Shown: positions 1 through 64,000 of the stretch, one piece after another | How the letters are laid out: the number at the start of each line of letters is the position of its first letter | How positions within the stretch are numbered: the first letter of the stretch is position 1 | DNA from: Vigna angularis | Taxonomy: Eukaryota > Streptophyta > Magnoliopsida > Fabales > Fabaceae | Assembly: GCF_016808095.1 (NCBI RefSeq) | Contig: NC_068979.1 | Coordinates: forward strand, 20,047,444-20,111,443 | DNA length: 64,000 bases | Reading direction: 5' to 3' | Program-made: the position numbers and the translations under genes | The notes under the pieces: model-generated | The model's input: the letters and a program-made list of their open reading frames with translations, nothing else | What the model was told of the DNA's origin: nothing | Databases searched by the model: none

Positions 1-1914
1 TCGCTTAATTATTCATCTTCTCATACTGTAAAATGATTATCACAAAAAAGACAAACAAAACACAAGAAACAACAAGGTAAGCTAGTGTGCAAAAGAATTA
101 TCCTAAGACAATTAAATTATATTAAATATAAACTAAGCATGGATTAAATACAATAAATCATATACATACACGCAAATAGTTCATACTAGACTTAATTATC
201 TGGATACATTCCCTTGACATAAGAACTCACTAGAGTTGTGTAAGTGGTTTCTAGGATCTGCAGAGTCATAGCCTCAAGGGGTTATCACCCGACCACATAT
301 AAGATTAATTCCTTTCATGCCTAAGACTAAACAAAATCAACAAACTAGGACATTTTGTTATTCTTCATGACATAACACATATTCTATTTGAGTGTGAATG
401 ATTATTAGAGCGTCATAATACCTCCTTACTAGTCCCATATGTTAATGCATACACTAAATTCATCACCACAAAGAATTTCTCTTTGAAATTCCTTCAACAC
501 CATCACTATACATATCCACAACCATATCATCACCTCAATTAATAATAAACAATGTTATAAACAAACATAAATTCCATCACAGATCTATCTCAAATAGCCA
601 AAGAAGAAAACATATATAATCACACAAAATGGCTCTCAAATGTGGTGTTTAATGTTAAACCTTTCACAAAGAATGGTGCTCAACAATAATACTAACGCTC
701 AACGCCATGTTTTCACAAAAGTTTGTGCTCAACAACACTTTGTGTCGCTCAACGTCCTGGAGCTATATTGCTCTAAATGTTCAATATAGAAGATGACATT
801 CAACGGTGCCTTACTATTGCTCAATACCAAAACATTCACAAAAATTGGCGCTTAGCGATACAAGTTGTCGCTCAACGTCTTGAAACTAAAATACTCTCAG
901 ACCTACATCATAAGTCAGTACTCAATGCCACTCTAATACCGCTCAACACTATATCAATTGATATCAAATGGATTTTGTGATTTTAAGTGAACTTTGACCT
1001 TATAAGTTGCTTAAATTGGTACTTTTTTCTTAATGCATTGATTAAAAAAGTTTTAAACTGAAAACTCGTACCAATCTGTTCTATTGCTCAAAGTCTAAAT
1101 TCTCTTAATCACACAAACCAACAATTATAAAATCATGAACCAATCATTTAAACCATGCAAACTAAAATAGTCATACTTACACAAATCAAATTCATAAAAA
1201 AAATAACTAAAGTTTATTCTGAACATAAAATCAACCACAAACATGCATTCATCAATTTAGCAAGAACCTTACAAAGCAAGTTAACACTAGCTTGCCTTAC
1301 CTGACCATACAACTCACAAGACCATAACTAGCGAAACTGTTCCTAACCTGCAAGATACTCTATTTACACATAGAAACAACACAAGAACTATCAGAACATA
1401 CTATTAGGATCACTAAAGAAAAGTGTTTGTAATATATGCTTTAATATTCACTTTTTTTCCTTCATTATTCATTTTATTTGTTTGTTAATTTTAAAAATCT
1501 AATAAAATATTGTTTACTATGTTTAGTTATGTTATTTTAAATACTTGTATTAGATTGTTATAGGATTTTTGCTTTGTAGCATTGTATTAGTAGATGATGA
1601 ATAATATTATGATCTTAAGCCCGTCGAATCATATAGTTAATGTCAATCGTTATGCATTCGAGTTATTATTCGTTTTGGAACTTTGTCCGTCACAAATTTA
1701 TTTTTAGAAGATATTTTGAAGAGTGAAAAGAACCCGGGCCTCAATTTCTAAAAGGTTCGATTTGTCATATAAGTTGCATGAAACCATTAAACACGACAAA
1801 AATCGTGCATTCTAAGTGAATAAAGAAACAATGCAGATTTTTCTTAGCTGTTTACATTGCTCGTGAATACGATGACTTATTGTCGAGATCTCATAATCAT
1901 TTAAAATATTGTAA

Positions 1915-1960
<46 letters not shown>

Positions 1961-2163
1961 ATTATAAATATAACAAAAATCCTATATTAATTAAAAAATT
2001 TAATTTTTGTTAGCCTTGGAGTCCGGTTGTTAAAAATTAAGACCCTTTTCTAAACTAGGATTAGAGCAAAAGACATTTTACCATTCTTTCTTCAATAATG
2101 CGTTTTACATTTTCTATCAATTTTTGCTTGTAATACAAACATAGACTTGGGTCTAGCGACATA
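1..2163. other. AT-rich intergenic DNA, no gene supported
   Basis: No reading frame here resembles a known protein. Between about 640 and 960 the octamer gctcaacg and close variants recur several times, in the style of decayed legume LTR-retrotransposon ends. A stretch near 230-300 also looks LTR-like. Neither has recognisable boundaries, so I do not call an element. Confidence 0.5.
1919..1957. repeat. (TA)n microsatellite
   Basis: A pure alternating TA run of about 39 bases in intergenic DNA. Confidence 0.95.
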
Positions 2164-2521
2164 ACCGAGTTAGGGTGTTGCTCCCTCCACCCCCACACAT
2201 CTCTTCTTCCACCTCCCCTTTACTATTTTGCCCCTTCCTCCACCTTTCCTTTATTATTTTGCCCCTCAGTAAAATTTTATTTTTAAAATTATTGTTTTTT
2301 AATTTTATTCATTTATAACATATTTCACTGATAACCTGATAACCTACGTAGTTCCTTGTATGAGTAAAATATTTTTCTGCAAAGCTTGGTAATCGTGAAA
2401 AGAATTATCAAACCATCTTCCTCTTGTTAGTGTGCTTGTCGTGGTTCCTCTCCAGGTACGTAGTCATAATCCTTCCAATAATCCTAAACCCTAAACTCTT
2501 CCCATACTTCCAATAATCCTT

Positions 2522-3414
2522 TTAATATCCAAGCCTATAATCCTTGCATGAGCCGCAAAACGTAGTAAAATAAAAACGAAACGTAAAAGGAACACTGTCT
2601 CTGGACAGATGACATCCTTCAACGGATGTCAACATCCGTTCAAGGGCTGTACGAGCCTCCTCAAACTCCAACTCCTCCAAATCACACATTTGTCCCATCA
2701 CGGGCAGGTGAAGTAATGTCGAGACGTCATCAAGAGTAATCGACATCTCCCCTATAGGGAGATGGAAACTACTGGTCTCAAAATGCTACCTCTCTATGAA
2801 TCCGAGGAGTAACCCCTTATCAACGTAATCATAACAAATCCCTGTAAGAGGCATCAAACTGGAATTCAACACAATGTCTTGAATTCCCTCGTGGCATGGT
2901 CCTAACTTATTTACTTTTTTTCCGTGGGAGATCAACTTCAGTGTGTCCCCTCGATCCTACACATCAATATTTAATAAATTTTCTATTAAAAAAATAATAA
3001 AATAAATTTTATTTTTGCACTCACCCGGCCTTGGGAAATAGCATAAGCTACATGCTGAACATAGTGCGTCAGCAATGAATGATCGTGTGGACCTCCAGGA
3101 AATCCAGCGACATCCTCTTGTGTGTCATGAACATCTGCATGCTCCTCCTCATCGTCATCATCGTTAGGGGCCTCAAATGCATTCTCCTCTCCATGAGTCT
3201 CATACGCCTCATATGTTTGTTCCTCAACGGCTCGCTCCTCAGCTATGGGGTCATGCTGGATAGGAGCTGCCCGACTTCTACGAGCAGAAACGGTAGGTCT
3301 TCTCCGAGTTTCGCCCTGCGACGAACTCTCTCCTCGAGAACTCTCTCCTCGAGAACTCTCTCCTCGAGAACTCTCACCTCGAGAATTAAAAGATGCACCA
3401 CGTGTTCTTGTCAT
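2522..3414 (-). pseudogene. Truncated PMD (plant mobile domain) transposon gene
   Basis: Exon 1 runs from ATG at 3414 to a GTGAG donor at 3025. It encodes an MTRTRG start, a repeated RGESS block, an acidic stretch, and a conserved GFPGGP(H)D segment. Exon 2 opens near 2947 and keeps the phase. It encodes TLKLISHGKKV, then GLLLGFIER, an in-frame TAG (2786-2788) where the family has Trp, then FHLPIGEMSITLDDVS..LLHLP, the start of the PMD fold. The frame ends at 2522 near the left end of the element, so most of the domain is missing. PMD proteins are known both as transposon cargo and as domesticated MAIN-like factors. The amber codon and the truncation argue that this copy is dead. The exon 2 acceptor is not certain (2954 would be out of frame). 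Confidence 0.65.
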
Positions 3415-3949
3415 TTCTAACAATAATTTGTTTATTTAATTTCAAAAATTAAAATAAATTATTGTTTCAAATATCATTAATAAACTATAAAAAATGCAAT
3501 TCAAAATAAATTAAACTAATAATAATTAATTTATTAACTTACAACAAAAATTAAATAAAAGAAACAATTAGCTAATTAATTAAAATAATATATTTAAATA
3601 CATTTCCATTTAATTATTATTAAATTAATTATTATTACAAATACAAATTTACTATAAATAAAATAAATACAAATACAAATTTACTAATATTAAATAAATT
3701 AAATTGATAATATTTATTTTAAGAAATAAAAATAATTTAAATATATAAAAGTTTTCGTATCTAATTCTTAATCAATTTATTTACAAACTACAAATAAAAA
3801 AAATTATAAAATATTCAAATAATAATCTAAGTCAAAAGAAAATTTAAAAACATTTAACAATAAATATATCAAATATATAAATATATATTTCAGTTATAAT
3901 AATTTAAAAACAATTAAAAAAAGTAAAAAAAATGCAGCAGAGCCGAAAC

Positions 3950-4052
3950 GGATGTGGGATATCCGATTGGCCTTCAACGGATATCCCACATCCGTCGATG
4001 GAAGTCGGACATCCGTCGAAGGCAAACGGATGTCCCACATCCGTTTTAGCCT
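3950..4052. repeat. Clustered ATCCGTT/AACGGAT inverted repeats
   Basis: Several copies of a cggatgtgggatatcc-like word and its inverse alternate here, giving small overlapping hairpins upstream of the PMD gene start. A related motif recurs at about 2607-2645 inside the same element, so the motif belongs to the transposon family. Confidence 0.6.
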
Positions 4053-4974
4053 TTCGTGCACAGTAAAATCGTCGACAAACAGAGCACGGGGTGAAAGAAC
4101 CAACCTGGACTGGACGCAGATCTCGCTCTTCCACGCTGTTCCTCCGCACACGCTATTCCTCCGCACCAGTCTTGCTCCACACCAAACGATCTTCTACAAA
4201 AACGAAAAACAAAGAAGAAATGGAGAAAAATGGAGAAGTTGGAGACGGAAGTGAGAAGTGAAAGAGAGGTTACGGAAGTGAGGGAGAGGTTACGGAAGTG
4301 AGAAGTGAGAGATGAAAATGAAAGGTTGGTAGGTGTAGATAGTAAATAGAAAAAAGTAAATTTAAATTAATTAAAATATTAAAATAAAAAAAGTAAAAAA
4401 ATTTAACTTTAGGACATAATTGGAATTATATAAAATTGGGTTAGGACATAATTGGAATTATATAAAATTGGGGAGGTGGAGGGAGAAGCACGTGGGGGTG
4501 GAGGGAGCAACGCCCACCGAGTTATTGACAAAACAAAACTTCACTTTCCTTATGGGCTTACAAAAATATTCTGGACTGGATCACTAGCATAAGTTGGGCT
4601 ACTTCTTCCTACACTCCATTTTTTCTTGACACACTCCCTTAAAATTTTTAATCTCCATTCTACCTCTCAATAACTATTTTTACCTTATCTTCTTCCATGA
4701 CTGCCACACTTCCTACATCTCCAAATCACAACTTTCCTTCTTATTTTTTCTTCAGCAACACATAAAACCCTAAAACCGTGCACTTTCCCATCTTTGTATT
4801 ATGTGACATTTTTGTTGACCAGATTCTCATTCACACCATTTGAAAACTATTAAAATTTTTGTAATAATAGAAATGTAAATATGAGGATGCAAGCATTTCG
4901 GATTCACTAATTCATAAAAGATTTATGTTTTATACATACAGGGAGGTGCAGGAATAAGCACACTATACATTGTT

Positions 4975-5250
4975 GGGTTAAATATGTTTTTAGTCCCTAA
5001 ACTATTGGCCATTTCTGGTTTTCGTCCCTCTTCCAAAGTAAGGTACACTTTAGTCCTCATTCTTTAGAAAAACGTTCGTTTTAGTCCTCAAAATTTTGTT
5101 TTTAGTCCTCGTTTTAGTCCTCAAAACGTTCGTTTTTTCGACTAAAACGAACGTTTTTTAAAGATTGAGGACTAAAGTGTACCTTACTTTGGAAGAGGGA
5201 CGAAAACCAGAAATGGCCAATAGTTTAGGGACTAAAAACATATTTAACCC
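4975..5250. mobile_element. Foldback MITE (Mutator-type, 9-bp TSD)
   Basis: The 276-bp element starts GGGTTAAATATGTTTTTAGT and ends with the complement. The two arms of about 110-130 bp pair almost completely around a centre rich in AAAACGTTCG words. A perfect 9-bp target-site duplication, TACATTGTT, flanks it (4966-4974 and 5251-5259). It has no coding capacity. The terminal word is a very common legume repeat end. Confidence 0.9.
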
Positions 5251-6221
5251 TACATTGTTTATTCTTCCACCTTCATATTTTATTCTCACATTTTTGTAAT
5301 ATGAAAAATTGACCAATGTCTCATTATGATAATATATTTAAAACGTATTTTAGATTATGTAGTCTAAAATATTTAATTTATGATATTTAGAATATAATTT
5401 TAGATTAGATGATTTAAAATATAATTTTAAATTAGGTAATGTGAGATATAATTATTTTGGATTATTTTAAATTAAATAATTTAGAATTATTTTAAATTGT
5501 GTATTTCGTGATAGTGTCAAATATGATGTTCTATTCTCTTTATAAGAACATATTTTTTCATGAATTGTCCAGAAAAATAAGTTGAATAAAGTAAAACTCT
5601 TAACTATTGTTTGTGCTGAAAAAGTTTGTTCTAAATGTTAGCGTCGGTAGGTGTTAGAGAGAATACAACAGTGATGAGAGAGTGTAACAGAGAGTGTAAA
5701 GCAGAGCAAGAGAGAAACGAGAGTTATTTCTCATTAACAAAACGATGTATATATGTACAACAGAGAATAGACTGTTAACAGACACTTACAACAGTTAGAG
5801 TTTAGTTTTTATTCTCAACACACCCCTTTAAAACTAAACTCTTTAGGAATTTAATTCCAAGCTTTGCAAGGTTGATCGTCCATCACATCAGACTGTCTCC
5901 CTTTACTTTTGTCAAATCTATAGTTGGCTCTAGTGCCATTGCAATATTTCTCTTCCTTCTACGTACTGACCTTTTGCGTCTCTTCTTTCGACGTTTGTCT
6001 CTCCTTTTACCACGCCTATGCTTATCTTTCCTAGATCTCCTTTTCTTCTTCCGCCTATCATCACTGACTTTGTAGTGCCATAACCATCCTTCATTCTCAG
6101 TGTTAATAGTGTCTAAACACTAAACGTCAACAACATTTAGTTTTACCTTGAACGTTCTGTTTCTAGCAAGAGGAACCTTGATCACAAGTTGCTGTCTTTT
6201 GTCAAATACCTCTATGAGATT

Positions 6222-6644
6222 CTAATGCATCGACATGGTGTAGCCTTTCTCCAGAAGTTGTCCCAGACTCAGTAAATTGCCCTTCATATTTGGAACATAC
6301 AGCACGTTGTTCATGTAAGTCGATCGACCATCTTTGCGTGTGATCAGTATTTTTCCAGCCCCTTCAGCCATGATCACGCTGTTGTCGGCAAATCTCACGC
6401 TGCTTCTCAAACTTGTATCCAGGTCTATCAGCCATTCCCTCTTGCCTGTCATATGGTTGGAGTATCCTGTATCTAAATACCAGCAGTTATCGTCTTCTGC
6501 ATGGCTCGCATCGACAAACATCAACACGTGGTCCACTTCTTGACACCTGTGCAACGCTCGTCCAGTTTCTTTATTAACTCCCGTTCGGTTTGAAAACAAC
6601 AACCGTCCAGTTTCTCCATCAACATCCGTTCGGTCTTTAGACAA
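6222..6644 (-). pseudogene. Copia protease start and gag-pre-integrase fragment
   Basis: The reading frame contains WYLDTGYSNHMTG, the Copia aspartic-protease motif (usually DSGCSNHM), then KDGRSTYMNNVLYVPNMKGNLLSLGQL, the conserved lead into integrase. Beyond the stop, the same frame continues as a decayed pre-integrase segment with WLWHY and is then cut off. No integrase core or RT follows before the purine tract at 5821, so the polyprotein was truncated by deletion. Confidence 0.75.
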
Positions 6645-7110
6645 AATCCCATTGTCTTCATCCGTCGGTCTTTAGACAACATCCCATTGTCTTCATCGAC
6701 GACCATTCGATTAAAAGGCAACATCTCTTTTTCAGCAACTGTTCGGTTTGAAGGGAACGCTCTTCTTCAACACCCGCTCGATTTTTGTCAATGCTCGTTC
6801 GGTCTGAAGGCAACATCTCTTCTTCAACACCTGCTCGGTTTGAAGACAACACCTCTTCATCAGAAACCGTTCAAATTGAAGGCAACAACCGTCTGGTTTC
6901 TTCACCATTCACTGCATTTGAAGACCGTTCGGTTTCTTCATCCGCACTAGAAGACGATATCCGCTCGGTTTCTTCACCAGCTGCACTTGAGGACGATAGT
7001 TGTTCGGTTTCTTCATCAGTTGCACTTGAAGACGACAACCGTTCAGTTTCTTCATCAACATCATGCGTATCTTCACTTGACAGCAACACATGTTTAACTT
7101 CTTCATCATT
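6560..7110 (-). repeat. Minisatellite within the Copia interior
   Basis: Imperfect tandem units of about 39-55 bp, built on ccgttcggtttcttcatc and tgaagacaacat, fill the space between the gag and protease segments. In the best part (6900-7050) the unit is about 39 bp, a multiple of three. On the minus strand it encodes a 13-residue repeat of the form EETERLSSSSA. Its origin is unknown; it is not part of a standard Copia polyprotein. Confidence 0.7.
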
Positions 7111-7260
7111 CGCTGCATGGTTCATCTTCTCCGAGTACAACACGTGGTTTGTACCACAGTGACACGCATCTGCATGGCTTGTTGCTCTCGGCTGCAACAC
7201 ATGTTCAGATACACATTAACACCTGTCCCGCACTATCTCTCTACACAACTCCTCTTCTAC

Positions 7261-8268
7261 TCATTCTAGAGTACTCATCAGCACAACAAGATCGGACTCC
7301 GAATCACATGCCTCCTGAGCAAGATTTGTCGCCTCGTCATTCTTGGTCTTCTTCGCGACTTCATTGTGCCAGTGCTTTGGAGAGTAGTGCTCGTATTTGT
7401 TATAGGTGTAGCATTGAACGTTTCTTTTGTCATGCCCTCTTCTTCCTCTGCCTCTAAATTGTCTTCCTCCTCTATTGTTTCCCTCACTTTGCTCACTGCC
7501 ATTAACTTCCATGTGCTGATCAGAGGAGTTTATGCTTCTACCACCCGTTCGGCCACCGTGTATCCGTCCTTTGCCTCTTCCAGCTCCTCGACTCTTGAAG
7601 CTTTGATTATTTCTGGCTTGCAAGGCTTTATTTGTGCCTTGAACCAACACCTTTTCTACATTCCTCCTTTCAATTAATCTTTGTTCATGCGCCTTTAGAG
7701 AATTATGCAGTTCTTCCACTTTCATTGTTTCAAGATCCTTGCTTTCCTCTATGGCAACCACGATGTGATCGTACTGTGGTGTTAAGGTCCGAAGTATCTT
7801 CTCGACAATCTTTTTGTCCTTCAAAACCTTATCGCATGCTCTCATAGCATTCACCACGATCTAAATTTTGCCGATGTACTCCACCACCGTTTCCTGCTCC
7901 CCCATGCATAGGAGCTCATATTGCCTCTATAGGAACTGCAAACGGACCTTCTTCACCTTGCCGAAATTACCATAACCATCCTGCAAAATGTCCCAGACCT
8001 CTTTGGCCGTGGCAGCTTTCGAGACTTTCTGGAAGATAGTAGCCAACACACACTGATGCAACAACATTCGAGCCTTGCAGTCCAACCTTTTATTCTCCTT
8101 GTGTTGTCTCTTTGCTTCTTCTGAATCTCCCTTCAAAGATTCTTTAAAGCCTTTCTTAACTATCTCGTCCACTTCTTGGAAGCCAAGCATCGCGTCCATC
8201 TTTACACACTAATCATCAAACCCCTTGCCGTCAAACACAAGTAGATTGCTATGAATAACACCAGCCAT
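7261..8268 (-). pseudogene. Copia gag (UBN2/Retrotran_gag type), disrupted
   Basis: The frame opens at ATG 8268 (MAGVIHSNLLVFDGKGFDD) and is broken by in-frame TAGs at 8209-8211, 7927-7929 and 7861-7863. Typical Copia gag segments are clear: AKEVWDILQDGYGN, KVKKVRLQFL, RQYELLCMGEQETVVEYIGKI, and ILRTLTPQYDHIVVAIEESKDL. A zinc-knuckle position is present (CYTYNKYEHYSPKHW), but its second and last Cys are replaced, so nucleic-acid binding is probably lost. The product would be the nucleocapsid polyprotein of the surrounding element. Confidence 0.8.
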
Positions 8269-8512
8269 CTCTTCTTGATCATCTTGAGCTTAACCACCAG
8301 GTTTTGCAACCTTGCTCTTGATACCACTGTTAGCGCCGATAGGTGTTAGAGAGAATACAACAGTAATGAGAGAGTGTAGTAGAGAGTGTAATGCAGAGAA
8401 AGAGAGAAACGAGAGTTATTTCTCATTAACAAAACGATGTATATATGTACAATAGAGAATAGACTCTTAACAGACAGTTACAACAGTTAGAGTTTAGCTT
8501 TTATTCTCAACA

Positions 8513-9739
8513 CAAAAATTTCAATATGGATGAAAGAAAAAAGGTTAGAGGAAAATTTAAGTATTCCACTATTAACCGTTGAGATAACAAAATAAGAGAA
8601 TTTATTCATGTAAATGAATCGATTTTTTTTATATAAATAATGTTCATTAAAAAGAGTTAAGTCAAAGAATAATAAAATAAAATAGAAGAATAAGATTTCA
8701 TTTGAAGATGAATTTAAGGCAGTAGATTTAAGGAGAAAAGAAAAGGAGGTGAATCTAGGGTTTATTGGATTAATGAAAAAATGATGTAAACTAAAACAAT
8801 TTGAAATGAAAGTTTCTGAGTGATATAATATGTTCGATAACTTAAAAAAATATTTTAATAAATTAAATTAAATAATTACCATTTTACTCTTGAGAATATT
8901 TAAATGTAAATATAAATAGTGGATATTATATTAAATTGAAATGAAAATAGTTATTTAAAGTTAAAAAATATTAAAATTAATGAGATTATATTAAAAAGGA
9001 TTTGTAAAAATAAAGTTAAATTCATTTTTGTTAAGTAATAACTTTTATATTTTAATTATTATTATTATTAATATTATAATTATATCTATTATTATTTATT
9101 ATTATTGTTATAATAAAATTATGTAATTATAATTAAATGTGACTTATAGAATTTAAATGTAAATATGAAATTAAAAAATAAAAAATTTATATAGTTATAT
9201 TCAATTATAATAATATTGGTTTATATTAAGTTGTAAATGAAAAGAAAAAGTATAAACAAAAATAAGTTAGTAATTTCAATTTATGATCAATCCAATAAAT
9301 TCATAAACAAATTTTTGGTCATCAATCTACAAACTTAATCCAAATAACAAACAAGAGACTCAAAGGAAAGATCATCGTATCATTGTTAAAACCATCACTC
9401 TAACATATAACAACTACATTCCTCCACCTAATACCATACATTAAATTCTTTTTTAACGCAAGACCCAAAAAATCCAAAGAACCTAAAAAAACATTATTTC
9501 CAAATTGATTATGGGTGCAAAATCAGATGAGAGAATCAATTCTCTAGGAGTCCCGAATTGATTTTGTGTAACTGACAAAAGAAAGGAATTGATTATGCAG
9601 ATTTTAATAAAAAAGGAGAATTCTCCTATTGTATTTTCGAATGATTTCACTATATACATTAAAATACTACACAAATTATGCATCTTTTCGATCTGGACAT
9701 AACCACATCTTTGTGGTTGTACCTTTAACATAAAATTTT
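8513..9739. other. AT-rich intergenic DNA, nothing recognised
   Basis: Very AT-rich, with poly-A/T and ATT-type simple stretches. No coding similarity, tRNA or clear element ends were seen. Confidence 0.5.
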
Positions 9740-10470
9740 GTATTTATGCCCCTCTGATATCCATGTGGATGTAGCAACATCCATATGAATGTAGCCTCAC
9801 CCATGTGGAAAAAATTATAGTGCAATTTTATGTGATTATACCTATCACACTTACATAGACATGATCATATGCTTCTAAGATGAAACTCAAGTAGAACTTT
9901 TACATAAGTCAACCTTCCACATTCACATGGTCATGACCACACCTCAATGGTCAAACCTCTTATGCATTTTTTTAGTTGTTCTTCCACATCCATGTGAATG
10001 CATTCACACTTTTGTGGTCAAATCTTTATAGTAATTTCTTACATGAGCGTACTTTCAAAATCATGTGGACTCAACTACACCCTTATGGTTCAATTTGTAG
10101 CATAATTTTCTATATAAGTATGTCTTTCACATATGGGCATAGTAACACCTCTCTAGTCAAACTTTTGTTGCAATTTTTATATATGATTGTTTTATGCAAA
10201 CTAGTTGATGCAACCACATCCCTTATGGTCAAACCTACTATGTAAGTTTTTGTATCTTCATAACTCCCACAACCACAAGCTTGTGGTTAAGCCGGTTGAT
10301 TAATTTTATATGTGAACACAAGCGCACCCCTATGTTAAACTTTTGATGTGATTTTCAATATGAATGCTTTTGCACAACAATATGGGTGCAACCACACAAC
10401 CTTTGTGTTTTAATCTCTAACGTAATATTTGACATGAGAAGATATCTCTCATGTGGATAGTCATGGTTGT
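9740..10470. repeat. Degenerate tandem array, period about 70 bp
   Basis: Diverged monomers repeat the scheme 'catgtggatgcaaccacaccc - tatggtcaaac - tatgtaattttt'. Markers recur near 9990, 10061, 10130, 10203, 10270, 10380 and 10452, mostly 67-73 bp apart. Short ORFs crossing it are a by-product of the periodicity. It looks like an old satellite or minisatellite remnant. Confidence 0.6.
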
Positions 10471-11225
10471 CAAACTCGTGAGTTGACTCGTTAACTCGTT
10501 CGAGTTTCCGTTTTTACATAAAGTTTTTAAGTTAACTCAAAATTAAACTCATTTTTTACATAAACTTGGTAGAATTGGTGGTGAAATTAGTAAACTCACT
10601 CAAACTCGTGAGTTTTCCACCTGGTGGCGAGTTTGAATGAGAAAATTTTCAAACCACAAAACAGTAGCCACCATAGTTGTTTGGTGTATGAAAGTGAAGA
10701 ATGCTCATTATGATTAGATTAGGGTTCCATTTCCATTTTTGCATCCGCTTGTGTGATCATTCTCTGCTTAACTACATGTGATCGTCTCCTTGTTGCATCA
10801 ATGTTCGTTCGTCGGTCGTTGCACTATTTTTGCTCACCGCACCCTTTATTACTCGTCGCTCATCGCATCGCCATTCTTCTACATTTGTGTGAAATATATT
10901 ATTTAGGAATGAGAGTTAATGTAATATATTATGTATAAATTGTTTTAATTGATTTTTGTAATTAAAAATTAAATTTTTAATTTTAATTTTTAATTAAGAA
11001 TAAGAAATTATTTAATAATTATGTAATATGTTTTTTAATATTGCACTTGAAATTTTGTTAGTGATTAATTTAAAGTATGTCTAGGAATAGATCAAATTAA
11101 ATTGAGAGCAATCCAAGTATATCATTTATATTTAGATATTTTTTTTTTCACATGAAGTAAACTATTATAAGTTTATGAGTCAAGTTTATAAAACTCTCAC
11201 GATTTTACATAAACTCTCGAGTTTG
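10471..11225. mobile_element. Candidate small DNA transposon with inverted ends
   Basis: The left edge TCAAACTCGTGAGTT and the inverted right edge TCAAACTCGAGAGTT match at 13-14 of 15 positions, with further tgactcg/aactcg words inside. No convincing target-site duplication and no transposase were seen, so this is tentative. A small hAT-like or other non-autonomous element would fit. Confidence 0.3.
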
Positions 11226-11239
11226 ATGATCTTGTGGAC

Positions 11240-12870
11240 AGTGTTATATTGTGTGATCAAATCTCGACCTTGATCGGGATGATCCAATTGTAATATCCAT
11301 AAAGTTGACCGATTATGGGATCAAGAAGGTTTTAGTTGATCAGGGAAGCTCGATCGATATCTTTTATTGAAAAACCTTTCAGAAGATGGATATTTCTAAG
11401 GATTTGATTGTGTTCTATAATGAGTAGATCATTAGTTTCTCTAACGAACAAGTGGATACGCACGAGTACTTGGACTTGTGAACTAGGATTGGATCGAGGA
11501 AGGACGATCAAGAGGTTAGAGTGTGCTACTTGTTGGTTAAGACCAACACATCCTACTACATACTGATAGACTGACTGTGCATGAATGCATTCGACGCAAT
11601 CGTATCCACCCCCGCACTTTGCCATGAAGTTCCCTTTGGACAAAGGGGGAATTTGCACCATACATGTCGACTAGAAAATTAACCGGGGGTGCTATGTGGT
11701 AAGGCTGAAGATGACGACTTATCAACCGCTCGAGAATACTAGATGGTTAAAGGTGGCAATGACCGACCTGGACCCTCGTACTAATATAGACGATCAGATG
11801 GAGCCTTAGGGGGAAACAAAGGACCTTAAGATAGGTCAATTGGACAACCAAGTTACCAAGCTCTATAGTGATTTGAGTTGGGAGTAGGAGAAAAAATTGG
11901 TGAAGGTGTTCCTAAATAATAAAGAAATGTTAGCGTGGATGTTGGTTGATATGTCGGGCATACATCTAGGGGTGATGTCACACAAGCTGACCATCTTCAA
12001 GTAGGTTAGACCAATCGCCCAAAAGAAGCAGAAGCTCGGGGAAGAAAGGAGAAAAGCAATAGAGGTCGAAGTGAAGAAGCTGCGGGAGGCAAGCTTTATT
12101 AAAGAGGTAAAATATACTACTTAACTTGCTAATGTAGTGTTGGTAAAGAATTTGAGCGGCTAATGGAGCATGTGCATAAACTTCACTGATATAAACAGAT
12201 GTCAACCCTCTATCGGATGATCCCCGATCGCTTGAAGACGATCCGAGCGACAACGATGATGCAAATACGTCATCAACATATCCTTTACCCTCATGACCAG
12301 AAGAGCTTTCCAAAGAGATGTCAATAGTAGACATTTTATTACATCGAGCAGAAAGAATAAATTGTCGAACAATGCAAAGATGAGCGTCAATGTGAAAATG
12401 GTAAAAAGGACGAGACCATAGGATCATTTTTTGTAGGAATTCTCTAGAACACGTAACGCTCTCACAACTATCAAATTTGGCACCATCCAATAGCATAGGA
12501 CTGTGTGACATTTTGCATTCATCGTTAGACTTGTCAGCACGCTTAACAAAGAGGTGTGATCCTTCATCGCCAATGATCAAATCTCTAACCCAACAGTCAT
12601 ATTTTTAAAGACAAACCAAAAATATGCAGTGATTTAATGAGGTGTTAAAGTGATTTGTGGAGTAGCACAATCTTCCACCACCAACAATCGTATAAACAAA
12701 ATATTGATACTTGTTGACTTAAATCCAAGCTCAAGGCTTGGAGGCTTGTGTACTGTATATGTACCAATCGATACATATACCAATTGAACTCTCCAAATCA
12801 ATCGTCCAAGTTGGGTGAGACCGATTAGTGCCGATCAGATCTAGTTAGCCATCCAGTTAAGCTAAATATG
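11240..12870 (+). mobile_element. Decayed Ty3/gypsy (Tat-like) retrotransposon fragment
   Basis: The plus strand shows a broken pol frame from about 11283. The protease region is VLVDQGSSIDILY, followed by a linker with CMNAFDAIVSTP. It then reads into the start of reverse transcriptase: AQKKQKLGEERRKAIEVEVKKL, EASFIKEVKYTT, LANVVLVK, and CINFTDINR near 12190. Many stops and frame changes interrupt it, and the rest of pol is missing. At about 12735-12760 a purine-rich word (AGGCTTGGAGGC) precedes a TGTACTGTATATGTACC-like LTR start, typical of this lineage. The LTR itself is incomplete. Confidence 0.65.
12202..12580 (-). other. Antisense open frame inside the gypsy remnant
   Basis: An uninterrupted minus-strand frame encodes a Ser/Asp-rich segment (ISLESSSGHEGKGYVDDVF, SLSLGSSSSDRG) and an N-terminal part with several Cys and His. 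It lies after the RT fragment and before the candidate polypurine tract. Tat-lineage elements are known to carry extra antisense ORFs in that position. I do not recognise the protein and cannot exclude a chance frame. Confidence 0.3.
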
Positions 12871-13570
12871 TTAGTAATAATATTTAACAAAATTAGATCG
12901 TGATTAGACTAACCTTAATGAGAAACCCATGGAAAAATCTATAATAATAATAAGTAAAAAATATGATTGTAAGGATTTTAGGTGATACATTTATTATAAC
13001 ATTGTTTTTTCAACCGATCAAATACCGAACTATATTAAACATCAAAGTATCTTTAGTATGTTCATTTAATCTACTAGAGAACTCAAACAATAAAAAAAAA
13101 ACTCAAAAGTAAGAAAAATTAATTACTATACTCAATTTCTTGTACCCGAAACAACATTTAAATTAAAATACCTTTTATTTATTGGAGTGTCATCCCTTAC
13201 CTTACATTTTTGCTTATCAACAGTATGTATCCTTAATATATTTATTGTTTAGAGTTTTATTAGATGTATATGAAAAATTAAGTAAGTTTTTAAAATACTA
13301 TATATTAGTTTTAAGAAGTCTGAAAATCAGTAATACATTTTTGTCACTATTATAAAAAAAATGAGTATAAAAACATTTAAATTGGTAATTGGTATGTTAA
13401 TTAAGTGTGTGGTTTGAAAGGGACTAATAGACTTTAGTGAAAGAAGGAGATATTATGCAAAATGAAACGCGTGGAGAAAGGAATTACCGACACCCTCCAT
13501 CCACTGATTCTTTCTCAGTCTCTTTCTCTCAGAAAAACATACACACACTCTCATCGATTCACCGTAGCAG

Positions 13571-16251
13571 ATGAAGCACCGAACATGGCCTCGCGTTTCT
13601 TCTTCGCCTTTTTCCTCCCTTAATTTCTCCAACGCAACCGCTCCCCGATTCTCCGCCGCGCATTCGGCCCGCTCCACTCGCCTCTGCGCGCGCCCTCCGC
13701 CGTCCCCTCCCGGCGCCGATTTCACGGCACTACCCTACGATGTCATGGTGAGGATCGCCGCCTCCTTCGACCACCCCAACCTCCGCGCGGCGTCTCTCGT
13801 GTGCCGCGCGTGGTGTGAAGCGCTGCGGCCGCTGCGGGAGGCCATGGTGCTGCTACGCTCGGGGAAGCGCTTCAAGCATGGTCGCCGCGGTGTCCGCCCC
13901 AACGCCGACAAGGCGCTCGATTCGTTCATGAAAGCTGCCGCGCGCGGTTCCGCCCTCGCCATGGTTGACGCCGGCCTCATTTACTGGGAGAGAGGGGAGA
14001 AGCCCAAGGCCATGGAATTGTATCTCAGGGCCGCGGAACTTGGAAACCCTTCTGCGCAGTGCAATTTGGGAATTTCCTATCTCCAAGGTTTTCATTTTAA
14101 TTTCATCATTACCCTAATTTTTGACTGTTAGTTTTGGAAACTCCATGTTTAATGACTGTATGACCAAAATAATTAATAGTCACCTTACGAGCTGTGCTGA
14201 GTTAGAAACTTGTGTTTTATCTTTCATTCTCTTCTTTTAGGAGAGAATGCCAGGGAATCTTCCTCATCACATGCACCTTTTGGATTTGGTGTGTGTTTAT
14301 TGGTATTTTAGGTTGTGTCCAATATCCTTGTTATTCTGTCTCCGTGTTCTTAGGATAAATACTACTTTTATTCTTTGGTCTGCGAGATCTGTGGCAAGAA
14401 ATGATTTTTAATATTAATTTGAAAAAGATAATGTAAAAGGTCTATATTTGCATATGTGTAGGTATTTCTTTGTGAAATTTTAATGAATATAATATATACA
14501 TTATGCTGATGATTCGTGTTCTGAAAAGGTTTATCTATGCTGTGCAGCTGAACCTCCGAACACTGAACAAGCTGTCAAATGGTTATATAAAGCTTCTGTG
14601 TGTGGGAATGTTCGTGCTCAGTACCAGCTTGCGCTTTGGCTGCACAGAGGTGGTGGAAGGGTCTGTAGCAACATGAAAGAAGCTGTTGGTGCTCTCTTCT
14701 TATTCTTCCCTCTTACTTTTAATTATGATTCATGAATGGACATGTTCTTTCTGGGAGGGGTTCTGGGAAATCTGTTTGGGAATTGACTTGTAATGTTGGG
14801 TGTTTCTGGTTCTTTGTTATCGTGATGTGACGTATTAGGATCTTTGCTTTTACAGGCTAAATGGTATATGAAAGCTGCTGAGGGTGGGTATGTCCGTGCT
14901 ATGTACAATATCTCCTTGTGCTTGTCCATTGGGGAAGGACTGTCACGTAATCATCAACTAGCTAGAAAATGGATGAAGCGGGCTGCAGATCGTGGTCACA
15001 GTAAAGCTCAGTTTGAGCACGGACTTGCTCTCTTTTCTGTGAGTTTTTATCCCTTTACCTTACTCTTTTGTGCTTTAAACATTTGAGAGGGTAAATGAAA
15101 CACTCATTCATGCTTTATCCCAAAGAAGATTAATTCAAGTTTTTTAAATTTCAATTTCTTAGAATTGATAGGATAATTTAATTTATATACAAGGAAATTA
15201 AAATTAAAATTTTAATACTGAACTTTATGAAAATGGCTATTATTAAATATTTAATATTTTAAAATTACATAATATCTAATAATTCTAAAATAAAAGAATA
15301 GTCGCATTTTGCGTCATTATTGATAAAAATACGACAAATACAGCTGAAAGTGGGGGCAAAAGAGAGAAGAGAGCAGAGGGAGAGAACAAAGAGATAGATG
15401 GAAGAGAAGAGAGTGAAGAGAGGGAGAGAAAAGAGACAAAAAAGGATATAGAAGAGAAAGAGGACAGTAGCAAACACAGAAAGAGCAGAGAAAAGAGAAC
15501 ATTGGAAATTTCAAAATTCTTACTATTTTGGTAGAATTTGAAATTAATTTTTAGTAATCAAAATACTTCTATAAATTTTTAGAATTTCAATTTCTTTGTG
15601 AATTCTCTGTTCAGACCATGTCACTGCAAAACATTTTAAATTCTCCAAAAATAGAATTATTCTCTTTAATAACATCAATTTCTTCTAAATTTTCCTAGTT
15701 TAACAACAGCAGGAGATCATGGCTGAAACCATTTGCTAGATGTTTTATCTATAACTTTGGTTATCGTCATCGCATGGTTAATTTCTCTATAGTTATTTAG
15801 TTCATGACAATAGATATAGACATACACATACTAATGAAAAATGTGATTTTTTACGTGCATAGTGATTATTATTTGTTAGAGGTTTTGTTTCTATCCGGCA
15901 TTCTGACATTTGCTATTTCTGTCGGGGTTCCAAATGTTCTACCAATTGCTTCATTATTTATATTTTTGGTTTCATTCTGATGTTCTTGTCTGGAATGTTT
16001 CTACTATTCGAATAGCAGTGAACTATGACTAGAAATATTAGTAGGATTATTCACAACTAAGCGGTTGGTGGACAATATTTATTCAGGAGGGAGACATGAT
16101 GAAGGCTGTGGTATACTTAGAACTTGCTACTCGAGCTGGTGAAAAAGGTGCAGCTCATGTCAAGAATGCAGTTCTTCATCGGCTTTCATCGGCTTCACGT
16201 GATCATGCAATGCATCTAGCTGACAGTTGGCGTGCCTTGCCATCAGTTTGA
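13571..16251 (+). CDS. F-box protein with Sel1-like repeats (At1g70590-like)
   Basis: Four exons: 13571-14087, 14548-14684, 14856-15038 and 16087-16251. They join in phase to 333 codons plus TGA. Residues 51-90 form an F-box (FTALPYDVMVRIAASF, then CRAWCEALRP) that would bind SKP1. From about residue 105 to 290 there are Sel1-like TPR repeats (ALDSFMKAAARGSALAM, AMELYLRAAELGNPSAQ, AKWYMKAAEGGYVRAMY, ARKWMKRAADRGHSKAQ). The Arabidopsis homologue At1g70590 is of similar length. The expected role is substrate selection in an SCF ubiquitin ligase; no substrate is known from sequence. The N-terminal 50 residues are Ser/Arg/Pro-rich and variable in the family. Exon 1 is GC-rich compared with its surroundings. 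The donor of intron 2 (GTTGGT at 14685) is set by phase, because the next GT would create a stop. Confidence 0.9.
15358..15470. repeat. Purine (GA/AGAG) tract in intron 3 of the F-box gene
   Basis: An almost pure purine strand with GAGA/AGAG words lies inside the 1,048-bp intron 15039-16086. It is flanked by AT-rich DNA. Such tracts can bind GAGA-type (BBR/BPC) factors or form triplex structure. No function is shown here. Confidence 0.6.
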
Positions 16252-16671
16252 GCCAAATCCTTAAGTTGGTTTGTGAGAAAGAAGTTGCCTGGCCTTGATC
16301 AGTGAGAGTGTAGTCAACAAAGAATGCCTAAGCATGAAACAAGTAAGGCAGGGAGGAGCCGCTAAGAAACTGACTTTGCCTACCAATCCTGACTATAGTG
16401 GTTTTTTCCTATGTATAAACAAAACTAGTTGGTGGGCGTTTGTAAAACTAGTTGACTTTGTAAAATCCTCTAAACTATTTGAAAGTTCCTCTTCAGTTCC
16501 CCTCAGAACTGTGCAGTTAGAGTGTGGCGGGCATTTTTTTTTTGTCACAAATGGCTAGCTAGAAAAGTGCAAATTCATATTACTCCATATTATATGTTGT
16601 ATGGATGGAATATAACGTAGTGCCAAGCTGTCTGTCTGACTTTACACTTGATTCAGTTTAACCACTACTTT

Positions 16672-16766
<95 letters not shown>

Positions 16767-18540
16767 TCCAACTAGCCAACTTTCAATTATTTCTTTTATT
16801 TCCCGACATGACAATTAGCATGCATATTTACCCAATCATACATAAAATACTAGGTCACCAGTTTGTCCCTAGTGTGCAATCTTTCATGGAGTTTGTTGGA
16901 TCAAGTTTGCCTTGAGTGCTCAATTTTTTTTTAAGGTTTTCAGGTAGAGAGGTGCTTCTGTGGCGAATGAGATAAGGATGTGAAGAAAAATACACGGTTC
17001 ATTTTGGCCTCTAGATGACATTTGCTTCTTCAAGATGAAATATCTTGAAAGTGGTATGCATGTTCTCAGATGGAGAGCATGTAATCAAGTAACATTTCCT
17101 AACATATCCGGAACACAATCGACTTTCCCATGCAGATGGTCTCGCGTAATAAGGAGCTATGTTTGACGCAAGGAAGAAAAAACACACACGAAGGAAGAAT
17201 ACTATTATTTTGCGGAGAGTAGCAAACAGTGTCTTGTTCAGTCGCCATCTCTAAAGTACTGCATATTCTGCAGTCAAATGTTTAGCTGCATAGACCATAA
17301 CTCGCAGACTATCTTTTTAGATTCGGAGTTTTTTATATAAGGGAAGGACAGAATAACCGCAGAAGAACACTTGTATCACAACAGACCTCCCATTTACAAA
17401 TAATAAACATCGCAAAAGATAATCAGACCATCAGTTCAAACTCAATCTTTTGTAGGTCGTTCCAGCAAGAACTGGGGATCGATCTAAAAAGGTAGGGATT
17501 TGGTAAATTGAAGTTAGAAACTTTATCTACGATACTTATTACAAACACATGCATACAAAAAATAAATAAACCGTAGATGCTCCTTCAATGTAGCTTTTCA
17601 AGCACAATTACATGACATACTAATAGCACATCCTCCTTAACTGCAACCTTTTATTACACACTCATGATCATTAAGTGAAACTCATTAAAATTATACCAAA
17701 TTATGTGAAATTTACCTCCTATTTAACTAGTCCTACATAGATTTCACCAAGTAACATGGAAAAATAGATAATTTACAGAATGCCTTGCTAGTATCCAGTA
17801 TTCCTCCACCATGATAGCATATCTCATGGACACAAACCTATAGAAAGCATAGGCCTGCTGCAAATTAACTCTAAACTCCACCGTGTATCTCTTTCACTGA
17901 TTCAGACTGCACATGACGTGATATAGCACCATACTAAAAGTGGACATAAGGGGCAATTTGGCATATGAGAAGGATGCTTACACATTATCAGAGTCACTGA
18001 TTCGATAAGCTCTCACAAATTAAGTTTCTTCTGTCACCATAAAATTCCAAACAATAATGAACAAAGCACATTTCAGTTACAAAAATTGAGCAATTGAATG
18101 AAGTCTTGATCATTGGTCAAGACATGAATGAGATCAGATGTAAACTGATGAACAGACTTCCAACGGTAAAGCCACTTTCAATTCCTGAAGAAATCAAACC
18201 TCCTACAGCTCTATCCCATTACAAGAATTTGTATTATCACAAAGGCAATGTAGAAAACATGCTTAATGAACAAATGAGTACACAAGTAATAAAATAAAAT
18301 GATTAACATTTAATTATACAATATAAATCTCTGCACAACTGCCACCCCACTGACTAGTTTATGGGGAGAAAAAGGAAAAGAAAAAACAGTCTAAGCTGAA
18401 AGAACTAGTGTATTTTTTTAAGTGTGCTTTGTCCTATAAATCCCCCTTATTCCCAAAGAGATGGCCAGATGCACCTCACTCAACACTATACCGGTGAACC
18501 CACAAAAAACGCAGGGTCCTCAAACAAGCTAAATTTGTGG
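16252..18540. other. Convergent intergenic region between the F-box and ARO genes
   Basis: This should contain the 3' UTRs of both convergent genes. No further coding sequence is supported. The long (TA)n run at 16676-16764 lies here; an ORF reading YIYIYI through it is an artefact. Confidence 0.5.
16676..16764. repeat. (TA)n microsatellite, about 89 bp
   Basis: A pure alternating TA run about 420 bp downstream of the F-box stop codon. It is likely polymorphic in length. Confidence 0.95.
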
Positions 18541-20373
18541 TCAAGGCAAATATGACATCCTTTGAGAATTCATTCCTGCATGATACAAATTGAGGTGGAT
18601 TATTGCCCTGGAGACCAATTCCTTTAGATGCTGAGGAAGAACTGTTCTGTCTGCACCTTCAAGCACTGTCAACACCCTTGCTTGCTCCAAGGACTCACTG
18701 TTGCCAGCATGAAGTGCAAGGTAGCAAAGAAGAGTTAGCCCATCGTGCATCTGGGTAACTTCATTACTCCTGAGCAGTCTCATCAGTGCCGGGATGCCAT
18801 TGAATTCAATTATCGTCTTAGAATGCTCAACGTGTAGGAAATTATCCGGAGAAGCAAATTTGGTAAGAGCAAGTGCTGCCTCATCTGCTACTTTTGCATT
18901 TCTATGACTCATCTGTGCAACTAGAGGTTCAATTACCCGAGTCTCTCTAGCGGGAAACGTCCTAGCCAACGCACCAACGGACTTCATAGCTGGAATTTGC
19001 AATGCAGGGTTATCCACCTCTTTAATTATCCTCAGCAGCTGTTCCACAACAGTCTTAGCAGCAGGAGAATTGGTTTTAAACGCTGCTCGACGAAGGTCAG
19101 CATTGGATTCAGCAGCTACAGTTACCTCCATTATCGTCATCAAGCAATTAAACTGAAGCTCTCCTTGCTCATTCTGAACAATCTTAGCCAAACAAAGCAT
19201 CCCTTTGGTCTCAGTTATCTTCCTACTGTTGGTCACACTCCCTCGCGCAAGCATCCACAACGCCTCAGCGCAACTAACCTTTAGCTGAAGCTTCACCTCA
19301 GGATCCTCATTCTCCCTCTCCTTCTTATGATTCCCTCCCCGGCTACTTCCCTCCGCAAAAAAATACGAATTCGAGTAGGAATTCGCAAAATGGCGACCTC
19401 CTCGGCTACCCTTTCCCAACTCCTTATTAATCTGAACAATGGAGTGAATACTTTGCTTCCCCAAATGATCCCATTGATCATCCACAAAGGTGTCAAACGA
19501 CAAGAGTGTCACAAGCGGTCTAATCACGTTCTCGCGGGCGAAATCCTCCTGAGCCACAGGGTCATGCTTGGCCATCCTGGCAACCAAATTGGCAGCCAGG
19601 GTCTGAACCCTCATGGGGGAGTCACTGAGAACCTGCACAACAGCAGGCACACCATGCTCACCCACAATCACTCTAACCCTATCCAAATCATTAGCCAAAT
19701 GACACAAAGCACCGGCAGCAGCAATTTGAGCAAGAGGGGAAGTGCCTTCCTTGAAAAGCTTCAACAAAGGAGGCACCCCACATTCCTCAACTATGATCTT
19801 CTTATTCCTATCGTTATCTTGAGCTAAAGAAGTAAGTTGATTAGCAGCCTCAATTCTATCATTTAATTGACCCATTTGAAGGGAAGCGATGAAAGACCAT
19901 ACCCAAGATAAAATGGGGTCGTTGCTGGCTATCGGAGGGAGCGAGAGGACAATGCCGCCGTCGGCATCGAAGATGCTCAGGAGCCACTTCATATCACCCA
20001 CGGACGCGTCCAGGTGGGCCAGGACTTTGCGGAAATCGGCGGCGCCAACGATGGAGACAACACGGTGGAGGATGCTCCGGCGCTTGCACTTGCGCACGAG
20101 GGCCAGAGCGCGGTCGAGATTCTTCGCCGTCTCGGCAGCGACGCGGCGGATAGGACGCTCGTAGAGCGGCGGCGACGCGGCGGAGGTGTTGGTGGCCGTG
20201 GCAAAGCGGACGAGGGTTCGGAGCATTTGGAGGAGGCGATCGACCTGCTTCCACACCTCCGAGCACTCAGCTTTGAATGAGTCGGCCTCGTCCACCGCCG
20301 AGCGAACTCGCTCCGCCAACATAATCGGGTACGATAACTCTTCCTCCACTCGCTTCTCCTCCAACAACGCCAT
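18541..20373 (-). CDS. ARMADILLO REPEAT ONLY (ARO) family protein
   Basis: A single open frame of 610 codons plus stop, with no intron, as is usual in the ARO family. Residues 10-140 form the family's helical N-terminal domain (YPIMLAERVRSAVDEADSFK, LYERPIRRVAAET, LDRALALVRKCKRRSILHRV, GDMKWLLSIFD). From about residue 170 to 600 there are armadillo repeats (NDRIEAANQLTSLAQ, GVPPLLKLFKEGTSPLAQIAAAGAL, GVPAVVQVLSDSPMRVQTLAA, AEALWMLARGS, VADEAALALTKFA, GIPALMRLLRS). A Gly/Ser/Asn-rich loop lies at about 320-350. Arabidopsis ARO proteins confine Rho-of-plants (ROP) GTPase signalling at sites of polar growth in pollen tubes and trichomes, so a peripheral membrane scaffold role is inferred. Which ARO member this is cannot be told without a tree. 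Confidence 0.92.
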   Translation of the reverse strand: MALLEEKRVEEELSYPIMLAERVRSAVDEADSFKAECSEVWKQVDRLLQMLRTLVRFATATNTSAASPPLYERPIRRVAAETAKNLDRALALVRKCKRRSILHRVVSIVGAADFRKVLAHLDASVGDMKWLLSIFDADGGIVLSLPPIASNDPILSWVWSFIASLQMGQLNDRIEAANQLTSLAQDNDRNKKIIVEECGVPPLLKLFKEGTSPLAQIAAAGALCHLANDLDRVRVIVGEHGVPAVVQVLSDSPMRVQTLAANLVARMAKHDPVAQEDFARENVIRPLVTLLSFDTFVDDQWDHLGKQSIHSIVQINKELGKGSRGGRHFANSYSNSYFFAEGSSRGGNHKKERENEDPEVKLQLKVSCAEALWMLARGSVTNSRKITETKGMLCLAKIVQNEQGELQFNCLMTIMEVTVAAESNADLRRAAFKTNSPAAKTVVEQLLRIIKEVDNPALQIPAMKSVGALARTFPARETRVIEPLVAQMSHRNAKVADEAALALTKFASPDNFLHVEHSKTIIEFNGIPALMRLLRSNEVTQMHDGLTLLCYLALHAGNSESLEQARVLTVLEGADRTVLPQHLKELVSRAIIHLNLYHAGMNSQRMSYLP

Positions 20374-21439
20374 CTCCGCCGCGCCGAGTCTGCCACCGAG
20401 TCAGTCGATAAATAATCAATGATTTTTCTGGGGATGGTGTGTACTGTGTGAGACCGAGTCAACCGAGTCTACGCTGAGTCTGATAGAATCTGAGTCGGGA
20501 ATTGGAACGGGCGTTTATGTTGGTGTTGTTCATTTGACACTTCTTGTTGTTCTGCCACGCATGTTTTTATGTTTTTGTTTGTCCTAACTCCAAACGTTAC
20601 CTACACAGATCACACAATTAACTTCTTTCTCCCTTCTTTCCTTATTAATTAATTTACCGATTTTATTATTTTATACTATTTGACTTCAAATTTTTATTAA
20701 TTAATTTTATTACTTTATTCCTTCAATTAGCAATTCAATTGCTAAATCAACGTTTGTATATTAAGTTTTTTGTTTTAAATTTTTCGTTTACGTTTAACTA
20801 GTTTAATAAGAAGGCTAAAATGGTTTTATTATGCTAATTAGGGATTTGGGAAGAACAGTGGAGTCAAATTGACTCGTACGTGACGTAACCTCTGCTAACA
20901 GTTTTGCTTCTTTATTTTTTCTGCTAAAAGACTGCATTTGGTACTCGCTTCCGTGGAGCGTGCTTTTCGAGACTTTTCCAACCTATAGGTGTAGTTTGTC
21001 ATGTACAATAAGTATATTTTATTTCATTTTTCTTATTTTTCTAAAGCTCTTATACCTAAATTTTTAAATAAAATAAATTAATTTTTTCTATAACTTAAAA
21101 CAAACTTATATGTATATAAATTAAGAAATGTAAATTATCAAAATTGGTATAATTAAAACTTATACGTATGTTAATGCTAATTTATGAATATGTTAATCCA
21201 ATGAACTTAATAATTATATTTCATTAAATAAGTTAATCCAATGAACTTGCATATTCTTTGAAAAACTTAAAATTTGAATTTTTTTGATAGAGTTTTTTTT
21301 TTATAATAGACTAACATGATCTGCAAAAACCTAAATAAACAAAAAATCCTTATTATTATATACTTGTATAGTATTCTTAAAAAATTCATAAAGAAAGGGT
21401 TATACACTTGTATAGTTATCTTAAAATATTCATAATAAA
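20374..21439. other. Upstream region of the ARO gene, no other gene
   Basis: The 5' UTR and promoter of the ARO gene should lie next to 20374. The rest is AT-rich without recognisable coding sequence. Confidence 0.45.
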
Positions 21440-21511
21440 AGGGCCCAACCGGGTTCGAACCGGTGACCTCTTGATCTGCAGTCAAATGCTCTACCACTGA
21501 GCTATGGACCC
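21440..21511 (-). tRNA. tRNA-Cys (GCA)
   Basis: The 72-nt cloverleaf reads from 21511 down. The acceptor stem is GGGTCCA/TGGGCCC with a discriminator U. The D arm has AGCTCAGTGGTAGAGC (A box), and the anticodon loop is CTGCAGA with anticodon GCA between TTTGA and TCAAG. The T arm is ACCGG-TTCGAAC-CCGGT (B box). All stems pair and there is no intron. A run of four T, beginning with the discriminator base, ends the gene as an RNA polymerase III terminator. A CAAC-type start-site word lies just upstream on the minus strand. It is expected to be functional and to decode UGC/UGU. Confidence 0.96.
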
Positions 21512-24500
21512 GTTGGTGGAAGTTGAAACAATTTTAGAAAATATAGTACATATATATATTTGAATTAAAATTAAACTTAGTCTTTAAAATTAAACATGGT
21601 GTACCTGAATAATTTCCTATGATTTGTATTAATATATATTACTAAAAAATACAAATATAATTTGTAGTTTAAGTCATATAACCTTAAAAACCTTGTAATA
21701 TTTATCAGATAAATATAATCTTTCATATTATTGATATTATAAAACACAATTGTTTTACTAGTTCTGTAACATTTTGTTTTCGAAAAGAACTTCGTCATCA
21801 CAAAATTTATTTATGTGAATTTTTATAATTATGTTTAAACATTTAATTTATTTATGATTAATCTTGCTTAAACTTACCATTATTTTTGCTATTTTCATTG
21901 ACATATTTTTGTTTTAGATTTTTTTAATTTTCTCTTCTAATAAATATGAAAAGAAAAGAGAAATATAATACGAATGTGCTTATAAATAAATACCATAACT
22001 CCTTTATGTAATATATGTTGATTATTTTTTAATTTCAATATTTCTAATTTGATCTTCTTTAAATTAAAATATCATATATAATTTTTATATAGTTAATCTT
22101 TCATGACATTGGGTAGAAATTAATACTATATAAAGCTGAAAATCCATTAACCCATTGTCTTGAGATTTTGGGTAGAGAGTGGTGTCAATTTTTTATGTGG
22201 TTAGACTCAGATCTCATTGACTTTGTATTTTCCCAGTGAACTACCTTCTTGATACACCTAACAATTGATATCAGAGTCAGGTTAAGCTCTCGATACACCT
22301 AACAATTGATATCAAAGTTATGTTAGGTTCAAAGGAGTACAATGGTCTTTGTATCGAAAGTCTTCTTGACAAAAGGTTCTAGGTAAACGTGTCATGTTAA
22401 GATGAATGTTGGTACAAAAAATGAGTTCCTGAATACTTTCGCTGGAAGGGGAGTGTACCAATGTAGAAATGACTCACCCTTGAAGAGAGATATTGTTATG
22501 CCTTAAGTTTTTAAGCAATGTTTTACATTTCAATGATGTATTCTTTCACATTTCCATTGCCCTGATATCTCATGGAAATCAAGCTCTGAAGAAGTGTACT
22601 TATTTCCACCTTATCGCTTTTTGTAAAATGTTTTTCAATCTTAACAAGAAAATTTTTAGCGCTTGTTATCTCTTTAGATATAACACCCTTAATAACCTTT
22701 GGAATGTCACATCAAACTTATGATTTGAGCATTCGCTTCTCATAGTCTTTCTTTTCTTTAGTTTGTAAAAGAATGAGGTCTTGTAAGTTTTAATTCAAGA
22801 TCAAGATCTACGCAGTCAAGAACTATTTTTATGTTCTCTTTTTAGTCTTTAAAGTTTATTTCATTGAGAATCAAAATCAAATTTAGATTAATATATCGAA
22901 TATCATCGTGAATAACACAAACCTACCATGGTCACAACTCCATCATCACAACCAGAATGTCTTTAAATTAACTAGGGAAGAAGAATGACCAACGTAAAGA
23001 AAAATGTTCTATTTTTCTTACTAAGAAAACAAAAAGCAAAACTAGTAGAAAAGAATAATAAAAATCATAAATTTTACAATTAAGATTTTTTTAAAAATTG
23101 GGAAAAACATATTAGTATTTATGTTAATAAAAGAACAAAATTTAATGAAAAAAAAAACATAATTGTAAATATAAGTTTTGATACCAATTATTAGATTATA
23201 CAACAAAACATATTAATTATTAATAAGTAATTAAACCCTTTAATAAAATAAACAATTCCTAACATGTGTCCAGGGTCAAACAGCGTATCTTGATTGACAA
23301 TTGAAAACAATATTAATACATTTTCATTTATTCCCAATTACTAATCCATATACGTTTCCATATACTCTTCAGTAGGCTATTGGAAATTGTTTATTTAATT
23401 AAAATATTAAATTTTTTATTAATAATTAATCTGTCGTTTTTACTAATCTAACATGTTTGACATTTAAGATTGAGTGTGGAATTAATATTAAAGGCCCTGC
23501 AGAAATTTCCAGACACTATCGAACGTGCAATTGGACACGTTGAACAATGAACACGCACAAAAATATTGGCCCAAATAAAAAATTGACTCTGGTTTGAGTT
23601 TCCACCTCCTAATTCCGTTATCCTAATGAAAAATCAAATATTCCAATTTTGTCTAAGCAGGACCACAGAAAAAAATGAAAAATAAAATAAAAATGAACAT
23701 ATTATAAGGACTGTTCAAACGTGTGTACTACAAGTAGAATCAACTTTTCTTTTTCTACTTTATTTTTAGACAATATGTCTCATTCATTTATATAATCCTA
23801 TTACTATAAAGTAAAACTGTTAATAAGGATAATACCCTTAAAAATATTTAATATACAATATTAAAATTAAAAACTTCTAATTAAATTATAAACTAACTTT
23901 AATACATAAAGATTGTAATGTAATTGGACATAGAAGTCGTATAATAACTTAAAGTCACACTTCTAAGAAACACATAGAAGGAGTAGGTTTGAAGGTCATA
24001 CCCAACTTTGCACTTTCCTAGCAAGCATTGTTCAATATCAAACCCTCAGTCAACGTTCTTCAAATAGACAAAGACAAGTCATTGCTTCCTGTTATCATTA
24101 TCAATATCTTCATGTTTCCTTGCACACACAATTGCATAATTAAAGAAAATATATCCTTCGTTTAATAAGTTCAAAACCAAAAAACAGCCATATTGTTTAA
24201 AAAGTAAGCTGCGTATAAACTAAGGCAACTATATATATATGAAGTCTTAATCACCTAACCAATTTGATATGTCCAAAACTATAAAAAAGGGAGCTGAAGA
24301 AACGATTTTGGGTTTGTGTTGGAACGAGTCAAATTAATTTTAAACAAGATTTGAGATTTTATACATAAAATCAAATTTGTAATAAAATAAGAGAAAACTA
24401 ACAATGGAAACACAATGGCCGGAGAGAAATGCACTGTTACTATATAGTCATCTGAAGACTGAATTCATGCCACAGAAAAAAGTTAAATAGAACAGCATTT

Positions 24501-24984
24501 AAATCTCATTTCACTTTTGTTGAGTTTGATAATTTGGATATCTCTTCTATTATCTAAACATTCACATTTGATACAGCATTAAAATATTTGATTAAGATCA
24601 GAAATGCTTGATGCAAGTGTCATACCGCCATTTGGTTGAGACCACATTATTTTGAACAGGATAATGTTTCTGTCGGGTAACTGATTTATTTATGATTACA
24701 TTAATGCACCTGCAAAGGTCATTTAAATATCTGCAATATCAATTCACTTAGCCTCTAAGTGTGCCTTAAACTACACGTCTGTTCCCTAATTCGATGATTC
24801 TTGAGCCATCATAATCACACCAACTACTGATGGGCAAGGAATATTGCGGACTTTCATGTTATGGTCCATCATTTGCTTGGTTTGGTATGATACTGCATCA
24901 ATTATTGAAGAGTTTTGCCATTCTGTATTGGCCAAATTCTACCAATCCATGGCATTGAAATGAAGTTTTCATACTATTCAATAT
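21512..24984. other. AT-rich intergenic DNA with minor retroelement scraps
   Basis: No gene is supported. At about 22240-22330 the word acctaacaattgatatcaga occurs twice in near-identical form, resembling a Copia LTR end followed by a tRNA-Met primer-binding site. A tgataccaattattag word near 23178 looks like an inverted one. No complete LTR pair can be defined. Confidence 0.45.
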
Positions 24985-25552
24985 CGAACTGAATTTTACT
25001 CAGTGAATCGGTTAAATTATTTTAATCCGACACACTTCATTTTCTGCACAAGCGAAGGTAGCATCAATTTAGATGTTAGAGAAAGCAATAAAGCAGAGTA
25101 TCATTTTCCAATTACATCATCACATGCATCACCAAAATACCCTGTGGACCACAAGAAACTTTGTTATTGACGATTTGTAAATTAAATTAATGCACTAAAC
25201 ATAATCCTATGTCTCTACTTTTGGTCATTTTATAGAGTTTGGTATGCACCGCATTCGGGATTTGAATTGGCCTTGTGAATGAAGGAACTGAGTTTCCTAA
25301 TTATTCTGGATTTGAACTGGATTTGAACTGAGTTTCCTAAGAACAGAAATTATTCTGTTTTCTTTAAAAAAAAAAGACAAACTCCATTGGTACCACAGAT
25401 GCTACTGAAAATTGGTCCCAAAGACTCAATGCTAACTCCCTGATGACAGCATGGTTTAACAAATTCCAAAACTTCAGTTTTGAATTAGGAGACTTCGAGA
25501 ACTACATTGCGCTCAAAACTTAGGAGATTATGTTATAACACCGTATAAGTAA

Positions 25553-27147
25553 TGGAACGAGAACAGAGGAAGAAAGAATATATGTTTGAAGTGAATAAAC
25601 TGTATCTGTGTATATTTACAATAGCAGCACAGGTGTTTTATATACAAAGTAAAATGAGAGATGTTGGACAGTTAGCAATACAGCTGTCTTGGCTTAACGC
25701 ACTAACATTCCCCCCTAAGCCAAACATTTAAGTGACACACTCTCAATTTTCTTCTTCAATGTACTATCATCAGCAAACTTCACCTTGCTTTTCTTCGTTG
25801 TTTCAAAATTAATCAGTCATTCTCTGTGGCATGTCATATGGTTTGAACAACCAGAATCTAGGTACCACAAGTCAGATTGAGAGGAAGAGTTTTCTGCAGA
25901 AGTGGTTACCATCAAAGTCAACGATTCTGAATCTAAATCTTGTGCAATGTAAGCCTCTTTTCCTTGATATTTCTTCTGCCTACTCTTATCAGCATAGCAT
26001 TCATAAGCATAATGTCCATGCTTGTGACAATTGAAGCATTCCACACTTCTTTTATCCTTCTTTTGGTAACCTCTATCCGATCCGCCACTCTTCTCCACTG
26101 ATACAGGTTTGTCTTCTTGATCATCTTTACCCTTATCAGTCTTCCAATTCCCTTTTGCGTGTTTACCTTTCCACTTCTTGAACTTCTTTTTATCATTATT
26201 CTTAGAATGGTGTACCTTCAGGGCTTGTTCACTGTTCTTGATGGGATTTCTATCCAATAACCTCATCTCATGTGCCTCCAGCGAGCTTTGAAGTTCCTCA
26301 ATTTTCATTTTTGAAAGATCTCTCGACTCTTCAATTGCAACTACTATGTAGTCAAACTTCTGTGGTAAGGATCTCATAATCTTCTCAATAATCATCAGAT
26401 CATTGATTGACTTTCCACATCCTTTCATCTGATTCGTGATGGTCAGAACCTTGTTGAAGTATTCACCAACTTTATCACAATCTTCCATCTGCAATAACTG
26501 TACTGTCTCCTCAAGGTCTGGAGCTTTACCTTCTTAATGTTTTCTCCTCCCGCATGGCATCGCACCAAAATACTCCAAGCTTCTCTGGCAGTAATCGCAT
26601 TCTGGATCTTTTCAAAGTGAGTATCATCAACACATTGATGAATGAGAAACAACGCCTTGTTGTCTTTCCTCCTGACTGCAGCTTTCTGATCTTCTGAAGC
26701 ACCAAGATCAAGCTCTAGCCCATTGCCCTCAACGACATCACTCACATCTTGAAATCTGAACAACACTCTCATTTGCGTGTTCCATCTGTTCCAATTCTTC
26801 TCTGTGAGTATTGGAAGGTTTGCTGCTGGAACATCTATTCCTGTCATGCTTCAAACACTCTTCTTTGATCAAGAAACAGAATCTTGACACCCTTCTTCCT
26901 CCTTTGCCTTAATCACTCTGGCCAGCCACACTGTACCGTGAACACTACGCTCCTCAGGTCCTCACTCGACCTGGCTCTGGATACCAATTTAATGGAACGA
27001 GAACAGAGGAAGAAAGAATATATGTTTGAAGCGAATAAACTGTATCTGTGTATATTTACAATAACAGCACAGGTGTTTTATATACAAAGTAAAATGACAG
27101 ATGTTGGACAGTTAGAAATACAGCTGTCTTGGCTTAACGCACTAACA
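25553..27147 (-). mobile_element. Young gag-only Copia-type retrotransposon
   Basis: Two 155-bp LTRs (25553-25707 and 26993-27147) run TG to CA and differ at only 4 positions (about 97% identity). On the minus strand the primer-binding region TTGGTATCCAGAGCC follows the 5' LTR. A G-rich purine tract (TTAGGGGGGAA) precedes the 3' LTR. No flush target-site duplication is seen (AGTAA against ATGAG), although ATAAGTA and ATGAGTA occur next to the ends. The interior is only 1,285 bp: gag, zinc knuckle and the first residues of protease. Integrase, RT and RNase H are absent, so mobility would need another element's enzymes. It lies inside the duplicated amine oxidase copy. Confidence 0.88.
25817..26847 (-). 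pseudogene. Copia gag with zinc knuckle and protease start, frameshifted
   Basis: The frame opens at 26847 (MTGIDVPAANLPILTEKNW) and reads LFRFQDVSDVVEG, AREAWSILVRCHAG and KVKLQTLRRQY. It then shifts near 26490 into the frame beginning MEDCDKVGEYFNKVLTITNQ. The second part has IMRSLPQKFDYIVVAIEESR, a complete CX2CX4HX4C knuckle (CFNCHKHGHYAYEC) and ends with WYLDSGCSNHMT, the protease active-site motif. A stop replaces the Trp expected after CHRE. With the single frameshift corrected by nature or by slippage it would be a normal nucleocapsid. As written it is broken once in gag. Confidence 0.85.
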
Positions 27148-27740
27148 ATGAGTATGCTTTTGAAGTTCAATATATCAATCTCACTCTAAATTTGCAGTTA
27201 AAGAATGCACTAATTTTGAGTGAAATATGTGTCGCACCAAATACGTACCTGGAATATTCCACCATGTCTATAACATGTATGATGAATTGAGCATGAGAAA
27301 AGCCGAGAGAGTACAATTATCCGTCATTGATGTCTTAAATCAACTATCTGAACAACTTATAATAAGTTTTTTCACTCATATTCAAGAATGAAAAAAAATC
27401 CTCAAACTCAAGGACGCATATAATTTGAGACTAGATTCGAAGAAAATTGCTTCACCTTTTTGAGAAAATGAGCATTCATCTTCTCCTGCAACAAAAGCAT
27501 TCTTCCTACTGTGAGAATCATTTGGATGATTGTATCATCACCAAAAGGAACCACCCTCAACAAATATAGCTACAGAATAAATAACCAAACCTTCGCTAGG
27601 AGTATAGCTGGTGCGAAAGTTCAACTTCACACACACAAAATACTATTACAAGTTTACTCAAAAGAGTTAGCGTCTAGAAAAGTATATATACAAACATTCA
27701 CCTTCAGACTGAATAATCCGTAATGGTTTCACATTACTTT

Positions 27741-28896
27741 ATATGATTACATTTAAATGATTAATGTAAAAGTCTATTAAACAGTTAGATTATTCTATGT
27801 TTCTATTTCATATTACATAATATGATTTGGATCAGTAAATATAAATTTTAATTTGTATTTTATCTGTATACGATTTATATTTTGAGTGTGATCATTAATA
27901 TGAAATGAATATTTTCTATTAATTGTTTTATACGTTTTATAATTACTATTTGTCTTATTTAGATAAATAGTAATTATGTTGGAGCATAGATTTTATTTGT
28001 ATACACTCTTAATATACTAAAAAACCTATTTCATATTAAAGTTTTCAAATAATTAGGAAGTAATTTCGAAACAAGTTGCACTGATAGGCCAATAACAAAA
28101 TATAAATTATGAACGTTAAAATAATTATTACTCTAACAGAGTGAGAAAAGATAAAAAAAAACATTATAAAAGGACAATCTAACTTGTTTATAATATAAAG
28201 TTATTTTTAATGTGCCATGCAATTCTCATGATCATATATTCAAAACTTTATTTCACAGTGAGATCTGTACATAAGATATTAATTTTTTTCTCAATAAAAT
28301 TTTTATTTGATTCTATAAGAATGTTAATATAGTTAATATTTTTAAAAAATAAATATACAACTTAATACGTTATAAAAATAATATAGTAATGATAATAATA
28401 CAAACAAAAGATATTTATATTTAGGTATTTGAAGCTTGATTTTAAATTAAATATCTTTTGTAACTCTTTGACTTGGCTTATCCTTTTCTTTTTAAATCTA
28501 ACCATAAATAAAAAAAAACAAATGTTTCATCAAAGAATTCATTATCTTCTGACAATAACATATTATATTATTAAAAAAAGGAAAATAAAAAGTAAACACT
28601 TTATTTTATAACGAGATCTTTAAATAATTAATTTATTTTTCGATAAAAAATTTATTTGATCCTATTGGGTATGTTAATATGCTTACTATTTAAAAGTAGA
28701 TAAATATACATTAAATACATAACAAAAATGACATAATAATAATAAAACTAAAACGAAAAATTATATTTAGCCATTTCAAGCCTGATTTCTAATTAAATAA
28801 TTTTTCTAAGTCTCTTTGTCTTATCCTTAGAAAAAAATGTCTAACCATGTAGAAGAAACGACAACATTAAAATATTTGAAAATGTTAAAAAGGAAA
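27741..28896. repeat. AT-rich region with a diverged tandem duplication of about 350 bp
   Basis: A unit starting near 28251 (cacagtgagatctgtacata...) is followed by a diverged second copy starting near 28605 (taacgagatctttaaataatt...). Shared order includes 'tttatttgat-cctat', 'aaatatacattaaatac', 'taataataataaaac', 'tttagccatttcaagc' and 'cttatcctt..ctaacca'. No coding content was seen. Confidence 0.55.
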
Positions 28897-28958
28897 AGGG
28901 CCGAACCGGTGACCTCTTGAACTGCACGTCAAATGCTCTACCACTGAGCTACGGACCC
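28897..28958 (-). pseudogene. tRNA-Cys pseudogene
   Basis: Read from 28958 down, it repeats the start of tRNA-Cys (GGGTCCGTAGCTCAGTGGTA), with an extra base in the anticodon loop (CGTGCAGT). It then jumps from TTCG straight to GCCC, losing about 10 nt of the T loop, the 3' T stem and the adjoining acceptor base. The B box is destroyed and the T arm cannot form. A functional tRNA is very unlikely. Confidence 0.92.
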
Positions 28959-29449
28959 TATTTTATTTGTACAATTTTTGTTGTATATTTCCAAAATCTA
29001 TTTTTTTTTTTACATCAAAAGAATGTTCAAGCAATTTATAGTCTGTATTATAAAACTGAAAAAAATATGAAGAGTTTTGGTAATTTGTCCTACCGAAGTT
29101 GCACGATTCCATGTCTGACACATGTAAAGGACGAAGAAATGTATATATCATACTTTTCAGCACTATTCTTATATTATATATGAAACTGAACCTTACCAAG
29201 TGCAACATTGTATGGTATATGCGAATTTATTTTAAGCCAAAGCACTTTCTGACGAAGGGAGGGTCGCATCAAGTTAGATACTAGAGAAATCAATAAAGCA
29301 GGATCATTTTCTTATTACATCATCGCATGCATCACCAAAATACCTATTCTTAAATATCCAAGTGGACCACACAATAAACTTTGTAAATTATATTGAGGCA
29401 CTCACTTAGGTGATGATAAACACAGTCATATGTTTCTAGCTTTGTCATT
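28959..29449. other. 3' flank and 3' UTR of the amine oxidase gene
   Basis: No separate gene. The half nearest 29449 is matched by the decayed copy at 24985-25230, which suggests that it was part of the duplicated unit. Confidence 0.5.
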
Positions 29450-32400
29450 TTAAAGCTTGGCAATCACCCCATTTTGAATTGGCTTTGCAGATATCCCATT
29501 ATCTTTATCATCCAAATCACTTGCACTTGGGGGAACATCTACTGCTGGGGAACAATTGAAAAACCCATGTGGCTGCATCATGAATAGCAGAATAAAATTA
29601 GTGCCAATTCTATCAATACAGAATATTCTTCTTCTTTAAACAACTTTGTTGCTTCCACCTATGGAAATTGCTCCTACAAACTTAATATATAGTTCTCTCA
29701 CATATTCGAAAATGAACTTGGGTTTTGGATTAGGAGACTTCAAAGAAGATTCACACTGAAAAACTGTATTGACTAAAAATTTAGGAAATAAGCATGTTTC
29801 AGTAGTTCAATATGAATATTTTCACAGAAAGAAAGACAAGAAAATAAGCTCATTTTGAGTGGAATACCATAAGCAGAAAGCCAAGGCGTTCCACTGGCAT
29901 AACTGGCCAGTCTTCCAATCGAGGAATGTGTGTCATACCAAACACGTACCTGCAATATTTCACCATGTCAGATAACATCTACACAGAATGAATAAGAACA
30001 AAGTCTAAAGAGAGATTATTAGCCAAATATGTGTTAATCCATTAAACATTCTATATCGACTAGAGATACAACAAAAAAGAAATTTATGCAAATTATTGAT
30101 CAACTTTTTTTTTTCAAGGACACAGTCCATACAGTATCCGAACATGTGAAACAAAAACAAGTGAACTAACCAAAGAACTATATCAGCTTCCTCCAGTGAT
30201 CTATTTTGCTGAACCCAAGTAGCCAAACCCTCTCCAACACGTGGATTCTGATTAGGGAACTCTCCTCCAGGCTGCATTTCGTCTGGAACATAAGGAGTGA
30301 CCCAAAGATTGTGCTTCAAGAAAGCTGCTCTTCTCAGAAACTTGGCCTCTGAACCAGCCAAGGGTAAACAATTTGAACCAGGTACCAACTTGTATCCTGT
30401 TAGCTGCCCGGTTCGGTTTACCGTTCTGGTGTTTCTCACCTAAAACAGGAAATTCAAGTGAGCAACACTGGGTAGAATATGTTAAATAGTATGTTTTTTT
30501 AACAAGTAAACAATCCCACTTTGAGTGATATAACTGCAAGATAAAGGGTTACAAAAAAAATGGAATCTTTTGTTTCATTTTTTCTTTCAAGTGGAAAGAA
30601 CTTACAATCCAGTGTCGAGCAGATAAAGGGTTACAATCACGCATTGCTTCCAATTCTGATTTAAGCAGTTTTTCCTCTGCATAAAATGCGTTGTTGTGAA
30701 CATTATTCTCTCCTGGCTGTTCAACTTTGACATCCACCTCAACAACCTGGAGACGGAGAAGTAGAACTTTGTCACTATTTTCTCCTATTATTTGTGAATA
30801 TACCTCCTGAATTTCAGAATTTTGATGGAGGTGAAAGACCTATTCTTCCCTTTTTTTCAAAGGGAACCACACCATGGACTATTAAGTAACAAAAGAAGTT
30901 CAACATGATAATATCACAGGAAAGTAAAAAACGACAGAAACTTCATACAGACATGGGCGGCTATATCAAAGATCATGTTAGTTAATGTGACATTATCGAA
31001 AGTGATACTAATATGTACTCTTAATATTGGTATTATTCAAAACACCATCATTCTTATGCTTATCCTGCTACTGAATGCAAGCTACATAATTGAAGATTTT
31101 CATGCAAATATTTTTTTTTCTAAAACAAAATTTGAGACGAGCAATAATCGCATTACACTGGCTCAAAATATTGAAGTATGAGCATCCAAAATATTCCTTT
31201 CAGCATCTTGCCCAAAGAAAATTTTAGTTGAACTCTGACCTGATTAAATGCTTCACCAGGCTTGCAATCAACAGCCATGTCCATACGAGCAACAAAAAAG
31301 TGCTGGTGGACAGGCGCATATAATCCAGGTGCAATGGTTGTGCCATATTTTCGAGTTTCGCCTGGTTGCAACGCTCCTAAACTGAGAATTCCCGTGAGCT
31401 TGACCTCAGCTTCTATTTTTCCATCCTGAAAGAAGGAAACAGCAAATAGAAAATCAGAGAATCAATTCATATGCTTATGTTTGAACATTGAAATACACCA
31501 CCAAAACACATGAATGCCTGTAGAGGGGTAGGATAAACAGTATAGAACATAGCAATGAAAGTCAGAATAAACATACTAAGTGAAAGAATGCATTTCCTAA
31601 TCATGCACTTAGGATAAAATTTTTCTTTCTTTCTGGTTCAGCTGCTAGGGTACATAGCAGAACCCTCAGCTTGAAGCCAGTACTCTCTACTCATTTAAAA
31701 ATCTGGGACAACAACTATTATATATTTTAAATTTTAGAGTATCTCTGTGTATATCACCGAGCCTCAACCATGGTTGAAACTCTGCCAATCTTATCAGACA
31801 ACAACTTGCCTGATAGAAGTGCCAGAAAAATCCATACTCATAGTTAGCCACAGTGCATATAAAAGATACTGTCAGCCTTCTAGATCGTCGAACTTCAGCC
31901 AAACCTGTTCTCCAGTCTTGATGCTTCCATAAAATACCATGATCCTCTTCATGCAAGCAGACACAATTCTCTATAGTCTCAACACCTCCAGTAAAGTTTG
32001 TGAAGTGGGCATCGAAATATTTGACATAGCCTAAACAATCACAACCCTGCAATAAAGCCTCTTGCAAACCAAATTTTAATTTCATCTACGTTGAGAAAGA
32101 AGATTAATTTGACTAGATTAGAAGAAAATGCCTCGACCTTCTTGAGAGAATGAGCATTTTTACCCAAACCATCTTCTCCTGCATCAAAAGCATTCTTCCT
32201 ATAGTGAGGATCGTTTGGATCTCCATAAGGAACCACCATCTCAACAAAACTCAATCTGTGGGCCACTGGCCTTCTTCCTCGACTTCCATCAATATAGGCT
32301 ACAGAATAAATAACCAAACCTTCTCTAGGAGTAAAACCAATACGAAAGTTCCACTGCACACAAAAAAATTTACTTTTACAAGTTTACAACATAGCTTGTA

Positions 32401-35400
32401 TCAATTAGCCAGTAGAAAAAGTAAAGATACAGACAAGACAATCACCTTCTGCCATTGAATGAAGTGCCCGTTGACACGAAAACTTGGACCTTCAGGCTGA
32501 ATAATCTGTAATGGCTTTACATCACTTCTATCAACTCCTCCCCGGGTTTCACCACAAGTATAATTTCTCAGTGGATCAGCAGGTGGAAGATGGATCAGTT
32601 TTCGATCTTCAAACTCAAGAATTTCCATATTTTGCATGTCAACAAGTATATAGATTCCTTCAACTGGACGAGCATAGCCATTTTCCATGGGGCAGTCACT
32701 TTCAGTTCTGCAAAAGATTAGTGGTTTAGCAAGCCTGCGGCTAGGGGCGTCTGTTTCGCTATGATATCCTACACACCTGTAAGTTTCAGCTCCATTAGAA
32801 AAAACAAATCAATGAACTACCTTCATATGAAATGTGCTGAAATCATCTCAAATTAGCAACTAACCATGCATCCACCATCACGAGATCCATGTCGTCAATC
32901 CCTCTTCTCTTCATTGCTTCTCGAAATGGAGGGAAGTCCTTCACAACAGCCTCACATTCAGCATACTCCACAGCATCCTGTACATATAGAATGAATTACA
33001 CAATGCTATTCTGATTTGGAACTAATAGAGATAAGGACTAACAGGTAAGTGCGGAGGTTGCATTAATTTTACATATTAGAGTATTGTTGTCAAAAGTACG
33101 AGTTTTAGATTCAGAGGAATGAAGTGACATACAAGAGAATGAAACAATAATTTCTATTAATTGAGATATATTATCATGAATGGATAAGTTCATCAAACTT
33201 AGAGCACTAAGTTTGGATAACGGACCATGATAAGGAAATACGGTAACCAATCCAGGTTATGATGAAAATAGGAAAACTAATTCTAGCAGAGAATCTATTA
33301 TATGATATGATAAGATATTTTCATGTACTTTAATTGTTCTAAGTACGTTTATTTAATTGCATGCATGTGCAAAACAAATATGCTAGAATATTAACATTTA
33401 TTTGACTTCTATTCTATAAATATTTTGATGCAAGTTCTAGCAAAGGTGTTCAAATAGGAAGACTATAAATTATAATAAGGAGCAAAACTTTATCAAGTGA
33501 ACATATTTACCATTGGTGGCTGAACATTTGGAATGACTTTGGAAGAAATAACTTTGCCCCTATGGTGACCACCTCGAGTTGCTGCATGCACTTCCCTGAG
33601 TTCAACAATCCATATGCTAGTCTCATTTGACCTTTTGTTGTAAACAACCAATCGTGCTTTCCTTGGGGGAAGTTTCGAAGGAATCACAGGTCCTCCTTTA
33701 GTCCTGGGAAGCAAAGAAGGCTGGAAAGGTGGGAAGAAATATGCATCTGCTAATGCAATAACTTGCTTATCTGGTTCTACCAGGACTACTTCAACGAAGC
33801 GCATGCTATCCCTCACCTAAGAAAATAATCAAATAATGATAAATATGGACAAACAATCGTTTAACTTTCAAATGTTATTATTAAGCTGGCAAAAGTAAGT
33901 GATGTTTTCCCCATATAAATTCATAAACACTCAAACACAAACATATCATAACCATACTAGGTAATAAGTTTAAAGCTAAATCTAAAATGAAAGAGATTAT
34001 ATGAAGCAATCTACCTCAGGGGTTGCCCCAGCAGCCCGAACTGTAGCTACAGCCACTGATATTTCAGCAGCTAACAGTGGATCCAAAGGGTGGCAAGTTT
34101 GAGCTCTCGTCATGACTGGAATACCTATGCCAGGAAATAAGCAAAGAAAATATTTTTTTATAGAAGAAGAAATTTCATTAAAGACAAAAGAGAACAACTA
34201 GGGAGCGAGTATACTGAACCCTTTGAATAAAAAAATTCTATACACATTAATGCAAAAAATCTGAGAAAAACATGGAAAGAAGACGAGTCCGAACTGTTCA
34301 ACATATAAAACTAATCACATGTCTTCACCTAACACTACCAGCTTAAATTTTTAGATGAAGGCACCAGAATGGTTTTATACAACATTTTAAAATGTAGTAA
34401 AGCTTCCAAATCTCCCTAAAAATACAAGTAGCGACACTTTTGTATCAAAGAAGCAGAAGACTTCAATCACAGATCAAAAAATTTGGCAAAGAGACATTCT
34501 TAAAAAATGTTCCTCTCAAACTACACCCACTAAGGGACTACATAAACCACAAAGTGCACATTTTTGTGGGAGTGAGAAAATCCGGCTCATATAAGATAGC
34601 ACTACATCAGTTAGTGTCGAACAAGTCAATTTAACTTTACTTACTCTATAGAAATTAGAAAATTTTCAACCCAACTACGCACTAGTAGATTAAGTGAATT
34701 GACTAATCAAATTAAAAAAAAAAACTATAAAAATTAACTACATTTTTTTATTAATGATCTTTTATTTATTTATTTATTTATTTATATACACAATAGTATC
34801 AAATATTTAAGTAGTCAACCAATATTAAAAATGCTAATATCTTCAAATTACATTTGTTTTTTCAACATGATAACGGTCAATCTTTGACTCACCAAATGAG
34901 TCAAATTGATTTTAGTCAAAACTACTCTACCTGATTGAGTTGTGTACTTATCTTTATAGCTTTTAAAATACACATCACTTAAGCCTCACAATATTAATAG
35001 GTTGACTACAGCAAATATCTCAAAATCAATCAAAAAGAGAAATGGTAGGAAAAATATATTTAAAATAAAAAATTTTAAATCACGATGACTGCCTTTTTAT
35101 ATTTTTATTTAATGTTATATGCAATGCTTTATTTTTCATTCTTACACATTGATTTATCCTTGTAATGTTAAGAGACTTAATGATGATTTCAAGAGAACAT
35201 AGATAGACTTCCTTACCTAGTTATATTAGTAATCCGTATAATAAAAGGCTTACCAAGGTAATTTCTAAAAGAATTACATATAAATTTCGTTTATCTTTAA
35301 AATTGGAAATTGTTATTTACGCCCTTCCATTTTCACTAACATATCTTCTATTGCAAATTTTTCCCTAAAAATAACTTTTATCCATAAAGGAATTTCCGCA

Positions 35401-36102
35401 AGTGTAAAAACTTCAGACATTCCAAAGAGTAACTTTCAGAAGCCAATTTTTAGGAGAAAGATGTTATAGTGAAGAGGGAGGATTAGAGGGTGGTGGGGAG
35501 AAAGAATCCTATTCTTGCAACAAGAAGGAATGTTGGAGATGCAGAGACAGTAGTTGGGGAAACCTAAGACCATTAAGAGGAATGCGAGGAATCTAGAAAT
35601 AAAAATGTCGAAAGAGGCAAACACCCTCTTTCACAGTAAAGCCAAAACACAATGTTGGTGTCATTGAAACAATTATTGCATCCACAAGGAACAGAGATGG
35701 TTGAATCGTCTACCATGATGACATGACTGACTTGCACAGTAAATAAACGATTTTTCTTCAAGGAACAGAGAAAGTGAGTCAAATGTTAACTTTTTTATAA
35801 ATTGGCTTCAAAACAATACTTTCTGAAATGTTAACAGTCCTAGAAACTCCATTTTTGGGAAAAGAAATGTAAAGGGAAATCAATAAAAAGGTGTTTGAGT
35901 GAATACCTTTGGTGGTGGAGGTGGTTTTGGGAGGAGGATCGGGGAAGGAATCGACGGCGGACATGAGGGCGGAGACGGGGGGTCTGTTTCGGAAGGGGTC
36001 GGCGGCGGGGTGGACCCAGGAGGAGGGAACTGCGGAGGAATTAGAAGCAGTGGGGTTGTTACTGAGATTATTTGGCGTCGCTTTTTCCTGAGCTGTGGCC
36101 AT
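29450..36102 (-). CDS. Peroxisomal copper amine oxidase (primary amine oxidase)
   Basis: Twelve exons, 5' to 3': 36102-35907, 34124-34015, 33816-33511, 32977-32865, 32776-32446, 32353-32138, 32046-31810, 31425-31240, 30746-30606, 30439-30171, 29949-29868 and 29572-29450. They join in phase to 769 codons plus TAA. The enzyme oxidises primary amines, probably di- and polyamines, to aldehyde, ammonia and H2O2. The catalytic base Asp409 is in AFDAGE. The topaquinone precursor Tyr493 is in [11 protein letters not shown]. The copper ligands are His543 and His545 (VHQHFF) and His709 ([10 protein letters not shown]). The C terminus AKL is a type-1 peroxisomal signal, and the Pro/Ser-rich N terminus has no signal peptide. 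It resembles Arabidopsis At2g42490. Intron 7 is of GC-AG type. Intron 1 (34125-35906) is the longest at about 1.8 kb. Confidence 0.95.
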
Positions 36103-36279
36103 TGTAAAGGGTTAGCGAGCTCACCGTAGAAAACTCCACCGCAGTAGTATTCCAGTGACATACAGCAACGCCTCACTGCACAACGCAACACACGCCGCGG
36201 CCCCCACACGACAGCAGCAGAAAGAACAACAATAACAACCTCAAAACTGTGGGCACCGCTGTTTTGGTCAATACGTTGT

Positions 36280-36510
36280 GGAATGATTGATTGAACAACG
36301 TATGAGATGCGTGACCAGTGCTACTTTTGGGTGATGATTGAAAGTAATTGAACGAATGTGGAGGGGAATGCGTCAGCAGTGTTGCTTTTCCCTGAAGATT
36401 ATGGAGATGAATCACTGTTGCTTTTCCATGGAGATTGAAAGTAATTGAACAAATGGAGATTCGTCACCACTGCTGGTGCTTTTTTGCATGAAGATTGAAA
36501 GTAGCCGAAA
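36280..36510. repeat. Imperfect repeats upstream of the amine oxidase start
   Basis: The word gattgaaagtaattgaac(g/a)aa and the linked 'cagtg(c/t)tgcttttccctgaagatt' recur about three times, starting near 36338, 36434 and 36490. They lie 180-400 bp upstream of the ATG at 36102, in the promoter or 5' UTR. Confidence 0.6.
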
Positions 36511-36699
36511 GTGCGGTTGGTTGATAAAGTTAATTGTCTATTCCTTCTCTTCTCCGTTTCTCCTCTTTGTTGTGTGTGACCTGACAGAAGGCACCAATAG
36601 TCTCTGCTGTTTCAGACAATATGGCCATTCAGCAAGCAGCAACAACACATCAGACTCCAACATAGGGAAGCGGAACATACAATAACCAGCTGCAAGTTG

Positions 36700-37067
36700 A
36701 GGTCCACTGACAGCTGGATTGGGTTATGTTCCATCTACTTTTGTTTTCTTTTATTAGAAATGAAAAGAGATACTAAAATAAGACTTTCCTTTTCTGTCAC
36801 ATATTTTTTTGTATTTTTTGTTTTAATGTGAATAATCTTTATTTGTATTTCTATTTTACAATTTAGAAATTTATTTAATTATTATATTTTTGGAGATCAA
36901 AATGCTTCTAAAATAAAATATAAAAAGTTATTTGTATAATTGAGAATCTTTCTTAAAATCCACTAATTGATTTGAAAGTTATTATAATGACTTAGTTCTT
37001 AAATTTGTAACTCTGTTATTTGATCTCTTATTTCATTCTTGCATAACTTGTTATCATCCTAGGTTCA

Positions 37068-37141
<74 letters not shown>

Positions 37142-37400
37142 TTACAGACTTAATTCATTAAATGAATCTTAACTCCAGGAAGTTATATGGCAATTACAAT
37201 AAATGAGTGTTCAATCCTTCTTAACTCTAACTAGTTAAACGCAATGTAACATTTAAAAAAATTTAATACTGGAGCATTGATTTTGCAATAAATTATAATA
37301 AGGTTTTGTTAAAAGTTAAATATATCATGAATTTGAATATTTTTTCTATCATGTTTTTATTAAAAAAATTTATTTAATGTGATAACGATGACAAAAAAAT
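36700..37400. other. AT-rich intergenic DNA with (TA)n run
   Basis: Nothing coding. A pure (TA)n microsatellite occupies 37072-37139. Confidence 0.6.
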
Positions 37401-38164
37401 GTTTTTTTATACCTGTTAAAAAAAAGTTTTTTATACTTGTTTTTGAGTAGCTATAGATGTAGAAGTATAGAAAATTTTCGTCCTTTTACATCGGTTCTAG
37501 AATCGGTATAGAAGTTTAATTTTTTTACACCAATTATTTATGTAATAGGTATAAAGTTTGATATTTACACTTGATATTTTGAGATCATGTATAAAAAAGT
37601 CGTCTCTCTTATTAAAAGAAAACTCACTTTTATACCTGCTAGTAGCAGAATAGGTATAAAAGAAACTCACTTTTATATCTAATATTGTTACACCCGGTCT
37701 GAAAAAGCAAGACTTTTTATACCTAATGTGGCTTTAACCGGTATAAAAAGTGACGTTTTTTTAAAAATGTTTGATTTGTATGTGCTATTATCCATATCCT
37801 GACTTGCAAAAAATTCAATCCTAGATTTACCTAACAATATTGTTTCTATTATCACATCAAAATGTAATATTTACCTAATAAAGTTCCTAAATATATTTAT
37901 CGAACATATTTACTTAACACAGTTACACATAAAATAGTTCTTAAACTCAAAATATAACATTGAAACATCTAATCATTTAGAAATGGTTAAAAAAAATGCA
38001 GCACACTGCACCCGAACATCCTTTATGAAATGTTGCTCCATTAGAGACGTGTCATCAAATATCTACACAATGAATAGTTTGAATCAAGTTATAATTTTAA
38101 TGGTTTAAGATCTTAGTTATAAAATGTTCACGTTACCAAATTCCATCAGTCAATGACATTTGCG

Positions 38165-38850
38165 GATATAATTTTCTGCATGTGCCTCATGACATAATAT
38201 TCGCACTCAAAGCTTCCCGATTGACGTGAGCACTACAAGTTAAATTTATAAAGTATCATAAAATTTATAATTGTATTTATAGTTTGAAAGATTAACTACT
38301 TACAGTTGGTGCAATGAACTGCAACTTCTTTCTAGAGACGATATATGTTCCCTGCAACCTTGAATATGCCTGAACCACTCTATAAATATAAATGTACATT
38401 AAAATAAGTCCTAAGGAACTTAGTAAAATCAGTTATGTGTACACAACAAATAAATTATTAAAAAACTTACGATATTAGTGCACTTTTAATTGCCAAAGTG
38501 CGAGATTTTTTGTGCAATGAACACAAGAGAACTACAAGAAACTGTTGAGGAAGAATTAGTAACAATTGCCAATGACCCCTGCAGATTCAAACAATAATAG
38601 TGTTAAATAACATTTACATAAAATAGAATTTTATTAATAAAAATTATATACTTACTGTTGCAAATAAGGTGCTAAGTACACTTGCTTTTTTCCGTTTACA
38701 AAAGCTTCCAAGAGGTACTTTTGGACCTCTTCACCTTTATTCCCAACTCCTTAAATGGCAACAGGGTCAATAAAACCATAAATGTGATCATTCTTCCGTT
38801 CAATGCTCAACTGATGTAAATACCTTAAACATTGAAAATGAATAATGTTA
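38165..38850 (-). pseudogene. Ulp1/SENP-like cysteine peptidase remnant of the CACTA element
   Basis: Four minus-strand pieces, separated by apparent introns, follow the order of the C-terminal Ulp1 domain found in legume CACTA proteins. The pieces are YLHQLSIERKNDHIYGFIDP, KKQVYLAPYLQQ, GHWQLLLIL (catalytic His) and CSRQSGSFECEYYVMRHMQK (catalytic Cys, at about 38180-38230). A TAA interrupts the first at 38751-38753. Active members would cleave ubiquitin-like proteins. This one is dead or at best spliced around damage. Confidence 0.65.
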
Positions 38851-39163
38851 GAATAAAATATTGAATATATTTAAACTTTATAAATGTAGAAATTTACTTA
38901 CAACAACCAAAGTTGTAGTACTGATATACATAACATATCACTGCAAGAGAGAATTTCAAAAATATCTCTCTGACATATGAAGAAAGAGAGCGAATTTGTC
39001 CTGTTTGTGACTTCAGGAGGCATTTGTAACTCTATAGGAGAAAGGGAGATCTTCACTGCCAACACACCAAGTTGTTCTAGAATTGTTTGTTGTGGCAGTT
39101 GTTGAAGTGATTATTCATATCTTCCTGCCCTTGTGCTTCAACCTGGTATACATATTTAAAAAC

Positions 39164-39800
39164 TTACAAAAGATTAGTATTACCAATAAAAACAACAAAG
39201 TGCGTAATTAAAATAATTACCTCCTTTAGAATTGCTCTTGATAATCTAACGGGCCAAAGGATAAAATTTCCAAGGGCCATTCCCACTGTCTGAACCTCCT
39301 GAGTAGGCACAGGGACTCGAGTTGTAGCATCTCGTACGTCTACAACCACCACTCTCATCATATCAATTGTAATGGTTTCATGGTGTATGATTGACCCCAA
39401 TGTATACATTTTACCTAAGTTATCCAAATAATATTTATAAAATATATCAAAGAATATAATTCAACAAACAAGTACATCTAGACAATATAATAAGATAAAT
39501 TACCTAAGGCCACCAAGCACTGTAGGCACCATCACTAAACAACTCGTAGTCTGCATCAATAGTGGGAAAAGCGTTTTTAGGAGGAACATCACAACTCTCC
39601 TTTGTGCTTATACAAAGATGAGAAGGTTGAGGGGGATTCCTAGGTTGGCTTGAGGGGGAGGCTAATTTTGCTGGCACATCTGCTAACAATTGTGCCCGCA
39701 TATCAGAGTATTCCTTCTTCAATTGTGCCCGCATATCACCGTACTCTTTCTTCATCTTGCTGATCTCTTCCCTCATTTCCTCCCTCATCTCCTGTCTCAT
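39164..39800 (-). pseudogene. CACTA-associated protein segment (N-terminal to the Ulp1 domain)
   Basis: The minus strand at 39504-39800 encodes a Met/Glu/Lys coiled-coil stretch with a duplicated block (KKEYGDMRAQL, KKEYSDMRAQL), then a Pro/Ser linker. The frame at about 39200-39427 encodes VPVPTQEVQTVGMALGNFILWP, a conserved motif of legume CACTA proteins (DUF8039-like, by memory). Together with the Ulp1 pieces this is one former gene. No start codon or intact frame is certain. Confidence 0.55.
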
Positions 39801-39984
39801 TTAGCTTCTTTGCTTTTAACAAAGCCTTCCATAATGAACTGTCATAATGCTAACTCTCCCAATATATAAAGGCCAAGAATGGATTTATATTTCAGAGTGA
39901 AAACACAATGATGCTCACTAGGAATCTGAAAAGGATGATTATGAAGAAAATGGCTGGCTTAGAATTCAACAATAAAATGTACAT

Positions 39985-40545
39985 GTGCTTGGAAAATGTG
40001 AATTGAAGTGGAAATCTAGAAGTTTCCTAATTAAGTTTCCTGAACTTCCACGAGTAGATTTGTTTGTGGCAACAGCAGACCCTATTCTTGAACCACCCAT
40101 CATCACAGCCAACATTGTGTTGTCTCTTCTAGCACTTGATTCCAACAAACTTGCTTGCTATGTTTTTGATGATGGTTGTTCCCCTCTTACCTTCTATGAT
40201 TTTGTCGAAGCCTCCAAATTCGCTCAGTTTTGGGTACCCTTCTGTAAGAAGTACAAAATTCAACTGAGAGCACCCTTCAGCTACTTCTCCAGTGTTGCCA
40301 CCATCGACAGTGAACACTCGCCAGAATTCAAGCAAGAATGGTCACGAATGAAGGTAACTATACAATATTTTTATTCCTCTTCAATCAATGAATGATGTTA
40401 CTTCCATATCCTACTGTAGGATATGTATGAAAATTTTATCCTCAAAATTCAAGATGTCACAAGGAAACAAATTCCACTACAACTTGATGGAGAATTCGCA
40501 TTTTTCTCTAATACAAAACGAAGAAACCATCCAACCATAATTAAG
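39985..40545 (+). pseudogene. Captured cellulose synthase-like (CslB/H type) gene fragment
   Basis: Two in-phase exons with an intron between them: about 39985-40353 and 40420-40545, donor GTAACT and acceptor TGTAG. Exon 1 encodes [40 protein letters not shown] and [17 protein letters not shown], the first conserved Asp-containing block of the glycosyltransferase-2 cellulose synthase family. Exon 2 encodes SNTKRRNHPTIIK. The catalytic core with TED and QxxRW is missing. It lies inside a CACTA element in the opposite orientation to the element's own gene. Retention of an intron points to DNA-level capture. Confidence 0.72.
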
Positions 40546-41840
40546 GTAACTAACACATAGCAGTAAAACATATTCATGCATCTAACCAGATGGGATACAT
40601 ATGCTTTAAAATTCTCATGATACATGTTGTAAAATATATAATTATAACTCTACAAATCCAAATAGCTAAACATACATGGTAGACTTTACTAAAATAAAAA
40701 AAATGATTTTCTATTATATACAAATAAGAATAATATTTTAATATATACCGTTGCTTTCTAGAAATCATTCATATATATCAAGAAAATGTGAATGGAGGTG
40801 GATTTATATATTTGTAATCATGTTTACAGGGTAATCAAGGCAAGCAATACACACAAAAGAATCCAATCACTAAACATCAAAGAATTTTAATTAGCCACAA
40901 TTTTCAAATTAAAAGGAAAAGAATAACATCTAGGTAGCAGATGCAATAAACATATTTCCTCAGGAAAAAGTATAATTAATTAACCATAACATTAAAGCAG
41001 CAATAACATAAAAAATACCTCTCTGAGTTGTAAGAGTTGTTCCCTGGTAGCACACGCTCACGACCACCTTCTAACCGTAAATTGAAGCGGCAAAAAGAAA
41101 CTAAAATACAAAATGTTTGCCTCAGACCCTCAAGAGAACTTGTTTAATCGATGCAAAATCGTGAAGGAACCCTAGAATGGACCGATTGATCGGTGGAAAA
41201 GGGGTTTTAAATGATGGAAAGGGATTATAATTGGTAGAATGATATTATAATCGGTGGAAGATGAGGAAATGAGGAAATGAGGGAGAAACCCTGACCTGAA
41301 AGTGAGGAAGATGCTCTGTGATAGTGAAGGATTAGCTCTCGAGCCACTGAAAGTGAGGAAAACGACGCTGAGAAATGCTCTCTGATGTGCGAAAGAGAAA
41401 AAGACGACGCTGAGAAATGATGCTTTACCCAAACGTGAACAACTTCAAACGCGAAAAAGAAGATGAGAAACGCACAGTGAATGAGAAACACGAGCAACTT
41501 CAAACGGGAACAAGAGCTTTACCCAACCACCTCAACACAACTGAACGGACAACAATGGTAATCAAAATGAAGTTTTGCCAAAAAAAGAAAGTATTACGAG
41601 AAAAACAAACTGAATATGTAAAATAATCTATACCTGATATAATATTTAACCGGTGTAAATCAATAATTTATACCTCCTCTAATATTAACAGCTATAAAAA
41701 ACTTTTTATATCTATTTTTATTGTAACCGCTGTAAAAAAGTTTCTTATATTTACAAAATTGTCATTGTGCCATTTTCTATAGCTGTTGAATTTTGCCATG
41801 TATAAAACATAGCTATAAAAAGTATATTTTCCACTAGTTG

Positions 41841-43232
41841 ATAGTCAATATTTTTATATTTCTATATGATAGGATTGTTATTTTATCATTTTTTACATAT
41901 TTTCATATGAAAAATAAAAAAATAGTTATGATTAAGTTTTAAAATCTTTTGTAACTTTGAATATTTTTAATTAAATTATTATTATAAATTTTCATTTTAA
42001 GTATCCAAGCTTTTATACTTTTCAATTAATTTCTTAATATTTAATTTTGTTGTGAATTTAGGTGATCTAACCGTTTAATTTCTAAATGTCAAGCATAACA
42101 CCTCAAACTTAAACAAGAATAAAAACAAAAATGTTAATAACTCAACGTACTTGGTTTGATTTTAATCTTTAATTTAAAAAATGAAACATTATCGTTTTTA
42201 AAAGACAATTAGGATTTTAAATTTTTTATTATCATCTAAGTTTGTAAAATAAAGTGTCTCATTATTCAATTGAAGATAATTATAGAGTCAATTAAAAAAC
42301 ATAAATATTTTGGACACAAATTTTAGGAGAGGTTGAATTGAAAATATCTAAATTTATTAGAAGTTTAAAAATTAATGAATTTTTTTTAAGTAGAAACACG
42401 ATTGATATTATTCTTTTTATTATGCCTTCAAAATAGAGTTGTTTTGATATATTCAAAATAGACATAATTAATGTTTTCTATACTTAGGTTCTTGATTCGT
42501 TTTGTTTTTTATATTTATTTTTATTTTAATTGAGTTTTAATATTTGTTAAATATAAGTGAATATGTCACTTCCGTTAAATTGAAATTAACACCATTTGAA
42601 AAGTGATCACATAGCAATGTGATAAAAAGATCAATTAATAATTTGTACTATATTAAAACATATGCTTTGTTTTTGTTTTTATATTTTTTTCACAATCAAT
42701 TGAATTATTTAAATAGAGACAATGTAGTCTATTCCATAAAATAGAGACAATTGATTATGTCACCATTTTTCTTCCTCCACACCATCATCACCACCCATAC
42801 CTCCATCCTTATCTTCTTTCATTTTTCTGCACTCTACAAACATTGCACATCTTCATCTCTATTCCACCATTCTCCAACCAACACCCAAAACAAAACTCAA
42901 CCCCCATTTCTTCCATCTTTCTTCTTCATTCGGCCAACAACAGATTCTTCCTCGCCTCCATTTGCACCCCTAAATACCAGTTCCCATTTAGTTTGCCCTT
43001 TCCTCACACTTCGAACACAGTAGGAAACCTTAGAACCCTTCACCATAAAATGTCACCCCAACACGGACCAATCATCTTCTCACACAATCACCAACTAACA
43101 CCCATTTTTCCAAAGAAACCCTCGCGTAGGGAGGAAAAAGAGTGGCACTAGCAGCACCGGCGGTGATCCCGTTCGTGTGTTGCAACAACGTCTGGCGAGA
43201 TCAGTCACGGGGGCGGGGGTTGTGACAGTGTC
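41841..43232. other. Intergenic DNA left of the large MULE
   Basis: 41841-42740 is AT-rich. 42750-43230 is C-rich and then GC-rich and gives overlapping open frames with no recognised domain. Sequence of the same style continues on the far side of the MULE (51450-51650), so the MULE probably sits inside an older repeat. Confidence 0.45.
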
Positions 43233-43241
43233 AAATATGGG
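43233..43241. repeat. Left target-site duplication of the large MULE
   Basis: AAATATGGG here is repeated exactly at 51441-51449, flush with the right end of the element. Confidence 0.8.
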
Positions 43242-43710
43242 GCTTTTGCACCAAACTAGGCATATTTGCCTAGAATATTACCAAAATGGGTAAATTTTGA
43301 CCGAATCTGAAGTCGTGGGGGCCAAAACGACTTCAAATGAAGAAGTCGTGCCCCTCCTGCACGATTTCACACTGTTCATTTGACCAGTGGTGAAGTCGTG
43401 CCCCCCCAAAACGACTTCTAGGTGTTGTAATCGATTACAATATACTGGTAATCGATTACAAAGTGATGAAAACGTGACCCTGCATGATTTCTTTTCAGTA
43501 GGCAAAAAAGCTACTGGTAATCGATTACGACACTTCTGTAATCAATTACCAGTGTTTTTATTGTGCAAAAAGCACTCTGGTAAGCGATTACTAAACTTCT
43601 GTAATCGATTACCAGTGTTTTTATTGTGCAAGAACCACTCTGGTAAGCGATTACAAGCTTGTTGTAATCGATTACCAGTGTGTTTTTGGTTGGTTTTTGA
43701 AAATGATTTT
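43242..43710 (+). repeat. Left terminal inverted repeat of the large MULE
   Basis: It pairs with 51020-51440 along its whole length. From the end inward it has an AT-rich tip (accaaactaggcatatttgcc), a GAAGTCGTG/CACGACTTC-rich block (about 43310-43425) and a GTAATCGATTAC-rich block (about 43428-43680). It extends to within about 180 bp of the transposase stop codon. Confidence 0.9.
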
Positions 43711-43890
43711 GTAGTTTACATATTTTATGTATTGGTTGTGTTATACGAAAAAAGAAGTTGTGGTTATTATGTAATGAATGGATGAATGGAGACAAATTTG
43801 AAGAAAAGAGAAAAAAAATATGAATAAGAAATATTAATATTAATATAATAATAATGGATTTGATTACAATTGGGTAAGATTAACAAATAA

Positions 43891-45934
43891 CTAATGACGA
43901 AATGGACAATTTCCCCTATGATGACCTTCGTTGCGGCAGTAAGAGCATTTTTTTGGCTTATCTGGATTGGATTGATCCATTTCATTATGAATCCTATTTG
44001 TAGATGGTCTTCCGGATGCCTTGAGTCGCATTTTAGGATCTGGTATGAAGTTTGGACCTGTATACGTAGGCCAATAATCTTGATTTTGGATCGGGTGAAA
44101 TTGTACTTCATATGCCTTGAAGATGTTGTTAAGACTGTACACTGGATCAATTACTTGTGTTAGTGGGATATGCGAAAATGCACAAACAGCAATGACATGA
44201 TGACATGGGAGACGAGTAGCCTGGAAGTGACCACAATCACACCACCATTCATTTAGGCTGACCTTATAGGAAAGTGGAACATGGCGGTAGTGGTGAGGTG
44301 TTGAAATTTCACGAATATCAAATTCAGAATTCTCACGGTTGTAGCGATGAACATGACAAAATGCGGATTGTTGTTGACTTTTCCTAATGATGTCGGCGAT
44401 TTGTTCAGGAAATTGGTGGCCTGCTTGTAGCATATAGTTCGCCTTTAATCCTCGTTCAACAAACCATGATTGTGTCCTCTCAAATGTTGTTCTGATGAGA
44501 GCACATATTGGTAATGAACGTGCTCCCTTTAAAATGGAGTTGATGCACTCAGCAAGATTAGTGGTTATATGTCCATATCTTCTCCCTCCATCAAAAGCCT
44601 GAGACCATTTTTGTAATGGGATTTTATCTATCCAATCAACTTGTTGTGGGTATTGGGCTCTTAGTGCAGTAAGTTTTGCCGTCACAGTTGGTTGCTTGAC
44701 CTCGTAAGCTGTAATGACGTAATGAATAAATAAATTTTAGAATAATGTTACAAGATTATAAATGTAAAAGGGTATAAAAAATGTTTGTAGTAGTACCTAA
44801 ATTGATGAATTGTTTTTTGAGGTCATGATTTTTGAATTTGTTGTTGAAGTTTGATGCTAGATGACGTATGCAATAAACAGAGTTCAAACCATCTTGTTCC
44901 CCACTAACTTCTTCCGATCTTAAGGCCGATAGGATACCCTTTCCTCTGTCAGTGATGATGCAAATATTTTGTTGACGGCAAACATGTTCTCGAAGTAGTT
45001 GAAAGAACCATATCAAGGCCTCCTTTGTCTCACCTTCTACAATGGCAAAGGCCAAGGGAAAAAGATTTCTATTGCCACCTTGAGCTATGGCGGTGAGCAA
45101 AGTTCCATGATACTTACCCGTTAGAAATGTACCATCAACTTGGAGAATGGGTTTACAGTATTTGAATCCTTGTATGCAGGGACCGAAAGACCAGAAAACT
45201 CTTTCCATAATATAGCAATTATTGTCAGTTTGTCCATTAATCTGCACTGGAGAACCAGTGCATTGTAAAATTGTACCTGGGTTTGCCTCCTTCACGGCAT
45301 GCAACCATCTCGGCATGTGGTTATAAGAGTCCTCCCAATCTCCAAACTCCATAGCAAGAGCCTTTTGTTTAGCGATCCAAGCTTTTTTGTATGACACACA
45401 ATATCTAAATCGAGCTTTAATATCGGCAATCAAACTCTTGATTGGAATGGATGGGTTTGTGCGGACTGAATTTGATATGATCGCGGCAATGTGAGAACTA
45501 TCAAGATTTGTATGATCTTGAGATAGTATGGTTGAGAAACACGAATGTTGGCCGTCGATATTCTTGATTTCCCAATACTTACGGACTTTGCTATAAGCTG
45601 CCCTCAAACGCCATTGACAACCGTTGTGATATTCCACACAACGAATGACATAAATGTTGGGCTTCGATTCAACGACGGTGTATTTGTAACCGTTGGTTAT
45701 GTGATAATGTTTGATTGCAGCAATAGTTCCGTCCTTTGACTGGAACTGCATACGTTCATTCAACTCTGGAATGACATGTGTAGATGATTGTGTGATTTGT
45801 TCGTCGTTGTTGTCATCTTCAAGTACGTTGTCTAATTCATCATCGGTGCTGAACTCATCAACATTATCTAATATCAAAGGTTGTTCGTCGATGATTTGCG
45901 ATGATGAAGATGGTGGAAAGTTCCCCGATTCCAT
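43891..45934 (-). CDS. Mutator-like transposase (MURA type)
   Basis: Two exons, 45934-44797 and 44708-43891, join in phase to 651 codons plus stop. The intron is GTACTA to TTACAG. Residues 60-150 are the MuDR-type N-terminal DNA-binding region (FQSKDGTIAAIKHYHI, C-X5-C-X-WRLRA). The DDE core follows, with Asp267 (LQVDGTFLTGKYHGTLL), Asp329 (IITDRGKGI) and probable Glu433 (TNLAECINS). A SWIM zinc finger is at 536-550 (WWCDCGHFQATRLPCHH) and a CCHC knuckle at 634-647 (CSYCRNEGHHRGNC). All expected parts are present without a stop. An upstream ATG at 46027 would add 31 residues; MESGNF is preferred because the added segment is unlike the family. The product should bind the TIRs and excise and insert the element. 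Confidence 0.92.
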
Positions 45935-46038
45935 AACGTTATAGATGTGCGAGAGAAAACAAAAGATTGGAGTATAATGAGAGTTGGTGGCAGTGGAGTG
46001 AAGATGAGAAGATGGATAAAGACTCATACAATATACGT

Positions 46039-46046
46039 ATATATAG
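46039..46046 (-). promoter_or_regulatory. TATA box of the transposase gene
   Basis: CTATATATA on the minus strand lies about 105 bp upstream of the chosen ATG (45934), a normal distance for a plant core promoter and short leader. It supports transcription starting between the palindrome and the gene. Confidence 0.5.
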
Positions 46047-46290
46047 AAGTTTCAAGTGTGAAAGATAACTTTCTGATAAGTGAGTGTTACGGTCAAAAAT
46101 AGGGGGTCTGTCATGTAGATTTATTGGATTGCATATTTACACGCAATTGTAAGGTATCTATAGTATTACATTGATTTCTTTCCGTATAAAGGAATTTCCA
46201 CTGTGCTCTGATATATCATAAGCTTTTGTTGTTAACAAAAAAAATAATATAGTATTTAGATGTATTACAAATGTTTTATAACTAAAAGTG

Positions 46291-46509
46291 CAAAACTAAT
46301 TCAAAATATGATTTAAAAAAAAATTGGGAAAAGGGAAGTTGTGGGGAGGGGGCACGACTTCAATAGGTGAAGTCGTGTACCCCCTACACGACTTCAATAA
46401 TTAAAGTCGTGTAGGGGGTACACGACTTCACCTATTGAAGTCGTGCCCCCTCCCCACAACTTCCCTTTTCCCAATTTTTTTTTTTAAATCATATTTTGAA
46501 TTAGTTTTG
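46291..46509. repeat. 219-bp near-perfect palindrome between the divergent MULE genes
   Basis: The arms, of about 107 bp each, start CAAAACTAATTCAAAATATG and end with the complement. They differ only in the length of a T run and at the centre. Each arm contains the words GGGGGCACGACTTCA and TGAAGTCGTGTACCCCC, which also form a small inner hairpin. The same GAAGTCGTG/CACGACTTC words occur several times in both terminal inverted repeats. It lies between the transposase promoter and the PMD gene. Confidence 0.95.
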
Positions 46510-46899
46510 AAGTGTAAAAATTAGTTTTGGACTGTAATAAAATGTTTAAAAAATTAAATATGTTTGTAAAAACTTAATTACATTTTGTTTTAAAGAAAAA
46601 TAAAATATATTACTATTCATTACCACTATGTGTGATGATTTATAATTGACCTTGTACACATGCACTGAAGCTACGGCTCTGACCATCAAGATTAGGTGTG
46701 CTATTCTCACTTCCTATTCATTTGCATGGGTGTCCCTTTGCAGATTTGAGCCTGAAGATTCCTCCTATTCATATGCATGCCTATGTACCCTTTACAGTAT
46801 TTCGAGATTCGTTCCAAGACCACATAATTGAATTTGGAATTGTGCATCCCATTTGACAGAAGCACGTGAAGTTGTGATTGTTTGTCCATCAATGTTTGT

Positions 46900-46909
46900 C
46901 CATAAATAG
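46900..46909 (+). promoter_or_regulatory. Possible TATA box of the PMD gene
   Basis: CCATAAATAGG lies about 115 bp upstream of the ATG at 47024. Spacing and orientation fit a core promoter. The match is partial. Confidence 0.35.
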
Positions 46910-47023
46910 GTGCAGGGTCATTTCATTTCAACCATTGCATAGCCTTTCCAATTGTTTGTTCCAATAGCCAAACCACATAATTTCTGATCACCGCTTTTCA
47001 TTCCTCTGCCCAAAAAATTCTAA

Positions 47024-48996
47024 ATGGCTTATGCCCGTCAACTTCCCGTTGATATGTCCCTTCTACGTCTACAAGATAAACACATTGTCAAGGCAATATG
47101 GGAAGGAAATGAACGAGTTATTTGCCCGCGGAGACATGCAATCTGGATAGCAAAACATGTTAACGAACTTGATGAAAGAATCATGAATATTCTACAGGCA
47201 GCGGGGTTTATCCATATTTTGAAAGTGTCAAATATGGAAATAAATCACCAGTTAGTTACTGCTTTGGTTGAGAGGTGGAGAGTTGAGACTCATACTTTCC
47301 GCTTGCCTCTTGGTGAAAGTACTATAACATTGGAAGACGTTGCACTACAACTAGGGCTTCCCATCGAAGGTCATGTTGTCACTGGCATCAGTAGTGGTCC
47401 TCTAACATGTTTTGGTCAACAACTACTAGGAGATGTTCCTTCTGAGAACAGTGTAAGGGGCAACAGAATTAAGTTGTCTTGGCTTAATAACACTTTTTGC
47501 CATTTGCCTCATGATGCCACAGATGAGGTTATTCAACAATACGCTAGAGCGTATATGTTGATGATAATTGGCAGCATCATGATGCCAGATACATCTGCAA
47601 GCATGGTGCATCTGATGTATCTACCACTTTTGGCGGATGTGCAGACCGTTTCACAGTATAGCTGGGCATCCGCAGTGCTTTCCTGCTTGTATCGTGCCCT
47701 TGATCATGGGACTAAGGCTGACCAAGAAAATATCGGAGGGTGCATGATCTTGTTACAATGCTAGGCATGGGAAAGAATAACATGTATTTCCCCACAACTA
47801 CTCGATGTCATAGAAGAAGACATTACTTCTGGTGCACTGTTTCCCCTTGCAAAAAGATGGTGTCGAACAACACAGTCAATATTCTGTGACACGACAATTG
47901 TTGAACAATTTCGTTAGAAGTTAGACGACCTATCACCACGACAGGTAATTTTGAACTGTCCTATCAATATTGCTGTATATATTTTGTTATAATTGGCTTA
48001 ATTTGCTTAATTTGTTTTTAACCAAAAACTTCAATGCTTCAGTTTATATGGACCCCGTACAGAGTTCATGACATTGCTCAAATCATTCCAGTCGAAGTGC
48101 CTCCTACTTGTCGAGCAGTTGTGCCTCTCATATGTTTCTCTGTTGTAGAATACCAGCAAGCAGACCGTGTGATGCGTCAATTTGGATTTCGGCAAAATCT
48201 ACCCCATCCACCAATGAATCTAGATGACGAACATAAACAGGATATGAGAGGACGCGCAGATTGGAACTGGCAAGAACACCATCAACAATGGATTGCATTA
48301 TGGAATGACCGGCATAATCGTGTATTCAACGGTATTCCATTCCAAAAAAATGGTCACTTGCGAGATGAATCGGAGTACATGCAATGCTATATAACCCATA
48401 CAATCTGCTATATTGCTGTCATACAAGATTCAACGGACGAAAAGGTACCACAATATCCCCACATTTTAAATTATGAAAGTCTTATTATCTTGCGTTCTTC
48501 AATCAAACATTGTCTTTACCAGTATGACATGGAGCACGAACAACAGTTCCAACCGTCATTTGCATACTGTGCATCACCACCGTTTCATGATCCACAAAGG
48601 TCTGCCTCTGACCATGTCAACTATCAACATCCATCTCTGAATTCAAGGTTCGAAGCACACATGCCACCGACATCAACATATCCCCAGGTTGAGACCTCTT
48701 ATTTCGTCTTTCCACCATTAACACCGTTCAGTGGAGGTCCATCATCTTTTATCGGAGGTCCTTCCAATTATTTTGGAACCTCGACAATGACTCCACCATC
48801 TTCATACCAACACGCCTCATCCTCACAAAATGTGTATCGACTGACCCTTCATTTCCAAGACCTAGAACAGTCTAATGAAAATCATGCCACTAATGAAGAC
48901 CAACACACGCAAAGTCCCACACTACAACAACAACAACAAAGGCGAGGCCAACGACAACGACGAAGACCAACGTGTGGGACTGGAGGACATAGATAG
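47024..48996 (+). pseudogene. PMD (plant mobile domain) gene carried by the MULE
   Basis: Exon 1 is 47024-47944 and exon 2 is 48043-48996 (donor CAG/GTAATT, acceptor TTCAG), in phase for 625 codons. PMD features are AGFIHILKVSNMEINHQLV, ALVERWRVETHTFRLPLGES, TITLEDVALQLGLPIEG, LSWLNNTF, YARAYMLMIIGSIMMPD and WASAVLSCLYRAL. In exon 2 they are FIWTPY and VVPLICFSVVEYQQADRVMRQFG. The C-terminal quarter is Pro/Ser/Gln-rich and ends in an Arg-rich tail. Two in-frame TAGs (47762-47764, before AWERI where Trp is usual, and 47915-47917) would stop translation after residue 246. In transposons PMD proteins may aid transposition or interfere with silencing; that role is inferred from the domesticated MAIN proteins. 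Confidence 0.8.
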
Positions 48997-49204
48997 ATTG
49001 ACTCATCAACAAAATTATAATTATGTAATTTGTCTTTAATTTCTTAATGAATTAGAAAAAAAATGTTCATTACAAACCTTTATCCTTTTCAGTTATTATT
49101 TCACATCATGTCAAAACAAATATAGCCTCCATCAATTTTAATATATGATGCCTTCAATCAATACTAAAGCATGGTTCAGAAATCAAATTTGGTCCCTCCA
49201 CACA

Positions 49205-49379
49205 CTGGTAATCGATTACAGTTTGTACTGTAATCGATTACCAGATTGACCCTGTAAGGGATTATAGTCTTTGCTGTAATCCATTACCAGAGACCCTGGT
49301 AATCGATTACAGGGTTTCTGTAATCGATTACCAGAGGACTCTGGTAATCGATTACAGAAACCCTGTAATCGATTACCAG
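49205..49379. repeat. Array of TGGTAATCGATTACAG words upstream of the third MULE gene
   Basis: About eight full or near-full copies of the palindromic 12-mer GTAATCGATTAC alternate in both orientations, some paired tip to tip (ctctggtaatcgattaca / tgtaatcgattaccagag). The array ends about 12 bp before a TATA-like box. The same word is repeated in both terminal inverted repeats. Confidence 0.9.
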
Positions 49380-49390
49380 CCGAACCCTAG

Positions 49391-49399
49391 TCTATAAAT
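49391..49399 (+). promoter_or_regulatory. TATA box of the third MULE gene
   Basis: TCTATAAAT lies directly after the GTAATCGATTAC array and about 185 bp before the ATG at 49580. A pyrimidine-rich leader (ctttttctctctcc) follows, as at many plant start sites. Confidence 0.5.
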
Positions 49400-49579
49400 T
49401 CAACTTTTTCTCTCTCCTCACGAACACTCATCATTCCCACTCTAGTGCCAGCGCCTCCCCACGGTTTTCCTTCGTCCCCAACCTCCAAAATCAAGTTTTA
49501 TTCCTCCATTTTCACATCTAAACACCAATTATCACATCTCCTTTCCATTCTCTTCAATTTGCACCGATTGGAATTTCAA

Positions 49580-50786
49580 ATGGCGGAATCTAGCAAAGAG
49601 TTAGGCGCTCATCTTCTACAGCTGGGGGACGTCGTCGCCGTCAACCTTCACCCCCAGAAAGCTCACCCACACCCTCACCACCACCGTCACCGACTGCTCA
49701 ACAACAAAATCTACAATTTTCCACTCCTGCACTAGCTGAAAGGTATTTCTCGCTATATAAAGACCGTCAAATCATTGAGCCAAAATACCTAGATGACGAA
49801 TATTTCGAAAGTCACGGTTTTGAATTTTATGGCATGGTCAAAAATATGGGATTGGATGATTTTCTCTGCGATTATGCAAGTTATTCTCCTGATTTGGTAC
49901 GTGTGTTTTATAGTAACCTCAAATTTTCTCATAATGGAACAATGAAAACTGAGGTGAACAATGTGAAAATGATTATCAAACCCAGCATTTTTGCTTCCAT
50001 CGCCAACCTTCCCTCTGTTGGGTTGAACTTTGAGGGTAAATTATTTGAGGATTGGGCCGATGAATACAATATACGCGTAGCCAGACAATTAGTTTGTTTG
50101 CCACACAATCCTCCTGTGAGTAGAATCCTAGCCGGCAATATGATAGTTGAGGCTAGAGTATAACATATGTTATATGTCGTGTTTTGTTTCCACGTGTTTC
50201 TAACTTTGCACAGGCAACCGAGGAAGATCTTCTGATAATGTGGATAATAATGACGGCAAAGCAGATTAACTGGACCCATCTCATCCGACATAGGATGAAG
50301 AAGGCTTTGAGGCCAGGTGCTCCTTTACCATATCCAACTTTGGTCACCCGGATCCTAGAACATTTTCAAGTTCCATTGGACGATGAAATTTGTGTCCCAC
50401 TTAGTCGGCATTGGACAATATCAGGAGGAGTGATACAGTCATTTGGATTGACCAGAAATGCTGACAACAGATGGGTTCACAAAAATTCTCCTCCTCCTCC
50501 ACCTCAACATCAAAATCAACCACCTCCTCAGCTACAACCACCACCACCACTTCTTCAACAACAAAGTAGTTCATTTGATGACGTTATGAGGGGGATAAAC
50601 GATCTTCGAACATTTTTTGGGGACAGGTTCAATACACTCAATGAAAGCATGAATGCAAGATTTGAACAATTGGAGCTAAACATGGGTGACCGCTTTGATA
50701 CTATTGATGCTCGAGTTGAGCATGTCGAGCACGACATTGACTATCTGCGTCGTCATTTTGGTCCACATGCTGGATCATCTTCCTAG
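49580..50786 (+). pseudogene. Third MULE gene: plant transposon protein with coiled-coil tail, frameshifted
   Basis: It starts MAESSKE at 49580. A frame change near 49600-49612 is then needed to continue as RRSSSTAGGRRRR, LAERYFSLYKDRQIIEPKYL, MVKNMGLDDFLCDYASYSPDLVRVFYSNL and IIKPSIFASIANLPSVGL. An intron at 50158-50213 (AGA/GTATAA...CACAG) joins in phase to ATEEDLLIMWIIMTAKQINW and HLIRHRMKKALRPGAPLPYPTLVTRIL. A Pro-rich linker and a coiled coil of about 60 residues (LRTFFGDRFNTLNESMNARFEQLEL) close the protein at 50786. The middle part matches the 'putative plant transposon protein' family common in legumes (PF20167-like, by memory). Its biochemical function is unknown. Without the frameshift it would be about 395 residues. 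Confidence 0.7.
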
Positions 50787-51019
50787 ATGCCTTTCAATTT
50801 GTAGTGTCCTTTTATTTTAATTTAAGCTTCTTCCTTTTGTAATGCATTTTTTATTGAATAAAATACTACAAATTCCATTTATGATTTTGTCTTATGATTT
50901 ACATGAAATCAATTACTCTTCCTATACATAACAATACATCACAATGTAATCAACAACAACGTCTGCTTACACAAATTCATATCAGTACACATAATTAACT
51001 TCAACATATGGGATTCAAC

Positions 51020-51440
51020 ACAATACAATTTTCCAAAAACCAACAAAAACACACTGGTAATTGATTACAACAAGCTTGTAATCGCTTACCAGAGTGGTTA
51101 TTGCATAGTAAAAACACTGGTAATCGATTACTAAAGTGTCGTAATCAATTACCAGTAGGTTTTTTGCCTGCAGAAAAGAAGACCTGCAGGGTCACGTTTT
51201 CAACACTCTGTAATCGATTACCAGTATATTGTAATCGATTACAGCTCCCAGAAGTCGTTTTTGGGGTGCACAACTTCACCACTGGTCAAATGAACAGTGT
51301 GAAGTCGTGTAGGGGGGGCACGACTTCTTCATTTGAAGTCGTTTTGGCCCCCCACGACTTCCTCATTTTTGTAATTTGATTTGAATTTGCCTATTATGGT
51401 AATATATGATGTATATTTGCCTACTTTGGTAACAAAGCCC
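51020..51440 (-). repeat. Right terminal inverted repeat of the large MULE
   Basis: Complementary to 43242-43710, with the same three-part layout. It lacks one of the two aagcgattac blocks of the left copy and has scattered substitutions. Confidence 0.9.
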
Positions 51441-51449
51441 AAATATGGG
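51441..51449. repeat. Right target-site duplication of the large MULE
   Basis: AAATATGGG, identical to 43233-43241. Confidence 0.8.
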
Positions 51450-52037
51450 ATAAAGGAAAACCCTGGGCGATGAAGAAAGAAGAGAGGGGTCGGGCTTGAC
51501 GCTGGCAATGGCTCTGGGACGGCCTATGACGCTGGTGAGTCCCCTGTGGTGGCATGCGTCTTCGCCGGTGACTAGATGAAGGTCAGTGCAGCAGGGCTTG
51601 GTAGAGACAGTGAGGAGAAGGTGGAAGTGAAGCCCTAGTGAAAAAAAATTACAAAAAAGGAGTGTTGAATTAAATTATAAATTATTTAATTTTAATTCAA
51701 AAAATAAAATTTGTGTAAAACATGTGTCATCCTACGTGTAATGTATTTTTCTGTTTCAATATCTTCCTACATTATTCTTCATGATTAACATTTTAGTTTT
51801 TAGTTTTTGTTCAGAGGTGCATGGTCTTACGCCAAATTCGAGTAAGGTTTTATGTTAAATTTGAGAATGGAGATGATTGAGAAGTTTGGACAGGAATTGG
51901 GTAAGACTAGTAGGAGATTGATTGTGGCAAACCGAATAGGCTATTGAAAATATTGGTTGAATTGCTGGGAAGTTCGACTAAATTATGTGAAAAAATATTT
52001 ATAAGAGGTATTATGATTAAATATGTATATTGTGTAT

Positions 52038-54601
52038 TATCACACCCATTAAAAATCCATCCAAAACCCCAACTGAGTGGAAGACGAGTGTCGAGAAAGG
52101 GGAGCTGGGGAACAGAAAGTGGAAGATAGGTGTGAACAATGGAGTGGCTGTTCGGTTTTGACGGTAGGAGTAAAACTCTAAGTTTTCAAAAATTCACGCC
52201 ACTCTCTGCATGCAACCATCTTCTTCAACCTTCTGAAACTCCATTCTTCTCCTCCTTCTCTCTAAGATTTCTTCATCTTCTCTCTACGAAATCTTACTAT
52301 TTTCTTCCTCCGATCATCAAGCAGACCACACCTGAGCATTCCCGCCGTCGAGGGCATTCGTTTGAACCGATCAGTTTTCGATTCCGAGCTGGTAAGTTCA
52401 TCTCTCCCTCAATCGTGTGGTTTCCTGGTACATGCAAACCTAGTTTATGGGTTGCATGAATCAAATCATCTTGTTCTGAGAGTTTCTGGATTTTCTGTTT
52501 GGTTTAGTTTCAGAAGTTGTCGAGCGTTGAGGGTAGAAGGATTTGTAGAGGTGAACCAGTAACGATATCTGTGAGCGTTCAGTCACGTTAAGAGGTAAGG
52601 GAAGCTTATATAATTTTATTTAGTTTCTTACTTTGAATGGATGCATGTTCGTTGATTGTTGAATGAATATGAAAAATGGTTGTTACTGCATTGTTGACTG
52701 TATGAGGAACTAGAATGATATTGTGTTTGATGATTTGGTTGATGATGAAATATGGTATGTTGTTTAAAAGTATTGATGATTAATGAAAGACATGAAATGG
52801 GTAGGGATGTTGTCGAGAGTCAGTATTGACTATTCAATTATACAAGCGTTCGTTCTTAATAAGTGTTTGGTATTAGACCAGCGCTCGTTTGATATAGTGT
52901 TCGGTTTTCTTGTGGACTCGGTTGGAACTGGATTCTTTCATTTGGAGAGAGTTCTAGTTGAAGACTAGCGTCTTCGTTTCGTTTTGTAATATTTGTACTT
53001 AAGCGTTCAACCAAGGATATTCATTCCTTGGTATTTGATTATAAACTTCAGTATATCTATATGTATTTGTATATTTCGTTCGTTCTTGAACATTAGTTAA
53101 AAAATATCTTATATTTATCAAGCCTTTATTCTATAAATTAAGTAGTGCTCGGTCTTACACCAAGCGTTCGTACTAAGTAGTGTTCGGTCTTACACCAAGC
53201 GCTCGTACTAAGTAAGTGCTCGGTCTTACACCAGGCGCTAGTTCTCATTTCCGTAATCTATCTTTATAATAAGAGCGTTCGTCCAAACTCAATAGTGTTC
53301 GCTCTCTACAGTGCCCGGTCTTCGACTGACATTCAGTTTCCTTGATGTTTAACTCATTAAGAAGCTAAGTATTTATTGGCGTTCGGTTTCTTCATATGAT
53401 TCCGTCAAGTGCTATTATTTGATGTCCTACAATATCTGTCTTAATTGGTTTCGGCCTAGAGTCTTAGTACTCGGCCTAGGCTTTACGGTGTTCGGTTTGA
53501 ACTCTCAAGAGTCAGTTCATTAAATTGGCTCACTTGGTAAACAACATTCGATTATATTAGTCTCTGAGAAGTATTATTATATTCAGTCCTTTTCACAACT
53601 AGTGAGTAACTCTCTCAATTTGATTAGTTTTGAGTTGGAGACATCTCGGTCTCACTCCAAGTGTTCGGTCTTGTTCTGGATTAAAAACTAACGTTCGGTA
53701 TTTGGTATCCTAAGGGATCTTTATTCAAATTGGTTCAGTTGAGGTTTTAATAATGAAAGATGATGGAATATGATATGGATGAAATGACTTTGGTTATGAA
53801 CGAGTATTCCGGGGAGGAATATCTCATGAATGTATATTGGAATTGGTAAAGTATGAATGTGGGCATGCTAGCTGGCAGTTCATCCTGATATTCCGTGATT
53901 ACTCATTTCTCACGTAGAGAAGGGTAAGTCATGTGTGGGAATGGCAGGAGGTCCTAGTCCTTATGGTTAATTTGGACAGATAGGACTAACCTCGGGTGGC
54001 AGCTGTTGAGGGTATCCCAGTTACTACATCACCCGGGTGCACGAACGTCGTAGCTACACAGAATTCATACAGTCCGGACAGTCAGAGTCTAGTACTAGGC
54101 TTTGCATGAAAGAGTTAATGATTTATCTTGTTTGGTTGATTATGTGAAATATATGCTGATACATGAATTAAATTACATAAGCTTACCCTATTTTCCTGTC
54201 TTGTCCGTTTTGTACGTTCGGTTATTGTCCTGTCGCAATGATCATCCGTGTGGATGTGAGCAGAAGGAGAAGAGTTGCTGGAAGAAGCGCTAGAAGAAGA
54301 AAGTTTGGTCGAGGTAGAAGTTAAGACCGAACAGTAGAACCGTTTGGTCAGTAGTCAGTTTAATTGTACGATGACCGTTCGATCATCTTTTACCTTTTTC
54401 TTTTGTATGACCGTTCGGTATAGGCCTTTTGTAAACCGTTCGATCTAGATTTCCTATTTGTACAGTTTTAACTTTCTCGTTATTTTGTAAGGCCGTTCGG
54501 CCATAAGCGTACATCCTATCTTTTGTAAGACTGATCTGTAGTATTATTAACATGTGATTATTATATTATATAGTTTTATACTGTATTTTTGGGATGTTAC
54601 A
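52038..54601. mobile_element. Probable solo LTR of a Ty3/gypsy element
   Basis: The segment starts TATCACACCC and ends GGGATGTTACA, the inverted CCC/GGG ends of many legume gypsy LTRs. It is flanked by a flush 5-bp direct repeat, TGTAT (52033-52037 and 54602-54606). The first base pair would have changed from TG to TA. Inside are many gttcggt/gctcggt words (53150-53350, 54350-54500) and a GC-richer block near 53930-54070. No gag, pol, primer site or second LTR lies near, so it is read as a solo LTR of 2,564 bp. Short ORFs at 52139-52968 are within it and look fortuitous. Confidence 0.5.
53150..53350. repeat. Short tandem repeats of 'agtgttcggtcttacaccaa'
   Basis: Three adjacent units of about 35-40 bp share 'gt(g/t)ctcggtcttacacca(a/g)gcg(c/t)tcgt'. 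More dispersed gttcggt words follow to about 53700. This is internal structure of the LTR. Confidence 0.75.
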
Positions 54602-54606
54602 TGTAT

Positions 54607-57600
54607 ACGACGATTTAATAAAGTAATATTTGAGATCTTTTGTATGATAGTTATAATGAGTTTTTATCTTTTATTAAGATGATATTAGAATTATGGTTAA
54701 AGTCTATCTTAACAAGATTTATGTGAGTATTCTATTTCATCCGTTATTAGGTCACTATCAAACCATCCATTAATTTTATTCTCGATATATCTATATATTA
54801 AGGCATAGAGTTATAGTTGCACCCATTTATATATTATAATTTGATCTTGTTTATATTAGACGTGAAACTTCCAATTTACTTAATGAATAAACCTAATAGT
54901 CTCTTTGTTTATATTAGATGTGAAACTTCCAATTGACTTAATGGATGAACCTAATAGTCTCTCTAACTATCAATCTGACAATCAATCAGAATGGTTGGTC
55001 TAACAGTGATTAACTTGGGTGGTCATTCTAGCAATGGTACAATTTTAAAGCGTGATTTTTCATAAGAAAAATAAAATAGCAAGTTTTAATTTGAATCAAT
55101 TTTTACTTTTAACAATTTGTGTGATACTTCGACCAGAGAGTTGTTAGAAGCAACTTTAAGGAATTATTCATTTCTTATAATATATTTTTTTAATTTTAAG
55201 CTAGCTGTTTTAATATATTTTTATCTTAACTTGATATATTTATGATATAAAAAATATAAAATACCAAATATTATATTATATATTATATACAATACAAAAG
55301 TTGTAGGAAAAAAAATAGTAAAATAGTAAAAAACACGAAAGTGTTTCCACTGAGAGAACAAAACAGGAAGACCATGATAGATAGAGTCCCCCCGTAAAAG
55401 TTGTCCTAAATTATTGCTTCCAGTATCACGCGACATTAACTCCTATGATTTAATTTTTTTGGAAAATTTACATTTTATGTAAATACAAACCCAAACAATA
55501 AACAAAACCTTCACCATGCGTACATGGCTGTGAAAGTCTCTATCACATCGTGGATTTAACTCTTATATTAAAAAATATATATCATTTAATATTTATCGAT
55601 AAAAAAAAACATAACATGAATATTAAACTGAAGTTGCATATTGACCTATATAGAATCGGTGAGAAACTCTTAAGATTAAAACTGCAGGTATTTTAAATTA
55701 CTTAGCAAGTTAATTATTATTATATTCTATAACAATTATTTTTAAAATGTATTATTGTAAAGAAAATTAGATTTTGTATCACAGAAAGAGTGAGTTGGTA
55801 TTTAATTTTTTTCCTTACACTATTAAAATAAATTCACTCAAATTAAGAGAGTTCTTTTATTGTCTTACAAAGTTTTGTTACATACAGACTCACCTTCAAA
55901 ACATGTAATAACACAGTATATCTTGAACAATCCTTAAAAATATTTATATCTAAAATTTCAAGTTAATACATATTTTATACACGCATCATTTTATAGTACA
56001 TTGAAAATACTTTTAATATGTTTTGTTTTTAATTTTTAAATTATCTTCTTTTAGTAGCAATAAATTAGGTTTATTTTAATTTTGTATTTACAATTAATCT
56101 AACATTTGCTTAGTATTTTTTCATAATTTTTTAGAAGTTATTTTTAGTTTATTCCAATTACATTGAATTATAAATGCATCTAGGATTTAAAAACAAGTAT
56201 ATGATTTGTTGTGTCTGGAATCTTGTGATATTTGTAGACGTGACATATTTATTGAACTTGTGTATGAAAACTCATATATTTGATTTCTTATATCTTGGCT
56301 TAATTTTTTATAAATTAACTTGTGGATTTAATTAAAATTCATATTCTTCATGTTTACATTTGATTATAGAATATACAAAAACACGCAAATCTACCTCAAT
56401 TTTCAAAAATCAAATAAATAATAGTACAAGTATGTATTTTCTTCTTTCATAGTATATTTTATTTTTTGAAAACTATGTGACAACTTTGTTAGCATAATAC
56501 ACATTTGATAACCAAGTTTTGCAAAATGTCTTTCAAAATAATCCGAGTTACCACTTTGTTAGCGTAATACACATTTGATCAGAGATACCACTGCCCCCAT
56601 AAACATGCAAAATGTCTTTCAAATAATCCGAGTTAATTAAGAGTTGAACATTGCTATCGTATAATTATAAATATAAATGATGTAAGTACGTTATAACTCT
56701 ATACACATTATTCTTATTTATAAAGAAAGGATACACTGTAGTAATTCTTATTTATATCGTGTGTAAACTTAATCAACATTGATCTTATATATAAATAATC
56801 GTATACACAATATATTAAGAATCTATACTGTTTTTATTATGCTAAATTAAAAGTGATCAAATGATATAAATTATTTTTTTGGCAGATATATATGTATATG
56901 AAAACTTATGGACCTTTATGTATGGTGATTAAATAAATTTATTTTATAATGGATAAATAGAAATGCTAAAAAACAATCTAATATGTCTTTACATAAATAT
57001 ATTAAGCCCATATAAAATTTATTTTTTACTATTTTGACTAACATCTCATTATTAATAAGAAATGATGAAATTACTAAAATGTTGTGTTGGTCTAAAAGGT
57101 CAAACCTATTCGTTTTCTTATTATTACGAATGTAGGTATGTTTTCGTTTTTTAGTTTAAATTATTAATATGAAAATTTATAATTATATAGATAATAATTT
57201 TTCATTTTGGTTCCACTGATATAAAAAAAACAATCTCTTAATCATCCTATTAGTAACTAAATTAATCAACTTATATCTGAAACTTCATTTTTTTTTTCAA
57301 ACAATATTATTTATAAAGAAAGGATACACTGTAGTGATTTTTATTTACATCGGGTGTAAACTTAATCCAACATTATAAATAATTATATACACAATATATT
57401 AAGAATATATACTTTTTTTATTATGCTGAATTAAAAGTGATCAAATGATATATTTTTTTTGGCAGATATACGTATATGAAAACTTATGACCTTTACGTAT
57501 GGTGATTAAATAAATCTATTTTATAATGGCTAAATAGAAATGATAAAGAACAATATAATGTCTTTACATAAATATATTAAGCCCATATCAAATTAATTTT

Positions 57601-58843
57601 TTACTATTTTGACTAACATCTCATAACATCTCATAATCAATAAGAAATGAAGAAATTACTATAATGTTCTAAAAGGTCAAACATCTCATTATCAATAAGA
57701 AATGAAGAAATTACTAAAATGTTATCTGTCTTAAAGGTCAAACCTATTCGTTTTTTTTATTATTGCGGATAGGTATGTTTTCGTTTTTAGTTTAAATTAT
57801 TAATATGAAAATTTATAATTATATAGATAATATTTTTTCATTTTGGTTCTAACATAACTGATATGGAAAAAATCTCTTAATGATCCAATTAGTAACTAAA
57901 TTAATCAACTTATATTTGAAACTTCATTTCTTTTTCAAACAATATTATTTATATGCAATTGAACTACCAAAATCGGATTAAATATATACATGGCATTGGC
58001 AAGGCAATGATTTATTATATGCTTACAAAATAATAATATAAAAAATGAAGGAAAAAAATTAAAGTTAACATTGTCCTAAAATTGAAAATGAAATTCATGG
58101 GAAAAATGTTGCATTAAAGTTTTAGGTTTGGAAGTTAGTGGGAGAGGCGACAGTTGGACAACTGTACAATTGTGACTAAAATGATATAACTTACTTTTTT
58201 TGTTAAAATTATTACTTTCGTTTTAAATAAATAATTAGTAATTCTAAACGATGTCGTTCTTTAATTAGAAATATCGTGATCATAAATTTCATCTGCCTTT
58301 ACGGAAAAGTTCTTCATTATAAGGATAAGGATGACCATATATATAAACTTTTTATCATCAAGTGGTTCAAAAGTTTGAATTATACTAATTTTAGATATGA
58401 AACAATTTATGCTGAAAAAAAAAAGTATGTATGATATTTATTTGAATTTTTTAGTGATATTATTATTATGCTTTCGTCTCGGTATGATAATTTGTGTTAA
58501 CACTGTTGTGATGTAACTTTATAAAAAGAAGTATATATTTAAATGGAACAGGACTATAAAAACCTAAAATTAATTTCACCAAATGTTTAAATAAATTATA
58601 TAATCAAGAGATATAAAGTTTTAGCAATATCTAAAAGAATTTCACATCAATTAATTTCATGGACTTAACAGTACTGTTTCCATGCATTTTATTATCATAT
58701 CTGATTGAAACAACTTTCCTTCACTGCTACGTGCATAAGCATAACCTAACATGATATCTTTCTCTTCCTTTATATCTCTTTCTAATTCACTTATTCAGCA
58801 CTTCCATTTTTTCTCAAAAATCTCTATCTTTCTCTCTCCGCTG
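54607..58843. other. AT-rich intergenic DNA upstream of the MATE gene
   Basis: No coding sequence is supported. It contains the tandem duplication described at 56714-57951 and, at about 56480-56630, a smaller duplicated segment around gttagc(a/g)taatacacatttgat. The MATE promoter should be in the last few hundred bases. Confidence 0.5.
56714..57951. repeat. Tandem duplication, units of about 593 and 640 bp
   Basis: Unit A (56714-57306) and unit B (57307-about 57945) share the same order of words from ttatttataaagaaaggata to caaacaatattattta. Unit B has a small extra internal duplication around 'acatctcat..caataagaaatgaagaaattact' (about 57620-57720). A third copy starts but breaks off at once. 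No ORF is conserved. Confidence 0.85.
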
Positions 58844-60010
58844 ATGGAGCATTCAGATGGCAACTCCACTGAACCACAGGCTGAAGATGAATCCAATCAA
58901 ACCCGTTCACAACAAAGAACTGCCGCGGTTTTCACTGCCGGTTCCGCTGACATGTCTCCTATCACCGGCCCCGGCGACTTCTATAGGGAGTTCGTGTTGG
59001 AATCCAAGAAGCTTTGGTTCCTGGCAGGTCCGGGGATCTTCTCCTTCGTGTCGAAGTACTCCCTCGGCGCCTTTACTCAGATTTTTGCCGGCCATATCGG
59101 AACGATCGAGCTGACGGCCGTCTCCGTCGAGAACTCCCTCATCGCCGGCTTCTCCTATGGCATACTGGTAAAGTCCTGCAGATATATGAAACTGCTACAT
59201 GTCTTGGCCAAAATAATTATTAATAAAAACTTACTGCAAATGGATAACAAGGCTTTTCATTATTCAAAAAGACTTCTCTCTTTGTTTATAATTATTCTTT
59301 TGTTTTCGTATGAAAGTGCCTGCATGCATCACTTTGTGTCAGTACTCCTTATGTGGTGATGTTTTCCATTCGTTTTCATATAAGAATATTTTTATTTGGG
59401 AAAATATACTTTGAGATGTTCTCTAAATAATTTGATTAATAAATTATAATTTCAATAATTATTTATGTAATACTTTTTTAAAACTGAGCTTTCATTTTTA
59501 TTACAAAGAAAAAATAAAAAGGATTAAGTATAGTTTTAGGTTTTGAAATTCAATACGAAATTGAAATTAGGCTCAAACTTTTTATCTATTTTAGTTCTTA
59601 AAAATAAATAATCCTTTTTAAATCTGTTTGATAAACTTTATTTTCAGTCTATTTTAAAATACGCATTTAACACGTCATAAATTTTTAACTTATATAAATT
59701 AAAATCATTATATTTGTTTATTTTAAAAGTTTATAAACTAAAATATGTCAAAATTTTAAATTAAAAAAATTATATTTATTCATAAAAATTTATAGATTAA
59801 AAATATATCAAAATTTTGAATAAAGTCAAATTTTAATTTTGCTCAAAATTCAGATTATAGAAACCTAGTTAACCCAAATAAAAATTAAAATTAGCAAAAT
59901 AAGTAAGTTCAGCTCCGTAACAAGAATAAAAATGGATTGGATCGATGGTCCTCGTAGTAAATTAAGATTGAATTTGTGATCCACTTTGTCAACTTTCTTT
60001 TAATTATTTT

Positions 60011-60084
<74 letters not shown>

Positions 60085-60146
60085 ATATTTAATTATATAT
60101 ATATATATATATAATTAAATATTTTTTAATATACATACATATATAT

Positions 60147-60186
<40 letters not shown>

Positions 60187-62273
60187 GCTTTCTAAGTTTT
60201 TAATGATAACTAATATTTTAATTAAATAAACTAAAATAATTTTTTTGATTACATGTTAAACTATTATATTATCATTTATAATTGAAATTTATGTATTAAA
60301 TAATAATAACTTTTCATTTACAATGCTACTATATATTTATATCCTTAAATATATATACTATAAGAAATTTAAAATTATTTTTTATTTTTATTTTTTAAAA
60401 AAAGGGCCAATACTATTTCATCCTGCTGTTGTTATCAATTTCACAGATTGGGGGCACTAAACTAAAACGAACTAATGAATTGAAATATTCTAAAAAGACT
60501 GGTCAAAATTTAAGTGTACCAACACTCTTAAAAAAATTATATATATTAAATTTTAATAAATTATTAAAAAAAGTATGAATAGAAAATGATTAAATAAAGT
60601 GGAAAGCATATAATAATAATAAAATAAAAGTAAGACAAAAAAAAGAAGGTTTGCATGCATGCACAACTTCCATTAAAAGCGAAAAATAATAAAAAGAGAG
60701 GTACCTGAGTCACAGAGCAACTTTTGCTTTTGCTTTACTGGGTGGTGGATGATTAAGGAAGGAGGTAGATCAGTCACTTGTATATACTCTTCTGTATAAA
60801 AAATGATGAGTGAAAAAGTAAGTGTTTTTGTTTGTAATATTTTGTGTTGTTTAGGTAATATAACGTGTTTGAAAAAAAGAGTAGAATGTAACATGATAAC
60901 GCTTTGTTTGGAGCAGCTAGGGATGGGAAGCGCGTTGGAAACGCTGTGTGGACAAGCAGTGGGCGCAGGGAAGCTTAACATGTTAGGCGTTTACATGCAA
61001 AGATCGTGGGTGCTACTCTCGATCACGGCTTGTGTTCTATGTTTTCTCTACGTCTTCGCAGGACCTTTTCTCACTCTAATAGGCCAAGACCCAGAGATAT
61101 CTCGAGCGGCAGGAAAATTCGCCATATGGATGATTCCGCAGCTGTTTGCGTACGCGTTCAATTTTCCGGTGGCCAAGTTCCTGCAGACGCAGAGCAAGGT
61201 CATCGTGATCGCTGCAATATCAGGGGTGGCCATGGCGCTGCACCCGCTCTTGAGCTGGTTACTCATCATGAAGGTGGAGTGGGGTCTGGTGGGTGCGGCG
61301 GTGGTGCTAAATGCGTCGTGGTGGTTCATAGTGGTGGCTCAGTTGGCGTATGTGCTCAGTGGTAGGTGTGGGGCAGCCTGGAAGGGGTTTTCATGGGAGG
61401 CTTTTGGCAATCTTTGGAGTTTCTTTCGCCTATCTCTTGCCTCTGCCGTCATGCTTTGGTCAGTCTCACCTGAACCTTTCGTTTCTTTCTTTTGTCTCTT
61501 TCACTTTTTCTTTTTTTATCTTTATTTATTTATTCATAAATAATAAAAATACCAAAATTTTAAAAAAAATTAAATTAAAATTTTTAATTCTAATAGCGTT
61601 AAAGTCTTTGATTATACAATTTTAATTGTATTATAAAAATATTATTTCTCATAATTATTATTATAATAAAAATAAATATTAATAATAATATATTTGTTAT
61701 TATAAATATATAGATATTTTGTTTTTCTTTAAATCAAATGAAGCCATATTAAAGAAACACGATTAAAACGAAGTTTCTTTTATACCCAATACATAATAAT
61801 TATATTACAACTCTTTTGCAACAAGAAATACTCGTAAATTTTTTTTTATAAAAAAAATCAAGTCATTAATTATTATATTGTTTTTTTTTGCGATTTTAAC
61901 TGCATCGTCATAATAATGATAATTATAATATTTTTTATTACAGTATTATTTATAGTAAATAAAATTAATATTAAAAAATTATTGTAAGAATAATAAAAAT
62001 ATTATCATTATTATTAATTATAACTACTATTATCTATTGAAATTGAAATAATATAAAAATAAAAACTTAATAATATTACAGTTAGTTTTTCATTTATTTG
62101 TAAAGTTTTGATATGTTGATTTTTTCTTTAACCTAAATTAATAAATAAATGAAAAAGAAAAAAAGAAAAACCCGACAAAACAGAGAAAGAGATGATATAA
62201 CTTTCCATTACCAGTCCCTAATTATAATAATATACAACATCGTACAAGTATAAAGTATATACTTTAGAGAGTG

Positions 62274-62355
<82 letters not shown>

Positions 62356-63077
62356 CTATAGAAATTGTCGAACAATTTTATACTTCATTAGATTGTGAAT
62401 ATACCACTACTCTTATTATTTATGTTATGGAATAATTGAAAAAAGGGTTTTGACATGGACAAAACAAAAGCTGATTAATGACATATTACCATTTTAGTTG
62501 CAAAAGTTTAAACTTAAATTGAATTGAAGACATTATGTGTCTTAGTCACTAATCCAGACGAACTGAGTACTTTTTTAATTTACAAGCAAACATGTCATAA
62601 GAGGATAATTTAAAAGTAGCATAGCACATTATGTTTTATTTACAACATCTTTTATATTTTCTTATCATATTATTTATTATTTTTTATACCTTTTCTTATC
62701 ATAAAAGGTGAAGAAAAATGTCATTATCAAAACAATTAAATATTAAACAAATAAAAATAAAGTGGAAAAATGGATTTGAAACTAATAAAAGAAAAGTTGG
62801 CAATAAGAAGTGTTTCATTTGGTATTGATTTTTCTTTTTATTTAAAAGAATGAAACAATATGGGTTAATTATATATAGTGATTGAAACTCTATATTTTGT
62901 GAAATACATAACAATTTAATTTGAATTATGAAATAGGTGGTATAAAAAATATATATTTAATTTTATGTATATTTTGTCCGATGCATGCAGCTTGGAAATG
63001 TGGTACTTTATGGCTCTGCTTTTGTTCGCTGGATACCTCAAAAATGCAAAAATCTACGTAGGCGCCTTCTCTATCTG
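58844..63077 (+). CDS. MATE (DTX) efflux transporter, 5' part
   Basis: Exons 58844-59167, 60917-61458 and 62991-63077 join in phase. The gene continues beyond the window. Exon 1 has a hydrophilic N terminus, then FYREFVLESKKLWFLAGPGIF and GAFTQIFAGHIGTIELTAVSVENSLIAGFSYGIL. Exon 2 has GMGSALETLCGQAVGAG, the signature of the family, PEISRAAGKFAIWMIPQLFAYAFNFPVAKFLQTQSKV, and several membrane helices. Exon 3 has LEMWYFMALLLFAGYLKNA. Plant MATE proteins export flavonoids, alkaloids, citrate or hormones in exchange for protons at the plasma membrane or vacuole. This resembles the DTX24-29/TT12-like group, but the substrate cannot be told. An in-frame ATG at 58751 would add 31 residues; 58844 is preferred because the extra part is Ser/Phe-rich and unlike the family. 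Confidence 0.9.
59168..60916 (+). other. MATE intron 1 (1.75 kb) with TA repeats and a hairpin
   Basis: It holds (TA)n at about 60013-60078, a 54-bp perfect AT palindrome at 60077-60130, and CA/TA runs to 60186. No gene was found. A minus-strand ORF at 60673-60981 overlaps exon 2 and is a shadow. The plus frame starting at 60803 runs out of the intron into exon 2. Confidence 0.7.
60077..60130. repeat. AT-rich perfect palindrome in MATE intron 1
   Basis: The arms attaaaaaatatttaattat and the exact complement surround a (TA) core. It would form a cruciform or an RNA hairpin, with TA runs extending the stem. Confidence 0.9.
61459..62990 (+). other. MATE intron 2 (1.53 kb) with (TA)n run
   Basis: AT-rich. 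A (TA)n microsatellite lies at 62280-62353. No nested gene was recognised. Confidence 0.7.
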
Positions 63078-63574
63078 GTCAGTCACTATAACAACATCTT
63101 CATTAAGGATATATCTAACAATTATATCTACAATTATAAGTTTAATACATCAGTTTTAGGTTATTTTTAATATAATAATAATAATTATTATTATATTATA
63201 GGGTTTTATTTGGTTTTTATATTATTGTTAAGATTTGCTAATAATTTTTTTAAGACAATGATGTTATAAATTTATATTTGAATTTTTTAAAATCTAGAAA
63301 TATTTTTTTTATTTTTAGAATTAAAGGTGTCATTTAATATTCATAGTGCTCTTAACTTTTATAATATGGAATAATTTCTTATAAAGAAACTGGAATAGCA
63401 CTTATGTTAAAAATAAGTTAATTGAAAATGGTTAAGAGTATTATTTTAGGGTTGTACCGACTGCTTTCAGAAATGTTAAGAATAGTTGATAAAGGTATGG
63501 GATTAAGAAAAACGCAAATTCTGTCTCTACATTGAATAACTTTATAGCTTATCAACTTTAATTAGTAGTGGTAG

Positions 63575-63820
63575 AACCACTAACCATACTTATCACTCTT
63601 TCTACAATCAATAATCACTTTTTCTATCTCTTTATTAAGTGATTTTTTGTACTGGATAATTTGCCACTAACTGCAATTATCACTTTTTCCATACAATAAA
63701 TCTATCACTTTTTTTTTTCTTAATGGGTTTTGTACTAGATTGTTTGCCGCTAACTATAATTGTCATTCTTTTTCTCTATCTCTTTATTCATATGATTTTC
63801 TAGTAGGCTATTTTCTTGCC
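63575..63820. repeat. Three imperfect tandem units of about 85-95 bp in MATE intron 3
   Basis: Each unit has 'ccactaactgcaattatcactttttc', then 'tatctctttatt' or similar, then 'tgattttttgtact(a)gat' in the same order. Copies start near 63578, 63662 and 63745. Confidence 0.65.
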
Positions 63821-64000
63821 TAATGTTAGATAAACAATAAATGGTATAAAAATATAGGAAAAAGTATCACCACTTACAAAAATAAACAGAAACACAAACA
63901 AATAAATACACACACACACAAACGCAAACACATATAAAAAATGAGATGATTATTGAAAAAAAATCATAAATAGAGATGAATATAAAATAAAAAAGAGTAG

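What the first reader, a model, noticed from the sequence alone, without database searches (positions are those of the whole stretch)
43242..51440. Complete three-gene MULE with long TIRs and a 9-bp target-site duplication
Seen directly: inverted ends of 420-470 bp, flush AAATATGGG repeats, and an intact 651-residue DDE transposase with SWIM and CCHC fingers. Two further genes (a PMD protein and a coiled-coil transposon protein) are transcribed the other way. MULEs carrying PMD genes are known; this layout, with three genes around a central palindrome, may be a separate family. Recent movement is likely because the transposase is open across its intron.
Basis: partly seen in the sequence, partly recalled or inferred. 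Interest (0 to 1): 0.8.

Follow-up and report, generated by a model that had tools for sequence, protein, structure and literature searches.

The report
Three-gene MULE with VANC-like PMD protein
This is one decayed copy of a many-copy plant DNA transposon whose second gene makes a protein predicted to fold like VANC21, a protein that lets an Arabidopsis transposon escape silencing, and whose non-coding DNA carries repeated short words that look like protein-binding sites.

Summary
The element is real. The 651-aa MULE transposase is open across its intron. A PMD gene and a Transposase_32 (PF20167) gene run the other way; both are broken here. At least 39 other TIR-length ends lie in the same genome (probably Vigna angularis). 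Nine of 15 copies with both ends (window included) have flanking 9-mers matching at 8 or 9 positions, against 0 of 210 mismatched pairs. The copies form an old burst (window tip 2.5-3.5%), so recent movement is not supported. A MULE with an antisense PMD gene is a known kind.

I propose a VANDAL/VANC-like, sequence-specific anti-silencing system using a PMD protein. Binding and demethylation are inferred.

The parts
43241..51439 (.). whole element (PMD-MULE copy), terminus GGCTTT.../...AAAGCC
43232..43240 (.). target-site duplication CAAATATGG, left
51440..51448 (.). target-site duplication CAAATATGG, right
43241..43700 (+). left terminal inverted repeat with 3 B pairs (GAAGTCGTG/CACGACTTC) and 4 A pairs (GTAATCGATTAC)
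51020..51439 (-). right terminal inverted repeat with 3 A pairs and 3 B pairs
43891..45934 (-). transposase gene, 651 aa, exons 45934-44797 and 44708-43891, intron 44709-44796; MULE, DBD_Tnp_Mut and SWIM domains; open
46315..46483 (.). palindrome = internal array of motif B (8 half-sites 46335-46463) between the divergent transposase and PMD genes
47024..48996 (+). PMD (PF10536) gene, introns 47945-48042 and 48445-48522 (by splice signals and relative P0147); broken by two in-frame TAG
49208..49376 (.). internal array of motif A (7 words) directly upstream of gene 3
49580..50786 (+). gene 3, Transposase_32 (PF20167) protein; two frame breaks here

Best explanation
A cut-and-paste MULE family (transposase acting on TIRs, 9-bp TSD) that carries its own sequence-specific anti-silencing system, working like Arabidopsis VANDAL/VANC. 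SHOWN: TIRs, TSDs, three genes kept in order in the full-length copies, many copies, two families of short words confined to the non-coding parts (both ends, the divergent promoter region, the region before gene 3), their conservation above spacers, array size varying between copies, and the predicted VANC21 fold of the PMD protein. INFERRED: the PMD protein binds the reiterated words, probably as a dimer on sites two helical turns (21 bp) apart; it opens or demethylates the element's own promoters and ends; and the transposase can then be expressed and act. Which word it binds, and what gene 3 does (perhaps a partner or a binder of the second word), is open.
Against: Shared fold is not shared function, and the query is a predicted model of a relative. 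By sequence the PMD profile does not find VANC21 in the PDB set; the DUF1985 matches are far below Pfam's cut-off (13.7-16.8 bits against 35.1), and the window's own two PMD pieces give none up to E 0.1. The words do not resemble the published VANC21 or VANC6 motifs beyond chance. The Arabidopsis PMD proteins MAIL1/MAIN act in silencing, with DNA methylation mostly unchanged in mail1 (PMC5418596, passages). There is no binding, methylation or expression evidence. Conservation of words would also follow from binding by the transposase or a host factor. Word conservation is not uniform: position 5 of A is 0.83 and position 4 of B 0.73 over all sites.
Confidence: 0.48

Rival explanations
1. The reiterated words are binding sites of the element's own transposase (or a TnpA-like assembly), serving synapsis and excision; the internal arrays arose as copies of the ends and mainly regulate or are passive.
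For: Words of both classes are listed in each of the 35 ends and stand in the consensus of the ends; small derivatives keep them (L046, L052, L055, L056). Subterminal repeat binding by TnpA in En/Spm and TIR binding by MURA are recalled, not looked up with success (one search found no paper).
Against: Internal arrays of one class each sit between the divergent genes and before gene 3, and are present with different sizes in the full-length copies. The outermost 25 bp, expected to matter for cutting, are less conserved (0.869) than the words.
Confidence: 0.27
2. Gene 3 (Transposase_32) is the word-binding protein for motif A, and PMD does something else.
For: Array A sits directly upstream of gene 3; deletion derivatives L044, L045 and L054 lost transposase and most or all of PMD but keep gene 3, though L044 and L054 keep little or none of the internal A array. 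Gene 3 was the least constrained of the three (shared variants 35/33/47), as expected of a fast-evolving specificity factor.
Against: No fold or domain evidence for DNA binding: model pLDDT 37, no PDB sequence match better than E 0.11.
Confidence: 0.13
3. The words are sites for host transcription factors that drive expression of the element (homeodomain-type palindromes are recalled as similar), with no anti-silencing role.
For: Palindromic word with a preferred 21-bp spacing upstream of a gene.
Against: Only 1 exact word in 119,204 bp outside elements; the words also fill the ends. Genome-wide counts could not be obtained.
Confidence: 0.08
4. The arrays are only by-products: tandem and inverted duplication of end sequence by replication slippage, with no binding protein.
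For: Tandem arrays of related units; array size varies among copies.
Against: Linkers differ while words and 21-bp spacing stay; words exceed spacers in conservation, 0 of 306 rolled labels reaching it.
Confidence: 0.04

Closest known systems
VANDAL21 / Hiun of Arabidopsis with the anti-silencing protein VANC21 (PMC5735166, parts 1-3 of 6 read; PMC10398659, outline and introduction)
   Same: three-gene MULE; transposase plus accessory genes; short words at high density in non-coding regions, often in arrays of changing size; accessory protein with the VANC21 fold
   Different: long TIRs here, VANDALs lack them or have short degenerate ones, with some clade members having TIRs (PMC6446971, passages); accessory gene is PMD, not DUF1985 by Pfam cut-off; words are different and palindromic; no activity data here
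plant MULE clades with antisense PMD gene (MUDR, MUDRAVI2, MDR, MULE-Solanaceae_1; Dupeyron 2019, PMC6446971, passages)
   Same: 9-bp TSD, SWIM and/or CCHC transposase, PMD gene often in antisense; most of these clades with TIRs; one clade also with an unknown ORF
   Different: the Transposase_32 gene and the two word families are not mentioned in the passages seen; clade placement not tested
PMD genes in TEs and host MAIL1/MAIN (Ikeda 2017, PMC5418596, passages)
   Same: PMD; the authors speculate that MULE-captured PMD serves anti-silencing
   Different: their MULE PMDs are fused to transposases in grasses and Amborella; no fold or DNA-target link in the passages seen

Membership tests
MULE superfamily | MULE transposase domain | tested here: met
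   PF10551 E 1.3e-16, above cut-off; 237 relatives with E<=0.001, best 120 listed
MULE superfamily | 9-bp target-site duplication | tested here: met
   exact in the window; 9 of 15 copies (window included) at 8-9 of 9 matches, 0 of 210 mismatched pairs; 2 further copies (L039, L056) exact over 10 bp when shifted by one; 4 of 15 (L042, L045, L047, L054) without a clear TSD
MULE superfamily | terminal inverted repeats shared by dispersed copies | tested here: met
PMD-bearing plant MULEs | PMD gene in antisense to the transposase, kept across copies | tested here: met
   same order in full-length L039-L042; several shorter copies lost PMD
PMD-bearing plant MULEs | transposase falls in a named PMD-bearing clade | not tested
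   no reference transposases of the named clades were at hand
VANDAL | VANC gene with DUF1985 by sequence | tested here: not met
   DUF1985 13.7 bits on P0147 against cut-off 35.1; none up to E 0.1 on the window's pieces; PMD profile does not find VANC21 in PDB
VANDAL | TIRs absent or short (46-174 bp in the table) | tested here: not met
   ~420-bp TIRs; range from PMC6446971
VANC-like protein fold | fold of the DNA-bound VANC21 crystal structure | tested here: met
VANC-like anti-silencing system | dense short words in non-coding parts, rare elsewhere | tested here: met
   148 against 1 exact words inside/outside in the DNA held; genome-wide count not obtained
VANC-like anti-silencing system | protein binds the words and removes methylation | not testable with these tools
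   needs EMSA/ChIP and bisulfite sequencing

The most novel reading that the evidence does not exclude
The plant mobile domain as a whole is a VANC-type, sequence-specific DNA-binding fold. Many PMD-bearing MULEs then carry a private anti-silencing system aimed at their own reiterated words (here GTAATCGATTAC pairs and/or GAAGTCGTG/CACGACTTC units), and host MAIL1/MAIN may be domesticated members that use the same fold for silencing.
Probability: 0.35. Interest if true: 0.85.

Novelty: new variant of a known kind. Interest (0 to 1): 0.62.

Why it matters
A 2021 review calls PMD a domain of unknown function and the mode of action of MAIN and MAIL1 largely unknown (PMC8616336, passages). If PMD has the VANC fold, its function becomes directly testable, and this family supplies candidate target words. 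It would extend sequence-specific anti-silencing from VANDALs of Arabidopsis to PMD-bearing MULEs. My library search for papers holding both 'VANC' and 'plant mobile domain' gave 2, neither linking the two structurally in the passages seen; the paper of the VANC21 structure 9lnj was not among the results of my one search for it (2 hold the terms, 1 listed, a 2022 meeting report), so the link may already be in print.

Tried and rejected
Recent activity: rejected as unsupported. Gene-3 'intron': rejected, intact relatives code through it. PMD and gene 3 as relatives of each other: profile comparison gave no support (probability 0.3 of 100). Gene-3 structure: model too poor to search. Likeness of the words to VANC21/VANC6 motifs: shuffled queries do as well in 96% (A, VANC21), 42% (B, VANC21), 76% (A, VANC6) and 8.6% (B, VANC6) of cases. 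Papers with GTAATCGATTAC: 3, all on bacteria by title. Papers with 'putative plant transposon protein': 2, association studies. Papers on TnpA subterminal binding: none with all five terms.

Not obtained: genome-wide count of word pairs, the PMD search of the whole genome (to see whether other PMD-MULE families have other words), empty sites, and further full copies. Of my genome-search runs only 4 and 74 were answered; the others were 'busy'.
Full report
WHERE. The window is contig C10:20047444-20111443 of a 448-Mb genome in 33 contigs. Two of its contig lengths, 65,407,200 and 32,215,300, equal the longest contigs listed for Vigna angularis proteins P0028 and P0030, so I take it to be V. angularis (inference).

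ANATOMY. Aligning the two ends gives 377 of 423 identical columns. The ends shown (15 copies with both ends, window included, and 5 with one) start GGCTTT or GGTTTT in most cases, which moves the element to 43241-51439 and the TSD to CAAATATGG. Spliced, the transposase has 651 codons without a stop, is collinear with a 652-aa V. umbellata protein at 86% and 91%, and has MULE, SWIM and (0.1 bit under cut-off) DBD_Tnp_Mut domains. The PMD gene has two in-frame TAG where its relative P0147 has W and Q. Gene 3 has two frame breaks against relatives P0002-P0004 of 400-406 aa.

FAMILY. A search with the left end gave 335 candidates, of which 40 were scored, and 81 matches; 41 of them are TIR-length ends, 39 besides the window's own two. 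Four are full length with the same gene order (L039-L042; L041 with an insert, L042 without a clear TSD); others lack parts; L046, L052, L055 and L056 are small; L044, L045 and L054 keep gene 3 but lost the transposase and most or all of PMD. TSDs: of 15 copies with both ends, 5 match at 9 of 9 and 4 at 8 of 9; six do not (7, 6, 5, 4, 3, 2), two of which (L039, L056) match over 10 bp when shifted by one. Of 210 mismatched left-right pairs none reaches 8. Of 14 loci with transposase matches, window included, the window is the only one that covers both exons in full without a stop; stops counted in PMD pieces that span introns may lie in the introns.

AGE AND SELECTION. In trees of 9 transposase and 12 gene-3 sequences the window's tips are 0.025 and 0.035 substitutions per site, and internal branches are mostly shorter. 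Variants shared by two or more copies favour codon position 3 (transposase 21/8/36; PMD exon 1 8/7/15; PMD exon 2 6/5/10; gene 3 35/33/47). Private ones do not for transposase (75/65/76) and gene 3 (68/68/70) but do for PMD exon 1 (39/21/65; 5 copies) and less for exon 2 (22/14/27; 7 copies). I read this as genes kept by selection while the family was active, weakest for gene 3, and copies decaying since.

THE WORDS. Class A is GTAATCGATTAC, a 12-bp palindrome with a central CG. The window has 21 within one mismatch, all in the element, against a shuffled mean of 0.17. They stand in pairs 21-23 bp apart in the left end, at 49208-49376 before gene 3, and in the right end. Over 14 bounded elements there are 148 exact A words in 65,281 bp against 1 in 119,204 bp of flanks, the rest of the window and 8 arbitrary loci. 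In 35 aligned ends of 20 elements, A columns are 0.982, B columns 0.973, other columns 0.858 and the outer 25 bp 0.869 conserved; within the block that holds the words, spacers are 0.913, and none of 306 rolled labellings reaches the difference. The CG columns of the words are 0.941 conserved although CG should decay fast. Copies were found by likeness to the window's left end, which favours conserved stretches in general. Internal A arrays have 7, 3, 8, 4, 6, 6 and 7 words in the window, L039, L040, L041, L042, L051 and L057; the derivatives L044 and L045 have 1 and 3, and the rearranged L047 has two sets of 9. Internal B arrays have 8, 6, 6, 4, 2, 2 and 6 half-sites in the window, L039-L043 and L058; L051 has none there.

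HOW IT LIKELY WORKS. VANC21 binds a 9-bp word at high density in non-coding parts of VANDAL21 and causes loss of methylation there; the arrays change quickly (PMC5735166, parts 1-3 of 6). RdDM targets the same regions (PMC10398659, outline and introduction). The element here has the same logic: dense words in ends and promoter regions, arrays of changing size, and an accessory protein with the predicted VANC21 fold. I propose that the PMD protein binds class A or B words and lifts silencing. Ikeda et al. (PMC5418596, passages) speculated that MULE-captured PMD serves anti-silencing; the fold and the words give that idea a mechanism. PMD and MULE transposase domains also occur in one gene model in Lupinus albus (P0085, P0131).

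VERDICT. An ordinary superfamily, a known gene pair, an old copy; but the arrays and the fold link make it a good test bed for what PMD does.

Noticed in passing
L047:382-5870: A copy rearranged as an inverted duplication: two gene-3 pieces facing each other, five sets of class A words (35 words within one mismatch), one gene-3 frame without stops over its whole length.
   Followed up: partly
L044, L045, L054: Internal deletions join the left end region to sequence near or within the gene-3 array region; recombination between word arrays is a possible cause.
   Followed up: no
window 47762-47764 and 47915-47917: Both PMD stops stand where the relative has W and Q, as C-to-T or G-to-A changes would give, typical of methylated DNA (inference).
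   Followed up: no
window 18541-20373 (-): 610-aa ORF with DUF7792 and armadillo repeats, a probable host gene.
   Followed up: no
window 60803-61543 (+): ORF with MatE transporter domain, probably one exon or part of a host gene.
   Followed up: no
window 13571-14131 (+): ORF with F-box-like domain, probably a host gene or part of one.
   Followed up: no
window 7261-7857 (-) and 25817-26494 (-): copia-type gag remnants.
   Followed up: no
one search hits: A Transposase_32 relative P0021 at 36% identity stands for 53 member sequences from JGI data, source organism not named.
   Followed up: no
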